Source of the DNA: Pseudomonadota bacterium
GTDB taxonomy: Bacteria > Pseudomonadota > Gammaproteobacteria > Xanthomonadales > Xanthomonadaceae
Reading direction: 5' to 3'
Assembly: GCA_021821195.1 (NCBI GenBank)
Contig: JAKACT010000003.1
Location: forward strand, 186,001-250,000
Length of the DNA: 64,000 bases
Position numbers and translations under genes: made by a program. Below, piece after piece: positions 1 to 64,000 of this stretch. Every line of letters begins with the position of its first letter. Position 1 is the stretch's first letter. The notes under the pieces are model-generated. The model was not told where the DNA came from, ran no database searches, and saw nothing but the letters and a program-made list of their open reading frames with translations.

Positions 1-1
1 C

Positions 2-1387
2 ACCGCCGCGCAGTACCAGGGCGAGGCCTGCCAGCAGGTGATATTCCGCCACCAGGCCGCCGAGGTGGACCCGGAGCTGGCCCGCGAGGTCGAGGAACTG
101 CGCCAGCGCGACCAGAGCACCGGCCTGCTCAACCGCCCCACCTTCCTGCGCGTGCTCGAAGACGCGGTGGCCGAAGCCGCCCAGCAGCGCGCCCAGTACG
201 GCCTGCTGCTGCTGGAGCCCGACAACTACCAGCGCATCCTGCAGGAGATCGGCCTGGACAGCGCCGACGACCTACTGGCGGCGATCGCCGACTGCATCCG
301 CCAGGTGGTCGGCGAGCAGCTAGCCGACGGCAGCGCCCACGCGGCGCGCTTCAGCGAGCACAGCTTCGCGGTGCTGGCCCACGGCGACCACGCACGCACC
401 GCTGCACTGGCCGATCGCATCATCGACGCGTTCGCGGCGCGGCTGTTCGAGGTCGGCGGCAGTTCCAGCACCATCACCGCCAGCATTGGCGGCGTGCAGA
501 TCGGCGAGAAGATCGCCAGCGTCACCCAGGTGCTGGCCAAGGCCAGCCAATGCCTGCAGTCCTCGCTGGGCGTGGGCGGCAACCATGCCGAAGTGTTCGA
601 CCCCAGCGCCACCGACCGCGCCGAGGAAGAGCGCATCCAGGCCTGGGTGGACCGCCTGCACGACGCGCTGGCCAACGACCGCTTCCTGCTCCATTACCAG
701 CCGATCATCCACCTGCTGGGCGAGCCGCGGGCGATGTACGAAAGCTACCTGCGGCTGGAATCGGGCACCGGCGAAACCATCACCCCGATGAACTTCCTGC
801 CGATCGCCGAGGAACATGGCCTGATGGGGCAGATCGACCGCTGGGTGATCGGCCATGCCATCTCGGTGCTGGGCGCGCGCACGCGCGCCGGCAAGCCGGT
901 GACGCTGCTGGTGAAGATCACCCAGGCCTCCCTGCAGGACCCCACCCTGCCCGCCTACATCGGCGAGCAGCTGGCCGCGCACGGGGTCCCCGGCGACGCG
1001 CTGCTGCTGCAGCTGCCGGAATCGAAGGTGTTCATCAACCTGCGCGCCACCCAGGATTTCGCCGCCGCGATCGGCAGGCTGGGCTGCAAGCTGGTGCTGG
1101 AGCAGTTCGGCGCCGGGCTGGACTCGTTCCAGCTGCTGTCCCACTTCACCCCCGGTTTCGTCAAGATCGACCGCAGCTTCATGGAAGACCTGTCGAAGCA
1201 CCAGGCCAACCAGAACCGGGTGCGCGAGCTGGCGCAGAAGGCCCGTGACCTCGGCATCCAGAGCATCGCCGAGTTCGTGCAGGACGCCGCCAGCATGAGC
1301 ATCCTGTTCTCGCAGGGCATCGACTATGTCGAGGGCAACTTCCTGGCCATCGCCGGCCCGGACATGAACTACGAGTTCGACGCCTGA
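2..1387 (+). CDS. FimX-like GGDEF/EAL c-di-GMP receptor, 5'-truncated by window edge
   Basis: The reading frame is open from base 2, so the gene starts outside the window. The first residues look like the end of a PAS domain. A GGDEF-type domain and an EAL-type domain follow. Both signature motifs are degenerate: the GGDEF position reads SEHSF, the EAL position reads ESYLRL, and the DDFG region reads EQFGAG. The tail reads YVEGNFL then MNYEF. Loss of both catalytic motifs with this tail fits FimX, a c-di-GMP-binding protein that works with PilZ proteins in type IV pilus assembly. I infer a receptor rather than an enzyme. Another degenerate GGDEF-EAL protein cannot be excluded without the missing N-terminus. 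Confidence 0.75.
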   Translation, partial: TAAQYQGEACQQVIFRHQAAEVDPELAREVEELRQRDQSTGLLNRPTFLRVLEDAVAEAAQQRAQYGLLLLEPDNYQRILQEIGLDSADDLLAAIADCIRQVVGEQLADGSAHAARFSEHSFAVLAHGDHARTAALADRIIDAFAARLFEVGGSSSTITASIGGVQIGEKIASVTQVLAKASQCLQSSLGVGGNHAEVFDPSATDRAEEERIQAWVDRLHDALANDRFLLHYQPIIHLLGEPRAMYESYLRLESGTGETITPMNFLPIAEEHGLMGQIDRWVIGHAISVLGARTRAGKPVTLLVKITQASLQDPTLPAYIGEQLAAHGVPGDALLLQLPESKVFINLRATQDFAAAIGRLGCKLVLEQFGAGLDSFQLLSHFTPGFVKIDRSFMEDLSKHQANQNRVRELAQKARDLGIQSIAEFVQDAASMSILFSQGIDYVEGNFLAIAGPDMNYEFDA

Positions 1388-1394
1388 GGACGAC

Positions 1395-1418
1395 GAAGCC
1401 CGCCGGGTGGCGGGCTTC
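1395..1418. terminator. Bidirectional terminator hairpin between FimX-like gene and htpX
   Basis: A perfect 10-bp stem (gaagcccgcc / ggcgggcttc) closes a 4-nt loop in the short space between two convergent stop codons. There is no long T-tract on either side. Confidence 0.65.
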
Positions 1419-1444
1419 GCGTGGTGCATTCCGGCGTTCCCGGA

Positions 1445-2302
1445 TCAGCCGGCCTGGCGCAGCGCCGCGATGCGGTCCTCCAGCGGCGGATGGCTGCGCA
1501 GCAGGCCGCTCATCCCGCCACTGATGCCGAACGCCGCCACCTGCTTGGGAAGGGTGCTGGCGCCGTGGGTCTGCGCCAGCCGCTCCAGCGCGGCGATCAT
1601 CTTGTGGCGGCCAGCCAGCGACGCACCGCCGGCATCGGCGCGGAACTCGCGGTGGCGCGAGAACCACATCGCGATCATCGAGGCGAACACGCCGAAGACC
1701 ATCTCCAGCACGAACACGATGATGTAGTAGCCGAAGCCCGGCGCATCGCTGTCGCGGTTTCCGCTGATCGCGCCGTCCACCACCCGGCCGACCACGCGGG
1801 CCAGCACGATCACGAAGGTGTTGAGCACGCCCTGCAGCAGCGCCATGGTCACCATGTCGCCGTTGGCGACGTGGCTGACCTCGTGCGCCAGCACCGCCTC
1901 GGCCTCGTCGCGGTTCATCGCCCGCAGCAGGCCGGTGGACACCGCCACGAGCGCGTTGTTGCGGTTGGCGCCGGTGGCGAAGGCGTTGATCTCAGGGGCG
2001 TCGTAGATCGCCACCTCGGGCATGCCGATGCCGGCCGCCTCGGCCTGCCGGCGCACGGTGGACAGCAGCCACTGCTCGGCCTCGTTGCGCGGCTGCTCGA
2101 TGACGTGGGCACCAGTGCTGCGCTTGGCCATCCACTTCGACAACAGCAGCGAGATGATCGAGCCGCCGAAGCCGAACAGCGCGGCCATGACCAGCAGGCC
2201 GCCGAACTGGTTGGGGTTCACCCCGAGCACGGACATCACGATGCTGACCAGCGCCAGCACCGCCAGGTTGGTCGCCAGGAAGAGGAAAACGCGATTGAAC
2301 AT
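1445..2302 (-). CDS. htpX: HtpX membrane zinc metalloprotease
   Basis: 285-residue M48-family protease of the inner membrane that takes part in quality control of membrane proteins, usually alongside FtsH. The zinc motif HEVSH is in [11 protein letters not shown]. Two N-terminal transmembrane segments begin at [16 protein letters not shown] and further segments follow the zinc motif. I chose the ATG at 2302 because MFNRVFLFL is the usual HtpX N-terminus; the frame runs 30 codons further upstream but those residues do not look like HtpX. The gene is divergent from gluQ and convergent with the FimX-like gene. Confidence 0.93.
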
Positions 2303-2390
2303 GGATAATCCGATCCTTCCGCGCCCGGTGCGCGGCTCCACCCGGTAGTGTGGCCGATCCCGTGCGAATTCAATACGTCGACCTGAACGC

Positions 2391-3299
2391 ATGACCGGGC
2401 CACGCTACCGCGGCCGCTTCGCCCCGTCCCCCAGCGGGCCGCTGCACGCCGGCTCGATGCTAGCCGCGCTGGGCAGCTGGCTGCTGGCGCGCCAGGCCGG
2501 CGGGGAGTGGCTGGTGCGGATCGAGGACATCGACCCGCCGCGGGAAGTCCCGGGCGCGGCGCAGGCGCAGCTGGAAACACTGGCGGCGTTCGGCCTGCTC
2601 CACGACGGTCCCGTGGAATACCAGGGCCGGCGCAGCCACCTCTACCAAGCCGCGCTTGGGCGCCTGCTGGCGGACGACTCGGCATTCGAATGCCACTGCA
2701 GCCGCAGCGAAGTGGCGGCGGCCGGCGGCATCCACCGGCGCTGCGTGGCCCGCCGCCCACGCCCCGACCCCGCCATCCGCCTGCGCGTGCCGGACGGCAC
2801 CAGTATTGCTTTCGACGACGCCGTGCATGGCCGCGTCGCCCAGCGCGTGGACCTGGAAGTGGGCGACTTCGTCCTGCGCCGCAGCGACGGCCTGTGGGCC
2901 TACCAGCTGGCGGTGGTGGTGGACGATGCCGACCAAGGCATCACCGACGTGGTGCGCGGCGCCGATCTGCTGGACTCCACCCCCCGGCAGATCCTGCTGC
3001 AGCGCGCGCTGGGGCTGCCGACACCGCGGCATGCGCACCTGCCGCTGCTGCTGGGCGCCGACGGGCGCAAACTGTCGAAGTCCGAGGCGGCGCTGCCGGT
3101 GTCCACCAACGACCCGCTGGCGACCCTGCAAATGCTGTGGGATTGCCTCGGCCAGCCACCGCTGCCGGGCGGCGCGGCATGCAGCGCGGCAGAATTCCTG
3201 CGCGCGGCCGTGGCCGGGTTTCGGCTGGATCGCGTTCCTCTCCAGGCCCAACGCGTTTGCGCCGCAGCGCACAACACAAACGTCGCACCGGGTGCCTAG
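2391..3299 (+). CDS. gluQ: Glutamyl-Q tRNA(Asp) synthetase
   Basis: 302 residues, the length of GluQRS rather than full GluRS because the anticodon-binding domain is missing. The enzyme activates glutamate and attaches it to queuosine at the wobble position of tRNA-Asp. The class I signature is in the N-terminal [14 protein letters not shown]. The zinc-binding insertion carries CHCS and a later Cys in IHRRC. The KMSKS-equivalent is GRKLSKS near residue 225. It is divergent from htpX across about 90 bases, and the acetoacetyl-CoA reductase gene follows after 62 bases. Confidence 0.92.
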
Positions 3300-3302
3300 A
3301 AT
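3297..3302 (+). promoter_or_regulatory. Possible -10 element of the acetoacetyl-CoA reductase gene
   Basis: TAGAAT overlaps the gluQ stop and matches TATAAT at five of six positions. No TTGACA-like -35 stands 16-18 bases upstream, so the call is weak. Transcription from here would leave a leader of about 50 nt with a strong AAGGAGA ribosome site. Confidence 0.35.
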
Positions 3303-3361
3303 CGAGCGAGGCATTCGTACTCCATCCTCCAACTGACAACGCCTATCCCAAGGAGAACTGC

Positions 3362-4102
3362 ATGACTTCCAGGGTTGCACTGGTCACCGGCGGCACCGGC
3401 GGCATCGGCACCGCCATCGTCAAGCGCCTGGCCAACATGGGCCACAAGGTCGCCACCAATTACCGCAACGAGGAGAAGGCTCGCGCCTGGCAGGAGAAGA
3501 TGAAAGCCGAGGGCTACGACGTGGCCATCGCCAAGGGCGACGTGACCTCGCCGCAGGAAGCCGAAGCGATGGTGCGCGAGATTGAGGCGATGCTTGGCCC
3601 GATCGACATCTTGGTCAACAACGCCGGCATCACCCGCGACGGCACCTTCCACCGGATGAAGGCCGACCAGTGGACGGACGTAATCAACACCAACCTCAAC
3701 TCCTGCTTCAACGTCACCCGCCCGGTGATCGAGGGCATGCGCGAGCGGAAATGGGGACGGATCATCCAGATCAGCTCCATCAACGGGCTGAAGGGCCAGT
3801 ACGGGCAGGCCAACTACGCGGCGGCGAAGGCCGGCATGCACGGCTTCACCATTTCGCTGGCGCGCGAGAACGCCAGGAACGGCATCACCGTGAACACCAT
3901 CAGCCCGGGCTACATCGCCACCGACATGGTGATGGCAGTACCGGAAGAGGTGCGCGCCAAGATCATCGCCGACATCCCCACCGGCCGCCTCGGCACGCCG
4001 GAAGAGATCGCCTATGGCGTCGGCTTCCTTGCCGACGAACAGGCCGGCTGGATCACCGGCTCCAACCTCGACATCAACGGCGGGCACCACATGGGCTGGT
4101 GA
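3362..4102 (+). CDS. phbB: Acetoacetyl-CoA reductase (PhaB/PhbB family SDR)
   Basis: 246-residue short-chain dehydrogenase. It begins with the Rossmann motif TGGTGGIG, has the NNAG motif in LVNNAGITRDGTF, and carries the catalytic Ser, Tyr and Lys in QISSINGLKGQYGQANYAAAK. The NAGITRD and GMHGFT stretches and the C-terminal GHHMGW are close to PhaB, which reduces acetoacetyl-CoA to (R)-3-hydroxybutyryl-CoA with NADPH for polyhydroxybutyrate synthesis. FabG is the main alternative. AAGGAGA sits 5 bases before the ATG. An acetyl-CoA acetyltransferase gene, which would make the substrate, lies in the same window near 60.5 kb, but the two are not in one operon. Confidence 0.88.
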   Translation: MTSRVALVTGGTGGIGTAIVKRLANMGHKVATNYRNEEKARAWQEKMKAEGYDVAIAKGDVTSPQEAEAMVREIEAMLGPIDILVNNAGITRDGTFHRMKADQWTDVINTNLNSCFNVTRPVIEGMRERKWGRIIQISSINGLKGQYGQANYAAAKAGMHGFTISLARENARNGITVNTISPGYIATDMVMAVPEEVRAKIIADIPTGRLGTPEEIAYGVGFLADEQAGWITGSNLDINGGHHMGW

Positions 4103-4225
4103 CGGTCGCCCCCGCCCACCCCGGTGCACTCGTCCACATGGAGTGGTGCACCGGTGGTTACGCAACCGGGGCCGCTGTGCCACCATCCACGGGTTCCACT
4201 TCCATCCGATTCCTCCGGAGACGCC

Positions 4226-4690
4226 ATGTCCAATCCCGACCCCGCCGGCAAGCCTGCCGCTACCCGCTCGTCCAATGCCGGGCGCTACCTGTTCCTGCTG
4301 ATCCTCGGCCTGGTGGTTGGCGTGGTTGCCACGGTGATGCTGTTGAACACTTGGGAGTCCCGCAAGACCACGCAGGATCGCCTTCCTGATGCATTGATGC
4401 AGATCCAGCAATGGCATACGGACCAGCTGAAGATGGCGATGGAGCAGAACCGTTGTAGCGCCACCGACGTGCTGCCGCATCTGCAGGCATTGCGGACGCT
4501 GGGCAACGACCTCGAACCCGCCTTCCCCAAGTGGCGCGACGACGAGCGTTTCCGCACCGCCGCCGCGGGCATGCGCGCTGCCGCCGACAAGGCGATCAGC
4601 GCGCCGCCGCTCAGCTGCCAGAGCCTGGCCGGCACCATGAAGTCGCTGGGCGATTCCTGCAAGGCCTGCCATCGCGACTTCCGCGGCTGA
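4226..4690 (+). CDS. Membrane-anchored monoheme c-type cytochrome-like protein
   Basis: 154 residues. One transmembrane segment (about residues 20-42, YLFLLILGLVVGVVATVMLL) is followed by a periplasmic helical domain. A single heme motif CKACH stands a few residues from the C-terminus, as in cytochrome c'-type four-helix proteins. Another Cys pair (C73 and C134, roughly) could form a disulfide. The ATG at 4226 has CCGGAG five bases upstream. The redox partner is unknown; the membrane anchor is unusual for a cytochrome c'. A terminator follows, so the gene is probably monocistronic. Confidence 0.7.
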   Translation: MSNPDPAGKPAATRSSNAGRYLFLLILGLVVGVVATVMLLNTWESRKTTQDRLPDALMQIQQWHTDQLKMAMEQNRCSATDVLPHLQALRTLGNDLEPAFPKWRDDERFRTAAAGMRAAADKAISAPPLSCQSLAGTMKSLGDSCKACHRDFRG

Positions 4691-4717
4691 TTGCAGGGTT
4701 TACATGCTGCGCACGAA

Positions 4718-4746
4718 GAAAGCCGCCCCCGGGCGGCTTTCTCTTT
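4718..4746 (+). terminator. Rho-independent terminator after the cytochrome gene
   Basis: Ten-bp stem gaaagccgcc / ggcggctttc with a 4-nt loop, followed by the T-rich run tcttt. Confidence 0.8.
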
Positions 4747-4912
4747 GGCCATCGAAACAGCCGTGCCCTTCACTCCGGCTCCACTGCGGTGAACCCCTGC
4801 TGAGCGCATTCCGCGCGCAAGAGGCGGATGTGGTTGTCGTTCATGCGCAGCGGCACAGGATCGGGGCATCACGGCATTCCCCGCGATCCCCGCGCACTGA
4901 AGGAGACAGAAC

Positions 4913-5386
4913 ATGGCTGCTCGCATCCAAACCACCCTCGGCACCGCCGCCCTCGCGCTTGCGCTGGGTGCCAGCGCCGGCTGCGCCAGCACCGCGCCTG
5001 CCTACGGCGGTGGCTACGGCGGCAGCCCCGGCTATGGCGGCTACGACAATACCTGCGGCAACTGCGGCACCGTCACCAAGATCACCGTCGGCGGCGCCTC
5101 CGGGACGTCCGGTGCCCTCATCGGCGGCCTGATCGGTGCCGTCGCCGGCCATGAGGTATCGGCCCACACCGGCGGCAGCAAGGGCAACCAGAACATCTCC
5201 GCCGCGGCCGGTGCCGCCGCCGGCGCAGCGGCGGGCAGCGCCATCCAGAAGAACCGCAGCGAGGGCTACACCGTCCACGTGCGGATGGACGACGGCCGCA
5301 CGGTGAAGGTCACCCAGTCGAACGTCTCCGGCTTCCGCGAGGGCGCGCGGGTACGGATCGAAAACGGCCAGGCCTACCTGCGCTGA
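4913..5386 (+). CDS. Outer-membrane lipoprotein with glycine-zipper domain (17 kDa antigen type)
   Basis: 157 residues. A signal peptide ends in the lipobox ASAGC. A Gly/Tyr-rich stretch follows, then a glycine-zipper segment (GALIGGLIGAVAGHE and [14 protein letters not shown]). The C-terminal part is a small beta domain (VHVRMDDGRTVKV). This order matches SlyB/17-kDa surface antigen lipoproteins, which are envelope proteins of poorly defined role. AAGGAGACAG lies just before the ATG. A terminator follows. The 222 bases between the previous gene and this one hold the terminator at 4718 and nothing else I recognise. Confidence 0.85.
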   Translation: MAARIQTTLGTAALALALGASAGCASTAPAYGGGYGGSPGYGGYDNTCGNCGTVTKITVGGASGTSGALIGGLIGAVAGHEVSAHTGGSKGNQNISAAAGAAAGAAAGSAIQKNRSEGYTVHVRMDDGRTVKVTQSNVSGFREGARVRIENGQAYLR

Positions 5387-5418
5387 CCGCGCGCCTCTCA
5401 CTCTAGCTAGTGCCGCCG

Positions 5419-5445
5419 AACGGCCCGCCCGGTGCGGGCCGTTCT
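5419..5445 (+). terminator. Rho-independent terminator after the glycine-zipper lipoprotein
   Basis: Ten-bp stem aacggcccgc / gcgggccgtt with a 5-nt loop and a short tt end. Confidence 0.75.
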
Positions 5446-5487
5446 CACACCCGGCACAATGCCCCGCCACACCCGCTGCGAACCGAC

Positions 5488-5988
5488 ATGGATTCCACCA
5501 CGATCTACTACCTGATCGCCGCGTTGCTGGTCCTCGTCGGCCTGCTGGGCACCGTGTTGCCGGTGCTGCCGGGGATACCGCTGATGTTCGCCGGCATGCT
5601 GCTAGCGGCGTGGGCAGGTGATTTCCAGGCCATCGGCGCGCCCGCGCTGATCGTGCTGGCGATGTTGACGCTGGTGTCGGTGGCCGTGGATTTCTGGGCC
5701 ACGGCCCACGGCGCCCGCCGCGTCGGCGCCAGCCGGATGGCGATGTGGGGCGCGGCCATCGGCACCCTGGTGGGACTGCTGTTCGGCTTGCCCGGTTTGC
5801 TGTTCGGCCCGTTCATCGGCGCGCTGGCCGGTGAGCTGGCCCATCACCGCAGCCTGCATCCACATCGGGTGGGCCACGCCACCAAGGTCGGCGCAGGCAC
5901 TTGGGTCGGCCTGTTGCTCGGCACCGCGCTCAAGCTCGCACTGGCGTTTGCCATGCTGGGCCTGTTCGCGCTGGCGTGGTGGCTGTAG
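5488..5988 (+). CDS. DUF456 family inner-membrane protein
   Basis: 166 residues, almost entirely hydrophobic with about four or five transmembrane segments. The glycine-rich pattern TVLPVLPGIPLMFAGMLLAAW at the N-terminus and GALAGELAHH in the middle is characteristic of DUF456 proteins. No function is established for the family. I chose the ATG at 5488 because the first membrane segment starts just after it; an in-frame upstream extension would add only charged residues. The gene looks monocistronic and is convergent with the M48 protease gene. Confidence 0.85.
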   Translation: MDSTTIYYLIAALLVLVGLLGTVLPVLPGIPLMFAGMLLAAWAGDFQAIGAPALIVLAMLTLVSVAVDFWATAHGARRVGASRMAMWGAAIGTLVGLLFGLPGLLFGPFIGALAGELAHHRSLHPHRVGHATKVGAGTWVGLLLGTALKLALAFAMLGLFALAWWL

Positions 5989-6095
5989 TCGATCCACAGC
6001 GCCGCGCGCCCCCAGCCGTCCAGGCACATGGACACCCGTCGCCACGAGTCGTGCGGGATGATGCGCAAGCCGCTCGTAAGCGCGCCAGGGCGCCG

Positions 6096-6977
6096 TCACC
6101 GCGCGGCGCTGGCTGCCGTTTCGCAGAACTTCGCCTGATAGGCCAATGCCTTCGGCATCAGCGCCTGCAGCTGCTGGATGCGGGTGCCGGCGCTGGGATG
6201 GGTGGAGGCGAACTCCGGTGGCGCGCCGCCGCCAGAGTTCCTATCCATGCGCTCCCACAGCGGCACCGATTCGCGCGGGTCGAAGCAGGCCGCCGCCGCC
6301 AGCATCAACCCGAGCTCGTCGGCCTGGGTTTCCTGGCTGCGCGCGTACGGCAGCGCGCTGCCGTAGCCGTAGGCCTGCATCACCGCCTGCATCGTGCCCT
6401 GGTCCATGCCGCTGGCCGCGCCGGCCATCTGTCCCAGCTGCTCCAGCTTGCCGCGGGTCATCCGCTGCGCGCCGTGGCGCAGCAGCGCGTGGGCGATCTC
6501 GTGCCCCATCACCACCGCCACCGCATCGGCGTTCTGTGCCACCGGCAGCAGGCCGGTATAGACCGCCATCTTGCCGCCCGGCAGGCAGAACGCATTGACC
6601 TGATCCGACTGCAGCACGGTCACCTTCCAATCGAAGGACTTCTCGATGTGGCTCGCCTGCATTCCGTTTTCGGCGGCCAACGCATCGGAGACCGGCGGGA
6701 TCTTGGCGATCAGCCGCTGCGCGATGGCGCCAACCTGCCGCGATACCTGCGCGTCCGCCGGCAACGGGCGCTCCTGCTGCAACACCTGTTGGTAGGCCTG
6801 CAGGCCCAGCGCGGTTTCCTGCTCGGGCGAGATGCTCCTGTCGATCACCACCGCCTGCCCGGTCAGCGGGTCGATGCTGCGGTTGGAGAACCAGTAATAC
6901 GCCGCATAGCCGGCAAACAGCAGCAGCACCCAGATGCGCAGGCCACCCCTGCGGGCTCCAATCGGATTGCGGTTCAT
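6096..6977 (-). CDS. M48 family metallopeptidase, membrane-anchored
   Basis: 293 residues. One N-terminal transmembrane segment (about residues 12-28) puts the peptidase domain in the periplasm. The zinc motif is HEIAH in VVMGHEIAHALLRHG and the third ligand is in ETQADELG. The C-terminal HPSAGTRIQQL is also a family signature. It resembles LoiP/YcaL-type proteases acting on outer-membrane proteins, but it has no lipobox. GGAGGA precedes the ATG by 4 bases. It is the second M48 protease in the window after htpX. Confidence 0.87.
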   Translation of the reverse strand: MNRNPIGARRGGLRIWVLLLFAGYAAYYWFSNRSIDPLTGQAVVIDRSISPEQETALGLQAYQQVLQQERPLPADAQVSRQVGAIAQRLIAKIPPVSDALAAENGMQASHIEKSFDWKVTVLQSDQVNAFCLPGGKMAVYTGLLPVAQNADAVAVVMGHEIAHALLRHGAQRMTRGKLEQLGQMAGAASGMDQGTMQAVMQAYGYGSALPYARSQETQADELGLMLAAAACFDPRESVPLWERMDRNSGGGAPPEFASTHPSAGTRIQQLQALMPKALAYQAKFCETAASAAR

Positions 6978-7051
6978 CGTGTCCTCCGGGCCCGCCATGG
7001 GCACGCGTAAAAGACTAGCCTGCAACACTCAACGCCGCGTGAGCGTCGGAC

Positions 7052-8911
7052 TTACAGCTGCCGCACCAGTCTGAATCCCACCCGCGCGTTGGTGGCATCG
7101 ACGCCGCCGGAGGCCCGCCAAGCCGAACGCGCCTGCGCCGGCGCACTGGCCCAGGAGCCGCCGCGATACATGCGGGTGCGGCAGCCCGGGTTCACCCACG
7201 CCTGGCCGTTGGCCGGCGCGCGCCGGTAGCCGCGATGCCAGCAGTCCGCTACCCACTCGCTGACGTTGCCCACCATGTCGTACAGGCCATAGGCATTGGG
7301 CGCGAAGCTGCCCACCGGCGCCGGCCCCCACCAGCCATCGCCGTAGCCGGGAAACGCATTGCTCCAGCGACGTCCGCGCGTCGACACATCCCTTCCGCCG
7401 GCCAGGTTGCCCGCACCCGCCGGCGGTGCGCCGGCGCCCCAGGGGTAGAGGGTCTGGCCGCCCGCACGCAGGGCGTATTCGAATTCGGCCTCGCTGGGCA
7501 GCCGGTAATGCGCGCCGGTCTGCGCCGACAGCCAGGCCGCGTAGGCCTCGGCGTCGCGTGCGGTGACATGGATCACCGGCATGTCGTCGCCGGCCGGGCG
7601 GCCGTCGTAGCCGGACCGCCAGTCGATCCCGCTGCCGCGCAGGAAGTTGCCGCTGCGCGCGTCGTAGGCCAGCGAGTGGCCGCGCTGCGTGGCACGCGGG
7701 GTGGCCCCGGTGGCGACCACGAAGCGTCGGAACTCGCCGACGGTGACCTCGTGCCGGGTCATCGCGAAGCCGCGTTCGAAGCGCACCGGATGCCGCGGCT
7801 GCTCGTCCGGGCTGGCGCCCTCCTCGCCTTCCGGCGCCCCCATCGAAAAACTACCGCGCGGCAACACGCTAAGCGCCGGCCCGCGCCCACCATCGGCCAT
7901 TTCGTCGGTGAAGACCTGGCCGGGGCGGAACAGGCCGTAATGGCCCACCAGGTCGATGCGTTGGCGCAGTGCCACGCCGGCACCGCTGCCGGGCAGCGAA
8001 ATGCGCAGGATCTCGGCCAGCCGCTCACGGGCTAGCTGCAGTCCGGCGGGGTCGGCCAGCGCCATCAGGCCCTCGTCGCCCAACTTGCGAATCCGGTCGG
8101 CGCGCGTGGCCTCGATTCGCTGCCGCGCCGTCGCGATGGCCCCTGCATTGCTGCGCACCCGCCCCGCGCGTGCCAGCTCGGCGTAAGCAGCCTCGAAATC
8201 ACCGCCAATCGCCTGCGCCTGCGCGCCCACCAGCAGTGCGGTTTCAACTGCGGCGATGCCGCGCTGCGCCCGCGCCTGCAGCGGCCACAGCGCCTGCGCC
8301 TGGCGGAACAGCCCGAGCGCGCCGCCCGGCGCGTCCAGGTTGCCGGATCGCAGCGCACGCTCGCCGGCGATGCATAGGTCGAAGGCCTGGCCGGCCCGAT
8401 CCACGGCATCCAGATAGGTTTTCGCCTCCGGCAGCGCCGGCCACAGCGTGCGCAGCACCGTACCGTGGCGCTGGGCGTAGCGCAGCGACGCCAGGTCTTC
8501 GCCGGCATCCAGCGCCATCCAGGCCTGCGCCAGCAGCGCCGCGCGGGCCTTCTCCAGCAGCTGCGCATCCTGCACGTTGCCGGGCTGCGCCTTGCGCAGC
8601 GCCAGCAGCAGCGGGATCGCCGATCCCCCGGTTTCGAACAGGTCGCCCTTGGCCAACGCCCGGCGCGCGGCGGCGCGCGCGCGCGCCGGCTGTTCGATGC
8701 TGGCTTCGGGCAAGGTCCAGCTCAGCACGTCGGCCAGCGCATCGTCGCCGCGTATGCTGATCCGGCCGGGTTCCAGCGCCGGTGCAGGCGCCTGCGTCGA
8801 CAGCCGCTGCCGTGCCGGCACCGGCTGCAACGCCAGTGCCGGCGCCTCCGGCTCCGGCTTGCAGCCGGCCAGCACCAACAGCAAAGGGACGAGGAAACCA
8901 CCTGCGCGCAA
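7052..8911 (-). CDS. Lipoprotein with C-terminal formylglycine-generating-enzyme-like (SUMF1) domain
   Basis: 619 residues starting with TTG, supported by GGAG 7 bases upstream. A signal peptide with lipobox VLAGC is followed by about 300 residues of alanine-rich helices that look like a repeat scaffold. A SUMF1/FGE-type domain (from about residue 345: FSMGAPEGEEG, TRHEVTVGEFRRF, YRLPSEAEFEYALR, YDMVGNVSEWV, YRGGSW) makes up the C-terminus. The two active-site cysteines that follow RGGSW in true sulfatase-modifying enzymes are absent here: the segment reads ASAPAQARSAWRAS. I infer a binding or structural role rather than Cys-to-formylglycine oxidation. Confidence 0.8.
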   Translation of the reverse strand: MRAGGFLVPLLLVLAGCKPEPEAPALALQPVPARQRLSTQAPAPALEPGRISIRGDDALADVLSWTLPEASIEQPARARAAARRALAKGDLFETGGSAIPLLLALRKAQPGNVQDAQLLEKARAALLAQAWMALDAGEDLASLRYAQRHGTVLRTLWPALPEAKTYLDAVDRAGQAFDLCIAGERALRSGNLDAPGGALGLFRQAQALWPLQARAQRGIAAVETALLVGAQAQAIGGDFEAAYAELARAGRVRSNAGAIATARQRIEATRADRIRKLGDEGLMALADPAGLQLARERLAEILRISLPGSGAGVALRQRIDLVGHYGLFRPGQVFTDEMADGGRGPALSVLPRGSFSMGAPEGEEGASPDEQPRHPVRFERGFAMTRHEVTVGEFRRFVVATGATPRATQRGHSLAYDARSGNFLRGSGIDWRSGYDGRPAGDDMPVIHVTARDAEAYAAWLSAQTGAHYRLPSEAEFEYALRAGGQTLYPWGAGAPPAGAGNLAGGRDVSTRGRRWSNAFPGYGDGWWGPAPVGSFAPNAYGLYDMVGNVSEWVADCWHRGYRRAPANGQAWVNPGCRTRMYRGGSWASAPAQARSAWRASGGVDATNARVGFRLVRQL

Positions 8912-8990
8912 ACCCTAGCTCCATCAGCACCGGCACGCGCCGGTTCGCGATGCAGGTGAACTTAGGGCATGGGCCAGCCCCCGGCAACCG

Positions 8991-8996
8991 CATAAT
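8991..8996 (+). promoter_or_regulatory. -10 element for a leaderless rnd transcript
   Basis: CATAAT, a five-of-six match to TATAAT, ends exactly 6 bases before the ATG of rnd. A start site 6-7 bases downstream would fall on the ATG itself. There is no Shine-Dalgarno and no clear -35. Confidence 0.45.
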
Positions 8997-9002
8997 GTGC
9001 GG

Positions 9003-10082
9003 ATGACACATTGGATCGATACCCCCGCCGCGCTACGCGCGCGCCTCGCCACCCTGCCCGCCGCCGTCGGCCTAGACACCGAGTTCATCCGCGAACGCAC
9101 CTACTGGCCACAGCTAGCGCTGGTGCAGGTCTCGCTGGGCGAAGGCGACAACGACATCCTGCTGGTCGACCCGCTGCGCCCCGGCATGCGCGAAGCGCTG
9201 GCCCCGCTGCTGGCCAACCCCGACGTGCTGAAGCTGATGCACAGCCCCAGCGAGGACCTGGTGGCGTTCCAGTACGCCTGCCGCACCCTGCCGACGCCGC
9301 TGTTCGATACCCAGGCCGCCGCCGCGATGTGTGGGCTGGGCGCCGGCCTTGGCTACCAGAAGCTGGTGCAGGCCGTGACCGGGGTGGAGCTGGCGAAGGG
9401 CGAAACCCGTTCCGACTGGCTGCGCCGGCCGCTGTCGCCCGCCCAGCTGGAATACGCAGCGGACGACGTGCGCCACCTGCACGCCCTGCATCGCGACCTG
9501 CAGGCGCGCCTGGCCGGCAACGGCCGTACCGCGTGGCTGGAAGAAGACAGCACCCGCCAACTGGCCAATGCCGCCAGCGACGACGGCGAGCGCTGGCCGC
9601 ACCTGGCGATCCGCAGCGCGCAGTTCCTCGACGCCGACGGCCAGCGCCGGCTGCTGCGCATGCTGCGCTGGCGCGACGCGCAGGCGCGCAGCAGCGACCG
9701 CCCGCGCAGCTGGATCCTCGACAACGAACTGGCGGTGGCGCTGGCCCGCCAGAAGCTGGACAGCCGGCTGCGCTTCGACGCCCTGCTGGACGCCAATCCC
9801 AAGGCCCCGCGCAGCCTGCGCACGCCGCTGTGGGAAGCCCTGATCACCCCGCTGGCCGACGAGGCGAAAGCGCCGCTGGCGCGCGGCGATGATCGCGACA
9901 AGAAGCAGCTGCGCGCCCTGCAGGAAGCCGTGGCCGCGGTCGCCGCCGAACTGCAGCTGCCGGAAGGCCTGCTGGCCTCGCGCAAGGTGCTGGAAGCGCT
10001 GCAGGACGGCAGCGGCTGGAACGGCCAGCTGGCCGGCTGGCGCCGCGCGTTGCTGGAACCGCGTCTGGCGCCGTTGCTCTGA
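9003..10082 (+). CDS. rnd: Ribonuclease D
   Basis: 359-residue 3'-5' exoribonuclease that trims tRNA precursors and other structured RNAs. The DEDD exonuclease motifs are visible: GLDTEFIRERTYWPQLALVQ (Exo I), a second Asp region in MHSPSEDL, and YAADDVRHL (Exo III). An HRDC domain follows. I chose the ATG at 9003; a GTG two codons upstream is possible, but the -10-like element placement favours 9003 as the 5' end of the mRNA. The gene is convergent with ssrA and they share a terminator. Confidence 0.92.
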   Translation: MTHWIDTPAALRARLATLPAAVGLDTEFIRERTYWPQLALVQVSLGEGDNDILLVDPLRPGMREALAPLLANPDVLKLMHSPSEDLVAFQYACRTLPTPLFDTQAAAAMCGLGAGLGYQKLVQAVTGVELAKGETRSDWLRRPLSPAQLEYAADDVRHLHALHRDLQARLAGNGRTAWLEEDSTRQLANAASDDGERWPHLAIRSAQFLDADGQRRLLRMLRWRDAQARSSDRPRSWILDNELAVALARQKLDSRLRFDALLDANPKAPRSLRTPLWEALITPLADEAKAPLARGDDRDKKQLRALQEAVAAVAAELQLPEGLLASRKVLEALQDGSGWNGQLAGWRRALLEPRLAPLL

Positions 10083-10132
10083 TCCCCGCCCCTGCCGGCG
10101 CCAATGGAGCCGGGAGCAATGGCCTCCAAAGA

Positions 10133-10162
10133 AAAACCCCAACCGTGACCGGTTGGGGTTTT
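10133..10162. terminator. Bidirectional terminator between rnd and ssrA
   Basis: Twelve-bp stem aaaaccccaacc / ggttggggtttt with a 6-nt loop. It gives T-runs in both directions, so it can end both rnd and the tmRNA. Confidence 0.88.
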
Positions 10163-10167
10163 GGTAG

Positions 10168-10522
<355 letters not shown>

Positions 10523-10551
10523 GGGAGGTTGTCGATCTTACCGACAGGGCC

Positions 10552-10579
10552 AGTATAGGGGCGTTGGCGGCATTCACAA
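10552..10579 (-). promoter_or_regulatory. ssrA promoter
   Basis: Reading on the minus strand, TTGTGA (10574-10579) and TATACT (10552-10557) are separated by 16 bases. The start would be near 10545, leaving a short 5' precursor removed by RNase P. Confidence 0.7.
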
Positions 10580-10613
10580 GGCCGGGCCGGCGGGCGTTCA
10601 TCCGCCCGATACG

Positions 10614-10642
10614 GAAGCGGGCCGCATCGCGCGGCCCGCTTC
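10614..10642 (-). terminator. Terminator hairpin after the OmpA-like lipoprotein gene
   Basis: Twelve-bp stem gaagcgggccgc / gcggcccgcttc with a 5-nt loop, 22 bases past the stop codon. No strong T-tract follows. Confidence 0.65.
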
Positions 10643-10663
10643 GGCAAACGGCTTGCGAACCGC

Positions 10664-11338
10664 TTACGAACGCAGCGGCAGCAGGCGGATCTCCACCCGG
10701 CGGTTCAGGGCCCGGCCGGATTCGGTGTCGTTGCTGGCGATGGGATAGCGCTTACCCATGCCGACGATCTCGAAGCGCTCGCGCTGCACGCCCTGCCCCA
10801 TCAGGTAGCTGGCCACCGAATTGGCGCGCTGCTCGGAAATGCGCTGGTTGATCGCGTCGGTACCGATGCTGTCGGTATGGCCGCTGACCTCGACGATGGT
10901 CTGGTTGTACTCGCGCAGGGTGCCGGCGATGGTGTTGAGGGCCGGGTAGAACTGCGGCTTGACGTTGGTCTTGTTGAAGTCGAAGGTCACGCCGTCCGGC
11001 AGGTTGAGCTTGATGACGTCGCCGTCGCGGCTGACGTCGACGCCAGTACCGGCGGTGGCGCGGCGCAGCTCGGCTTCCTGGCGATCCTGGTAGGCACCGA
11101 TGGAACCACCGGCCAGCGCGCCGATACCGGCGCCGACCATCGCATGCTGGCGACGCTCCACCGCGCTGTCGCCGCTGAGCAGGCCGGCGGCGGCACCGAT
11201 GGCCGCACCGATCAACGCGCCGCGCTTGGTGCGGTTGGGATCGTTGGGATCGTTGGTCTGGCCGGTGTAGGTGGCGCAGCCGGCGGTCATGGTGGCCAGG
11301 CACACGCCTAGGATGGCGAGCTTGAAATGCGGCTTCAT
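10664..11338 (-). CDS. OmpA-family peptidoglycan-binding lipoprotein (YiaD-like)
   Basis: 224 residues. The signal peptide ends in a lipobox (MTAGC). A glycine-zipper segment (LIGAAIGAAAG and MVGAGIGALAGGSIGAY) comes next. The C-terminal OmpA domain (about 110-224) has the peptidoglycan-binding pattern GHTDSIGTDAINQRISEQRANSV in two overlapping parts, and a final NRRVEI. It should link the outer membrane to the cell wall. GAGGAA precedes the ATG. The architecture is lipobox, zipper, OmpA, as in E. coli YiaD. Confidence 0.9.
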   Translation of the reverse strand: MKPHFKLAILGVCLATMTAGCATYTGQTNDPNDPNRTKRGALIGAAIGAAAGLLSGDSAVERRQHAMVGAGIGALAGGSIGAYQDRQEAELRRATAGTGVDVSRDGDVIKLNLPDGVTFDFNKTNVKPQFYPALNTIAGTLREYNQTIVEVSGHTDSIGTDAINQRISEQRANSVASYLMGQGVQRERFEIVGMGKRYPIASNDTESGRALNRRVEIRLLPLRS

Positions 11339-11429
11339 TGCGTAATTCCTCGTCTGGATGGCACGGGGGCGTTGCAGCGATGAGGCTAGGCGGCGGATCG
11401 TGGCCTGAATGTGAACGGGCGCCGTGGCG

Positions 11430-12929
11430 TTAAGCCGCGGTTGCGTCTTGCATCAGCGCTTCCGCGGCGGCGGCATCCAGCGGCGCATCCCAGGGGCCCA
11501 TCATCGTCAGGTACAGGAGCTTTTCGAATTCCTCGCCGAAGCGACGGACCACCGCGTCCGGATCCGGGATGAGGCGGGCGTCGGCGATCAGCCCGAAATG
11601 CACCTTGCCGCGATAGCTGAGGATCGACAGGCCCAGCCCGATCGAACCGGTCTGCGGCACCCAGAACATGATCTCGCGCACGGTGCAGCCGGCCATGTAC
11701 AGCGGCTGCTGCGGGCCGGGCACGTTGGTCGCCACGGCGCTGGCCTTGCGGCTGAACAGCTCCAGCGCGATCTCCTGCACCGGCTGCGGGGCGATGCCCA
11801 GCGCGGCCAGCAGGCCGTAGGCCACGATGGCCTGGCGCGATTCCTTCAGCTGGTTCATGCATTCGGCGACCCGCTGCAGCCGGCGCAGCGGGTTGTCCTC
11901 GCCCACCGGCAGGTCCAGGAAGACCAGGCCGAAGTGGTTGCCCAACTTCTTCGCGTGTTCCAGCGGGCGCAGGTTGACCGGCACGGTCGCGCGCAGGCTC
12001 AGGCCCTCCAGCGCCTCCCCGCGGTCGCGCATGTAGCCACGCAGCGCGCCGGCGGCGGCGGCCATCAGCACGTCGTTGACGGTGCAGTCGCAGGCGCGGC
12101 CGACCGCCTTCACTTCCTCCAGTTCCAGCGGCTCGGCCCACGCGACCCGCTTGCTGACGCCCAGCTGGCCACGCAGCAACGACGGCGGGTCATCCGGCAG
12201 CGCCAGCGCATGCACCAGCTCGCGGGCGATGTCGCCGCCTTCCTTCGCCAGCAGCGTGGCCAACGACGGGTCCTGCATCATCGCCATGCCCTGCCCAAGC
12301 GCCTTGCCGCCGAGCTTCATGTAGCGCTCCATCGCGCCCACCCGGCGCGCCACCGGTGCCGCCTGTTCCTTCAGCCAGGCCTTGTCGAGCCGGGAGGCCG
12401 AGGACGATTCGCGGCTGGTGTCGGTCAGCGACAGCAGCACCTGCACCAGCGCGATGCCGTCGGCATAGCAGTGGTGGATGCGCGCCACCACCGCGGAGCC
12501 GCCCTGGTAGCGCTCGACCAGATGGAACTGCCACAGCGGCTTGGTGGGGTCCAGCGGACTGGAGGCCAGCTCGCTGACGAAACGCTCCAGCGCGCGCTTC
12601 TCGGACGCCCGTCCCGGGCGCCCGGGCAACCCCGCCAAGCGCACATGCCAGTCGAGGTCGAAATGCTCGTCCTCGACCCACTGCGCCCCGGCCGCGCCGT
12701 CGACGGGCTTCTGCCGGAACCGTGCATACGAGAGGAACCGCTGCTGGATCACCTTCTTCAGCTGCGCAAGCTGCATCGGCTCGGCAAGCATCAGCACGCC
12801 GGTGATCATCATCGGATTGGTGGGCCGCTCCATCCGCAGCCACGCGGTGTCCACGCGCGACATGGGTTCGCGCTTGGGCCGGCGCAATGGCTCGGCAGGA
12901 CGCTTCAGGCGCGGCTTCGACGTGGCCAT
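11430..12929 (-). CDS. Wax ester synthase / diacylglycerol acyltransferase (WS/DGAT)
   Basis: 499 residues. The condensation-type active-site motif HHCYADG (HHxxxDG) is at about residues 152-158, inside ARIHHCYADGIAL. Family motifs near the middle and C-terminus include TVNDVLMAAAAGALR and ATNVPGPQQPLYMAG. These enzymes acylate diacylglycerol or fatty alcohols to make storage neutral lipids. The Lys/Arg-rich N-terminus suggests peripheral membrane binding. I chose the ATG at 12929 because GGGGAG lies upstream. It follows alr on the same strand with a 91-base gap, so a common transcript is possible. Substrate choice cannot be read from sequence. Confidence 0.88.
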   Translation of the reverse strand: MATSKPRLKRPAEPLRRPKREPMSRVDTAWLRMERPTNPMMITGVLMLAEPMQLAQLKKVIQQRFLSYARFRQKPVDGAAGAQWVEDEHFDLDWHVRLAGLPGRPGRASEKRALERFVSELASSPLDPTKPLWQFHLVERYQGGSAVVARIHHCYADGIALVQVLLSLTDTSRESSSASRLDKAWLKEQAAPVARRVGAMERYMKLGGKALGQGMAMMQDPSLATLLAKEGGDIARELVHALALPDDPPSLLRGQLGVSKRVAWAEPLELEEVKAVGRACDCTVNDVLMAAAAGALRGYMRDRGEALEGLSLRATVPVNLRPLEHAKKLGNHFGLVFLDLPVGEDNPLRRLQRVAECMNQLKESRQAIVAYGLLAALGIAPQPVQEIALELFSRKASAVATNVPGPQQPLYMAGCTVREIMFWVPQTGSIGLGLSILSYRGKVHFGLIADARLIPDPDAVVRRFGEEFEKLLYLTMMGPWDAPLDAAAAEALMQDATAA

Positions 12930-13020
12930 CCTGCACTCCCCGTTGGTCCCGGCGAGTGAATCACGCCGCCTCACGAGTGGTCAACGCGAGGCGCAGCCAA
13001 CCCGCATCGCAAGGCTCTGG

Positions 13021-14163
13021 TCAGGCGAGCGTGGCCGGCCCGCCCACGTATTCGCGCGGCACGCGCTCGTTGAGCCGGGTCAGGATTTCGTAGCCGATGG
13101 TGCCGGCGCGCTTGGCCACGTCCTCGACGCTGATCGTTTCACCGCCCTGCGTGCCGATCAACACCACGTCGTCCTCGACGTAGGCGCTGCCGTCCGGGCC
13201 CAGGTCGACCATGAACTGGTCCATGCACAGGCGGCCCACGATCGGCCGGCGCTGGCCACGGACCAGCACCTCGCCCCGGTTGGACAGCGCGCGCGGATAG
13301 CCGTCGCCATAGCCGATCGGCACGGTCACGACGTGGGTGTCACGCTCAGGCGCCCAGGTGGCGCCGTAGCCCACCGGGTGCCCGGCCAGCACGGTCTTGA
13401 AATAGACGACCTGCGAAATCAGCGACAGCGCAGGCTTCACCTCCACCGTGCGGCGTGCCTCGGGATCGGGCAGCACGCCGTAGAACATGATCCCCGGCCG
13501 CACCATGTCCAGCCAGGTCTGCGGGTAATGCAGCACGCCGCCGGAGTTGGCGAGGTGGCGGATCGGCATCGGCGCACCGATGCGGTCGAAATGCGCGCAG
13601 GCTTCGAGGAAACGCTCCAGCTGCAGCGCGGTCATCGCCGACGTGGGATCGTCGGCGCAGGCCAAGTGCGAATACACGCCCTTCACCGTGCACCAGCTGG
13701 AGGCCACCGCCGCCTCGATCATCGGCCCGCACGAATAACTGTGCACGCCGATGCGCTCCATCCCGGTGTCGATCTTCAGGTGGACCACCGCCTTGCGGCC
13801 CAGCCGCTCGGCGGCGGCCTCGACCTTGCGCAGCTTGTCCAGCGAGGACACGGTGATTTCCAGGTCGTGCTGGATCAGCTGCCCGACCTGGCGGCCGAGG
13901 ATGCCGCCCAGCACCAGGATCGGCACGGTGATGCCGGCCCGGCGCAGGGCCATGCCCTCCTCGACGAAGGCCACGCCGAGCTGCTCCACGCCCTGCGCCT
14001 GCAGGTGGTGTGCCACCGGCACCAGCCCGTGGCCATAGGCATTGGCCTTCACGATCGCCATCACCGGCACGCCGACCTTCTCGCGGATCGCGCGCAGGTT
14101 GCCGCCCAGCACGTCCAGGTCGACCACGATCCGGGTCGGCCGCTGGCTCATCAGTTCGCTCAT
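13021..14163 (-). CDS. alr: Alanine racemase
   Basis: 380-residue PLP enzyme that makes D-alanine for peptidoglycan. The PLP lysine is in AIVKANAYGHG near residue 40. The catalytic tyrosine region of the C-terminal domain is in HPVGYGATWAPERD. The family signature CMDQFMVDLG is present. It follows dnaB by 56 bases on the same strand; dnaB-alr adjacency is common in gammaproteobacteria and suggests one operon. Confidence 0.95.
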   Translation of the reverse strand: MSELMSQRPTRIVVDLDVLGGNLRAIREKVGVPVMAIVKANAYGHGLVPVAHHLQAQGVEQLGVAFVEEGMALRRAGITVPILVLGGILGRQVGQLIQHDLEITVSSLDKLRKVEAAAERLGRKAVVHLKIDTGMERIGVHSYSCGPMIEAAVASSWCTVKGVYSHLACADDPTSAMTALQLERFLEACAHFDRIGAPMPIRHLANSGGVLHYPQTWLDMVRPGIMFYGVLPDPEARRTVEVKPALSLISQVVYFKTVLAGHPVGYGATWAPERDTHVVTVPIGYGDGYPRALSNRGEVLVRGQRRPIVGRLCMDQFMVDLGPDGSAYVEDDVVLIGTQGGETISVEDVAKRAGTIGYEILTRLNERVPREYVGGPATLA

Positions 14164-14219
14164 GGGGCGCTATTCGAACACGCGGTGTCGCGGCTGCCTA
14201 GCCAACCTTCGGCATGCCG

Positions 14220-15632
14220 TCATTCAAAGCTGCCGACGGTGTCGTGGGCGAGGTTGTCGAAGCGCGTGTACTCGCCGAAGAACTTCAGCTTGAAGCTGCC
14301 GGTGCTGCCGTTTCGGTGCTTGCCGATGATGATCTCGGCCAGGCCCTTGTCCGGCGAGTTTTCCTTGTTGTAGTACTCGTCGCGGTAGATGAACACGATC
14401 ATGTCCGCGTCCTGCTCGATCGCGCCGGACTCGCGCAGGTCGGCCATCACCGGGCGCTTGTCGGTGCGCGATTCCAGCGAGCGGTTGAGCTGCGACAGCG
14501 CGATCACCGGCACGTTCAGCTCCTTCGCCAGCCCCTTCAGCGAGCGGCTGATCTCGGAGATCTCGGTGGCGCGGTTCTCGCTGTTGCCGGGCACCTGCAT
14601 CAGCTGCAGGTAGTCGATCACGATCAGGCCCAGATCGTGCTCGCGCTTGAGCCGGCGCGCCTTGGCGCGCAGCACCTCCGGGGACAGGCCGGGGGTGTCG
14701 TCGATGAAGATCTTGATGCCGCTGAGCTGGGCGATGGCGCCGGTGACGCGGCTCCAGTCCTCGTCCTCCAGGTCGCCCACCTTCAGCCGCTGCGCATTGA
14801 CCCGGCCGAGCGACGAGATCAGGCGCATCGCCAGCTGCCCGGCGGACATTTCCATCGAGAACACCGCCACCGCCTTCTTCGACTTCAGCGCGCCGTATTC
14901 GGCGATGTTGAGCGCGAAGGTGGTCTTGCCCATCGCCGGACGCGCGGCCAGCACGATCAGGTCGGTGGGCTGCAGGCCGGCGGTCATCTGGTCGAACTCG
15001 GAATAGCCGGTCGGCAGGCCGGTGATGCCGCCGCCGTTCTCGGCGCGCTTCTGCAGGATCTCGAACGCCTCGGCCAGCGCGCGCCGCACCGGCGTGAAGT
15101 CCTGCTTGCCGCGCGAATGGCCTTCGGCAATCGCGAAAACCGCCGATTCGGCCTGCGCCAGCAGTTCGCCGGAGTCGCGGCCTTCGGGCTGGAAGCCGTC
15201 GTTGACGATGGTGGTGCCGACGTCGATCAGCCGGCGCTGCACCGCCTTGTCGCGGACGATTTCCGCATAGGCCTTGATGTTGGCCGCGCTGGGGGTGCTG
15301 GCGGCCAGCTCGACCAGGTAGGCGCCGCCGGCCACCTGCTCGCCAAGCCCCTGCGAATCGAACCACTCGCCCACGGTCACCGCGTCGCAGGGGCGGTTCT
15401 TCTCCACCAGTTCGCGCACCGCGCGATAGATCAGCTGGTGGTCGCGCCGGTAGAAATCCTCTTCCAGCAACTGGTCGGCCACGCGGTCGAACGCGTTCGG
15501 ATCCAGCATCAGCCCGCCCAGCACCGCCTGCTCGGCCTCGATCGATTGCGGCGGCACGCGCAGCTGCTCGACCCGGTGCTCGTTGCGGGTCTGGAAGCTG
15601 GCATCGGAACGGATCCCCGACCTTGCGCTCAT
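14220..15632 (-). CDS. dnaB: Replicative DNA helicase DnaB
   Basis: 470-residue hexameric 5'-3' helicase of the replication fork. The N-terminal primase-interacting domain begins at PPQSIEAEQAVLGGLMLD. The RecA-like domain has Walker A ARPAMGKTTFALN, the Walker B region LIVIDYLQLM, and the DnaB-specific ALSQLNRSLE and DLRESGAIEQDAD motifs. No intein is present and the length is standard. It is the likely first gene of a dnaB-alr operon. The upstream 356-base gap to rplI holds a repeat element at 15791 and the rplI terminator. Confidence 0.97.
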   Translation of the reverse strand: MSARSGIRSDASFQTRNEHRVEQLRVPPQSIEAEQAVLGGLMLDPNAFDRVADQLLEEDFYRRDHQLIYRAVRELVEKNRPCDAVTVGEWFDSQGLGEQVAGGAYLVELAASTPSAANIKAYAEIVRDKAVQRRLIDVGTTIVNDGFQPEGRDSGELLAQAESAVFAIAEGHSRGKQDFTPVRRALAEAFEILQKRAENGGGITGLPTGYSEFDQMTAGLQPTDLIVLAARPAMGKTTFALNIAEYGALKSKKAVAVFSMEMSAGQLAMRLISSLGRVNAQRLKVGDLEDEDWSRVTGAIAQLSGIKIFIDDTPGLSPEVLRAKARRLKREHDLGLIVIDYLQLMQVPGNSENRATEISEISRSLKGLAKELNVPVIALSQLNRSLESRTDKRPVMADLRESGAIEQDADMIVFIYRDEYYNKENSPDKGLAEIIIGKHRNGSTGSFKLKFFGEYTRFDNLAHDTVGSFE

Positions 15633-15790
15633 CGGCTGCGTGACTCCCCTGTCGGCCCGTCATGGCGGGCCGGTCGTTGTTGTGCGGTGGAAACGATCAT
15701 CGTAGTCGGCGCCGTCGGCGAGCGTTGCAGATAACCCTGTGGATAACCGGTGGGCATCTCACTGGCTGCGACACCGACGGAGACCGCGAA

Positions 15791-15916
15791 GGCGTTGGTG
15801 GCGATGGGCCCGGGGCGGGCGCGGGACAATCGGCGACATGGATGTCGCCGATTAGCCTACATGGACGTACTTGCGGCGTGTCCCGTGCTTGACCCGGGAC
15901 CAGCGCCGCCAACGCC
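15791..15916. repeat. Nested inverted-repeat element, copy 1
   Basis: The outer arms ggcgttggtggcg (15791-15803) and cgccgccaacgcc (15904-15916) are complementary with one mismatch. Within them, cgggaca (15822-15828) pairs with tgtcccg (15879-15885), and the core hairpin aatcggcgaca / tgtcgccgatt (15828-15838, 15843-15853) has a 4-nt loop. The core and the following agcctacatggacgta recur at 63.9 kb. It sits in the gap between dnaB and rplI and holds no gene. It looks like a REP/MITE-class repeat. Confidence 0.8.
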
Positions 15917-15928
15917 ACGAGGCATCCC

Positions 15929-15962
15929 GCAAAAAGCAGGACGGGCACCCTGGGGTGCCCGT
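15929..15962 (-). terminator. Terminator of the rpsF-rpsR-rplI operon
   Basis: Ten-bp inverted repeat acgggcaccc / gggtgcccgt. On the minus strand it is followed by a T5 run (15931-15935). Confidence 0.85.
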
Positions 15963-15988
15963 CCGGATACTGCAATGACGCTGGAGAC

Positions 15989-16444
15989 TCAGGCGGCTTC
16001 CGGCACCACCACCACCTTGACGGTGGTGTCGATGTCGGCGTGCAGGTGCACCAGCACCTCGAACTCGCCGGTGTGGCGCAGCGGGCCTTCGCCCATCACC
16101 ACTTCCGACTTGTTCACTTCCACGCCCAGCTGCTTGGTCAGGGCCTCGGCGATTTCGCGCGGGCCGACCGAACCGAACAGCTTGCCTTCGGTGGACGCGT
16201 TGGCGGCTACGGTCACGCTGGCATCGGCCAGCTTGGCCTGGCGCGCGGAAGCGGCGTCGAGGGTGGCCTGGGCCTTGGCTTCGTACTCGGCGCGCTTGGC
16301 TTCGAACTCGGCCAGGTTGGCGGCGGTGGCCGGCACGGCCTTGCCCTGCGGCACCAGGTAGTTGCGGCCGTAGCCCGGCTTCACCTCGACCTTGTCGCCG
16401 AGGTTGCCGAGGTTGGTGACCTTCTGCAGGAGGATCAGTTGCAT
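15989..16444 (-). CDS. rplI: 50S ribosomal protein L9
   Basis: 151 residues. The N-terminal rRNA-binding domain [17 protein letters not shown] and [16 protein letters not shown] is the L9 signature. The connecting helix (about 45-75) and the C-terminal domain ([16 protein letters not shown]) are both present. It is the last gene of the rpsF-rpsR-rplI operon and ends at a T-rich terminator. Confidence 0.97.
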
Positions 16445-16530
16445 GGTGTTGCTCCGTATTCGTTAGCGGCGCGCAAGGCGCCGCAACGGTGGCTGTCCGA
16501 ATGGACGGGCTTGCTCTTCAAAGAGCGGGA

Positions 16531-16761
16531 TCAGACGTTGTGGTTGTCCGTGTACGGGATCAGGGCCAGGAAGCGGGCGCGCTTGACGGCGTTCTGCAGC
16601 TGGCGCTGGTACTTGGACTTGGTACCGGTGATGCGGCTCGGCACGATCTTGCCGGTCTCGGTCAGGTACTGGCGCAGGGTGTTGAGATCCTTGTAGTCGA
16701 TCTCGGTCACGCCCTCGGCGGTGAACTTGCAGAACTTGCGGCGACGGAAGAACTTGGACAT
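16531..16761 (-). CDS. rpsR: 30S ribosomal protein S18
   Basis: 76 residues, full length for S18. The conserved [21 protein letters not shown] and the ALIPYTDNH end are present. A single Cys in RRKFCKF remains from the zinc-type form. It lies 11 bases after rpsF, with which it forms the S6:S18 pair in the 30S platform. Confidence 0.97.
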
Positions 16762-16772
16762 GGGCGTGATCC

Positions 16773-17186
16773 TCAGGCGGCTTCGGCGTTTTCGTTATCG
16801 CCAGTGCCCACGGCACTGTCGCTCTCGTCGTCGCGGCGGCGACGCTCGGGCTTGTCGCCCTTCTCGTCCTTGTTCTTCATGATCAGGGACTGCTCGGTCA
16901 CCGCGTCGTCGCGACGCATGACCAGGTGGCGCAGGATCGCGTCGTTGAAGCGGAAGGTGTCGACCAGCTCGTCCAGCACGGACTGCTCGGCCTCGATGTT
17001 CAGCAGCACGTAGTGCGCCTTCACCAGGTTCTGGATCGGGTAGGCCAGCTGGCGGCGGCCCCAGTCTTCCAGGCGGTGGATCTTGCCGTTGCCGGCCTCG
17101 ATGGCGCCCTTGTAGCGCTCGATCATCGCCGGGACCTGCTCGCTCTGGTCCGGATGGACCAGGAACACGATTTCATAGTGACGCAT
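16773..17186 (-). CDS. rpsF: 30S ribosomal protein S6
   Basis: 137 residues, starting [17 protein letters not shown], the usual S6 N-terminus. The frame is open further upstream, but the ATG at 17186 with AAGGAAA before it is clearly the start. The C-terminus (from about residue 105) is a long charged tail rich in Asp, Glu and Arg, as seen in S6 proteins that are glutamylated by RimK in some bacteria; whether that happens here is unknown. First gene of the ribosomal operon. Confidence 0.96.
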
Positions 17187-17279
17187 GGTGGTTTCCTTGT
17201 GGATGGCGGCTGGCGTGATGCCGGCCGGGCAGCCCTCGGCCACCTGCCATTGGCATGGACAGGCGCGTTCGGGCAAGAA

Positions 17280-17295
17280 CTCCCGCAAGCGGGAG
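17280..17295 (-). other. Hairpin in the rpsF leader or at the end of the A-type carrier gene
   Basis: A short stem ctcccg / cgggag closes a 4-nt loop. It could end the upstream carrier gene, or belong to the 5' leader of rpsF, where S6:S18 binding sites occur in many bacteria. The known S6:S18 loop signature was not seen. Confidence 0.4.
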
Positions 17296-17301
17296 CCGGC
17301 C

Positions 17302-17330
17302 ATTATGGACAATCAAGGGGTTATGCGCAA
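17302..17330 (-). promoter_or_regulatory. Candidate rpsF operon promoter
   Basis: On the minus strand TTGCGC (17325-17330) and CATAAT (17302-17307) are 17 bases apart, immediately after the stop codon of the carrier gene. The start would give a leader of about 110 nt. Confidence 0.5.
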
Positions 17331-17331
17331 A

Positions 17332-17673
17332 TCAAGCCAGCGGGAGCGGCCCGGTGGTGAAGCTGGAACCGCAGCCGCAGCCGCCGGTGACGTTGGGATT
17401 GTCGAAGGTGAACTGCTCGTTCAGCCCCTGCTTCACGAAGTCGATGCGGGTACCGTCGACCTGCGGCAGGCTGGCGGCGTCGACGAAGATGCGCACGCCG
17501 CCGGCATCGAACACCACGTCGTCCGCGCCCTGCTCGCGCGCCATGTCCACCTTGTAACCCCAGCCAGAACAACCGCTGCGGGAAACGCCGAAGCGCAGGC
17601 CCACGGCCTTGGGATCGGCGTCGAGGTAGCCGAGGATGCGGGCGCGGGCGGTGTCGGTCAGCAGGATGGCCAT
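17332..17673 (-). CDS. A-type iron-sulfur cluster carrier (IscA/ErpA/SufA family)
   Basis: 113 residues. The three conserved cysteines are present: one in [10 protein letters not shown] and two in GGCGCGSSF near the C-terminus. A-type carriers pass Fe-S clusters from the scaffold to apoproteins. The family members IscA, SufA and ErpA are hard to separate on sequence alone. TAGAAT stands 6 bases before the ATG with no Shine-Dalgarno, so a leaderless mRNA is likely. It is divergent from asnS. Confidence 0.9.
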
Positions 17674-17679
17674 GCGTTG

Positions 17680-17685
17680 ATTCTA
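17680..17685 (-). promoter_or_regulatory. -10 element for a leaderless A-type carrier mRNA
   Basis: TAGAAT on the minus strand, 6 bases from the ATG at 17673. No clear -35. Confidence 0.5.
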
Positions 17686-17753
17686 ATCCAAGGAGAGCGG
17701 TTGCTCCGGTAAACTCCCGGCTCTATTTCATGCTTGCAATGCAGGATTTCAAG

Positions 17754-19153
<1,400 letters not shown>

Positions 19154-19154
<1 letters not shown>

Positions 19155-19471
19155 TGGACGCCGACCTGATCCTGTTCCTGGCGCTGACCGCGTTCGCCAT
19201 CGCGATCGCCGGCGCCACCGCCTTCGTGATCTTCTGGCCGCTGACGCTGGTGCACCTGCGCGACCGCCATCCACGGCTGGTGGAGCGGTTCGCCCCCGGC
19301 GCCTTCCTCAATCCCGTCGCGCTGTGGTGGCTGTTGCGCGGCGACTATCGCAGCGCGTCCGACCGCAGCCTATCGGGGCTGGCCACGCCTTCGCGCATCT
19401 CCCTGCTGGTGATCCTGGGCGGGATCGCCATGGGCGGGGTGCTGTGGATCATCGGGAAGGAATTGTCATGA
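19154..19471 (+). CDS. Small membrane protein coupled to asnS
   Basis: 105 residues. Two transmembrane segments, at about 5-30 (LILFLALTAFAIAIAGATAFVI, in two pieces) and 80-100, flank a basic middle part. I recognise no family and cannot give a function. Its start overlaps the asnS stop by one base and its stop overlaps the next start (ATGA), so expression is tied to asnS. Confidence 0.75.
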
Positions 19472-19773
19472 ACGCAAACAGCGACAGCTGGTGGCTGGCC
19501 ACGCTGGGCCGCACCGTGGTGTGGGCGCGCCTGCGCGAGCGCGAAGCCGGCACCGCCGAAGTGTTCGACAGCGACGGCAACACCCTTGCCTACGACAGCA
19601 TCGACACCGCGCGGGCTGCGCTGATGGACGCCGAGTTCGTGGCGTTGGAGGGGCTGGATGAGGAGGATGCGCTGGCGCGCGGGTTCTCGCTGGCCGAGAT
19701 CGCGCCGCCGCAGGCGCGCGACGACGACGCGCTGCGCGGGTTGATGATGCAGTCGCTGGGCGCACGCGCCTAA
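19468..19773 (+). CDS. Small acidic protein of unknown function, asnS operon
   Basis: 101 residues, soluble and acidic, with aromatic residues near the N-terminus (DSWWLATLGRTVVWARLRE). The middle reads like a small alpha/beta fold (AEVFDSDGNTLAYDSIDTARAAL). No catalytic motif is visible and I do not recognise the family. The 4-base ATGA overlap with the membrane protein gene suggests the two act together. Confidence 0.7.
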   Translation: MNANSDSWWLATLGRTVVWARLREREAGTAEVFDSDGNTLAYDSIDTARAALMDAEFVALEGLDEEDALARGFSLAEIAPPQARDDDALRGLMMQSLGARA

Positions 19774-19798
19774 GCCGGCAACTGTCCGAATTGCCGGC
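19774..19798. terminator. Hairpin between convergent asnS operon and the proline-rich protein gene
   Basis: Eight-bp stem gccggcaa / ttgccggc with a 9-nt loop right after the stop codon. No T-run. Confidence 0.45.
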
Positions 19799-19819
19799 GG
19801 CGCGGCGCTGCGACGCCGC

Positions 19820-21544
19820 TCAAGGATTGTCGGCAGCAGCCTTCGGCGCCGGGCGCACGCTGCCGTTGTCTTCCTGCAGTTCCGGCTTGAACGGCACCGC
19901 AGGGGCAGCGCGACCGGTCGAGGACTGTTCGTTGACGTCGGGGTTCACCGGCATGCAGCCGCCGCCGAACTGCAGCAGCGACACCACGCATTTCAGCTTG
20001 AGACTGGTGCCAGGAATCGGGATCGACAGTTCCTTGATCCCACGCCGCACCCACTCCTGCAGCAGCGTGCCCTGCGGGATCCAGTATTTGTCGAAGCGGG
20101 TGCCGCGGTATTCCAGCCCCGGCCGCTTCAGCCAAGTGCCGGCGCGGTCGAGGTCGACGCCGTCCTGGTCCAACCATTCATCCGGCAGGCGCGCACTGCC
20201 ATCGGCATTGAACAAGCCGGACTTGCCGTCGCCATCGCGCCCCTTGCCAGTACCGGTGCCGGCGACGTTGCGTTGCGAAGCACCCCAGTCATCGCTCTTG
20301 GCCGCGCCCGGCCAACCGCCCGGTGCTGGCTTCAGCGCCGGCCCAGCGCCGGTACCCACTGCAGCGACGCCGCGCCCGCCGGCCGCTGCCGGTCGTGCGC
20401 CCTGTCCGTTGCCGGCCTGCGCCTGCCCGGCCACGGTGCTTGCGGCATGCGCACTGCCGCCTGCCACGGCATTGCCGCGATCACGGGCAGCGGCGGTGGC
20501 ACTGCCGGCATCCGGCTTCAACGGCAGCTCACGCACCCGCTCGATTGGCTGCGGCACCCGCAGCTGCGCGGGGGCATCGGCGACCGGCGCGGCGCGCTGT
20601 TGCGCTTGCAGGCGCGGATCCGGCCGGAACACCTCGATCTCGCGCACCTGTTCCTTCAATTCCGGCGCGCGCAGCTGCGCCTGCCGCTGCACCGGCTGCA
20701 GCACGCGCGGCGCAGGCGTTTCAAACACCGAAAGCGACTCCACCTGCGCCCGCGGCCGAGTTTCCAGCAGCGGCGCCTGCGGCAGCACCACGCTGCGCTC
20801 GCGCGGCGGCGGCAGCTTGAATCCATCCGGCTGCGGCTGCGGCACCTCGCTGACCTGCAGCACCTGCCGTGCTTCCAGCGGCGTGGGCGGCGCCGGCTCC
20901 AGCGCCGGCACCGGCCGGCTGGCGTCGATGGCCTGCGGCAGCGGCACTGCCATCTGCTCCAACGCCGGCGGCGCAGCGGTTGCCGCGGCGGCTTCCGGCA
21001 TCGCACCTACCACCGGCGTCGGCACGGGCGTGGATCGGGGGGCGGGCGACGACGCGGACGGCGCAGACTGCGCACCCTGTCCGGCCAGCGCACCGCCGCC
21101 CGTCTCCGCATTACCGCGACCGATGAAATGCACCTGCACCACCTGCCCGAGGTCGTCGTCCCGCCGCGCCATTTCCGCCAGGTGTAGGTACATCAGCCAG
21201 AGCAACATCGCCGCCAGCAGCAGGTGCAGCAGGATGTCGGCCGCGCCCACGCCGATCCGCAGCGTGCGCTCGTCGCGCGGATCGTGCGGCCGCGCCAGTC
21301 GCTGCAGGTGGAAAAACGGCAGTCCCAGTTTGGCGGCATGGCCCTGCGCCGCGTAGCTCAGGCGCTGCGCCAGCGGCGCCACCCAGGCTTCGATCTGCGC
21401 GCGCGCCGCGCCGGCGTCGGCCTGCGGCTGCGCATCGAACCAGCGCTGCCAGCCGGCGGGCATTTCCCCGGGACCATCGGCCTGCCCCCGCTTGGACAAG
21501 TGTCGTTGTTCGAGCGCGGCGATCAGGTCCTGTGCCGTCGTCAC
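19820..21544 (-). CDS. Proline-rich transmembrane repetitive protein with TonB/TolA-like layout
   Basis: 574 residues, GTG start. An N-terminal cytoplasmic part of about 100 residues is followed by one transmembrane segment ([19 protein letters not shown]). A roughly 280-residue Pro/Ala/Gln-rich stretch then leads to a compact C-terminal domain (from about 460) with [20 protein letters not shown] and two cysteines, in KLKCVVS and FGGGCMPV. The layout of anchor, extended periplasm-spanning linker and end domain is like TonB and TolA, but the end domain is not one I know. Xanthomonads have a protein annotated as a transmembrane repetitive protein that looks the same. It starts 15 bases after nfuA, so the two are probably co-transcribed. 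Confidence 0.75.
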
Positions 21545-21559
21545 GCGCGCCCGGTTCCG

Positions 21560-22144
21560 TCAGTTCGACATGTACGGCGCGCTGCCGCTGGCGTGGTCGG
21601 TGACGTCGCGCACCCCCGTCACCCCCGGCACCTTGTCCAGCAGGGTCTTCTCGACGCCCTGCTTCAGGGTGATGTCGACCATGCTGCAGCCATGGCAGCC
21701 GCCGCCGAAATTGAGCACCACGATGCCGTCGGCGGTGATTTCGGTGAGGGTGACGTGGCCCTTGTGCATGGCCAGCTGCGGATTGATGTCGTTCTCGATC
21801 ACCCAGCGCACGCGCTCGACCAGCGATGCCGACTCGCCCGGCGCCACGCCCTTGATCCGCGGCGCGCGGATCTGCAGCTGGCCGCCGGTGGCCATCGTCG
21901 CGTAGTCGATTTCGGCACCGTCGAGGAACGGCACGCTGGGGGCATCCAGCCACAGCGTGAAGCCTTCGCAATCGATCGCCCACTCGTCGCCGGCAAGCTC
22001 GTCCGGCTCGGCAAATTCCAGGCGCACGTCGGCACGCGCGGTACCGGGGTGCTGGGCGGACAGGCGCACGCCCAGGCCGGGAATCGCCTCGCGCTCGATC
22101 AGCTTGCGGAAATGGGTTTGCGCGGCTTCGGAAATCTGGATCAT
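21560..22144 (-). CDS. nfuA: Fe-S cluster carrier NfuA
   Basis: 194 residues. An N-terminal degenerate A-type domain is followed by a C-terminal Nfu domain with the cluster-binding CHGC motif in [17 protein letters not shown]. NfuA delivers 4Fe-4S clusters, particularly under stress. TAGAAT lies 6 bases before the ATG and there is no Shine-Dalgarno. The window holds two Fe-S carriers, this and the A-type protein at 17332, both with the same leaderless arrangement. Confidence 0.93.
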
Positions 22145-22150
22145 CCGGCT

Positions 22151-22156
22151 ATTCTA
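22151..22156 (-). promoter_or_regulatory. -10 element for a leaderless nfuA transcript
   Basis: TAGAAT on the minus strand exactly 6 bases from the ATG. No -35 match at 16-18 bases. Confidence 0.5.
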
Positions 22157-22222
22157 GCGGCGCGGCGTTGCAGCTGCGTATCACCCGCACCCCGGGTTCA
22201 GCCCGCGCACGGAGAGCACACC

Positions 22223-22564
22223 ATGGCCGATCTCATCCCCCTCGCCCAAGCCCGCTGCATTGCCCGACGCGGCCACGAACACCGGCTGGGCGAAGCCCGC
22301 ATCCGCGAGCTGCTGCCGCAGCTGCAGGGCTGGGAGCTGCTGGAAAACGGCCATGTACTGGGTAAGACGTTCACCTTTCCCGACTACTACCGGACGATAT
22401 CGTTCGTGAACGCGCTGGCCCACGTCGCCAACGCCGAGAACCACCATCCGGACCTGTCGGTGCACTACGACCGCTGCGTGGTGCATTTCTCCACCCACGA
22501 CGTGGGCGGGCTGAGCGAGAACGATTTCATCTGCGCGGCGAAGGCGGATCTACTCGCAGGCTGA
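22223..22564 (+). CDS. phhB: Pterin-4a-carbinolamine dehydratase
   Basis: 113 residues. The active-site signature is [13 protein letters not shown], with the paired histidines, and [15 protein letters not shown] follows. The enzyme dehydrates 4a-hydroxytetrahydrobiopterin, recycling the cofactor of phenylalanine hydroxylase; no phhA gene is adjacent. GGAGA lies 7 bases before the ATG. Length is standard. Confidence 0.92.
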
Positions 22565-22600
22565 AGCACCGGAGGCGTTGGCTGCCAAGGCCACCAATCC

Positions 22601-23566
22601 CTACCCCAGCCTATCCAGCACCTCGATCAGCTCCGGCACCAACGGCGCGTTGAGCGAATACGGCGCCTTGCCGCCGTCGAGCGCGAACTCCAGCGTGGAG
22701 GCGTGCAGGAACAGCCGCTTCAGCCCGACCTGCTCGCGCAAGCGCTTGTTGGCGGCCTCGTCGCCGTATTTATCGTCGCCCGCCACCGGATGGCCGATGT
22801 GCTGGGCGTGGACGCGGATCTGGTGGGTGCGGCCGGTTTCGATGCGGATCTCGCAATAACTCTGCCCGCCGCGCCGCTCCAGCATCCGGAAATGGCTCAT
22901 CGACGGCTTGCCGGCGGGGTTGACCTGCACATGCCGCTCGCCGCCTTGGCGCAGGCCGACGTGCAGCGGCGCATCCACGCTCATGGTGCCACCCGGCATG
23001 CGCCCCAGCAACAGCGCCAGATAGCGCTTTTCGATGCCGGATCCGTGATCTTCCCGCAGCAATCGCTGCAATTCCGACAACGCGGAACGCTTCTTGGACA
23101 GCACCAGCAGGCCCGAGGTATCGCGGTCCAGCCGGTGGACGAGCTCCAGCGTGTCGCGCGGGCGCAGGGCGCGCATCGCCTCGATCACGCCGAAGGAAAT
23201 GCCGCTGCCGCCGTGGCTGGCGATGCCCGAAGGCTTGTTAATCGCCAGCAGGCGGGTGTCCTCGAACACGATCGAGGCCTCGAGCGCCGCCAGCAGGCCT
23301 TTGGGCGGTGAACGTCCGGCATCCTGCTGCATTTCGAGTCGAACAGGCGGGATCCTGACCTCATCCCCCACCTCGAGCTTGCGCTCCGCCTTGGCCCGGC
23401 CGCCGTTGATCCGCACCTGCCCGCTGCGCACGAGCTTGTAGACCAGGCTGCGCGGGGCGCCCTTGAGCTGGCCCAGCAGGAAGTTGTCCAGCCGCTGCCC
23501 GGCGCGATCGTCGGGAACGCGGACGGTACGCGCGCCGCCGCTGGGGGGGGTATCCGGCTGTGTCAT
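22601..23566 (-). CDS. rluC: 23S rRNA pseudouridine synthase RluC family
   Basis: 321 residues. An S4 RNA-binding domain (about 20-80) is followed by the pseudouridylase domain with the catalytic aspartate in HRLDRDTSGLLVLSK and the motif GRTHQIRVHAQHIGHPV. RluC modifies 23S rRNA at three positions in E. coli. The frame is open a further 82 codons upstream; I chose the ATG at 23566 because the S4 domain starts soon after. It is divergent from rne across about 450 bases, the same arrangement as in E. coli. Confidence 0.92.
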   Translation of the reverse strand: MTQPDTPPSGGARTVRVPDDRAGQRLDNFLLGQLKGAPRSLVYKLVRSGQVRINGGRAKAERKLEVGDEVRIPPVRLEMQQDAGRSPPKGLLAALEASIVFEDTRLLAINKPSGIASHGGSGISFGVIEAMRALRPRDTLELVHRLDRDTSGLLVLSKKRSALSELQRLLREDHGSGIEKRYLALLLGRMPGGTMSVDAPLHVGLRQGGERHVQVNPAGKPSMSHFRMLERRGGQSYCEIRIETGRTHQIRVHAQHIGHPVAGDDKYGDEAANKRLREQVGLKRLFLHASTLEFALDGGKAPYSLNAPLVPELIEVLDRLG

Positions 23567-24016
23567 TGGAGGCTGATCTGCTACACTCGGGGGGCGATGC
23601 AAGGGTTTGATTTCGCAGGAAGTGTCGGGCGGTTGACCGCCCATCCGGCCGAAAGCCGGCCTGCCTGGCGAGCCCCGCCGCAGTGACGTTGCCACCGCCC
23701 TCGGGGCGGACATGTTAACGGCTGCGCGGCAAACCCGCCCATTGCCGGCCCCCGCCGTGACTCTGCCCGTTGAACAACGCCCCGTGCGACGCGCCCATTC
23801 CCCACAAGGCATGCGGTGGCGGTCGCCGGCCCAGCAAGCCCATTACAAGGAAAAAGCGCTCCCGCGGTTCGCCGTGGTGTGGCAGCGCTGGAAAACTCGA
23901 AAGCGGCACGGCCTGCGCCCAGCGCGGCCGCGCGCTCGGTGGTATCCAGAAGCGAAACGCCCATGGCGTTCCGCGCGGCACCCATGCCGGGTGTGGCAGC
24001 GCACAAGGAACGCACA
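23567..24016 (+). other. Long rluC-rne intergenic region, probable rne 5' leader
   Basis: 450 bases without a convincing gene. The rne frame stays open upstream to 23816, but the residues look like translated GC-rich leader, and the SD AAGGA near 24005 marks the real start. In E. coli rne is autoregulated through its long 5' UTR. By position and length this could do the same, but I identified no specific hairpin homologous to the E. coli one. Confidence 0.5.
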
Positions 24017-27000
24017 ATGAAGCGAATGCTCATCAACGCCACGCAGGCGGAAGAACTGCGGGTCGCCATCGTCGACGGACAGAACCTGTACGACATCGAC
24101 ATCGAACAGCCGTCCCGCGACAACAAGAAGTCCAACATCTACAAGGGCCGCATCACCCGGCTCGAGCCCTCCCTCGAAGCCGCCTTCGTCGAATACGGCG
24201 GCGAGCGCCACGGCTTCCTGCCGCTGAAGGAAATCTCCCGCGACTATTTCCAGGCGGGCGTGGACCACAACAAGGCTGGCATCAAGGAACTCCTGCGCGA
24301 AGGCCAGGAAGTGGTGGTGCAGGTGGACAAGGAAGAGCGCGGCAACAAGGGCGCGGCCCTGACCACGTTCATCTCGCTTGCCGGCCGCTACATGGTGCTG
24401 ATGCCGAACTCGCCGACCGCTGGCGGCGTCTCGCGCCGGATCGAGGGCGACGACCGCGCCGAACTGAAGCGCGCGATGGATTCGCTGGACATCCCCGACG
24501 AGATGGGCGTGATCATCCGCACCGCCGGCGTGGGCCGCGACGCGGAAGAGCTGCAGTGGGACCTGGATTACCTGCTGAGCATCTGGCGCGCGATCGCCGA
24601 GGCCGCGCTGAGCAAGCCGGCGCCGTTCCTGATCTACCAGGAGTCGCGCCTGATCGTGCGCGCCCTGCGCGACTACATGCGCAGCGACATCGGTGAGATC
24701 CTGGTCGACACCCCGGAGATGTACGCCGAGGCGCTGGAGTTCGTCGAGCAGGTGATGCCGCACAACAAGCGCAAGCTGAAGCAATACACCGACGACGTGC
24801 CGCTGTTCAACCGCTTCCAGATCGAATCGCAGATCGAGAACGCCTACGAGCGCACCATCCGCCTGCCCTCCGGCGGCGCGCTGGTGATCGACCAGACTGA
24901 GGCGCTGACCGCCATCGACGTCAACTCGGCGCGCGCCACCAAGGGCGGCGACATCGAGGAAACCGCGTTCAACACCAACCTGGAGGCGGCCGAGGAAGTG
25001 GCGCGCCAGCTGCGCCTGCGCGACCTGGGCGGGCTGGTGGTGATCGACTTCATCGACATGTCGTCCAACAAGCACCAGCGCGACGTGGAGAACAAGCTGC
25101 AGAACGCGCTGAAGTACGACCGCGCGCGCGTGCAGATCGGCCGCATCAGCCGCTTCGGCCTGCTGGAAATGAGCCGCCAGCGCCTGCGCCCCAGCTTGGG
25201 CGAGGCCAGCCAGATCGTCTGCCCGCGCTGCGAGGGCCACGGCCGCATGCGCAGCGTCGAGTCGCTGTCGCTCTCCATCATCCGCGTCGCCGAAGAGCAC
25301 GCGATGAAGGACAACACCGGGCAGGTGCTGGTGCAGGCGCCGGTGGAGATCGCCAACTTCCTGCTCAACGAGAAGCGCAGCGCGCTGCGCGAGATCGAAC
25401 AGCGCCACGACGCGCCGATCGTGATCGTCGCCGACGAACAGCTGCATACCCCGCATTACGAAGTGACGCGCATCCGCGACAACGAGATGGGCGAGGAAAC
25501 CGGCCGGCCCAGCTACCAGCGCGGCACCCCGCGCAAGCTGAACACCATCGCGCTGACCAAGGGCCAGCTGAACATCCCGCCGCCGGCCGTCACCAAGGTC
25601 AGCCCCGCCCAGCCGGCGCCGCTGCGCGAACCCAAGCCGATGCCGGCCGAACCGCAGCAGGCGCCCGCGCCGGCCTTCGCGCAAGCGGCGAAGCCGGCCC
25701 CGGCCGCACCCGCCAGCGGCGGCGTGATCGGCTGGCTGCGCGGCCTGTTCGGCGCGGCGCCCAGCGCGCCCGCCCCGGCGCCGGCACGCAGCGAAGGCAA
25801 TGGCCGCCGCGACGAGCGCGGCAATCGCCGCAACGAGCGTGATGGCCGCGGCAACCGCGATGGCCGCCGTGACGAGGGCCGCCGCGACGACAATCGCCAG
25901 CGCGACAACCGTGGCGAAGGCCAGAAACAGCAGAAGCAGAAGCAGCCGCAGCAGAAGCAGGAGCGCCAGCCGCAGCAGCCGAAGCCGCAGGAAAAGCCGC
26001 AGCAGCCGCAGCAGAAGCAGCCGCGCCCGCCCCGTCAGGAGCGTCCGGCCAACGAGGCCGCGCAACCAGCGGAAGTCGCCGCCGCTGCGGTCGCCGCCGC
26101 TGCCGGGCTCGCGGAGAGCACCACGGCTGCGGTGATCCAGCAGCCGGCCGCACCGGTGCCGTCGGCCGCGCCTGCGGAGCTGGAGTCGACCGTCGACACC
26201 GCCCGGCTGGAAGCGTCCAGCGACGGCGCGCCCGCCGCTGGCGACGACGCCAACACGGGAGAGGGCGGCGGCAAGCGCCGTCGCGGCCGTCGCGGCGGTC
26301 GCCGCCGCCGTCGTGGCAACGGCGACGCCGCCGGCGGTGCCGACGAGGCGATGCTGGACCATGATGAAGCGTTGGACGAGGTGGTTGGCGCCGACACCAA
26401 CCAGCCGGAATTCGATTTCGACGACATCGAAGCCCCGGCTCCGGTGGCCGCAGTGCCGCCGGCGGACAACGCCGCCCCGATCGTCCGCGAGCGACCCGCT
26501 GCAAAGGTGGAAGCGCCCACCCCGGCACCGGCCGCCGCCGCGATTGTCGCGATCAGTTCGCCTACCGCCGCCGAGGTGGCACCGGTGGCCGCGGAGATCG
26601 CAGCGCCGGCCGTGCAGGCGCCTGGCGTCGCCACGTCCGAAGCCGAACTGCTGCCGCCGGCGGACGCCGTGACCGCAACCGCTTCGGTCGAAGTGGAGGC
26701 CGAGCGCGCCGAAGTTTCCGCGCAGCCTGCAGCCGATGTGCCGGTGCCCGCGCCGGCACCGGCCAAGGCTCCGGAGGTTGCTGACGCCAACCCGGCCGAA
26801 GGGGCCATGGCGCAGGCCAGCGTTGCCGTCGAACCTAGCGCCGCCGCGGAAGTGGCACCGGTTGCAGTCGTGGAGCCGGTAACACCGGCCGTGGAACCGG
26901 TCGCGGCCGCAGCCCCGGCACCCGCACCGGTTTCGATCCCGGCTCCGGACGCTCCCACGCGCGGGCTGTTCGAGTCGCTGCCGGAGGCCGCACCGGCCGC

Positions 27001-27070
27001 ACCGGAAGCGCAGGTTGCCGCCACGGAAGCTGCGGAAAAAGACGGCGACGAGCCGCGCCACGACGCCTGA
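24017..27070 (+). CDS. rne: Ribonuclease E
   Basis: 1017-residue endoribonuclease, core of the RNA degradosome. It begins [20 protein letters not shown] and has an S1 domain at about 35-120. The catalytic aspartates are D301 ([10 protein letters not shown]) and D344 (VVIDFIDM). The zinc-link cysteines are C402 and C405 in VCPRCEGHG. The C-terminal half is disordered: an Arg/Asp/Asn-rich run (about 590-640), a Gln/Lys/Pro-rich run, an arginine patch [15 protein letters not shown] near 755, then a long Ala/Pro/Val tail. Arginine-rich runs bind RNA in other RNase E proteins; the glutamine-rich run is less usual. A strong terminator follows. Confidence 0.96.
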
Positions 27071-27094
27071 TCCAGGGCGACGGACAGGAAAAAA

Positions 27095-27128
27095 GATGGC
27101 GCCGGTTTCCCGGCGCCATCGCATTTTG
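27095..27128 (+). terminator. rne terminator
   Basis: Eleven-bp stem gatggcgccgg / ccggcgccatc with a 4-nt loop and a downstream gcattttgg run. The stem could also serve the convergent regulator gene. Confidence 0.85.
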
Positions 27129-27170
27129 GTCATTTGGAATCGAGCGGCGCCGCCCGCTAGCCGCCGCAGC

Positions 27171-27824
27171 TCAGTGCACGGCCTGCGCCGGATCGATCAG
27201 GCCGTACTGGCCCACCAGCCGCGCCAGCGCGATGTTGTCCTGGATACCGAGCTTCTCGAACAGCCGGGTCTTGTGGGTGTTCACGGTCTTGGCGCTCAGG
27301 CTCAGCTGGCGGGCGATGGCTTCCTGCCGCAGGCCCTGGTTCAGCAGCAGCGCGACTTCCAGCTCACGCGGCGTCAGCGTATCGAAGGGTGAAGCGGTTT
27401 CACCGTGCAGGCCGGCCAGCGCCAGTCCCTGCGCGATCGAGCTGGCCAGGTATTTCCTGCCACGCGCCACGTCGCGCACCGCGCGCAGCAGCTCGGACGC
27501 GTCGCTGGCCTTGCCGACGTAGCCGAAGGCGCCCGCCTCCAGCAGCCGGCGCGGCATCGGCCCGTCTTCCAGCACCGACACCGCGATGACCCGGGTGCCG
27601 TACTCGCCGCGCACGATGCGTTCGGTCAGCTCCAGCCCGCTGAGTCCGGGCAGGTGGAGGTCGCACAGCACCACGTCCGGCCTGAGCTTGCGGATCTGCG
27701 GCAGCGCTGCTTCCGCGCTGTCCGCTTCGCCTATCACCTCGATGTCGTCCTCCGTGCCCAGGATCAGGCGGAAGCCCGCGCGTACCAACGCGTGGTCGTC
27801 GACAATGAACACCTTGATCCCCAT
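27171..27824 (-). CDS. NarL/FixJ-family response regulator
   Basis: 217 residues. The receiver domain has VDDHALVR, the phospho-acceptor Asp in VVLCDLHLPG, and the conserved Lys in GYVGKASD. The LuxR-type DNA-binding domain (about 145-205) reads LTPRELEVALLLNQGL and LSAKTVNTHKTRLFEKL. I chose the ATG at 27824, which has GGGGAG upstream. It follows the hybrid sensor kinase gene by 78 bases on the same strand, so the two likely form a two-component system. Target genes are unknown. Confidence 0.93.
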   Translation of the reverse strand: MGIKVFIVDDHALVRAGFRLILGTEDDIEVIGEADSAEAALPQIRKLRPDVVLCDLHLPGLSGLELTERIVRGEYGTRVIAVSVLEDGPMPRRLLEAGAFGYVGKASDASELLRAVRDVARGRKYLASSIAQGLALAGLHGETASPFDTLTPRELEVALLLNQGLRQEAIARQLSLSAKTVNTHKTRLFEKLGIQDNIALARLVGQYGLIDPAQAVH

Positions 27825-27902
27825 GACGGCTCTCCCCTGTCCGATGGGCACAAGGTAGCGCCCCGCCACGCCCCGGCCAAGCAGGATTTGGCGCGATCGC
27901 GG

Positions 27903-30900
27903 CTAGGAATAATCCGACCCGCGCGCCGCCAGCATCCGGTCCAGCACCGATTTCAGCGCCAGCGGACGCAGCGGCTTCATCAGCAGCGGCAAGCCGGCCT
28001 CCTGCGCGGCGCTGCGTACCGCGCCGGTCTGGTCGGCGCTGAGGATCAGGCAAGGCGCGGCCGGGAACGCCGCGATTAGGCGGCCATGCAGCGCCACCCC
28101 ATCGTCGCCATCGTCGAGGTGGTAGTCGAAGATCCACAGGTCGAACCATGCCGCCGCCAGTGCGGCCGTCGCGGCATGGCCATCGGCCACGGCCAGCACT
28201 TCGCAGCCCCAGCCACGCAGCACCCCGGCCAACGCGTCGCGCGCCGGCGCCTCGTTGTCCACCACCAGCACCCGTAGCCCACCAAGCCCGCGCGGCGCGG
28301 CGCGATGCGGCTGTGCCGCCGGCGCACGCGGCACGTCGATGGCGAAGATGCTGCCGCGACCCAAGGTGCTGCGCAGCGACACGTCCGATCCCAGCAGCTG
28401 GGCGATGCGGCGGGCAATCGCCAGGCCCAGGCCCAGCCCCTGCCCCGGGGCGTCATCGCCACGGCGGAACTCCTCGAAGATCGCCTCGCGCTTGGCCGTA
28501 TCGATGCCAGGCCCGGTGTCGTGGACCTCGATGCGCAGGCCATCGCCGCTACGGCGCACGCCCAGCAGCACCCGTCCGCTGGCGGTATAGCGCAGCGCGT
28601 TGGCGAGGAAGTTCTGCAGCACCCGCCGCAGCAGCTGCGGATCGCTACGAACCCAGGTGCGGGTGGGCACGAACTCCAGCGCCAGCCCGCGCTGCCCGGC
28701 CAGCACGCGGAACTGCGTCACCAGCGGATCCAGCACGTCGGCCAGCGGGAAGGCGCGCGGCTCCGGCACCAATCCACCCGCTTCCAGCCGCGACATGTCC
28801 AGCAGGGTGGTCAGCAGGTCGGTGGTGGAATCCAGTGCTGAACCGATATGCCGCGCAAGCTCGCGCTCCCCGGGCGCGCCGCGCTGCTGCAGCGTATCGG
28901 TAAACAGATGCGCGGCGTGCAACGGCTGCAGCAGGTCGTGGCCGATGGCGGCGAGGAAGCGGCTCTTGGCGTCGTTGGCGTGCTCGGCCTCGCGCTTGGC
29001 GGTTTCCAGCAGCGCGGTGCGCTCGGCCACGCGCTGCTCCAGCGTTTCGTTCACCCGCATCAGCCCAGCCTCGGCCTGGCGGAACTCGGTGACGTCGGTG
29101 AAGGTGGCGACGAAGCCACCGCCCGGCATCGGGTTGCCGCGGATCTCGACGATGCAGCCGTCCTTGAACACGCGCTCGGACAGGTGCGGCGTGCCCGCGC
29201 GCATATGCGCCAGCCGGCGCTCCAGCGCGGCGCCGTCGCGGGCCGGATCGATGCCGGCGATCTCGCGCAGCGCCCAGCGCGCCGCCTCGGCAATCGGCAT
29301 GCCTACCCGCAGCATCCCCGGCGGGTATCCGAACAGTTCCTCGTAGCGACGGTTCCAGGCCACCAGGTGCAGTTCGGCATCGACCACGCTGATGCCCTGG
29401 CTCATGTTTTCCAGCGCCGCCTCCAACAGCCGCTGGTTGAAGCGCAGGTCCTGCGAGGCCTCGCCGACGATGGCGGCGACGGTATCGAGGTCGGCGCCGC
29501 GCCGGTCCGCATCCTCCACCGGATCCCGGCGCGCCGCGTCCAGCAGCAGGCGCGCCGAGGCGCTGCCCAGCACCGCCGCCAGCTCGTGTTCCAGCTTCGA
29601 TTCGATCCGCGCCGGCACCGTGCCACTGGCCGGCGCATGCCGCAGCAGCTCGTCGACGCGCTCCACCGGCAGGAAACGCCGCCCCGCGTTGCGCAAGCTG
29701 GCAAGGTCGGCGCCGCGCGCCTGCGGGTGGCGCTGTTGGCCACGCAGCGCAGCCAGCAGCAGCGTGGCGGCGGTGCCGACGAACAGGCTCACCCCGACCG
29801 CGCGGCCCAACCGGCTCCAGCCGGTCAGGCCGAACACCGCGTCCGGCGCCAGCCAAGACAGGCCGAACGGTCCATCGCGCAGCCACGCCGGATCGCCGCC
29901 GCTGGTGGCCACCAGCATCGGCACCAGCATCACCCACAGCCACGCCACGAAGCCGGCCAGCACGCCGACGGTGGCGGCGATGGCCGGGGTGTGCGGCCGC
30001 CAGACCGCGAACACCAGCGCCGGCACCAGCGTCGCCAGCGCGGAGAACGACACCGCGCCGACATCCGCCAGCGCCTCGTTGCCACTGACCAGCCGGCTGT
30101 AAGCCCAGCCCAACAGCATCAGCGCCACGATGCCGGTGCGCCGCAGCAGCAGCAGGTCGCCGCGATGGTCTCCATGGCCGTCGCCCCCCGCGCGTGCCCA
30201 CGCGCCGCGCAGCAGGCCCGGCGCGAACCAGTGGTTGCCGATCATCAGGCTCAGCGTCAGCGTGCTCACGATCACCATGCCGGTGGCGGCACTGAGCCCA
30301 CCCAGGAACACCAGCAGCGCCAGCGCGGCATTGCCCTGCGCCAGCGGCAGCGCCAGCGCATACATGTCGGTGGGCACCGCATCGCCGAGCAGCGCCGCGC
30401 CGTAGCGGGCCAACGCCAGCGTGGGCAGCGCGATCAGCAGCAGGTACAGCGGGAATTGCCAGCGCGCGGTGCGCACGTCGGCCTCGTCGCGGCACTCCAC
30501 CACCCCGACGTGGAACTGGTGCGGCATCACGAACATCGCCAGCGCGCCCAGGATCACCAGCGGCATGAAGCCGCCGGCCGTGCGCACCGGCGGGGGCGCG
30601 GCGGGCATTTCCTGCAGTCCGCCCAGGCCCAGCCAGACGAAGCCGCCCAGCGCCAGCATCGCCACCAGCTTGAACAGCGACTCGAACGCCAGCGCCAGCA
30701 CCAGCCCCCGGTTGTGCCCGGCCGCGTTGACCCGGCGGGTGCCGAACAGGATCGCGAACAGCGCCATCGCCAAGGCCACGTACAGCGCACCGTCGTGCCA
30801 CAGCGGCGCATCTGCGCTAGTGGCAAGCCCGCCGGTGACGGTGGCCAGGCTCATGGTGATCGCCTGCAGCTGCAGCGCGATGTAGGGAATCAGGCCGAGC

Positions 30901-31268
30901 ACGGCGACCAGGGTGACCACCGCCGCCAGCCATGGGTCCTTGCCCAGCCGGGTGGCGATGAGGTCGGCCAGCGAGGTGGCGTTGCTTTCACGCGCCAACC
31001 GCACCAGCCGCATCATGAAGGCCATCGCCAGCGCATGGAACAGGATCGCGCCGACGAAGGTGGGCGGCAGCGGCCAGCCGTAGCGCGCGGCCTGGGTGAC
31101 GGTGCCGTAGAAGGTCCACGACGTGCAGTGCACCGCCAGCGACAGCGCATAGACGTGGCGCCAGTGCCTGCCGAACACGCCGGGGTGCCGCTCCGCGGCC
31201 AGCCCGGTCCCGAACAGCAGCCCCAACCACAGCAGCGATGCGGCAACGACCGCGGCGACGCTCAGCAT
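27903..31268 (-). CDS. Hybrid sensor kinase with sodium/solute-symporter-like sensor domain (CbrA-like)
   Basis: 1121 residues. The first 500 or so form about 12-13 transmembrane segments of SSS-symporter type (for example HCTSWTFYGTVTQAARYGWP). A PAS domain follows at about 620-730 (GISVVDAELHLVAWNRRYEE). The phospho-acceptor histidine is in GHDLLQPLHAAHLF, and an ATPase domain has HDTGPGID and GLGLGLAIARR. A receiver domain (about 1000-1121) has the Asp in IFDYHLDD. This is the CbrA/NahK-like layout, in which a transporter-like module is coupled to phosphorelay. I chose the ATG at 31268, with GAAGG upstream. The ligand may be a solute moved by the SSS part, which I cannot predict. Confidence 0.9.
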   Translation of the reverse strand: MLSVAAVVAASLLWLGLLFGTGLAAERHPGVFGRHWRHVYALSLAVHCTSWTFYGTVTQAARYGWPLPPTFVGAILFHALAMAFMMRLVRLARESNATSLADLIATRLGKDPWLAAVVTLVAVLGLIPYIALQLQAITMSLATVTGGLATSADAPLWHDGALYVALAMALFAILFGTRRVNAAGHNRGLVLALAFESLFKLVAMLALGGFVWLGLGGLQEMPAAPPPVRTAGGFMPLVILGALAMFVMPHQFHVGVVECRDEADVRTARWQFPLYLLLIALPTLALARYGAALLGDAVPTDMYALALPLAQGNAALALLVFLGGLSAATGMVIVSTLTLSLMIGNHWFAPGLLRGAWARAGGDGHGDHRGDLLLLRRTGIVALMLLGWAYSRLVSGNEALADVGAVSFSALATLVPALVFAVWRPHTPAIAATVGVLAGFVAWLWVMLVPMLVATSGGDPAWLRDGPFGLSWLAPDAVFGLTGWSRLGRAVGVSLFVGTAATLLLAALRGQQRHPQARGADLASLRNAGRRFLPVERVDELLRHAPASGTVPARIESKLEHELAAVLGSASARLLLDAARRDPVEDADRRGADLDTVAAIVGEASQDLRFNQRLLEAALENMSQGISVVDAELHLVAWNRRYEELFGYPPGMLRVGMPIAEAARWALREIAGIDPARDGAALERRLAHMRAGTPHLSERVFKDGCIVEIRGNPMPGGGFVATFTDVTEFRQAEAGLMRVNETLEQRVAERTALLETAKREAEHANDAKSRFLAAIGHDLLQPLHAAHLFTDTLQQRGAPGERELARHIGSALDSTTDLLTTLLDMSRLEAGGLVPEPRAFPLADVLDPLVTQFRVLAGQRGLALEFVPTRTWVRSDPQLLRRVLQNFLANALRYTASGRVLLGVRRSGDGLRIEVHDTGPGIDTAKREAIFEEFRRGDDAPGQGLGLGLAIARRIAQLLGSDVSLRSTLGRGSIFAIDVPRAPAAQPHRAAPRGLGGLRVLVVDNEAPARDALAGVLRGWGCEVLAVADGHAATAALAAAWFDLWIFDYHLDDGDDGVALHGRLIAAFPAAPCLILSADQTGAVRSAAQEAGLPLLMKPLRPLALKSVLDRMLAARGSDYS

Positions 31269-31330
31269 GGCGCCGCCTTCAGGCATGCAGGGGTGCGTGC
31301 GTCATCGAAAGACATTCCCGCCGAGGATAG

Positions 31331-31360
31331 CGCGACGGCGGGCCGAAGCCCGCCGTCGCG
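31331..31360 (-). terminator. Hairpin with UUCG loop after the TonB-dependent receptor gene
   Basis: Thirteen-bp perfect stem cgcgacggcgggc / gcccgccgtcgcg. On the minus strand the loop is UUCG closed by C-G, the most stable tetraloop. No T-run follows, so it may end transcripts poorly or protect the 3' end. Confidence 0.7.
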
Positions 31361-31387
31361 TGGGTGTTGCCGGGGTGCAGAGGCGGA

Positions 31388-33640
31388 TCAGAAGTCGTAC
31401 TTCACGGTCAGGCTGTACTGCCGCGGCGGGCCGTAGAAACCGGTGTGCACGCCCAGTGCGGAATACAGGTTGTAACCGGTGGTGAGATATTCCTCATCGG
31501 CCAGGTTGCTGCCCTGCAGGGACACCGTCCAGGCATCGTTGTACTTCCAGATCAGGCCGGCACCGATCAGGCCGTAGCCATCCTGGGTGATCGGCTGCAC
31601 GGTCGCTTTGGTCACCGGGTCATAGACCACTTCCGTGGTTGCCACGACGCGACTCTGGTAGCTGTAGCCCACCCGCGCGGACAGGCTGCCGGCGCCGCCG
31701 AGATCCATGCGGTACTCGGCGTTCAGCGCGCCCGAGAAGTCCGGTGCGTTGGTGAACTCCTGCTGCTTGGCGATGTTGAAGTTCTTGAACATGTAGGTGT
31801 CGAACTTCGCGTCCAGCCATGCCAGGTTGCCGGTGAGCGTGAAGTTGTCGGTGGCCAGCCACTGGTACTCGACCTCCAGCCCGTCCACCGTGCCCTCGCC
31901 GGCGTTGGTGAAGTCGCCGAAGAACGCCTTGGTGTTCTGCGGCGTGGTGTATTCGGTGAAGATGGAAAGCTGGATGTCCTTGTACTTGTTGTGGAACGCC
32001 GACAGGTTCAGGAACAGCCGCTGGTCCAGCAGGCCCATCTTGGTGCCGACCTCGTAGCTGTCCACCTGCTCGTCCTGGAACGGATCGGCGGAACGCGGCA
32101 CCGCGGTGGCCTGCGCACGGATGTTGTAGCCACCGGACTTGAACCCGCGGGAGGCCACGCCGTACACCATGATGTCCGGCGTCACCTGGTAATCCAGCGA
32201 AATCTTCGGCGACAGGTTCTTGAAGTTGATGGTCTTGTCGAAGGCCGCAGCCACCACGCCGCTGGGCTTGGTGAAGGTGCCGTCGGTATAGCCGATGTTC
32301 TTGACCACCGCGTGCTTGTCCTCGGAGGTCCAGCGCATGCCCAGGTCCACGCTGAACCTGTCGCTCACGTCGAACGTCCAGTCCGCGTAGGCGGCGACGC
32401 TCTCCGTATAGACCGTACCCTGGGTATCGCCGAAGCTGAGGTTGAAGAAGTTGTTCAGCACCTGTCCGCCGGCTTCGCCATCGAAGCTGTAGACGCCGAA
32501 CACGCCGCGCATGCGGCCACCGGCGTCATAGTTGGCCTGGACCTCGTGGGTGACCTGCTCGTCGCTGTAGAACGCCTTGACGTCGGCGATCTTGTCCTGG
32601 GTGGTGTCGAAGTCGATGTTGGTCTCGGTATCCGACTCGCGCTTGGCCAGCACGTACTTGAACGTCCAGTCCTCGTTCATGCGGAAGTTCGCGGTGACCG
32701 ACGCGCCGCTGAGGGTGGTGTCGTTGACGTTCGGCATGCCGTTGCGCACGTCGTAGCGACTCGCCATCGGCGGCTTCGGCCCGGTGCCGCCGTACAGCGG
32801 GATCGAGTTGAACGGGTTGGGGGCCAGCATCTTCGCGCCGCGCACGCCGGAGGTGTCGTCGACATGGTCGAAGGCGAACTGCAGGTCGAACTTGTCGGTG
32901 ACGTACGCGCCCAGGTTGGCGCGGTACGCACGGATCTTCTTGTCGCTGACCTGGGCGCCGGTGATGACGTTCTCGCCGAAGCCGTCACGATGCAGGTCGG
33001 CCACGGAAATGCGGCCGCGCAGGTATTCGCTGCCTCCGAAACCACCGCCCACCGCCGCCTTGATGTCGCGCTGGCCGTAGTTGCCCACCGTCACCGACCC
33101 GTAGCCGTTGAAGTCGGAGCGCAGCCCCTTGGAGACGTACTTGATCGCGCCGCCGATGGTGTTCTTGCCGTACAGCGTGCCCTGCGGGCCGCGCAGGACT
33201 TCGATGCGCTCGACATCGAACACGTCCAGCAGCGCACCCTGCGGACGGGCGATGTAGACATCGTCCATGTAGATGCCGACGCCGGGATCGACGCCCCACA
33301 GCGGGTCGGACTGGCCAACGCCGCGGATGTAGGCGGTGAGCGTGCTGCTGGAACCGCGTGCAGCGTAGATGGTGAGGTTCGGCACCTGCGCGTCGAGATC
33401 GGACAGGTCCTCCACGTTGAGCTTGTCCAGCGCGTCCGCGGTGAACGCGGTCACCGCCACCGGCACGTCCTGCAGGGTTTCCTCGCGCTTGCGCGCGGTC
33501 ACGGTGACGCTCTCCAGCGTCGTGGCCTTCTGGCCAACCTGCTTGGCCGCGGTGGCGTCCTGCGCCAGCGCGGGCGCGCCCACCAGCAGCGACACGGCCA
33601 GTGCGCCGTGGATCGCCATGCTCAATTGCTTGCGTTTCAT
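31388..33640 (-). CDS. TonB-dependent outer-membrane receptor
   Basis: 750 residues. A signal peptide (MKRKQLSMAIHGALAVSLLV, cleaved near ALAQD) is followed by a TonB box-like ESVTVTA, the plug domain (VPVAVTAFTADALDKLNVED, then IEVLRGPQGTLYGKNTIGGA) and a 22-strand barrel ending in aromatic YSLTVKYDF. I chose the ATG at 33640, with GGGGGAG upstream; the frame is open further but that part is not a signal sequence. It is divergent from the GntP-family permease, and the CbrA-like kinase gene follows on the same strand. The substrate is unknown; linkage suggests an organic acid or an oligomer of one rather than iron. Confidence 0.93.
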   Translation of the reverse strand: MKRKQLSMAIHGALAVSLLVGAPALAQDATAAKQVGQKATTLESVTVTARKREETLQDVPVAVTAFTADALDKLNVEDLSDLDAQVPNLTIYAARGSSSTLTAYIRGVGQSDPLWGVDPGVGIYMDDVYIARPQGALLDVFDVERIEVLRGPQGTLYGKNTIGGAIKYVSKGLRSDFNGYGSVTVGNYGQRDIKAAVGGGFGGSEYLRGRISVADLHRDGFGENVITGAQVSDKKIRAYRANLGAYVTDKFDLQFAFDHVDDTSGVRGAKMLAPNPFNSIPLYGGTGPKPPMASRYDVRNGMPNVNDTTLSGASVTANFRMNEDWTFKYVLAKRESDTETNIDFDTTQDKIADVKAFYSDEQVTHEVQANYDAGGRMRGVFGVYSFDGEAGGQVLNNFFNLSFGDTQGTVYTESVAAYADWTFDVSDRFSVDLGMRWTSEDKHAVVKNIGYTDGTFTKPSGVVAAAFDKTINFKNLSPKISLDYQVTPDIMVYGVASRGFKSGGYNIRAQATAVPRSADPFQDEQVDSYEVGTKMGLLDQRLFLNLSAFHNKYKDIQLSIFTEYTTPQNTKAFFGDFTNAGEGTVDGLEVEYQWLATDNFTLTGNLAWLDAKFDTYMFKNFNIAKQQEFTNAPDFSGALNAEYRMDLGGAGSLSARVGYSYQSRVVATTEVVYDPVTKATVQPITQDGYGLIGAGLIWKYNDAWTVSLQGSNLADEEYLTTGYNLYSALGVHTGFYGPPRQYSLTVKYDF

Positions 33641-33794
33641 CACTCCCCCTCCGGGTGCTGCGGGCGGCACGATTACCACCAATGCCGGCAAGGTAGTCGG
33701 CAACGCTTCGCTGCGGCATTGGACGTTCGGACAATGGGCCGGGGCGGGCGCTGCCACGACACTCGCAGCCCTGAATCCGCCGCCGAGGATGGGC

Positions 33795-35198
33795 ATGTCG
33801 TTTCTGATCGTGTTGGCCGCGCTGTGCTTCCTGATGCTGGTGGCCTACCGCGGCTACAGCGTGATCCTGTTCGCGCCCGTGGCGGCGCTGGGCGCGGTGC
33901 TGCTGACCGACCCGTCGCTGGTCGCGCCGATGTTCACCGGCCTGTTCATGGACAAGATGGTCGGTTTCCTCAAGCTGTACTTCCCGGTGTTCCTGCTGGG
34001 CGCGGTTTTCGGCAAGGTGATCGAACTGTCGGGCTTCTCCAAGGCCATCGTGCAGGCCACCATCCGGGTGGTCGGCGCGCAGCGGGCGATGCTGTCGATC
34101 GTGCTGGTCTGCGCGCTGCTGACCTACGGCGGTGTATCGCTATTCGTGGTCGTGTTCGCGGTGTATCCGTTCGCCGCCGAGCTGTTCCGCCAGAGCAACA
34201 TCCCCAAGCGGTTGATCCCCGGCACCATTGCGCTGGGTGCGTTCACCTTCACCATGGACGCGCTGCCGGGCACGCCGCAGATCCAGAACATCATCCCCAC
34301 CACGTTCTTCGGCACCGACACCTGGGCGGCGCCGGTGCTGGGCACGCTGGGCGGCGTGTTCATCCTGATCCTCGGCCTGTCCTACCTAGACTGGCGCCGG
34401 CGGGTGGCCGCGCGCAACGGCGAGGGTTACGGCGATGCGGCCACGCTGGTCAACGAGCCTGCCGCGTTCGCCGGCGGCAAGCTGGCCAACCCGATGATCG
34501 CGATCCTGCCCCTGCTGGTGGTGGGCGTGGCCAACAAGCTGCTGACGCTGTGGATCCCCGGCCATTACGGCGACAGCGCCAGCTTCGTGCCGGCGGTGAT
34601 CGGCAATCCCGCGCCTGTGGTGCAGGAAGTGGCCAAGGTCGCGGCGATCTGGGCGGTGGAAGGCGCGCTGCTGGCCGGCATCGCCTGCGTGCTGCTGTTC
34701 GCGTGGAAGCCGGTCAAGGCCAGCTTCTCGGAAGGCAGCAAATCGGCCATTTCCGGCGCGCTGCTCGCGGGCATGAACACTGCTTCCGAATACGGCTTCG
34801 GCGCGGTGATCGCCGCCCTGCCCGGCTTCCTTGTGGTTGCCAACGCGCTGGGCTCGATTCCGAATCCGCTGGTCAACGAAGCAGTGACCGTCACCGCGCT
34901 GGCCGGCATCACCGGCAGCGCCTCCGGCGGCATGAGCATCGCCCTGGCCGCAATGGCCGAAACCTTCATCGCCAATGCGAACGCCGCCGGCATCCCGATG
35001 GAAGTGCTGCACCGGGTCGCCGCAATGGCCTCCGGCGGCATGGACACGCTGCCGCACAACGGCGCGGTGATCACCCTGCTGGCGGTGACCGGGCTGACCC
35101 ACCGGCAGGCATACAAGGACATCTTTGCCGTCACCTGCATCAAGACGCTGGCGGTGTTCGTGGTGATCGGGCTGTTCTACGGTTTCGGGCTGGTCTGA
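33795..35198 (+). CDS. GntP-family permease (organic or hydroxy-acid transporter)
   Basis: 467 residues with about 12 transmembrane segments. Family features include TYGGVSLFVVVFAVYPFA and SGGMSIALAAMAE, and the DTLPHNGAVITLL motif near the C-terminus. GntP relatives take up gluconate, and some are described as D-beta-hydroxybutyrate or citrate permeases; I think the hydroxybutyrate/hydroxy-acid group is the best fit but cannot prove it. GAGG lies 6 bases before the ATG at 33795; an ATG two codons upstream is the alternative. It shares a 154-base divergent promoter region with the TonB-dependent receptor. Confidence 0.85.
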   Translation: MSFLIVLAALCFLMLVAYRGYSVILFAPVAALGAVLLTDPSLVAPMFTGLFMDKMVGFLKLYFPVFLLGAVFGKVIELSGFSKAIVQATIRVVGAQRAMLSIVLVCALLTYGGVSLFVVVFAVYPFAAELFRQSNIPKRLIPGTIALGAFTFTMDALPGTPQIQNIIPTTFFGTDTWAAPVLGTLGGVFILILGLSYLDWRRRVAARNGEGYGDAATLVNEPAAFAGGKLANPMIAILPLLVVGVANKLLTLWIPGHYGDSASFVPAVIGNPAPVVQEVAKVAAIWAVEGALLAGIACVLLFAWKPVKASFSEGSKSAISGALLAGMNTASEYGFGAVIAALPGFLVVANALGSIPNPLVNEAVTVTALAGITGSASGGMSIALAAMAETFIANANAAGIPMEVLHRVAAMASGGMDTLPHNGAVITLLAVTGLTHRQAYKDIFAVTCIKTLAVFVVIGLFYGFGLV

Positions 35199-35241
35199 AC
35201 GGGCTTGCCAGCACCGCGCGTCGCCCGCACCATCGGCGGCC

Positions 35242-36540
35242 ATGAGCGAACCCATTGAAGACACGCGCCAACTGTCGCGCCGTACCACGCCCACCTGGGA
35301 AGTCGAACTGCTGATCTCCGGCGTGGCGGTATTCGCCATGCTGCAGCTGCCGGGCTGGCTGGATGACGGGATATTCGCGCTCGAACCCCGGCTAGGCGAG
35401 GACTGGCGGCAGATCCTGATCCTCGGCTACATCTACGCCAAGAGCGCGGCGATGATTCTCGCCACGACCTTCGTGCTGCATCTGCTCCTTCGTGCCCGTT
35501 GGATCGCCCTGGTGGGCATGCACTCGGTCTATCCGGAGGGCATCCTGCTGGACAAACTCCGTTTGGGACCCATCCAGCAGAAGATTGAGCGCGAGATCAA
35601 CAAGCCGATGCAGGAACGCATCGAGCGGGCGGATAATCTCGCGACCATCGTGTTCGCGATCGGCGTCATGCTGGCCACCATGCTGGTCGCAATCGCCATC
35701 GGGGCGACGACGCTGTACGCGGCCGGCATGCTGGTCGCAACCGTGAGCGTGAGCCGGATCGGCGCTCCGATTGCGATGATCGCGATCTTCGGCCTGGTCA
35801 TGATTCCATTCACAGCATTGCTGCTGCTGGATCGGCACAAAGGCGCCCATTGGCCGGACGACACTTGGCAGCACCGAATCATGCGTGCGGCCATGCGCGG
35901 CTATTCCCGCATCGGCTTCAGCCAAAGCGGCAATCCGATCATGGCGCTGCTGGCCAGCCACGGCGGGGACCGCAAGGCCATCCTGCTGACCACGACGGTC
36001 ATGTTCGTGACGCTCGCCAGTGCGGGACTCTCCTTGGGAATGCAGAAGAAACCCGGCATGTTCGGCAGCTACGCCCTGTTCCCAAAATCGACGGCGCTCG
36101 AAGTCGAATCTGCCCACTACGACGACCAGCGCAACCCGGCGCGCGATCCCGCGGTGCCCTATGTGCAGTCCTCCGTCATCATCGGGCCTTACCTGAAACT
36201 GGTCGTCCCCTATCGCCCGCTCCACGCCGAGGCCGCGATGCGCGCGACCTGCGCTCCCAGCACAGAAAATCGCGAGGGAGAGGCCTTGGCGAGCGCCCTG
36301 CTGGCCTGCCTGCACGACCTGCACCCGGTGACGCTGGACGGCAGGACACTCACCGACCTGCGCTACGAAATCGCCAGCGATCCGCGCACCGACCGCCCCG
36401 CCCTGCTGGCGATGATCGACGTGCGCGAGCTGCCGCGCGGCCGGCACGAGCTGCGCGTGGCCCGTCCGCCGCGCGCCGACCGCAAGGCGGACAAGGATCA
36501 TCCCGACCCGGGTTTCGATGCGATCCCGTTCTGGCGCTGA
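35242..36540 (+). CDS. Multi-pass membrane protein of unknown function
   Basis: 432 residues. About five or six transmembrane segments lie between residues 20 and 270, with an amphipathic, charged stretch (EREINKPMQERIERAD) between the second and third. The C-terminal 150 residues are soluble, with paired cysteines about 60 residues apart (CAPSTE and ACLHDL), consistent with a periplasmic position. The end is Lys/Asp-rich. No family is recognised. It starts 44 bases after the permease gene and may be co-transcribed. Confidence 0.75.
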   Translation: MSEPIEDTRQLSRRTTPTWEVELLISGVAVFAMLQLPGWLDDGIFALEPRLGEDWRQILILGYIYAKSAAMILATTFVLHLLLRARWIALVGMHSVYPEGILLDKLRLGPIQQKIEREINKPMQERIERADNLATIVFAIGVMLATMLVAIAIGATTLYAAGMLVATVSVSRIGAPIAMIAIFGLVMIPFTALLLLDRHKGAHWPDDTWQHRIMRAAMRGYSRIGFSQSGNPIMALLASHGGDRKAILLTTTVMFVTLASAGLSLGMQKKPGMFGSYALFPKSTALEVESAHYDDQRNPARDPAVPYVQSSVIIGPYLKLVVPYRPLHAEAAMRATCAPSTENREGEALASALLACLHDLHPVTLDGRTLTDLRYEIASDPRTDRPALLAMIDVRELPRGRHELRVARPPRADRKADKDHPDPGFDAIPFWR

Positions 36541-36559
36541 GGCAACGCCGGCCGCGCAC

Positions 36560-36565
36560 TAGAAT
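36560..36565 (+). promoter_or_regulatory. -10 element for a leaderless dinB transcript
   Basis: TAGAAT ends 6 bases before the GTG start of dinB. The spacer ctgcgg nearly matches gtgcgg at rnd. No LexA box was seen. Confidence 0.5.
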
Positions 36566-36571
36566 CTGCGG

Positions 36572-37678
36572 GTGAGCGAAACCCCGCAGCGCAAGATCAT
36601 CCACGTCGACATGGACGCGTTTTACGCGTCGGTGGAGCAGCGCGATGATCCGTCACTGCGTGGCCTGCCGGTGGTGGTGGCATGGAAGGGCGCGCGCTCG
36701 GTGGTGTGCGCCGCCAGCTACGAGGCGCGCCGGTTCGGGGTGCGCTCTGCGATGCCGGCGCTGCGCGCCGAGCGGCTGTGCCCGCAGGCGGTGTTCGTGC
36801 CGCCGGACTTCACCCGCTACAAGGCGGTGTCGAGACAGGTGCGCGGGATCTTCGAGCGCTACACGGACCGGATCGAACCGCTGTCGCTGGACGAAGCCTA
36901 TCTCGACGTCACTGCGCCCAAGCGGGATCTGGGCAGCGCCACCGCCATCGCCAGCGAAATCCGCGATGCGATTCGCGAGGAGACGCGGCTCACCGCCTCC
37001 GCCGGCATCGCACCCAACAAGTTCCTGGCCAAGATCGCCAGTGACTGGAACAAGCCGGACGGGCAGTTCGTGCTCAAGCCGGCGATGGTGGAGGCGTTCC
37101 TCGCACCGCTGGCGGTGGGCCGCCTGCCCGGCGTCGGCAGGGTGATGGAAGCAAAACTGGCCGAACTGGGCGTGGCCAGCTGCTCGGACCTGCGGGCGCT
37201 CGGTGCGGAGGCGCTGGAGGCGCGCTTCGGCCGCTGGGGCCGGCGCCTGCACGAGCTGTCGCAGGGGCTCGACGAGCGCGAAGTGCAGACCGGCCGCCCC
37301 ACCCTGCAGATTTCCAGCGAGGACACCTTCGCCAGCGACCTGCTGCTGGACGAGCTGGCGCCGCATATCCGCCGGCTGGCCACCAGCACCTGGGCCGGCT
37401 ACCTGCGCGAACGCGCGCAACACCCGGACCGCATCGCCCGCACCGTGGTGCTGAAGCTGAAGACCGCCGACTTCCGCACCCTCACCCGCAGCCTGACCGG
37501 CGCGGAGCCGCCGACCAGCGAGGACGCTCTGGCACGCACCGCCTGCGCGCTGCGCGCGCGCGTCGACCTGCCGGCCGGCACGCGCTTCCGGCTGGCGGGC
37601 GTGGGGCTGTCCGGCTTCGCCGAGCCCGACGGCAGCGCGGCGCAGGACGACCTGTTCCTCGGCCCGCATTCGCGGTAG
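36572..37678 (+). CDS. dinB: DNA polymerase IV
   Basis: 368-residue Y-family translesion polymerase, GTG start. Catalytic carboxylates are in HVDMDAFYASVEQ and LSLDEAYLDVT. Helix-hairpin-helix LPGVGRVMEAKLAELGV and the little-finger domain (from about 240) are present. The C-terminus ends DDLFLG, close to a beta-clamp-binding motif of QxxLF type. The placement of TAGAAT 6 bases before the GTG, without a Shine-Dalgarno, suggests a leaderless mRNA. Confidence 0.95.
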   Translation: MSETPQRKIIHVDMDAFYASVEQRDDPSLRGLPVVVAWKGARSVVCAASYEARRFGVRSAMPALRAERLCPQAVFVPPDFTRYKAVSRQVRGIFERYTDRIEPLSLDEAYLDVTAPKRDLGSATAIASEIRDAIREETRLTASAGIAPNKFLAKIASDWNKPDGQFVLKPAMVEAFLAPLAVGRLPGVGRVMEAKLAELGVASCSDLRALGAEALEARFGRWGRRLHELSQGLDEREVQTGRPTLQISSEDTFASDLLLDELAPHIRRLATSTWAGYLRERAQHPDRIARTVVLKLKTADFRTLTRSLTGAEPPTSEDALARTACALRARVDLPAGTRFRLAGVGLSGFAEPDGSAAQDDLFLGPHSR

Positions 37679-37754
37679 CTCCCTACCCGGCTCCCGCAAA
37701 GCCGCCTTTCGGTTCCGGCGGCCGGGTTGGAACTTTCACTCAGCTTGCCGGCGC

Positions 37755-37760
37755 TAGGGT
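37755..37760 (+). promoter_or_regulatory. Possible -10 element for the lipase-like gene
   Basis: TAGGGT is 6 bases before the ATG. The spacer ggaagg could equally be a Shine-Dalgarno, so this case is ambiguous. GGAACTT at 37729 resembles a sigma-E -35, but no matching -10 follows. Confidence 0.3.
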
Positions 37761-37766
37761 GGAAGG

Positions 37767-38978
37767 ATGGGCACTGCCACGCACATCGCCGGTTCCACGG
37801 GATACCCTCCGCCGCCGTGGGGGGTGGAAGACCTGCGCGGCATCGCCCAGTTGCTGGTGCAGGCCGTGACCGCCACCACCGACCTCGCCGAGCACGTGCA
37901 CGCGAACGTGCTCGGCCTGCCCGCACGCCTGCTGGGGGCGGAGCCGACCAAGCGCACGCGCGGCATTGCCGGATTTGCCTACGGCGCCGTCCGCGGCGGC
38001 GCGTCGCTGCTGGGCAGCGCGGTGGACGGCGTGCTGGCACCGCTGGCGGATCGTTGGCCGCAGGGCGCCGGATCCGCGCGTCGCGACGCCTTGCTGGCCG
38101 CGCTCAATGGCGTGCTGGGTGACCAGCTCGCCACGACCGGCAATCCGTTGGCACTGGCCGCATCCCTGCGCCATGCCGGCCAGGGGTTGCCGATCGGCGA
38201 ACCCCGGTGGGCCAGCGCGCTGTCATCGCCCTCGCCCCGCCTGCTGGTGCAGGTCCACGGCCTGTGCATGAACGACCGGCAGTGGCGCCGCAACGGCCAC
38301 GACCACGGCGAGCAGCTGGCCAAGGCGCTTGGCTACACCGCCATCCATCTGCACTACAACAGCGGGCTGTCGATCGCCCGCAATGGGCGCACGTTCTCCG
38401 CGCTGCTGCAGTGGCTGCTGGAGGGCTGGCCGGTGCCGGTCGAGCGCTTCGCCATCCTCGGGCACAGCATGGGCGGGCTGGTGGCGCGCGCAGCGATGCA
38501 CGAGGCCACCCTGCGCTCCCAACCCTGGGTACGGCGGCTGGACCAGGTGGTGTTCCTCGGCACCCCCCACCACGGCGCGCCGCTGGAGCGTGCCGGCCAA
38601 CTGCTGGAACAGGCGCTTGGGCTGTCGCCATGGACGGCACCCTTCGTGCGCCTCGGCGACCTGCGCAGCGCCGGCATCCGCGACCTGCGCCACGGCAGCA
38701 TCAGCGACCTGCCGCTGCCTCCGCGCCAAACCATCCCGCTGCCCGGCGGCGTCCGAGCCTACGCTGTCGCGGGTTCCAGTCGGCCGAACACACGGATCGG
38801 ACGCGCGCTGCGCGGCGACGGCCTGGTGCCTGTCGCCAGTGCCCTCGGCGAGCATCGCGATCCGCGCCGGCGCCTGGCGATTGCCCCCACCCGCCAGCGG
38901 GTGGTGGAGCGCACGGGACATCTGGACCTGCTCGACAGCAGGGAGGTCTACCGCCACCTGCGGCGTTGGCTGGCGTAG
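37767..38978 (+). CDS. Alpha/beta-hydrolase, lipase-like
   Basis: 403 residues. The nucleophile elbow is GHSMGG near residue 235. The oxyanion region is VQVHGLCMNDRQW, with further lipase features FLGTPHHGAPLE and a C-terminal VERTGHLDLL that can supply the catalytic histidine. The first 150 residues are helical and of unknown role. No signal peptide is visible, so the enzyme is probably cytoplasmic or membrane-associated. Triacylglycerol or wax ester could be a substrate, given the WS/DGAT gene at 11.4 kb, but this is only inference. Confidence 0.82.
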   Translation: MGTATHIAGSTGYPPPPWGVEDLRGIAQLLVQAVTATTDLAEHVHANVLGLPARLLGAEPTKRTRGIAGFAYGAVRGGASLLGSAVDGVLAPLADRWPQGAGSARRDALLAALNGVLGDQLATTGNPLALAASLRHAGQGLPIGEPRWASALSSPSPRLLVQVHGLCMNDRQWRRNGHDHGEQLAKALGYTAIHLHYNSGLSIARNGRTFSALLQWLLEGWPVPVERFAILGHSMGGLVARAAMHEATLRSQPWVRRLDQVVFLGTPHHGAPLERAGQLLEQALGLSPWTAPFVRLGDLRSAGIRDLRHGSISDLPLPPRQTIPLPGGVRAYAVAGSSRPNTRIGRALRGDGLVPVASALGEHRDPRRRLAIAPTRQRVVERTGHLDLLDSREVYRHLRRWLA

Positions 38979-38999
38979 CCCCGGGCGGCGCCAATGCCC

Positions 39000-39005
39000 T
39001 ACGCT
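39000..39005 (+). promoter_or_regulatory. Possible -10 element for a leaderless MFS mRNA
   Basis: TACGCT, a TAnnnT hexamer, ends 6 bases before the ATG at 39012. The spacer is tgcgcg; there is no Shine-Dalgarno. Confidence 0.35.
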
Positions 39006-39011
39006 TGCGCG

Positions 39012-40289
39012 ATGACCGCAAGCGACGCCCCGGCCCCCGGCCTGTCCCGCCAACAGCTCAAGACCCTCGCGCTGGCCTCGCTGGGCGGTGCGCTGGAGTT
39101 CTACGACTTCGTGGTGTTCGTGTTCTTCGCCACCACCATGGGTGCGCTGTTCTTCCCGGCCGACATGCCGCAGTGGTTGAAGCTGGTGCAGGCCTTCGGC
39201 ATCTTCGCCGCCGGTTACCTGGCGCGGCCGCTGGGCGGCGTGCTGATGGCGCATTTCGGCGACCTGTCCGGGCGCAAGCGGATGTTCATGCTGAGCATCC
39301 TGCTGATGGCGGTGCCCACGCTGCTGATGGGCCTGCTGCCGACCTATGCGCAGATCGGCATGGCGGCACCGCTGCTGCTGTTGCTGCTGCGGATCCTGCA
39401 GGGCGCGGCGATCGGCGGCGAGGCACCGGGTGCGTGGGTGTTCGTCAGCGAGCACGTGTCCGCGCGCCACCGCAACCTCGCCTGCGGCTCGCTGTCGCTG
39501 GGCCTGCTGGCCGGCATCCTGTTGGGTTCGCTGGTGGCGCGCGCGGTCAACGCCGCGTTCGACGAGGCGCAACTGCTGGCCTGGGGTTGGCGCATCCCGT
39601 TCGTGGCCGGCGGCGTGTTCGGCCTGCTGGCGATGGTCTTGCGCCGGCAGCTGCACGAAACCCCGGTGTTCGCCGAGCTGCAGCAGCGCCGCGCACTGTC
39701 GGCGGAGACGCCGCTGAAGGCGGTGGTGCGCGACCATGCCGGCGCGGTGGCGCTGGGCATGCTGCTGACCTGGCTGCTGACCGCCGCGGTGGTGGTGACC
39801 ATCCTGATGATGCCGACCTTCCTGCAGGGCATGGGCGTGAGCCGCGACGCCGCGCTGGCGGGCAACGCGCTGGCGGTGCTGGCGGCGATGGCGGCCAACC
39901 TGCTTGCCGGCGCGCTGGCGGACCGCTACGGCGTCGGCCGGGTGCTGGCGCTGTGGAGCCTGCTGCTGGGCGTCGCGTTCTGGTGGTTCTACCGCGAGGC
40001 ACAGGCCGGCGCGTATTCGCAGTGGCACTACGCCATCGCCGGGAGCGCGGTGGGCCTGACCGCGATGATCCCGGCCATCGCGCTGGGCGGCTTTCCCGCG
40101 CCGGTGCGTTTTTCCGGGCTGTCGTTCTCCTACAACCTGGCCTACGCCATCGCCGGCGGTCTGACCCCGGTGCTGCTGAGCCTGGCGATGAAGGGCAACC
40201 CCGACGCACCGATGCAGTACATCGCAGGCATGGCGGCGCTGGGCGTGGCGCTGGGGCTGTTCGTCGAGTGGCGAGGGCGCGGATCCTGA
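39012..40289 (+). CDS. MFS transporter, metabolite:H+ symporter type (ProP-like)
   Basis: 425 residues, 12 transmembrane segments. The signatures of the MHS group are visible: GGALEFYDFVVFVFFA at the first helix, RPLGGVLMAHFGDLSGRKRMF in loop 2-3 (two pieces), and LQGAAIGGEAPGAWVFVSEH. Known relatives move proline/betaine, citrate or dicarboxylates. The substrate cannot be assigned. I chose the ATG at 39012; six more codons upstream are possible. Confidence 0.87.
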   Translation: MTASDAPAPGLSRQQLKTLALASLGGALEFYDFVVFVFFATTMGALFFPADMPQWLKLVQAFGIFAAGYLARPLGGVLMAHFGDLSGRKRMFMLSILLMAVPTLLMGLLPTYAQIGMAAPLLLLLLRILQGAAIGGEAPGAWVFVSEHVSARHRNLACGSLSLGLLAGILLGSLVARAVNAAFDEAQLLAWGWRIPFVAGGVFGLLAMVLRRQLHETPVFAELQQRRALSAETPLKAVVRDHAGAVALGMLLTWLLTAAVVVTILMMPTFLQGMGVSRDAALAGNALAVLAAMAANLLAGALADRYGVGRVLALWSLLLGVAFWWFYREAQAGAYSQWHYAIAGSAVGLTAMIPAIALGGFPAPVRFSGLSFSYNLAYAIAGGLTPVLLSLAMKGNPDAPMQYIAGMAALGVALGLFVEWRGRGS

Positions 40290-40394
40290 CGAAGCGCCCG
40301 CGCGCACTCCCGCGCAGCCGGCTTTGTCAAGCTGTTGCCATGCCGATGCGGCAGCGACAATGACGGCTTCGTTCCGCAGCCGCAGCAGATCCGC

Positions 40395-42737
40395 ATGACC
40401 CAGCTTTCCCCCGCCCTCGCCCGCAAGATCGCCTCCACGATTGCCGTTGAAATCGGCGCGCAGCCCGCACAGGTGCAGGCGGCGGTGGGGCTGCTGGACG
40501 AAGGCGCCACCGTGCCCTTCATCGCGCGCTACCGCAAGGAAGTGACCGGCGGACTGGACGACACCCAGCTGCGCAACCTGGAAACCCGGCTGACCTACCT
40601 GCGCGAGATGGAGGACCGCCGCGCGGCGATCCTGTCCAGCATCGAAGAGCAGGGCAAGCTGACCGATGAACTGCGGGCCGACATCGAAGCCGCCGACAGC
40701 AAGTCGCGCCTCGAGGACCTCTACCTGCCGTACAAGCAGAAGCGCCGCACCCGCGCGCAGATCGCCCGCGAAGCCGGGCTGGAACCGCTGGCCGACGGCC
40801 TGCTGGCCAACCCGGACCTGGTGCCGGAGGAGTTCGCCGCCGGCTTCGTCGCTGCCGACAAGGGCGTCGCCGATGCCAAGGCCGCACTGGAAGGCGCGCG
40901 CGCCATCCTGATCGAACGCTGGGGCGAGGACGCCGCGCTGCTGGGCGAGCTGCGCGAGTGGCTGGCGCGCGAGGGCCTGATCCGCTCGAAGGTGGTGGAA
41001 GGCAAGGAGGCCGCGGGCGAGAAGTTCCGCGACTACTTCGACCACGCCGAGCCGCTGGCGAAGATCCCCTCGCACCGCCTGCTGGCGCTGCTGCGCGGCC
41101 GGCGCGAGGAATTCCTGCAGCTGGACCTCGATCCCGGCGCGGATGCCGAGGCGGGCCACCAGTACGCCGAGGGGCGCATCGCCCTGCACGCCGGCATCGA
41201 TGCGCGCGGCCGCGCCGCGGACACCTGGCTGCGCAACGCGGTGCGGCTGGCGTGGCGCGCCAAGATCCACATGCACCTGCTGCTGGACCTGTTCAACCAG
41301 GCGCGCGAGAAGGCCGAGGGCGAGGCCATCGCCGTGTTCGGCGACAACCTCAAGGACCTGCTGCTGGCCGCGCCGGCCGGCCCGAAGGCGGTGCTGGGCC
41401 TCGATCCCGGCCTGCGCACCGGCGTGAAGGTGGCGGTAGTGGATGCCACCGGCAAGCTGGTCGCTACCGACACCATCTATCCGCATGAACCGCGTCGCCA
41501 ATGGGACCAGTCGCTGGCGACGCTGAAGAAGCTCTGCCTCGCCCACGGCGTGCAGCTGATCGCCATCGGCAACGGCACCGCCAGCCGCGAGACCGACAAG
41601 CTGGCCGGCGACCTGCTCAAGCTGGTGCCGGAGCTGAAGGCGCAGAAGATCGTGGTGAGCGAAGCCGGCGCCTCTGTGTACTCGGCCTCGGAACTGGCGG
41701 CGAAGGAGTTCCCGACCCTCGACGTGTCGCTGCGCGGCGCCGTCTCCATTGCCCGCCGCCTGCAGGACCCGCTGGCCGAGCTGGTGAAGATCGAACCCAA
41801 GGCGATTGGCGTGGGCCAGTACCAGCACGACGTGGACCAGTACCGCCTTGCCCGCGCGCTGGACGCGAAGGTGGAGGACTGCGTGAACGCGGTCGGCGTC
41901 GACGTGAACACTGCCTCCGGCGCGCTGCTGGCGCGCGTCTCCGGCCTGTCGGCGACGGTGGCCGAGAACATCGTCGCGCACCGCGATGCCAATGGCGCGT
42001 TCAAGTCGCGCAAGGCGCTGCTGAAGGTGCCACGCCTCGGCGAGAAGACCTTCGAACAGTGCGCCGGCTTCCTGCGCATCATGGATGGCGAGCAGCCGCT
42101 GGACGCCTCGTCGGTGCACCCGGAAGCCTATCCGGTGGTCGAACGCATCCTCGCGGCCGGCGGCAAGTCGGTGAAGCAGATCATCGGCGATACCGCGTTC
42201 CTGCGTTCGCTCAAGGCCGCGCAGTTCACCGACGAGCGCTTCGGCGAACCCACCGTGCGCGACATCCTGAAGGAGCTGGAGAAGCCCGGCCGCGACCCGC
42301 GCCCGGAGTTCAAGGCCGCCACCTTCGCCGACGGCGTGGAGGACATCCGTGATCTCAAGCCCGGCATGGTGCTGGAAGGGGTGGTCAGCAACGTCGCCGC
42401 GTTCGGCGCATTCGTCGACATCGGCGTGCATCAGGACGGGCTGGTGCACATCTCCGCGCTGTCCGACCGCTACGTGAAAGACCCGCGCGAAGTGGTGAAG
42501 GCCGGCGACATCGTGAAAGTGAAAGTGCTGGACGTGGACGTGGCGCGCAAGCGCATCGCGCTCACCCGGCGCATGGACGATCCGGTCGGCGAAGCACGCA
42601 GCGAAGCACGCAGCAATGATCGCGGCCCGCGCCGCGACGAGCGTGCCAGCCGCCCGGCCGCGCGCCCGGCCGTACAACAGCAGGCGCCGTTCAACAGCGT
42701 GATGGCGGACGCGCTGAAGGGCTTGAAGCGCAGCTGA
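40395..42737 (+). CDS. tex: Tex RNA-binding transcription accessory protein
   Basis: 780 residues, a standard Tex. The N-terminal helical domain has [17 protein letters not shown]. The YqgF/RNase-H-like domain is around 320-450 ([17 protein letters not shown]). The helix-hairpin-helix region includes [20 protein letters not shown]. The C-terminal S1 domain is around 640-720 ([20 protein letters not shown]). A short Arg/Ser-rich tail follows. Tex binds nucleic acid and affects transcription, including toxin genes in some pathogens. The stop lies 9 bases from the convergent MscS-type gene. Confidence 0.94.
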
Positions 42738-42746
42738 GCGGCCGGC

Positions 42747-43394
42747 TCAGTCCGGATCCGCCGCCGCGCCACCGCCCGCGACCCGGCGCTGCCCGGCATC
42801 CTCGTCGCGCGGGCGAACCGGCCCACCGTGGAGCCGCGCAACCGGCGGCTCGCCGCTCCAGCGCCGCACCGCGCGCTGGAAGAACTGGCTGTTGGGGACC
42901 CGCAGCTGGCTTTCAAAACCATCGGCATGACGTTCCAGCAGGGTCACGTAGATCAGGTTGATGTCGATCACCTGCCCGCCCAGGCCCGGCTTCTCTCCGT
43001 TGTCCAGCACCTCGATATGGTCGAACAGGCGGAATGGCCGGGTCACCAGGATCAGGAACGAGCAGAAGATGTTGGTGAGCACGCTCCAGGCGGCGAAGAA
43101 CGCCACCGCCGCCACCGCGGCGAAGCCGGTGAACGCGCCCCACAGCACCCCGGCGGACACGCCGAAACGCTCCAGCACCATCAGCAGCGCCGCCATCCCG
43201 ATCAGGAAGGTGGCCACCCGGCGCGCACCCATCACCACCATCGGCGGCAGTTCGTAGCGCGCGGCCAGGCGCGCGATCAGCCGCCGCACCAGCCACCGCA
43301 GCGCCCACGCCACCAGCAGGATCGCCAGCACCTGCAGCACCACCGCGATGTATTCGACCTTGGGCTGCAGCCAGGCGGGCAGGTAATTCTCCAT
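42747..43394 (-). CDS. Small MscS-family mechanosensitive channel protein
   Basis: 215 residues. Three transmembrane segments end in the pore-lining helix (FTGFAAVAAVAFFAAWSVLTN). The beta domain (RPFRLFDHIEVLDNGEKPGLGGQV) follows. The C-terminal alpha/beta domain of MscS is missing; after FFQRAVRRW the chain ends in a Gly/Arg/Asp-rich tail. Short MscS proteins of this type occur in related genomes, so I do not call it a pseudogene. Confidence 0.85.
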   Translation of the reverse strand: MENYLPAWLQPKVEYIAVVLQVLAILLVAWALRWLVRRLIARLAARYELPPMVVMGARRVATFLIGMAALLMVLERFGVSAGVLWGAFTGFAAVAAVAFFAAWSVLTNIFCSFLILVTRPFRLFDHIEVLDNGEKPGLGGQVIDINLIYVTLLERHADGFESQLRVPNSQFFQRAVRRWSGEPPVARLHGGPVRPRDEDAGQRRVAGGGAAADPD

Positions 43395-43448
43395 GCGGCC
43401 ATGTTACCCGCGCACCGGTCCGCCCAGGCGCGGGATGAAATGCGTGTT

Positions 43449-44114
43449 TCAGCCGCGACGGAAACAGAAGTGTTCGAAACCCGCGCCCAGCCGCTGCAGG
43501 TCCAGCGTGGCTTCCGCCACCAGCCCGCGCCCGTCTTCGCGACATTCCTGCAGCGCCCAGTGGCGCACGCCGCGCGCCGCCAGCCGTTCCGCCAGGCCAT
43601 ACAGCGCCGGCAGCGGAAACAGCCCCGGATGCCAGGTGGTCCGGCATTCGTAAGCCACGCCGCTGGCCAGCACCGCCTCCAGCGCTTCGCCCACCGGGCG
43701 CGCGCTGTCGCGGCGGCCGGTCACCGCGTCGTAGTGCGCGTCCGGCGCCTTGATGTCCAGCCCGATCCAGTCCAGCTGCGGCAGCAGATGACGCAGCCGC
43801 GCCGGATACATGCCGCCGGTATGCAGGCCGATCTGGTAGCCCATCGCCTTCACCCGCGCGACGGCCTCGGGCAGCGCGGCCTGCGCGGTCGGTTCGCCGC
43901 CCGAAAATACCACCGCGTCGAGCAGGCCGACGCGGCGGTGCAGGAACGCCTCGACCTGCGCCCAGGCAACCCCGCCCTGCCCGCGCGCCGGCAGCAGTTC
44001 GGGGTTGTGGCAGTAGCCGCAGCGCCAGGGACAGCCCTGCAGGTACAACACCGCCGCCAGCCGACCGGGGAAGTCGATGCTGGTCAGCGGCGTCATCCCG
44101 CCGACGCGGATCAT
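43449..44114 (-). CDS. nrdG: Anaerobic ribonucleotide reductase activase (radical SAM)
   Basis: 221 residues. The radical SAM cysteines are in LQGCPWRCGYCHNPE (CxxxCxxC). SGGEPTAQ is the SAM-binding GGE motif. The N-terminal MTPLTSIDFPGRLAAVLY matches NrdG of the Pseudomonas type. It installs the glycyl radical on NrdD; here the target glycine is on the separate small protein encoded just upstream. The ATG at 44114 overlaps the stop of that gene by ATGA. Confidence 0.92.
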   Translation of the reverse strand: MIRVGGMTPLTSIDFPGRLAAVLYLQGCPWRCGYCHNPELLPARGQGGVAWAQVEAFLHRRVGLLDAVVFSGGEPTAQAALPEAVARVKAMGYQIGLHTGGMYPARLRHLLPQLDWIGLDIKAPDAHYDAVTGRRDSARPVGEALEAVLASGVAYECRTTWHPGLFPLPALYGLAERLAARGVRHWALQECREDGRGLVAEATLDLQRLGAGFEHFCFRRG

Positions 44115-44311
44115 GCGGCGGCGGCTGCCAGCGTGGCGCGCGGGCGTTCGCTGAAGAAACAGCGCTCGGCGTGCTCGCCCTGCTTGCCGATGTTGAAGCT
44201 GGACACCGGGCGGTGGTAGCCCATCACCCGCGTCCACACTTCGCAGCGCTGGCGGTCTTCGTTGCGCAGCGAAGCGGTGGCGGACGCTGCGGAATTGGCG
44301 GTGTTGTTCAT
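44111..44311 (-). CDS. Separate glycyl-radical-domain protein of the class III ribonucleotide reductase
   Basis: 66 residues. After about 20 Ala/Ser/Thr/Asn residues the chain reads QRCEVWTRVMGYHRPV and SSFNIGKQGEHAERCFFSE, the C-terminal glycyl-radical segment that is normally the end of NrdD. The radical glycine is Gly31, in RVMGY. GAGGAG stands 8 bases before the ATG, which overlaps the nrdD stop by ATGA, and the stop overlaps nrdG by ATGA. It is therefore made as its own polypeptide. It must dock on the NrdD core to place Gly31 near the catalytic cysteine. The separate gene looks designed, not a simple frameshift. Confidence 0.85.
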   Translation of the reverse strand: MNNTANSAASATASLRNEDRQRCEVWTRVMGYHRPVSSFNIGKQGEHAERCFFSERPRATLAAAAA

Positions 44312-46083
44312 GCGGAAATCTCCTCGTGGAAGGTGGCGTCGGTAATCGACGGCCGGGCGGCCGCCTGCAGTTCCGCCAGCAGCCGCTGGTCGCAGCGCGG
44401 GCAGAATTCGTGCTCGCCCGCCAGGTAGCCGTGCTCCGGGCAGATCGAGAAGGTGGGCGTGATCGTGATGTAGGGCAGGCGGAAGCGGCTCAGAGCGCGC
44501 CGCACCAGGTCGCGGCAGGCATCGCCGCTGGACAGGCGCTCGCCCATGTACAGGTGCAGCACGGTGCCGCCGGTGTAGCGCGACTGCAGCGCCTCCTGCC
44601 GCTCCAGCGCCTCGAACGGATCGTCTGTGAAGCCCACCGGCAGTTGCGAGGAATTGGTGTAGTACGGCCGCTCGCTGCTGCCCGCCTGCAGGATGTCCGG
44701 CCAGCGCCGGCGGTCCTCCTTGGCGAAGCGGTAGGTGGTGCCTTCGGCTGGCGTGGCTTCGAGGTTGTAGAGCTGGCCGGTCTGCTCCTGGAACTCCACC
44801 ATCCGCGCGCGCACGTGGTCCAGCAGGTGCAGCGCGAAAGCGTGGCCCCAGTCGCTGGTCAGGTCGTGTGCGTCGCCGCTGAAATTGCGGACCATCTCGT
44901 TGATGCCGTTCACCCCCAGCGTCGAGAAGTGGTTGCGCAGTGTGCCGAGATAGCGCTTGGTGTACGGGTACAGGCCGTCGTCGATCAGCTGCTGGATGGT
45001 GCCGCGCTTGATTTCCAGGCTGCGCCGGCCCAGCTCCAGCAGTTCGTCCAGGCGCGCGAACAGGCCGGCTTCGTCGCCGCGATGCAGATGGCCCAGCCGC
45101 GCGCAGTTGATCGTGACCACGCCCAGGCTGCCGGTCTGCTCGGCGCTGCCGAACAAGCCGTTGCCGCGCTTGAGCAGCTCGCGCAGGTCCAGCTGCAGCC
45201 GGCAGCACATCGAGCGGATCATCCCCGGGTCCAGCTCGGAATTGATGAAGTTCTGGAAGTACGGCAAGCCGTACTTCGCGGTCATCTCGAACAGCAGCCG
45301 CGCGTTCTCCGATTCCCACGGGAAGTCGGCGGTGATGTTGTAGGTCGGGATCGGGAAGGTGAATACCCGCCCGCGCGCATCGCCCGCGCTCATCACCTCG
45401 ATGTAGGCGCGATTGAACAGGTCCATCTCCGCCTGCAGTTCGCCGTAGGTGAACGGCATTTCCTCGCCACCGATGAACGGGGTCTGGTGGCGCAGGTCGG
45501 CCGGACACACCCAGTCGAAGGTGAGGTTGGTGAACGGCGTCTGCGTGCCCCAGCGCGAAGGCACGTTGAGGTTGAAGATCAGTTCCTGGATGCACTGGCG
45601 CACGTCGTCGTAGGACAGCGCGTCCTTGCGCACGAACGGCGCCATGTAGGTGTCGAACGAGGAGAACGCCTGCGCGCCCGCCCATTCGTTCTGCAGGGTG
45701 CCGAGGAAGTTGACGATCTGTCCTACCGCCGACGACAGGTGCCTGGGCGGGCCGGCCTCGACCTTGTTGGGCACGCCGTTGAAGCCTTCGTACAGCAGCG
45801 TGCGCAGCGACCAGCCGGCGCAATAGCCGGATAGCATGTCGAGGTCGTGGATATGCAGGTCGGCTTCGCGGTGGGCGCGGCCGATCTCCGGCGGATAGAT
45901 CTTCTCCAGCCAGTAGTTGGCGGTCACCTTGCCGGCGACGTTGAGGATCAGCCCGCCCAGCGAATAGCCCTGGTTAGCGTTGGCGTTGACCCGCCAGTCC
46001 GCGCGGGTCAGGTATTCCTCGACCGAGCTGACCGGATCGACCAGGCTGCGCCCGGCCATGACTGTGGAATTGCCTGGTTGCAT
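44308..46083 (-). CDS. nrdD: Class III ribonucleotide reductase core subunit, lacking the glycyl-radical tail
   Basis: 591 residues. There is no ATP-cone; the N-terminus begins with the catalytic barrel. Catalytic cysteines are C88 in YCAGWS and the pair C293/C294 in MCCRLQLD. The zinc site is in SICPEHGYLAGEHEFCPRC near residue 560. The chain then stops about 15 residues later. Full-length NrdD continues into the glycyl-radical motif, which here is a separate protein. The enzyme reduces ribonucleotides without oxygen. AAGGAGAGG precedes the ATG. A candidate FNR/CRP-type site lies upstream at 46110. Confidence 0.93.
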   Translation of the reverse strand: MQPGNSTVMAGRSLVDPVSSVEEYLTRADWRVNANANQGYSLGGLILNVAGKVTANYWLEKIYPPEIGRAHREADLHIHDLDMLSGYCAGWSLRTLLYEGFNGVPNKVEAGPPRHLSSAVGQIVNFLGTLQNEWAGAQAFSSFDTYMAPFVRKDALSYDDVRQCIQELIFNLNVPSRWGTQTPFTNLTFDWVCPADLRHQTPFIGGEEMPFTYGELQAEMDLFNRAYIEVMSAGDARGRVFTFPIPTYNITADFPWESENARLLFEMTAKYGLPYFQNFINSELDPGMIRSMCCRLQLDLRELLKRGNGLFGSAEQTGSLGVVTINCARLGHLHRGDEAGLFARLDELLELGRRSLEIKRGTIQQLIDDGLYPYTKRYLGTLRNHFSTLGVNGINEMVRNFSGDAHDLTSDWGHAFALHLLDHVRARMVEFQEQTGQLYNLEATPAEGTTYRFAKEDRRRWPDILQAGSSERPYYTNSSQLPVGFTDDPFEALERQEALQSRYTGGTVLHLYMGERLSSGDACRDLVRRALSRFRLPYITITPTFSICPEHGYLAGEHEFCPRCDQRLLAELQAAARPSITDATFHEEISA

Positions 46084-46109
46084 CGTCCTCTCCTTGAACT
46101 TGCGACAAA

Positions 46110-46123
46110 TTGATTTGCGGAAA
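46110..46123 (-). promoter_or_regulatory. Possible FNR/CRP-type operator upstream of nrdD
   Basis: On the minus strand the sequence TTTCC-gcaa-ATCAA has one perfect and one poor half-site of the TTGAT-N4-ATCAA pattern, centred about 34 bases upstream of the nrdD ATG. FNR control of nrdDG is known in other bacteria. Weak match. Confidence 0.3.
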
Positions 46124-46170
46124 GCACCGGCCGGCGCCGCCGGCTCATTTCCGCCTCATGCACGGGCATG

Positions 46171-46176
46171 GATAAT
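46171..46176 (+). promoter_or_regulatory. -10 element for the small cysteine-rich gene
   Basis: GATAAT ends 7 bases before the ATG at 46184, with spacer tgcggcc. No Shine-Dalgarno is present. Confidence 0.4.
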
Positions 46177-46183
46177 TGCGGCC

Positions 46184-46369
46184 ATGCCGATCCCCCTGCC
46201 CCGTCTTGATTCCGATCCGCGCCCGCAGCCGCCGGAAGCGCCGCTGCCCAGCGACTGCTGCGACAGCGGTTGCGATCCCTGCGTCAACGACACCTACTCC
46301 GAAGAACTGGCGCATTACCGGCAGGCGCTGGCGGCGTGGCTGTCCCGCCACCCCGACGCCCACCCGTAG
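46184..46369 (+). CDS. Small cysteine-rich protein of the oxidoreductase-like family
   Basis: 61 residues. The signature is CCDSGCDPCVNDTYSEEL, four cysteines followed by an acidic helix, as in the oxidoreductase-like domain found at the N-terminus of some eukaryotic proteins and alone in proteobacteria. The function is unknown; the cysteines suggest metal binding or redox. It is divergent from nrdD across about 100 bases and convergent with the thioesterase gene. Its position between two ribonucleotide reductase operons may be chance. Confidence 0.75.
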   Translation: MPIPLPRLDSDPRPQPPEAPLPSDCCDSGCDPCVNDTYSEELAHYRQALAAWLSRHPDAHP

Positions 46370-46423
46370 ACGCGCCGCAGCGGCGCGGCACTTCCCGCGC
46401 GATGTGGCAAACGCGGCGCGCTG

Positions 46424-46825
46424 CTACGGCGGGTGCTCGGGCAGTGCCGGGATCTCGGTCGGCCGCCCACGCCCGTCCAGCGCGATCATGGTGAAACGCC
46501 CGCGCGTGCACAGCTCGCGCTCGCCGCCCAGCAGGTCTTCGGCGATCAGCTCCACCTCCACCTGCATCGAACTGCGCCCGACCTCGACGATCCGCGCCAC
46601 CACTTCCACCAGCTGCCCTTGCCGGATCGGCAGGCGGAAATCCACCTGCTCCGAACGCGCCGTCACCACCGTCCGCCGCGCATAGCGCGAAGCGGCGATG
46701 AACGCGGCCTTGTCCATCCACGCCAGCGCCTGCCCGCCGAACAGCGTGCCCAGGTGATTGGCATGGTCGGGGAAGACGATTTCCTGCAGCCGCGCCTCAG
46801 TTGGACGCACCGGCTCAGAAGGCAT
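46424..46825 (-). CDS. Acyl-CoA thioesterase (hotdog fold, YciA-like)
   Basis: 133 residues. The hotdog signature is HANHLGTLFGGQALAWMDKAAF, in two parts: the Asp in WMDKAA is the likely catalytic residue. VTARSEQVDFRLPIRQGQLVE matches the YciA/acyl-CoA hydrolase group. The start overlaps the end of nrdB by 11 bases, so it is the third gene of the nrdAB operon. A thioesterase has no known role with ribonucleotide reductase. Confidence 0.87.
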   Translation of the reverse strand: MPSEPVRPTEARLQEIVFPDHANHLGTLFGGQALAWMDKAAFIAASRYARRTVVTARSEQVDFRLPIRQGQLVEVVARIVEVGRSSMQVEVELIAEDLLGGERELCTRGRFTMIALDGRGRPTEIPALPEHPP

Positions 46826-47831
46826 GGTCGAACGCCACGTCGCCCTGCACGCCGACCTGGTAGGCAGACACCCGGCGCTCGAAGAAGTTGGCCAGCTCCT
46901 GCACGTCCTGCAGCTCCATGAACGGCAGCGGGTTGCGCACGTGGTACTGCCTGGCCATGCCGAGCTTGGCGAAATGGTTGTCGGCGCAGTGCTGCAGGTA
47001 CTGGCGCATGTCGCGGGTGGAAATGCCGGCCACGCCACCGGACAGCACATCCTCGGCGAACTGCACCTCGCATTCGATCGCCTCGGCCAGCATGTCGCGC
47101 ACCTGCGCCTCCATTTCGCCGTCGAACAGGCCAGGCTCCTCGGCGCGGATGGTGCGCACGCACTCGAACGCGAACTCCATGTGGCAGCTTTCGTCGCGGA
47201 ACACCCAGTTGGTGCCAGACGACAGCCCCGGCAGCAGGCCGCGCGAGCGGAAGTAGTAGACGTAGGCGAAGGCGGCGAAGAAGAACAGCCCCTCGATGCA
47301 GGCGGCGAAGCAGACCTGGTTGAGCAGGAACTGGCGGCGCTGCGCGCGCGTCCCGATGCGCCTGACGGCCTGCAGTGAATCGATCCACTTGAAGCAGAAC
47401 GCCGCCTTCTTGCTGATCGACGGGATGTTCTCCACCGCGGCAAACGCCTTGAAGCGCTCTTCCGGGTCCGGCAGGTAGTTGTCCAGCAGGGTCAGGTAGA
47501 ACTGCACGTGCAGCGCCTCCTCGTACAGCTGGCGCGACAGGTACATGCGCGCCTCAGGCGCGTTGAGGTGCTGGTACAGGTTCAGCACCAGGTTGTTGGA
47601 GACGATGGAATCGCCGGTGGCGAAGAACGCCACCAGCCGGTGGATCAGGTGGCAGTCGGCCGGGGTCATCTTCGAGTGCAGGTCGGAGATGTCGATCTGG
47701 AAGTTGATCTCGTCCACCGTCCAGCTGTTGCGGATGGCGTTGCGGTACATCTCGTAGAAGCCCGGGTAACGCATCGGGCGCAAGGTCAGCTCGAAGCCGG
47801 GGTCGAGCAGCATCTGCGGGGCGGCGCTCAT
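46815..47831 (-). CDS. nrdB: Class Ia ribonucleotide reductase small subunit
   Basis: 338-residue radical-carrying subunit. The helix QLYEEALHVQFYLTLLD carries the metal ligands Glu and His and the tyrosine in the place of E. coli Tyr122. The second metal ligand set is in RDESCHMEFAFE. NrdB-type C-terminal tail QGDVAFDHAF, which docks on NrdA, is present. The start overlaps the nrdA stop (ATGA). It is under the cobalamin riboswitch of the nrdA leader. Confidence 0.95.
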   Translation of the reverse strand: MSAAPQMLLDPGFELTLRPMRYPGFYEMYRNAIRNSWTVDEINFQIDISDLHSKMTPADCHLIHRLVAFFATGDSIVSNNLVLNLYQHLNAPEARMYLSRQLYEEALHVQFYLTLLDNYLPDPEERFKAFAAVENIPSISKKAAFCFKWIDSLQAVRRIGTRAQRRQFLLNQVCFAACIEGLFFFAAFAYVYYFRSRGLLPGLSSGTNWVFRDESCHMEFAFECVRTIRAEEPGLFDGEMEAQVRDMLAEAIECEVQFAEDVLSGGVAGISTRDMRQYLQHCADNHFAKLGMARQYHVRNPLPFMELQDVQELANFFERRVSAYQVGVQGDVAFDHAF

Positions 47832-50215
47832 TGGCAGGCCTCGCAGGCTTCCGGATTCTCCAGCGAACAGGCCACCGCCTGCGTTGGGGTGACGCCGGAT
47901 ACCGTGGTCTTGGCGATCCTGGTGGCCGGCCGCGAGCGCAGGTAGTAGCAGGTCTTGATGCCCTGCTTCCACGCATGCATGTACATGGACGACAGCGCGC
48001 CGATGTTCGGGCTTTCCATGAACAGGTTGAGCGAGGCGGACTGGTCGATGAACGCGCCGCGCTCGGCGGCCATGTCGATCAGGCTGCGCATCGGCAGTTC
48101 CCACACGGTGCGGTAGACGTGGCGCAGCGCTTCCGGGATCTGCGCGACGGCCTGGATGGAGCCCTCGGCCAGCTTGATCGCATCGCGCATCTCCGGCGTC
48201 CACAGGCCCAGCTGCTTGAGTTCGGCGACCAGGTAGCGGTTGACCTGCAGGAAGTCGCCGGACAGCGTCTCGCGCTTGAACAGGTTGGACACCTGCGGCT
48301 CCACGCATTCGTAGCAGCCGGCGATGGAAGCGATGGTGGCGGTCGGGGCGATCGCGATCAGCAGGGAGTTGCGCAGGCCATGCTGCCGGATGCGCGCGCG
48401 CAGGGCGTCCCAGCGCTCGACGTTCTCCGGCACCACGCCCCAGGCATCGAACTGCAGCTCGCCCACGGAGGCGCGGGTGTCGGCGAACGCGGCATGCGCA
48501 CCGCGCTCGATGGCCAGCTCGCAGGAGGTGTCCAGCGCATGGAAGTAGATGGTCTCGGCGATCCGCTTCGACAGCGCGCGCGCGGCATCGGAGTCGAACG
48601 GCAGGCGCTTGCGGAAGAACACGTCCTGCAAGCCCATGCAGCCCAGCCCCACCGGCCGCCAGCGCAGGTTGCCGCGACGCGCCGGCTCGATCGGGTAGAA
48701 GTTCAGGTCGATCACCCGGTCGAGCTGGCGTACCGCCAGGCGCACGGTTTCGGCGAGCTTGTCGAAATCGAAGTCGCCATGCGCGTCCAGATGGTTGCCG
48801 AGGTTGATCGAGCCGAGGTTGCACACCGCGGTTTCCTCGGCGCTGGTGACCTCCAGGATCTCGGTGCACAGGTTGGACAGGTGGATGACGTTGTGCGCGC
48901 GCAGGGTCTGGTTGCTGGCGCGGTTGCACTTGTCCTTGAAGGTCATCCAGCCGTTGCCGGTCTCGGCCAGGGTGCGCATCATCCGCGCGTACAGCTTGCG
49001 CGCCGGGATCGTGCGCGCCGCCTTGCCCTGCGCCTCGGCCTGCAGGTAGGCGTGCTCGAAATCCGCGCCGTGCAGGTCGACGAACTCGGGCACCATGCGC
49101 GGATCGAACAGCGACCAATCCTCGCCGGCCTCGACCCGCTGCATGAACAGGTCCGGCACCCAGTTGGCGAGGTTGAGGTTGTGGGTGCGGCGCGCCTCGT
49201 CGCCGGCGTTGTCGCGCAGTTCAAGGAAGTCCTCGATGTCGGCGTGCCAGGTCTCCAGGTACACGCAGGCCGCGCCCTTGCGCTTGCCGCCCTGGTTGAC
49301 CGCCGCCACCGACGAATCCAGCGTCTTCAGCCAGGGAACGATCCCGTTGGAATGGCCGTTGGTCGAACGGATCAGCGAGCCTCGCGAGCGCACGCGCGAC
49401 CAACTCACGCCGATCCCGCCGCTGAACTTCGACAATTGCGCGATCTCGCCGTACCTGCCGTAGATCGACTCCAGCGAATCCTGCGGCGAGTCCAGCAGGA
49501 AGCAGGACGACAACTGCTCGTGGCGGGTGCCGGCGTTGAACAGGGTCGGGCTGGACGGCAGGTAGTCCAGCCTGCCCAGCCGCTGGTACAGCGCCAGCGC
49601 CTCCGGCACGTCCTCGGAGAGCGCGCTGGCGATGCGCAGGAAGAACTGCTGCGGGGTCTCGATGACCTTGCGGCTGTGCGGGTGGCGCAGCAAGTAGCGG
49701 TCGTACAGGGTGCGCAGGCCGAAGTAGTCGAAGTTCAGGTCGAGCGCCGGATCGATGGCGTCGTTGAGCTTGCGCGCGTTGGCCTGCACGAAGCCGAGCA
49801 GGCGGTCGTTGACTAGGCCCACCTCGTGCCCGCGGCTGACCGACTGCGAGAAGGCGTGGATCTCCTGCCCGGAGACTTCCTTGGCGATGGTGTTGGCGAG
49901 CAGGCGCGCGGCCAGCCGGCCGTATTCGGGTTCCTCGCCGATCAGCAGCGCGGCGGTGCGGATCGACAGCTCGTCCAGCTCCTGCGTGGTCGCGCCGTTG
50001 TACAGGCCGGAGATGGTGCGGGTGGCGACGCGCATCGGATCGACTGCGTGCAGCCCCTCGCAGCAGCGCTGGACGGCGCGCACGATCTTGTTGAGATCGA
50101 CCGGCTCGGTGCAGCCGTTGCGCTTGGTCACCGCCATGGCGGTGGCGGTGGGTGGCGGGGTGAGGTCGAACGCGGGCGCGGCGGCCGGCGCTTCGGCAAT
50201 CAAGGTCTGTGGCAT
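47828..50215 (-). CDS. nrdA: Class Ia ribonucleotide reductase large subunit
   Basis: 795 residues. An ATP-cone (about 28-115: AVTKRNGCTEPVDLNKIVRA) precedes the catalytic barrel. The first redox cysteine is in SSCFLLDSPQDS. The Asn/Cys/Glu active-site loop is in NLCTEILEVTSAEETAVCNLGS (in two pieces). APTATIASIAGCYECVEP is the C-terminal barrel motif. The tail ends EACEACQ, the swinging CxxC pair that accepts electrons from thioredoxin or glutaredoxin. GGAG precedes the ATG by about 7 bases. A cobalamin riboswitch fills the leader. Confidence 0.96.
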   Translation of the reverse strand: MPQTLIAEAPAAAPAFDLTPPPTATAMAVTKRNGCTEPVDLNKIVRAVQRCCEGLHAVDPMRVATRTISGLYNGATTQELDELSIRTAALLIGEEPEYGRLAARLLANTIAKEVSGQEIHAFSQSVSRGHEVGLVNDRLLGFVQANARKLNDAIDPALDLNFDYFGLRTLYDRYLLRHPHSRKVIETPQQFFLRIASALSEDVPEALALYQRLGRLDYLPSSPTLFNAGTRHEQLSSCFLLDSPQDSLESIYGRYGEIAQLSKFSGGIGVSWSRVRSRGSLIRSTNGHSNGIVPWLKTLDSSVAAVNQGGKRKGAACVYLETWHADIEDFLELRDNAGDEARRTHNLNLANWVPDLFMQRVEAGEDWSLFDPRMVPEFVDLHGADFEHAYLQAEAQGKAARTIPARKLYARMMRTLAETGNGWMTFKDKCNRASNQTLRAHNVIHLSNLCTEILEVTSAEETAVCNLGSINLGNHLDAHGDFDFDKLAETVRLAVRQLDRVIDLNFYPIEPARRGNLRWRPVGLGCMGLQDVFFRKRLPFDSDAARALSKRIAETIYFHALDTSCELAIERGAHAAFADTRASVGELQFDAWGVVPENVERWDALRARIRQHGLRNSLLIAIAPTATIASIAGCYECVEPQVSNLFKRETLSGDFLQVNRYLVAELKQLGLWTPEMRDAIKLAEGSIQAVAQIPEALRHVYRTVWELPMRSLIDMAAERGAFIDQSASLNLFMESPNIGALSSMYMHAWKQGIKTCYYLRSRPATRIAKTTVSGVTPTQAVACSLENPEACEACQ

Positions 50216-50357
50216 CTGGCGTCTCCATGCGGATGCACGGGCCCGGCCTGTCCCTCGCAGGCGCGGATGGCATCGGAAACGTCAGGGTGGAAGCGCGGTG
50301 TCGCACGGCCTGCGATCCGGCACGGCCTGCGTGCACGGCGACCCTGCTGCACCAGCC

Positions 50358-50408
50358 ATCTCCCCCCGGAGATTCTTCGGCCGGCACCGCGCGGCGTGCT
50401 TCGCGCGG
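50358..50408 (-). promoter_or_regulatory. Possible expression platform of the cobalamin riboswitch
   Basis: Two hairpins follow the aptamer: a 7-bp CCGCGCG / CGCGCGG stem (50387-50408) directly after P1, and a 6-bp ATCTCC / GGAGAT stem (50358-50373). Neither has a T-run, so control may act through RNA folding, Rho or a more distant event; the nrdA ribosome site is about 195 bases downstream of the aptamer. Confidence 0.35.
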
Positions 50409-50410
50409 CT

Positions 50411-50621
50411 GTCGGCAGGTCTTCGGACTCGTGGATGTGGCGGGCCATGGGCCCGGCCGCCTCGGTCGCCGCTTCCCAGGACCACCGTCCCAGTGCGAAA
50501 TCGCGACCTCGTCTCCACTTACCGCTGCGGGGCAGTGCCGGGATTGGCGTGGCATTGCGAAACAATGCGCGCCGCACCGGCTTCCCTTTTCATCCGACAG
50601 GTTGTGCCTGACGGAACCGAC
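50411..50621 (-). promoter_or_regulatory. Cobalamin riboswitch upstream of nrdA
   Basis: On the minus strand the leader has all the conserved parts of the cobalamin aptamer in order: GTCGG (P1 5' side, near 50621), AAAAGGGAAGCCGGTG (50575-50590), AATCCCGGCACTGCCCCGCA followed by GCGGTAAG, CACTGGG, GGGAAGCGGCGACC, and GAGTCCGAAGACCTGCC ending in CCGAC (P1 3' side at 50411). P1 pairs GTCGG with CCGAC. The transcription start predicted from the promoter falls on the first base of P1. AdoCbl binding would repress nrdAB. Such control is known for class Ia genes in Streptomyces, which also has a B12-dependent class II enzyme. Confidence 0.93.
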
Positions 50622-50627
50622 GACCCC

Positions 50628-50656
50628 AAGATAAGGGGGATGCCGCAGCCGGTCAA
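50628..50656 (-). promoter_or_regulatory. nrdAB promoter
   Basis: TTGACC (-35, 50651-50656) and TATCTT (-10, 50628-50633) on the minus strand, 17 bases apart. The -35 overlaps the stop codon of the phosphopantetheinyl transferase gene. The start would be near 50621. Confidence 0.7.
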
Positions 50657-51360
50657 TCCTGACCCTGCGAGCTCCCGACGCTGTCGGTGAAGTACCAGCA
50701 GGCCGGCGTCCCGGCCACGCCTTCGGTCCGCTCCAGCCGCGTTCCCGGCGTCAGCGCCAGCGCCAGCGCGCCATTGCCGAAGCGCCAACCGAAGGCTTCC
50801 GCAGCGGCCGGGCTGGCAGGCCGCGCGGTGAGCGCGCGCGCGGCGCGGGGTTGCAGCCCCCCGCCGCTGCGCTTGCCGTGCGCCTCCTTCAATGTCCACA
50901 GCGCGTGGAAGACGTCGGCGCGCATCGCCGGGTCCGCGGCTTCTACGCGCTCGCATTCTTCCGGCGAAAACACGAAGCGCGCGAGCGCGTTCCAGTCGCG
51001 CACGCGCCGCGGCAGTTCGATGTCCACGCCTACCGGCGCACCGGCCAGCGCCAGTGCCAGCCAGTCGCCGCTATGGCTCAGCGACACATGCAGCGGCACG
51101 GCATCACCATCCACCCGCAGCAGTGGCCGGCCGTCCGCGTGCGCGTCCAGCGCAATCCGGCCCACGTCCAGCTGCAGCCACCGGGCCGCCAGCGCGCGCG
51201 CCTGCCAGTGTCCGGCCAGGAACGTGTCGCGCCGCGACGGCGAGGTGATCGCCTGCAGGCGCTGGCGCTCGGCGCCGGTCAGCCAATCCCGCCCCTGCGC
51301 GCCCGCTTCGGCGGCGGCCACGGCAACGGGCAGCAGGTGCAGGCGGGCGGCGGGATGCAT
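50653..51360 (-). CDS. 4'-phosphopantetheinyl transferase (Sfp family)
   Basis: 235 residues. The magnesium and CoA motifs VGVDIE and FHALWTLKEAHGKR are present. VSLSHSGDWLALAL is the upstream family motif. These enzymes transfer phosphopantetheine to carrier proteins; length and motifs fit the Sfp/HetI group used for secondary metabolism as well as primary carriers. No carrier protein gene is adjacent. The end of the gene overlaps the -35 of the nrdAB promoter, but it is a separate unit. Confidence 0.88.
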   Translation of the reverse strand: MHPAARLHLLPVAVAAAEAGAQGRDWLTGAERQRLQAITSPSRRDTFLAGHWQARALAARWLQLDVGRIALDAHADGRPLLRVDGDAVPLHVSLSHSGDWLALALAGAPVGVDIELPRRVRDWNALARFVFSPEECERVEAADPAMRADVFHALWTLKEAHGKRSGGGLQPRAARALTARPASPAAAEAFGWRFGNGALALALTPGTRLERTEGVAGTPACWYFTDSVGSSQGQD

Positions 51361-51438
51361 TTGGAATAGTTGGAATAGTCGGCGGAGATCAACCGGCGCT
51401 ACGTCGCAGCGCGGGCGTGGCGGAGCCTGCGGCGTCCA

Positions 51439-51765
51439 TCACGAAGCCGGGCCGATCCGGACCGTGGCGTGGCGCTCACGTGCACCCCTTGCCGCGAGGC
51501 AGGTCACCGGCACGTCTTCGCCCCCTGCCCGGATCCTGCCTTCCGCATGCAGGGTGTTGCCGCTTTCGAAGTGGCGGCCGGTCCACTGGTAGGTGGTGAT
51601 GCCCCGCCCGGCGTAATGGGCGCGCGCCTCCTGTTCGCACCAAGGCAGCAACTGGCTGGCGGCGGCGAACACGATCTCGTGCTCCGGGTGCTGCACCGGC
51701 CTGTCGTTGCCGGCGGAGGAAGCACCCGCAAACGCGAGGGCGAAGACGACGACCATGGTGCGCAT
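51439..51765 (-). CDS. Small secreted protein of unknown function
   Basis: 108 residues with a signal peptide (MRTMVVVFALAFAGASSAG). The mature part has two cysteines (PWCEQEA and VTCLAA) that could form a disulfide. I recognise no family. A perfect AGGAGG stands 4 bases before the ATG at 51765. The gene begins 35 bases after clpA on the same strand and may be co-transcribed. Confidence 0.7.
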   Translation of the reverse strand: MRTMVVVFALAFAGASSAGNDRPVQHPEHEIVFAAASQLLPWCEQEARAHYAGRGITTYQWTGRHFESGNTLHAEGRIRAGGEDVPVTCLAARGARERHATVRIGPAS

Positions 51766-51800
51766 GCGACCTCCTGCGTTGATGTGATGCCCGCGACGCG

Positions 51801-54080
<2,280 letters not shown>

Positions 54081-54151
54081 GAAAACCTGCCTTCGGGTAC
54101 GTCAGCTCCTATGTAGGGCGCATTCGGCTCCGGGACAAGTGCCGATCCCGG

Positions 54152-54481
54152 TCAGGCCCGCTCCATCGTGCACAGCAGCGGGTGCTGGTTCAGCCTGGCG
54201 TATTCGTTGACCTGCGCCACCTTGGATTCTGCAATCTCGCGGGTGAATACCCCGCACACGCCGCGGCCGCGGGTATGCACGTGCAGCATGACCTGGGTGG
54301 CGCGCTCCAGCCCCATCGAGAAAAACCGCATCAGCACGTCGACCACGAAGTCCATCGGCGTGTAGTCGTCATTGAGCAGCAGAACGGTGTATTGCGGCGG
54401 GCGTGCCACTTCCGGGCGCGCCGGCGCCACCACGGTGCCGTGGTCTTGATCGCGCTGCGGCTTGTCGGGCAGGTTCGGCAT
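54152..54481 (-). CDS. clpS: ClpS adaptor
   Basis: 109 residues. The N-degron pocket motifs are [21 protein letters not shown] and the [19 protein letters not shown] helix (two pieces). ClpS brings N-end-rule substrates to ClpAP. A perfect TATAAT is 6 bases before the ATG with no Shine-Dalgarno, so a leaderless mRNA is likely. Order clpS-clpA is as in E. coli. tmRNA-tagged proteins are also ClpAP substrates. Confidence 0.95.
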
Positions 54482-54487
54482 GGGCAA

Positions 54488-54493
54488 ATTATA
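54488..54493 (-). promoter_or_regulatory. Consensus -10 element for a leaderless clpS transcript
   Basis: On the minus strand TATAAT, an exact consensus, stands 6 bases from the clpS ATG; the spacer is ttgccc. This is the strongest of the leaderless cases. Confidence 0.65.
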
Positions 54494-54567
54494 CGTCGCG
54501 CTGCTCTTGGGCCGCAGGCGCTCCCCCTCCACCCTGGCCTTGTCCACCCACCCACCAGAGAACCCAT

Positions 54568-55035
54568 ATGCGCCTGATCCCGCTCGTTTTGGCCTGCCTG
54601 CTCCCCCTCGCCATCCTCCCCGCCCATGCCGGCGATGCGTCCGTCGAATCGCGGCTGGATGCGCGCGGCATCAAGTACGAGATCGATGGCGACGGCGACT
54701 ACAAGGTGGTGGTGTCGTACAAGGCGGAGGACCGCACCCAGCTGGTGTTCGTCTCCGGCGCCTCCGAGTCGATCCAGGGCCTGGTGGTGCGCGAGGTATT
54801 CTCCCCCGCCGGCAAAGTCGGCGCGGACGCCATCGCTGGCAAGGCGCTGGAACTGCTGAACGAAAGCCGCACGCTGAAGATCGGGGCGTGGGAAATCGCC
54901 GGCGACGTCCTTTACTTTGTGATCAAGCTGCCCGACAGCGTCGACGCCACCCAGCTGGAAGCCGCCATCGACATCGCCGCGGAAACCGCCGACAACAAGG
55001 AAATCGAATTGTCCGGCGACAAGGACGCGCTCTGA
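54568..55035 (+). CDS. Secreted YbjN-like domain protein
   Basis: 155 residues with a signal peptide ([21 protein letters not shown]). The mature part reads [20 protein letters not shown] and [20 protein letters not shown], a pattern close to the YbjN/type III chaperone-like sensory transduction fold. The function is unknown. It lies one base from nudJ, so it is probably the first gene of a nudJ-mnmA-hflD operon, although its role in tRNA or nucleotide metabolism is not evident. Confidence 0.7.
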
Positions 55036-55036
55036 C

Positions 55037-55501
55037 ATGAGCTATCGCGAAGGCCGTTTCTGGCAGCCGGACGTGACCGTTGCCACCCTGGTGGCGCGCG
55101 ACGGCCAGCTGCTATGCGTGGAGGAACGGGTGGGTGGTCGGCTGGTGCTCAACCAGCCGGCCGGCCACCTGGAGCCCGACGAAAGCCTGCTGGACGCCGC
55201 GCTGCGCGAAACCCGCGAGGAAACCGGCTGGCACGTGCGGATCACGCACCTGGTCGGCACCTACCAGTGGAAGGCGCCGGAAACCCAGCGCCACTACCTG
55301 CGCTTCGCCTTCGCCGCCGAGCCGCTGGAGCAGATCCCTGGCGCCACGCTGGACGAGGGCATCGTTCAGGCGCTGTGGCTGACGCCCCGGCAGCTGCAGG
55401 ACGAGGCCGGGCGCCATCGCAGCCCGCTGGTCTGGCGCGCGGTCGCCGACTACCTGGGCGGCAGCCGGCACCCGCTGTCGCTGGTGCGGCAGCTGGCATG
55501 A
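55037..55501 (+). CDS. nudJ: NUDIX hydrolase NudJ
   Basis: 154 residues. The Nudix box is [20 protein letters not shown] plus TGW, with all the conserved residues. Position next to mnmA and hflD is the same as in E. coli, where NudJ acts on nucleoside tri- and diphosphates and HMP-PP. Its stop overlaps the mnmA start (ATGA). Confidence 0.92.
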
Positions 55502-56628
55502 GCGGGAACGGGCGGCGCATCGTCGTCGGCGTGTCCGGCGGCGTCGACTCCTCGGTTGCGGCGCTGCTGCTGCGCGATGCCGGCTATGAAGTCACCGGCC
55601 TGTTCATGCAGAACTGGGCCGATGATGGTTCCGGCGAATGCCGCGCCGAGGACGACCGCCGCGACGCGGTGGCGGTCTGCGGGGCGCTTGGCATCCCGAT
55701 CCGCTTCCGCGACTTCTCGAAGGAATACTGGGACGGCGTGTTCCGCCATTTCCTCGACGAATACGCCGCCGGCCGCACGCCCAACCCGGACGTGCTGTGC
55801 AACCGTGAAATCAAGTTCAAGCATTTCCTCGATGCCGCCCGCGAGCTGGGGGCGGATGCCATCGCCACCGGCCACTACGCCCGCGTCGACCACGACGGCC
55901 AGGGCTTCCGCCTGCTGCGCGCGGTCGACCGCGGCAAGGACCAGAGCTATTTCCTGCACCAGCTGGGCCAGGCCCAACTGGCGGCAACCCACTTCCCCCT
56001 GGGTTGCCTGCACAAGAGCGAGATCCGCCGGATCGCCGCCGAACACGGCCTGCGCACGGCGGGGAAAAAGGATTCCACCGGCATCTGCTTCATCGGCGAG
56101 CGCGATTTCCGCAGCTTCCTGGCGCAGTACCTGCCGGCGCGGGAAGGCGAGATGCGCACGCCCGACGGCAGCCGCATCGGCAACCATCCGGGGGTGTTCT
56201 ATTTCACCCTTGGCCAGCGCGAAGGCCTGAACATCGGCGGCGTGCGTGGCCGGCCGCAAGCACCGTGGTTCGTGGTCGCCAAGGACGTGGAGCGGAACAT
56301 CCTGTACGTCGACCAGGGCCACGACAGCCCGTGGCTGCAGTCGCGCGCATTGCGCAGCGAAGCCGCGCACTGGATCGCCGGCAGTCCTCCGGCGACGCGC
56401 TTCGCCTGCACCGCGCAGACCCGCTACCGGCAGCCGGACGAGGCCTGCGAGGTGGAAGTCCTGGACGACGGCACGCTTGCCGTGCACTTCGCGCGGCCGC
56501 AGCGCGCGGTCACCCCGGGTCAATCGGTGGTGCTCTACGATGGCGACAATTGCCTAGGCGGCGCGGTGATTGCCTCCACCGACGCACCCTTTCCCCAGAT
56601 GACTTCCAGCGAGACGACTCCCGCATGA
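55498..56628 (+). CDS. mnmA: tRNA-specific 2-thiouridylase MnmA
   Basis: 376 residues. The PP-loop is [15 protein letters not shown]. The catalytic cysteines are in [10 protein letters not shown] and [12 protein letters not shown]. It thiolates U34 of tRNA-Glu, Gln and Lys. gluQ, which modifies tRNA-Asp, is also in the window but unlinked. Translationally coupled to nudJ and hflD by ATGA overlaps. Confidence 0.96.
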
Positions 56629-57236
56629 GCAATACCATCGACGACCGCGTGCTTGCCCTGGCCGGCCTGGTACAGGCACTGGCACAGGTGCGCCGCATCG
56701 CCGACACCGGCCAATCGGAAACCCGCCAGGTGCAGGCGGCGCTGGACAGCGTGTTCCGCATCGACGCCAGCAGCGCCGAAGCCGTCTACGGCGACGCCGG
56801 CAACCTGCGCGGCGGCCTGCGCCTGCTGCGCGACTACCTGTCCAAGGGCAACAAGGACGAGGCGCTGGGCCGGCTGGCGCTGGCCGTCCTGCAGTTGGAG
56901 CGCCGCTTCGTGCGCAGCAGCGGCATCACCTCGAAGGTGCAGGCAGGGCTGCGCCAGCTGGCCGGCGAGGCGCAGGTGCAGGGCAGCGCACATCCGGACG
57001 TCATCGCCGAACTGGCGAAGCTTTACGCCGACACCATCAGCAACCTGCGCCCGCGGGTGATGGTGCAGGGCAACCCGCACTACCTCGGACAAGCCGGCGT
57101 GGTGTCCGAGATCCGCGCGCTGCTGCTAGCCGCGCTGCGCTCCGCCGTGCTCTGGCGGCAGATGGGCGGCAGCCTGTGGGACTTCGTGCTCCAGCGCCGC
57201 GCGATGGCCGCCGCGATCGACGCGCGGATGGCCTGA
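56625..57236 (+). CDS. hflD: HflD
   Basis: 203-residue helical inner-membrane-associated protein. [19 protein letters not shown] and [21 protein letters not shown] are the family signatures. HflD modulates CII and HflKC in E. coli during lambda infection; its general role is not known. Length is close to E. coli. The nudJ-mnmA-hflD order is conserved. The 87-base gap to the autotransporter gene has no clear hairpin with a T-run. Confidence 0.93.
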
Positions 57237-57323
57237 AGGCACTCCCACCCCGCGCCGCGCGCGGCCTAGTACCACGCAAGCACCCCCACCCCGCGCCCCC
57301 CACTGGCGCGGGGCAGCCCTGCT

Positions 57324-60290
57324 TCAGAAGCGGTATACCCCCCACAGCGAAGCCATGCGGTCGGCGCCGCCATCCCCGCTGCGGCGGCTCAGGTCGAAGC
57401 GGAACGTGGCCTTGCCCCTGGCCCCCGCGGCCAGGCCCAGCGCGAACAACTGGCTGCGTTCGCCCATGCCCAACCCCTGCATCGGCGCCCACTGTTCCAC
57501 GCCGGTGAAGCTGGCCATGAACAGCTGGCCGCTGGACGACAGCGTGTGCTGCCACTCCGCGCGCGCGTCGGCGCGCAGGTCCACGCCGCCAACGCGCCAG
57601 GCACGCTCGCCGCGTAGGCCGGCGAAGCCCTGCCAGCGGCGGCTGTCCCAAGCGTTGGCACGCAGGCCGAAGCCGCTGTCGCCGCTTTCCACGAAGCCAT
57701 CATTCGCCACCCGCACGAACTGCGCGCCCAGGTACGGCGTCAGCACCAGCCCACCCGCATCGAAGCGGCGGCCGATCTCGCCAAACGCCGCCTGATAGTC
57801 GCCGGACAGCCGGGTGGCCGCGGTGTCGCGCAGCCCACCCAACAGCAGTCCACGCTGCATCTGCCGCTGGAACGTGCCGGAAGCCAGCTGCGCCTGCGCC
57901 TGCCAGGCGCCGCGCCAGCCGGCCGCGTACAGCTGCACTTCGCGCTGGTGGCCGCGGCTGCGATCGCCGCTGCCGTCCAGCCAACCGGACTGCTCCAACC
58001 GGTTCATCGCCATGCCCAGCACCGCCGTGCGGCCCAAGCGCCAGTCGTTGCCGATCATGCTGCCGGTCGCACCCATGCCCAGCTGGCCGAACCCGGCGCG
58101 GGCCAGCTCGCCGCTGGCGGCCAGGTCGCGCCCCCAGCCGCCAGCCTGCGCGGGCGCCAGGCCCAGCGTGTCGATGCGCTGGCCCAGCGCGCGCCGCCCG
58201 GCGTCGATGGCATCGAAGGTCATCGCCGCCGAGGCCGCATGCAGCTCGCCGGACAGGCTGCGCAGCGAGGCATCCGCGTTGGCCACGCTGGTCGACTGCT
58301 GCAGTGCGCCGGCGGCATCGATGAACGCCGCGCCGATACCGATTGGCGCCCCCCCGCCCAGCTGCAAGTCGATCGCCTGCATCGCCGACTCCACCCGCGC
58401 CGCGGCCCCCAGGCTGGCGCCGGTTAGGCCCATGCCCGCCACCGCCTTGGTCACGTCGATGCGGCTGATGTTGAGGAAGACGTTGTTGGGATCGTAGGCC
58501 AGGGATGCATCGAGGAACACGTTCGGGGCCGCCTTCAGCGACGCGAAGGTACCGGTGACGCCGCCGCCGGCGTTGAGCAGCGTTTCCTTCGCCGTGGTGG
58601 TGTAACCGCCCTTCACCCCGAGGATCGACATGGTGCCGTTGAGGCTGGCCGTGCCGGTCACCTTCAACGCGCTGCCCAGCCACACGCCCAGGTTGCCCGT
58701 GGAGGACTGGCTGAAGTTGCCGGCAATGCTGGCCGGGGTGTTGGCGCCGCCCAGGAAGGTGCCGCCGTTGGTGACGTTGCCGCCGAACACGCCACTGCCC
58801 CAGACCTTGGCGCCACTGGCGATGGATAGGTTCGACGCCAGCCCCTTGCGCACGTCCAACCCGCCTGCGTTGACTTGGGTTGCGCCGGTGAAGCGACCCG
58901 CCTCGGCCAGGGCCAGGGTGCCGCTGCCGCCCTTGACCAGCCCGCCGCTGCCAATGATCTCGTTGCGCCACACCGAGTTGCCGGAGAACGACACGCTGAA
59001 GTCGCCCCAGGCGAAATTGCTCGGCCCCATCGCCGCCTTGGTCACGTCTAGCAGGCCCCAGCCGAACACCGTGTCGACCCCGGCGGCCCCCAGGTCCTTG
59101 GCGCCGCCCAAGATCGCCTGCCGCACCTGGTCATTGCTGAAGTACGGGAACGCCGCCCACACTACCGCCGCCGCGCCCGACACCTGCGGCGCCGCGTAGG
59201 AAGTACCACCGCCTTGGTATAGGCCACTGGTGGCCTGCGAGGTCGCATCCGGGTCGATGAACACCACGTTGCCCGGCGCCACCAGGCAGTAGTTCATCGC
59301 CGGGCCGCATTCCTGCGAATAATCGGTCAGCTGGGTCGGATTCTCCGGGTCCAGCGCGCCGACCGTGAGCCAGCCCTTTTCGAGGATGGCGTCATTGGCC
59401 AGCGTCGGCAGCATCGCGTTGTCGGAAGGCTGCGAACGGTACCGCGCGTCGCGGCCACTGTTGCCGTTGGCGAACACGATGATGCCGCCGCGGTTGACGG
59501 TGAAATCCTTGTAGGCCGTGGCCAGCTCGATCGACAGCGCCGGGTCGTTCCAGTACAGCCCGCCCCAGGAATTATTGATGATCTTGGCGCCGGCATCGGC
59601 CAGCTGCTTGTGCAGGTAGACGAACTCCTCGCCAAGGCCGTCGCCCGCGTGGATCTCGTTGCCCGCGCCGGAACCATCGTCCTTCGGCGGCGCGTCGCTG
59701 ATGATGCGCGAAGACACGATATTGGCGTCCTGGGCGACACCGCCGCCCCAGAGGCCGGTCTGGCCGCTGTTGCTGCCGTCGCTGTTGAGGTAATTACCGA
59801 CGGCCGGCCGGCCCGCGGCCAGCGACGCCACGACTGTTCCGTGGCCGACCTTGTCGTCGACGCTCAGGTCGTTGCCGCAAGCTGCCGTCGTGCAGATGTT
59901 GATGAAATTCTTGCTGACCCGCCCGGCCAGGGTGGGATGGTTGCGGTTCACCCCGGAATCGAGCAGGCCAATGGTGATGCCCTGCCCTTTCAAACCGGCA
60001 CCCAGCGCGCCGGCGGCATTGGTCAGCAGCAGGTGGCGGTTGAGGTTGTTGTTGGCGAGGGAAATCGGGCCAGCCAAGGTCGGGATCGCGGGCGGACTGA
60101 CCACCAGCGATGCATCGTTGGCGACGTTCGGGGTAAAGCCGGGGCTATACGGCGCCGTCGGCAGCGGCGTGGGCCGCACGTTGCCGCCGCCCCCGCCCCC
60201 ACCGCAGGCCGATAAAACCAGCGCAACGGCTACCGGCAACAAAATCCTGACCAGCCGAAGCTGCCGCTGCAATAACAATTTGGCGTCCAT
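57324..60290 (-). CDS. S8 subtilisin-like autotransporter with lipobox
   Basis: 988 residues. The signal peptide ends in a lipobox (VLSAC) at Cys29 followed by a run of seven glycines. The subtilisin domain has D111 (GLLDSGVN), H150 (VGHGTVVASL), oxyanion Asn (FANGNSG) and S364 (GGGTSYAAPQV). A passenger region (about 420-680) has PATR-type repeats. The last 270 residues are the autotransporter barrel ending GVYRF. The protein is expected to be translocated by its own barrel. A lipobox on an autotransporter would tether the N-terminus to a membrane while the rest is exported; similar proteins occur in xanthomonads. Confidence 0.9.
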   Translation of the reverse strand: MDAKLLLQRQLRLVRILLPVAVALVLSACGGGGGGGNVRPTPLPTAPYSPGFTPNVANDASLVVSPPAIPTLAGPISLANNNLNRHLLLTNAAGALGAGLKGQGITIGLLDSGVNRNHPTLAGRVSKNFINICTTAACGNDLSVDDKVGHGTVVASLAAGRPAVGNYLNSDGSNSGQTGLWGGGVAQDANIVSSRIISDAPPKDDGSGAGNEIHAGDGLGEEFVYLHKQLADAGAKIINNSWGGLYWNDPALSIELATAYKDFTVNRGGIIVFANGNSGRDARYRSQPSDNAMLPTLANDAILEKGWLTVGALDPENPTQLTDYSQECGPAMNYCLVAPGNVVFIDPDATSQATSGLYQGGGTSYAAPQVSGAAAVVWAAFPYFSNDQVRQAILGGAKDLGAAGVDTVFGWGLLDVTKAAMGPSNFAWGDFSVSFSGNSVWRNEIIGSGGLVKGGSGTLALAEAGRFTGATQVNAGGLDVRKGLASNLSIASGAKVWGSGVFGGNVTNGGTFLGGANTPASIAGNFSQSSTGNLGVWLGSALKVTGTASLNGTMSILGVKGGYTTTAKETLLNAGGGVTGTFASLKAAPNVFLDASLAYDPNNVFLNISRIDVTKAVAGMGLTGASLGAAARVESAMQAIDLQLGGGAPIGIGAAFIDAAGALQQSTSVANADASLRSLSGELHAASAAMTFDAIDAGRRALGQRIDTLGLAPAQAGGWGRDLAASGELARAGFGQLGMGATGSMIGNDWRLGRTAVLGMAMNRLEQSGWLDGSGDRSRGHQREVQLYAAGWRGAWQAQAQLASGTFQRQMQRGLLLGGLRDTAATRLSGDYQAAFGEIGRRFDAGGLVLTPYLGAQFVRVANDGFVESGDSGFGLRANAWDSRRWQGFAGLRGERAWRVGGVDLRADARAEWQHTLSSSGQLFMASFTGVEQWAPMQGLGMGERSQLFALGLAAGARGKATFRFDLSRRSGDGGADRMASLWGVYRF

Positions 60291-60435
60291 ATTTCCCCAA
60301 TTCGATGTACCACCGTGCCGAACGGCGCGGCCTCCTGGATGGCGACGTTGTAAGCCCAAGCGCCGGTTCGCGCAATGCCCGCGCATGCCAGCCGCAGCTG
60401 AATGCGGCAGCGCAACATCGACGTCATTTTCGAGC

Positions 60436-60441
60436 GATAAT
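60436..60441 (+). promoter_or_regulatory. Possible -10 element of the acetyltransferase gene
   Basis: GATAAT, four or five of six matches, 44 bases before the ATG. No -35 match. Confidence 0.3.
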
Positions 60442-60485
60442 CAGGGTTTGCCGGCCTGTCCGGCCCCACGCAACCGGAGCTTTCC

Positions 60486-61661
60486 ATGAGCGACGTCGTC
60501 ATCGTCGGTGCCAAGCGCACCGCCATCGGTTCCTTCCTCGGCCAGTTCACCGGCACGCCCACGCCGACGCTGGGCAGCGCCGCCATCGCCGGCGCGCTGG
60601 CGCAGGCCGGCGTGACCGCCGACCAGGTGGACGAGGTGATCATGGGTTGCGTGCTCCCGGCGGGCCTCGGCCAGGCGCCGGCGCGCCAGGCCATGCGCGC
60701 GGCCGGCATCCCCGACGCCGCCGGCGCCACCACCGTCAACAAGGTCTGCGGTTCGGGCATGAAGGCGGTGATGCTGGCCCACGACATCATCAAGGCGGGC
60801 TCGGCCAAGACGGTCGTCGCCGGCGGCATGGAATCGATGACCAACGCCCCGCACCTGCTCAACGGCTCGCGCACCGGCGTGCGCTACGGCAGCGCCGAGT
60901 TCCTCGACCACATGGCCTACGACGGCCTCACCAACCCCTACGACGGCAAGGCGATGGGCATCTTCGGCGATGCCGCCTGCGCCAAGTACGGCTATGACCG
61001 CGCCACCGTCGACGCGTTCTCCGCCGAAAGCGCCCGCCGCGCGCAGGCCGCGCAGGCCGCCGGCGCGTTTGCCGCCGAGATCGTCCCGGTCACGGTCAAG
61101 ACCCGCAAGGGCGAGGTGGTGATCGACAAGGACGAGGAGCCCGGCAAGATCGACCTCAACAAGATCCCCGAGCTGCGTCCGGCGTTCGGCAAGGAAGGCG
61201 TACTGACCGCCGCCTCGTCCTCCAAGATTTCCGACGGCGCCGCCGCGCTGCTGGTGATGTCGGCCGAGGCCGCGGCCGCCGCCGGCGCCAAGCCGCTGGC
61301 CCGGATCGTCGCCCACGCCACCCATTCGCAGGCCCCGGAATGGTTCACCACCGCCCCCGTGGCGGCGCTGCAGTCGGTGCTGGCCAAGGCCGGCTGGAGC
61401 GTGGCGGACGTGGACCTGTTCGAGGTCAACGAGGCGTTCGCTTGCGTGGCGATGGCGCCGATGAGCGACCTCGGCATCGCGCACGACAAGCTCAACGTCA
61501 ACGGTGGCGCGCTGGCGCTGGGCCATCCGATCGGCTGCAGCGGCGCCCGCCTGCTGGTGACCCTGGTCCATGCCCTGCAGGCCCGCGGCGGCAAGCGCGG
61601 CGTGGCCTCGCTGTGCATCGGCGGCGGCGAAGCGACCGCCGTGGCGATCGAGCTGGCGTAA
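60486..61661 (+). CDS. Acetyl-CoA acetyltransferase (thiolase II)
   Basis: 391 residues. The nucleophilic Cys is in VNKVCGSGMKAVM, the second histidine in ALGHPIGCSGAR, and the second Cys in SLCIGGGEATA. It condenses two acetyl-CoA to acetoacetyl-CoA, the first step of polyhydroxybutyrate synthesis, and also runs in the reverse direction. It could supply the reductase at 3362, though the two are unlinked. GGAG lies 6 bases before the ATG. AtoB, PhaA and general thiolase II cannot be separated here. Confidence 0.94.
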   Translation: MSDVVIVGAKRTAIGSFLGQFTGTPTPTLGSAAIAGALAQAGVTADQVDEVIMGCVLPAGLGQAPARQAMRAAGIPDAAGATTVNKVCGSGMKAVMLAHDIIKAGSAKTVVAGGMESMTNAPHLLNGSRTGVRYGSAEFLDHMAYDGLTNPYDGKAMGIFGDAACAKYGYDRATVDAFSAESARRAQAAQAAGAFAAEIVPVTVKTRKGEVVIDKDEEPGKIDLNKIPELRPAFGKEGVLTAASSSKISDGAAALLVMSAEAAAAAGAKPLARIVAHATHSQAPEWFTTAPVAALQSVLAKAGWSVADVDLFEVNEAFACVAMAPMSDLGIAHDKLNVNGGALALGHPIGCSGARLLVTLVHALQARGGKRGVASLCIGGGEATAVAIELA

Positions 61662-61701
61662 GCGCCCCGGCGACCTGAACGAAAAAAAATCAGCCAACCG
61701 C

Positions 61702-61729
61702 TTGACACGCGGCTACGGCTTGTCATCAT
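61702..61729 (+). promoter_or_regulatory. Strong promoter of the first alanine-rich lipoprotein
   Basis: A perfect TTGACA (61702-61707) and CATCAT (61724-61729) are 16 bases apart. A run of eight A residues just upstream (about 61682-61689) could act as an UP element. Confidence 0.65.
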
Positions 61730-61786
61730 GGTGAAGCACGCATTGCCTGCGTTGCTCCAGATTATTCACGACGAGGAAACCGTATC

Positions 61787-62086
61787 ATGTCGATCAACAA
61801 GATCCTGCTGGCGATGGCGCTGGGCCTGGCCCTGACCGCGTGCAGCAAGTCCGAGCCGGCCGCCGACGCCGCCGCCAGCGCCGAAACCCCGGCCGCTGAC
61901 GCCCAGGCCGCCGCCGACTCCGCCGCCCAGGCTGCCGACGCTTCGGCCGAAGCCGCCCCGGCTGACGCTGCCGCCGCCCCGGCGGAAGCCGCTCCGGCTG
62001 ACGCCGCTGCTGCCCCGGCCGAGGCCCAGGCTGCCGCCGACGCCGCCGAGCAGGCTGCGACCACGGCTGAAGAAGCCAAGAAGTAA
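61787..62086 (+). CDS. Alanine-rich lipoprotein with C-terminal lysines
   Basis: 99 residues. The signal peptide ends in the lipobox LTAC, with Ser after the Cys, so outer-membrane sorting is expected. The mature chain is about 60% alanine with Ala-Pro-Ala-Asp/Glu repeats, and ends EEAKK. It has no aromatic residues after the signal peptide. The composition suggests an extended or helical rod. The terminal Lys is like that of Braun lipoprotein, which is cross-linked to peptidoglycan. GAGGAAA lies before the ATG. A consensus-like promoter and a strong terminator suggest high expression. Confidence 0.82.
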   Translation: MSINKILLAMALGLALTACSKSEPAADAAASAETPAADAQAAADSAAQAADASAEAAPADAAAAPAEAAPADAAAAPAEAQAAADAAEQAATTAEEAKK

Positions 62087-62134
62087 TCGGGTCGGCGGAG
62101 AACATCTCGCCCGATTCGTTACCCAAAAATCGGG

Positions 62135-62163
62135 AAAGCCGTCGGTACGCCGACGGCTTTTTC
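62135..62163 (+). terminator. Terminator after first alanine-rich lipoprotein
   Basis: Eleven-bp stem aaagccgtcgg / ccgacggcttt, 4-nt loop, T5 run. Confidence 0.92.
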
Positions 62164-62292
62164 GTGTCCCGGAGCCCCGGGGCTGTTTCGAGTCAGTGAA
62201 CGACCCGCCGGCGCCTGCCGGATCGCTAAGCGCACTGGCGTTGTCTGATCCCAAAACCGCTGTTTTTCAGTCAACCCTCCCAGGAGATTTTC

Positions 62293-62583
62293 ATGAACAC
62301 CAAGCTTTTCGCGCTCCTCGCCGCTGGCGTCCTCGCTCTGTCGGCCTGCAAGAAGGACGAGGCTCCGGCCGCTGACGCCGCTGCCCCGGCCGACGAAGCC
62401 GCTGCCCCGGCCGACGCCGCTGCCGCCGAAGCCCCGGCTGCCGACGCTGCTGCTCCGGTCGACGCCGCCGCTCCGGCTGCCGACGCCGCTGCCCCGGCCG
62501 ACGCCGCTGCCCCGGCTGCCGACGCTGCCGCTCCGGCTGCCGACGCCGCCGCTGCTCCGGCTGCCGAAGGCGAAGCGAAGTAA
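62293..62583 (+). CDS. Second alanine-rich lipoprotein, paralogue
   Basis: 96 residues. The lipobox is LSAC, with Lys-Lys after the Cys. Repeats of Ala-Pro-Ala-Ala-Asp-Ala make up nearly all of the mature chain, which ends EGEAK. It is a tandem relative of the protein at 61787; the two share lipobox context, composition and a Lys end, but have their own terminators. GGAG stands 6-7 bases before the ATG. The DNA is a series of short imperfect direct repeats (gccgctgccccggccgac type), which favour slipped-strand length change. Confidence 0.82.
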   Translation: MNTKLFALLAAGVLALSACKKDEAPAADAAAPADEAAAPADAAAAEAPAADAAAPVDAAAPAADAAAPADAAAPAADAAAPAADAAAAPAAEGEAK

Positions 62584-62611
62584 TCGCCTGCCGGCTCCCA
62601 GCCGGCAAAGG

Positions 62612-62646
62612 AAAGGCCCGCCCTCACCGGCGGGCCTTTTTCTTTT
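62612..62646 (+). terminator. Terminator after second alanine-rich lipoprotein
   Basis: Eleven-bp stem aaaggcccgcc / ggcgggccttt with a 6-nt loop and T-rich end tttttctttt. Confidence 0.92.
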
Positions 62647-62671
62647 GCGGAACCCACCTCCGTTCCGACAC

Positions 62672-62694
62672 AAAAAACCCCGCGCTTGGCGGGG
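62672..62694 (-). terminator. Terminator of the cold-shock gene
   Basis: Six-bp stem ccccgc / gcgggg; on the minus strand a T6 run follows. Confidence 0.85.
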
Positions 62695-62721
62695 CCTGGA
62701 ATTTGCTGGCGTGCATCGACC

Positions 62722-62925
62722 TCAGGCGGGCTTGACCCCGGCGGCCTGGGCGCCCTTCGCGCCCTGCTGCACTTCATAGCTGACCCGCTGACCTTCCTGC
62801 AGGCTGCGGAAGCCGCTGGAATCGATGGCGGAGAAATGCACGAACACATCTGCGCTGCCGTCCTCGGGGGCGATGAAACCGAAGCCCTTGGCGTCGTTGA
62901 ACCACTTCACGGTGCCGTACTGCAT
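62722..62925 (-). CDS. Cold-shock protein (CspA family)
   Basis: 67 residues. RNP1 is KGFGFI and RNP2 is VFVHFS, in the order expected for an OB-fold RNA chaperone. [18 protein letters not shown] is the N-terminus. Cold-shock proteins prevent mRNA secondary structure. The upstream candidate promoter predicts a leader of about 68 nt, shorter than the long leader of E. coli cspA. Confidence 0.95.
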
Positions 62926-62999
62926 GATTGCGAAGACCTCTTGCGAATGCGTGTGGTGATGGACTGGATCAGGGGCGTGCCGGCTGATGGCACGGCGCG

Positions 63000-63027
63000 A
63001 GTATGCAACAGCCGCATGGCCGCGCAA
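63000..63027 (-). promoter_or_regulatory. Candidate promoter of the cold-shock gene
   Basis: On the minus strand TTGCGC (63022-63027) and CATACT (63000-63005) are separated by 16 bases. The start would lie about 68 bases before the ATG. Confidence 0.4.
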
Positions 63028-63043
63028 CTCTTCTGAACGCACT

Positions 63044-63808
63044 TCAGTCCGCTTGCCGGTCAGCCGCCAGCAACCGCCGCAGCAGCCCAGGCACACCCCC
63101 CATCGCCGCCGAAACATTGTCCAGCACGTCCTGCAGGGTGATGACCTCTTCCACGTCGGGTCCTGTTCCCGCCGCCCAGTTGGCGACGATGGCCAGGCAG
63201 GCATAGTCCAGCCCCAGTTCGCGCGCCAGGCCGGCCTCCGGCATCCCGGTCATGCCCACCAGGTCACAGCCATCGCGGCGCATGCGTGCGATCTCGGCGC
63301 GGGTCTCCAACCGCGGGCCCTGGGTGGCGCCGTAGCAGCCGCCATCCACCAGCGCCACGCCGGCCCGTGCCGCGGCGGCGATGACCTGCCGGCGCAGCGC
63401 CGGGGTGTAGGGATCGCCGAAATCGACGTGCAGCACCTCGCTGCCCGGTTCCTCGCACAGGGTGGAGATGCGGCCCCAGGTGTAGTCGATCAGCTGGTCC
63501 GGGCAGGCCAGCACGCGCGGGCCGAAGCGCTCGGTGATGCCGCCGACGGTGTTCAGCGCCAGCACGCGGGTGGCCCCCAGCGCCTTCAGCGCGGCCAGGT
63601 TGGCGCGGTAATTGATCTTGTGCGGCGGCAGCGAATGGCCTTCGCCGTGGCGGGCTAGGAAGGCCACCCGCCGACCGGCATAGGTGCCGATGCGCACCGG
63701 GCCGGACGGCGCGCCATAGGGCGTGACCGGCTGGTGGCTTTCCACGTCGGCCAGTTCGCCGAGGGCGTAAACGCCAGTGCCGCCGATGACGGCGAGTTCG
63801 ATGGTCAT
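63044..63808 (-). CDS. S-methyl-5'-thioinosine phosphorylase
   Basis: 254 residues. Phosphorylase signatures are [12 protein letters not shown] at the N-terminus, [20 protein letters not shown] in the active site, and [16 protein letters not shown]. This MTIP subgroup acts on S-methylthioinosine, made by deamination of methylthioadenosine, and is found in pseudomonads and xanthomonads; the plain MTAP family is the alternative. It serves purine and methionine salvage. I chose the ATG at 63808 because GGAGAG precedes it. Confidence 0.88.
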
Positions 63809-63844
63809 GCAGTGCTCTCCAGTCAGATCGCAATCAAGCCGCAA

Positions 63845-63958
63845 GCATGCCCGCGCCGGTGGCGCCGGGCCGGACTCTCGGCGACAGGGATGTCGCCGAG
63901 AAGCCTACATGGACGTATTCACGGCGTGTCCGGCCCGGCGCTGCCGGTGCGGGCATGC
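63845..63958. repeat. Nested inverted-repeat element, copy 2
   Basis: Outer arms gcatgcccgcgccgg (63845-63859) and ccggtgcgggcatgc are complementary with one mismatch. Inside them cgccgggccggac (63863-63875) pairs perfectly with gtccggcccggcg (63928-63940), and ctcggcgaca / tgtcgccgag makes a core hairpin with a 4-nt loop. The core and agcctacatggacgta match the copy at 15791, while the outer arms differ in sequence but keep their pairing. The last 40 bases of the window after it hold no gene I can call. Confidence 0.85.
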
Positions 63959-64000
63959 ACCTTGGTATCCCAGCCGTCGAAGCGCTGCCGACACGCACGC

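Follow-up and report, generated by a model that had tools for sequence, protein, structure and literature searches.

A predicted two-chain class III ribonucleotide reductase with a free-standing glycyl-radical subunit, and free relatives of that subunit in prophages, plasmids and viral contigs

The window considered here is a stretch of 64,000 nucleotides from a bacterium of the Xanthomonadaceae (assembly GCA_021821195.1, contig JAKACT010000003.1, positions 186,001 to 250,000). On its minus strand, a gene for a shortened NrdD (the core) is coupled to a gene for a small glycyl-radical protein (the tail), and this to nrdG, with an ATGA overlap at both junctions (Table 1). The nrdG product matches TIGR02495 with 192 bits against a cut-off of 131 in a profile search. 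Judged by gene content, a complete class III ribonucleotide reductase (RNR) made of two chains is encoded here, together with its activase.

Table 1. Features of the nrdD-tail-nrdG locus; positions are those of the window.
Feature	Position	Strand	Basis
nrdD core, 591 aa	44308..46083	minus	ATG start; PF13597 and NF006126 matches
Free glycyl-radical subunit, 66 aa, CEVWTRVMGYHRPVSSFNIGKQGEH	44111..44311	minus	ATG start; PF13597 tail match
Shine-Dalgarno GAGGAG of the tail gene, within the 3' end of the core gene	44320..44325	minus	Sequence
NrdG2-type radical-SAM activase, 221 aa	43449..44114	minus	TIGR02495
Codons of Cys293-Cys294, SMCCRL double-cysteine finger-loop motif	45202..45207	minus	Sequence; invariant in 20 aligned rows
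Zinc-binding stretch Cys548-His551...Cys561-Cys564	44392..44442	minus	Sequence; ligand roles inferred from known NrdDs
Codon of Gly31, predicted radical glycine	44219..44221	minus	Invariant in free-tail alignments

The core is a predicted reductase, a member of the NrdD family by homology and a variant by architecture. It matches PF13597 over positions 2-529 of 562 (E 1.4e-172) and NF006126 over positions 96-656 of 684 (1038 bits, above the cut-off); by the latter match, it is without the first ~95 positions of the model, the ATP-cone region. The finger-loop cysteines and the predicted zinc ligands are present, and the MCCR motif, which belongs to a class described in PMC9669993, is invariant in 20 aligned rows. 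The zinc stretch is the final conserved element of the chain, and 27 residues remain after it. The glycyl-radical loop is missing, with the radical glycine found on the 66-aa protein instead of on the same chain. A preliminary description of this DNA had a core with catalytic cysteines and zinc site ending before the glycyl tail, and the profile matches agree.

The tail matches PF13597 over positions 532-561 alone, the final ~30 of the model (30.6 bits against a cut-off of 26.2). No family besides PF13597 (NrdD) was found for it in Pfam at E 0.1, and a sequence search of the PDB brought no match either. Its first ~20 residues are variable and are followed by CEVWTRVMGYHRPVSSFNIGKQGEH, which includes Gly31; R28, G31, R34, P35, N40, G42, K43, E46 and R50 are invariant among 34 aligned free tails. 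The preliminary description numbered Cys293/294 and Gly31 correctly, and the open reading frames bear out its 66-aa tail with its own GAGGAG and ATG and with ATGA coupling on both sides. It also read an Ala/Ser/Thr-rich N-terminal linker as support for a separate role; that region is variable between relatives and hence provides no evidence. By chance, in this G+C-rich DNA, the tail frame stays open for a long way into the core gene, giving 570 aa from a TTG. In four relatives, this frame is closed shortly upstream, leaving open frames of 85, 71, 75 and 72 aa, which argues for the ATG at 44311 as the start.

Is the split genuine? Two frames that overlap at ATGA are the classic appearance of a one-base error, so the gene could in truth encode a single chain that was broken by sequencing or assembly. 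The congener G002 (locus L002) has a tail 95% identical to that of the window, with an identical Shine-Dalgarno (SD) sequence and ATGA junction, and such an error is therefore excluded. The preliminary description had proposed to look for the split in other genomes, and it is conserved there. Of the best 80 among at least 584 loci in the genome collection that match the core, 76 have the split and 2 encode a single chain; one core extends past the end of its contig, and one locus (L081) has no tail in the 138 nt between the core and the end of its contig. The case raised earlier against the split, a gap unique to this assembly with single-chain close relatives, is thus the opposite of what was found in the congener and in 76 of 80 relatives. 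In the 76 split loci, all three reading frames are represented: counted from the core, the tail is in frame 0 at 29 loci, in +1 at 26 and in +2 at 21. Measured from the stop codon of the core, tail starts range from −41 to +298 nt. The occurrence of all three frames, together with this range of starts, excludes both error and frameshifting.

At the cut, core and tail each have residues that single chains lack. In single chains, the zinc CxxC and the RVxGY motif are 8-16 residues apart (n=26), while split cores extend 10-105 residues beyond the CxxC (median 15, 87 cores) and free tails hold 13-36 residues ahead of RVxGY (median 26, 93 tails). A cysteine five residues before RVxGY is found in 92 of 93 free tails, as against 11 of 26 single chains. 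With these flanking residues, the shared junction, the three frames and tails starting as far as 298 nt downstream, a sequencing error is vanishingly unlikely.

A programmed frameshift, or read-through of the stop, could also yield one fused chain. Core and tail are in one frame with a single stop between them in 22 of the 80 best loci, and a single in-frame stop likewise separates them in G432 and G500. Against this, all three frames occur, all three stop codons are used, core and tail can be unlinked (G449), and the tails have start signals of their own. Indeed, 90 of 91 free tail ORFs begin with ATG, and an SD-like match of at least 4 bases is found in 89 and of at least 5 bases in 82, counts that are favourable by design, the start codon of each ORF having been picked for the best SD. 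(The 91 ORFs are 95 minus two single-chain loci and two L131 rows, a repeat of L049.) ATG and SD on the tails, in three frames, point to two separately translated genes, and a fused product is extremely unlikely. The split NrdD with a free-standing glycyl-radical protein at the window locus is therefore real.

The tail is followed by nrdG within 200 nt for 70 of 77 tails. By record titles, the split loci belong mostly to Beta-, Gamma- and Alphaproteobacteria, with some on metagenome-assembled contigs whose labels are doubtful; on these sequence records, the split NrdD looks widespread in Proteobacteria. FNR/Dnr-like boxes scoring at least 9/10 are found in the 660 nt upstream of 30 of 77 loci, compared with 0.8 expected from mononucleotide shuffles. 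The top box upstream of the window operon reaches 8/10, below that level.

How strictly do truncated cores and free tails go together? Among 397 Pseudomonadota genomes searched, 66 have an NrdD match, and 19 of these, including that of the window, have a truncated core, each with one separate tail (16 by table, plus G432, G500 and G374 by ORF reading). A separate tail is absent, at E 0.001, from all of the 66 genomes that have single-chain NrdD alone. Eight single-chain genomes were used as a control: the tail had no match in two, and in six it matched the end of their own NrdD alone. There is also evidence against strict pairing: several genomes have more than one tail, and the G923 assembly has a tail and nrdG with no core. 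In G449, the tail adjoins nrdG 9.5 kb away from the core, so the tail is a free gene, able to travel with the activase. Searches of the window genome, which is 98% complete, gave a single match each for core and tail, and no NrdD besides. Since no full-length NrdD is there, the tail is best read as a required subunit, and the system is predicted, with a probability of roughly 0.92, to be a class III RNR of two chains in which the radical subunit is obligate.

The preliminary description had favored a different role for the tail: that of a replaceable part like GrcA/YfiD, which would repair O2-cleaved NrdD rather than serve as a normal subunit. The resemblance is considerable. GrcA/YfiD of E. 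coli and Y06I of phage T4 are, like the tail, small free glycyl-radical proteins activated by the activase of a partner, and both act on pyruvate formate-lyase (PMC8683613). Extra tails in 19 of 48 selected genomes also fit a spare part. In the window genome, however, the core never had a tail of its own, there is one tail and no intact NrdD, and hence nothing to be spare for; the pairing of truncated cores with tails likewise speaks against the idea. A GrcA-type spare was rejected as the role of the window tail because of the lone truncated core and lone tail, and we consider it very unlikely. The window tail also differs from GrcA/YfiD in family. It is of NrdD type (PF13597) and is read as an obligate subunit, while GrcA belongs to the PFL-type glycyl domain model. 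Where the replaceable-part idea gains some ground is elsewhere, with the extra unlinked tails and with a second kind of free tail beside single-chain NrdD, both discussed below. For the obligate two-chain form, renewal of the radical part is possible as a side benefit of the split.

The history of the split was examined in a FastTree phylogeny of 121 cores with a midpoint root. The locus with its core off the contig, L135, L168, L169, L058, L175, and cores shorter than 500 aa or below 450 bits were left out; states were assigned by hand for L154 and L163 (single-chain) and L132 (split), and L081 and L133 were left open. L133 (G374) is also split by ORF reading. In the tree, single-chain NrdDs surround one large clade of split ones. 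Single-chain lineages also occur inside that clade, from Actinotalea (L070), Acidiphilium (L170) and Desulfovibrio (L063/L140), and these three are probably re-fusions. Further splits lie outside the large clade, in Sulfuricurvum (L173), in L153 with L160, in L164 and in L166, and at least 8 state changes are required on the tree. Another split is found in G432 and G500, two species of one genus with a distant type of NrdD that has an MGCR motif and scores 83 bits against the window core. There, a core of 682 aa is separated by one in-frame stop from a tail of 60 aa that has an ATG of its own, and a radical-SAM activase-like ORF comes next.

What is known of related systems? Single-chain NrdDs, such as those of E. 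coli, phage T4, Thermotoga maritima and Prevotella copri, have in common with the window system the barrel, the finger-loop cysteines, the zinc site, the glycyl loop and NrdG. The difference is that the glycyl loop of the window system is on a separate protein, and the N-terminal ATP-cone region is also missing. The closest parallel is plasmid pHG1 of Cupriavidus necator H16, where RefSeq annotates the same trio (676, 66 and 239 aa) in the same nrdD-nrdD(small)-nrdG layout. The C. necator core is 85 residues longer than that of the window, and its tail gene starts 143 nt past the end of the core. The passage of PMC2864759 that deals with this operon names it just nrdDG and, citing Siedow 1999, describes it as essential for complete denitrification. 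Because a split operon is reportedly needed for this process, the two-chain form appears to work. An RNR in two polypeptides is also found in NrdJab of Pseudomonas aeruginosa (PMC4860495), although that enzyme is of class II and has no glycyl radical. In phages, nrdD genes interrupted by introns or inteins, or broken up by fragmentation, are on record (PMC3653736); the introns and inteins differ in kind from the two-chain split of the window. No account of a bacterial split NrdD whose glycyl protein is free, or of an NrdD-type tail borne by phages, was found in the literature, most subscription papers lying outside the search.

How might two chains work as one enzyme? Chain 1 (591 aa) would contribute the catalytic barrel, the finger-loop cysteines and the zinc site, and chain 2 (66 aa) the glycyl-radical loop alone. 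NrdG would be expected to take a hydrogen from Gly31 of chain 2, which would dock in the barrel at the site occupied by the C-terminal loop of an ordinary NrdD. The glycyl radical would then generate a thiyl radical on a finger-loop cysteine, and ribonucleotide reduction would follow. Docking was modeled with the core and tail of a Pseudoxanthomonas locus (L017) joined as one chain, the intervening TGA being read through. The best of five models has a mean pLDDT of 73.4 and a pTM of 0.74, the other four having values of 52-66. Blocks of the tail have pLDDT values of 64-85, the last seven residues 30, and the linker less than 50. The top matches among solved structures are the NrdDs of Prevotella copri and Thermotoga maritima. 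This read-through model makes docking of the tail onto the core plausible. With such an arrangement, O2 cleavage of the radical chain would mean the loss of no more than a ~7-kDa protein. Being separable, the radical subunit could also be provided in trans, and this would account for the extra unlinked tails as well as for the free tails of phages and plasmids.

Extra tails were looked for in the whole genomes behind 40 of the 80 named loci, and a second tail was found in 4 (G597, G621, G622 and G623). A set of 48 genomes, picked for earlier extra or odd matches and so giving no frequency, includes the 19 mentioned above, each with two to five tails. In five copies an in-frame stop is flagged, and these may be undergoing decay. 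Twenty regions were read, namely 19 extra copies and the tail of G923. By eye, at least 7 of them (L178, L179, L180, L186, L187, L190 and L192) have phage-like neighbors, with genes for tape measure, terminase, portal, morphogenesis and lysis, and PHROGs confirms an endolysin and an Rz-like spanin at L190. The Allochromatium vinosum plasmid pALVIN01 has one extra tail with no core or nrdG annotated nearby, and the L194 tail adjoins a shortened nrdG-like ORF. Other regions are plasmid or integrative-element settings by appearance, or unclassed.

Relatives of the tail are also found in viruses. When 2.9 million viral contigs were scanned with the tail alignment, 485 stretches encoding relatives came up, of which the best 80 were examined, more divergent ones lying outside this sample. 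In these 80 loci, the tails are mostly small ORFs of 44-150 aa. No NrdD core was found in 79 (phmmer with the window core, E 1e-3), and no NrdG was found in any (phmmer with the window NrdG, E 1e-8). Whole viral records, which may be fragments, were searched for 50 of the 80; they match PF13597 by the tail alone in 49 cases and by core and tail in 1. Ten neighbors from five loci (four viral plus prophage L190) all match PHROGs families, including terminase, portal, minor head, tape measure, neck, endolysin and spanin. All of the best 80 loci are aligned by tblastn, and G31 is kept in 61 of 61 distinct segments, as are R28, R34, P35, N40, G42, K43 and E46; R50 is kept in 60, with 1 uncovered. 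A role as decoys that have lost the radical glycine finds no support in these 61 segments, and the viral tails among the best 80 look functional. Some viral tails have a Cys-rich N-terminus, and the PF13597 match of L237 (513-561) begins as early as the zinc region. Four viral tails, like the window tail, match phrog_4132, a family with no assigned function in PHROGs, within positions 114-158 of 179, and we propose that phrog_4132 is a probable NrdD-type glycyl-radical subunit. In the INPHARED phage collection, four tail queries gave weak matches only and no free tails were found, which may be why viral tails have been overlooked. Annotated matches there fall under NrdD genes, that of MT835493 lies inside an open frame of 810 residues, and six Lak-phage matches appear at E 0.2 only.

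A second kind of free tail has a different setting. A protein of ~100 aa that ends in an NrdD-type glycyl loop of 30 residues is found in 7 of 11 genomes of one order, in the phylum of a Desulfovibrio metagenome-assembled genome (relatives of sulfate reducers). All 7 show an NrdD C-terminus elsewhere, within a long frame in 6, and relatives of the protein are encoded on four viral contigs. By analogy, these ~100-aa tails beside single-chain NrdD would be better analogues of GrcA than the window tail. On balance, it is somewhat probable that the prophage and viral tails are supplied subunits of host split RNRs, and that the ~100-aa family is a GrcA-like spare for single-chain NrdD. That phages supply radical subunits to their anaerobic hosts is likewise slightly favored by the position of the viral tails, their conservation and a phage precedent, Y06I of T4, an autonomous glycyl radical cofactor for pyruvate formate-lyase (PMC8683613).

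What would the split form mean? In class III RNRs with solved structures, to our knowledge, the radical is on the active-site chain. A two-chain form leaves the radical subunit open to labeling, swapping and titration apart from the catalytic subunit, which opens the installation of the radical by NrdG, and its transfer, to direct tests. For facultative anaerobes, the split may offer a cheap means against oxygen damage. In the relevant passage of a 2021 paper (PMC8683613), YfiD and Y06I are the only validated spare parts, and spares for other glycyl radical enzymes are treated as speculation. Free NrdD tails are concrete candidates for spare parts beyond pyruvate formate-lyase; if the roles proposed above are correct, both the supplied subunits and the ~100-aa proteins would be spare or supply parts for a different glycyl radical enzyme. 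A phage gene family without an assigned function would be identified as probable radical subunits, and phages and plasmids would need only a gene of ~44-150 codons to renew or boost dNTP synthesis in an anaerobic host.

A glycyl-radical tail encoded apart from its NrdD core is also found outside the close relatives of the window's operon. In two species of one genus (genomes G500 and G432), a free 60-aa tail ending in ARTRRITGYLVGTLDRFNNAKRAEEKDRVKHGCS accompanies a distant NrdD of the single-cysteine (MGCR) type, and this split is an independent one. A separate split, at locus L166, may fall within the zinc site, because the small protein (MATKCDAKTEVYSRV) appears to carry a zinc-site cysteine. 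Tails can also be rearranged: in a Geobacteraceae MAG (L049 and L131, one repeated locus), an inserted ORF is flanked on both sides by near-identical tails, the second directly before nrdG, and this is a tail duplication around an insertion.

Coordinates of other splits and of neighboring class I ribonucleotide reductase (RNR) genes
Feature	Location	Coordinates	Strand	Remark
60-aa free tail of distant NrdD	L127	3412-3594
60-aa free tail of distant NrdD	L135	4069-4251
Small protein of separate split	L166	3531-3677
Class I RNR genes	window	46815-50215	minus	just upstream of anaerobic nrdD operon; named by eye
nrdA-like gene	window	50215-47828	minus	named by eye
nrdB-like gene	window	within 46815-50215	minus	downstream of nrdA-like gene; named by eye

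Free glycyl-loop proteins of another build also exist. One is a protein of ~100 aa (L278-L281, L283-L286) that combines a glycyl loop of the NrdD type with an N-terminal domain of its own; it is encoded in genomes whose NrdD is single-chain and on four viral contigs. The phage tails of viral contigs L232, L237, L255 and L263 carry an additional Cys-rich N-terminal module, perhaps a zinc site of its own.

The cores vary as well. The window core (44308-46083) lacks the first ~95 positions of the family model NF006126, where the ATP cone is expected. Judged by length, core frames are ~680 aa in most relatives, and short cores occur also in Pseudoxanthomonas (L017, L052, L072). Many NrdD cores in the order of G620 (e.g., G1108, G1128, G1172) are broken at position ~156-158 of PF13597, with a second interruption at position ~74 in G1108 and G1128; the inserts, ~310 aa within one open frame, look like inteins.

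In 30 of the 77 upstream regions covered among the best-matching loci (L017-L096), an FNR/Dnr-like TTGATNNNNATCAA box matched at 9 or more of its 10 positions, versus 0.8 regions expected. Among the 23 same-genus genomes listed, the tail is present in only three (G000, G002, G016), so the anaerobic nrdD operon is probably accessory.
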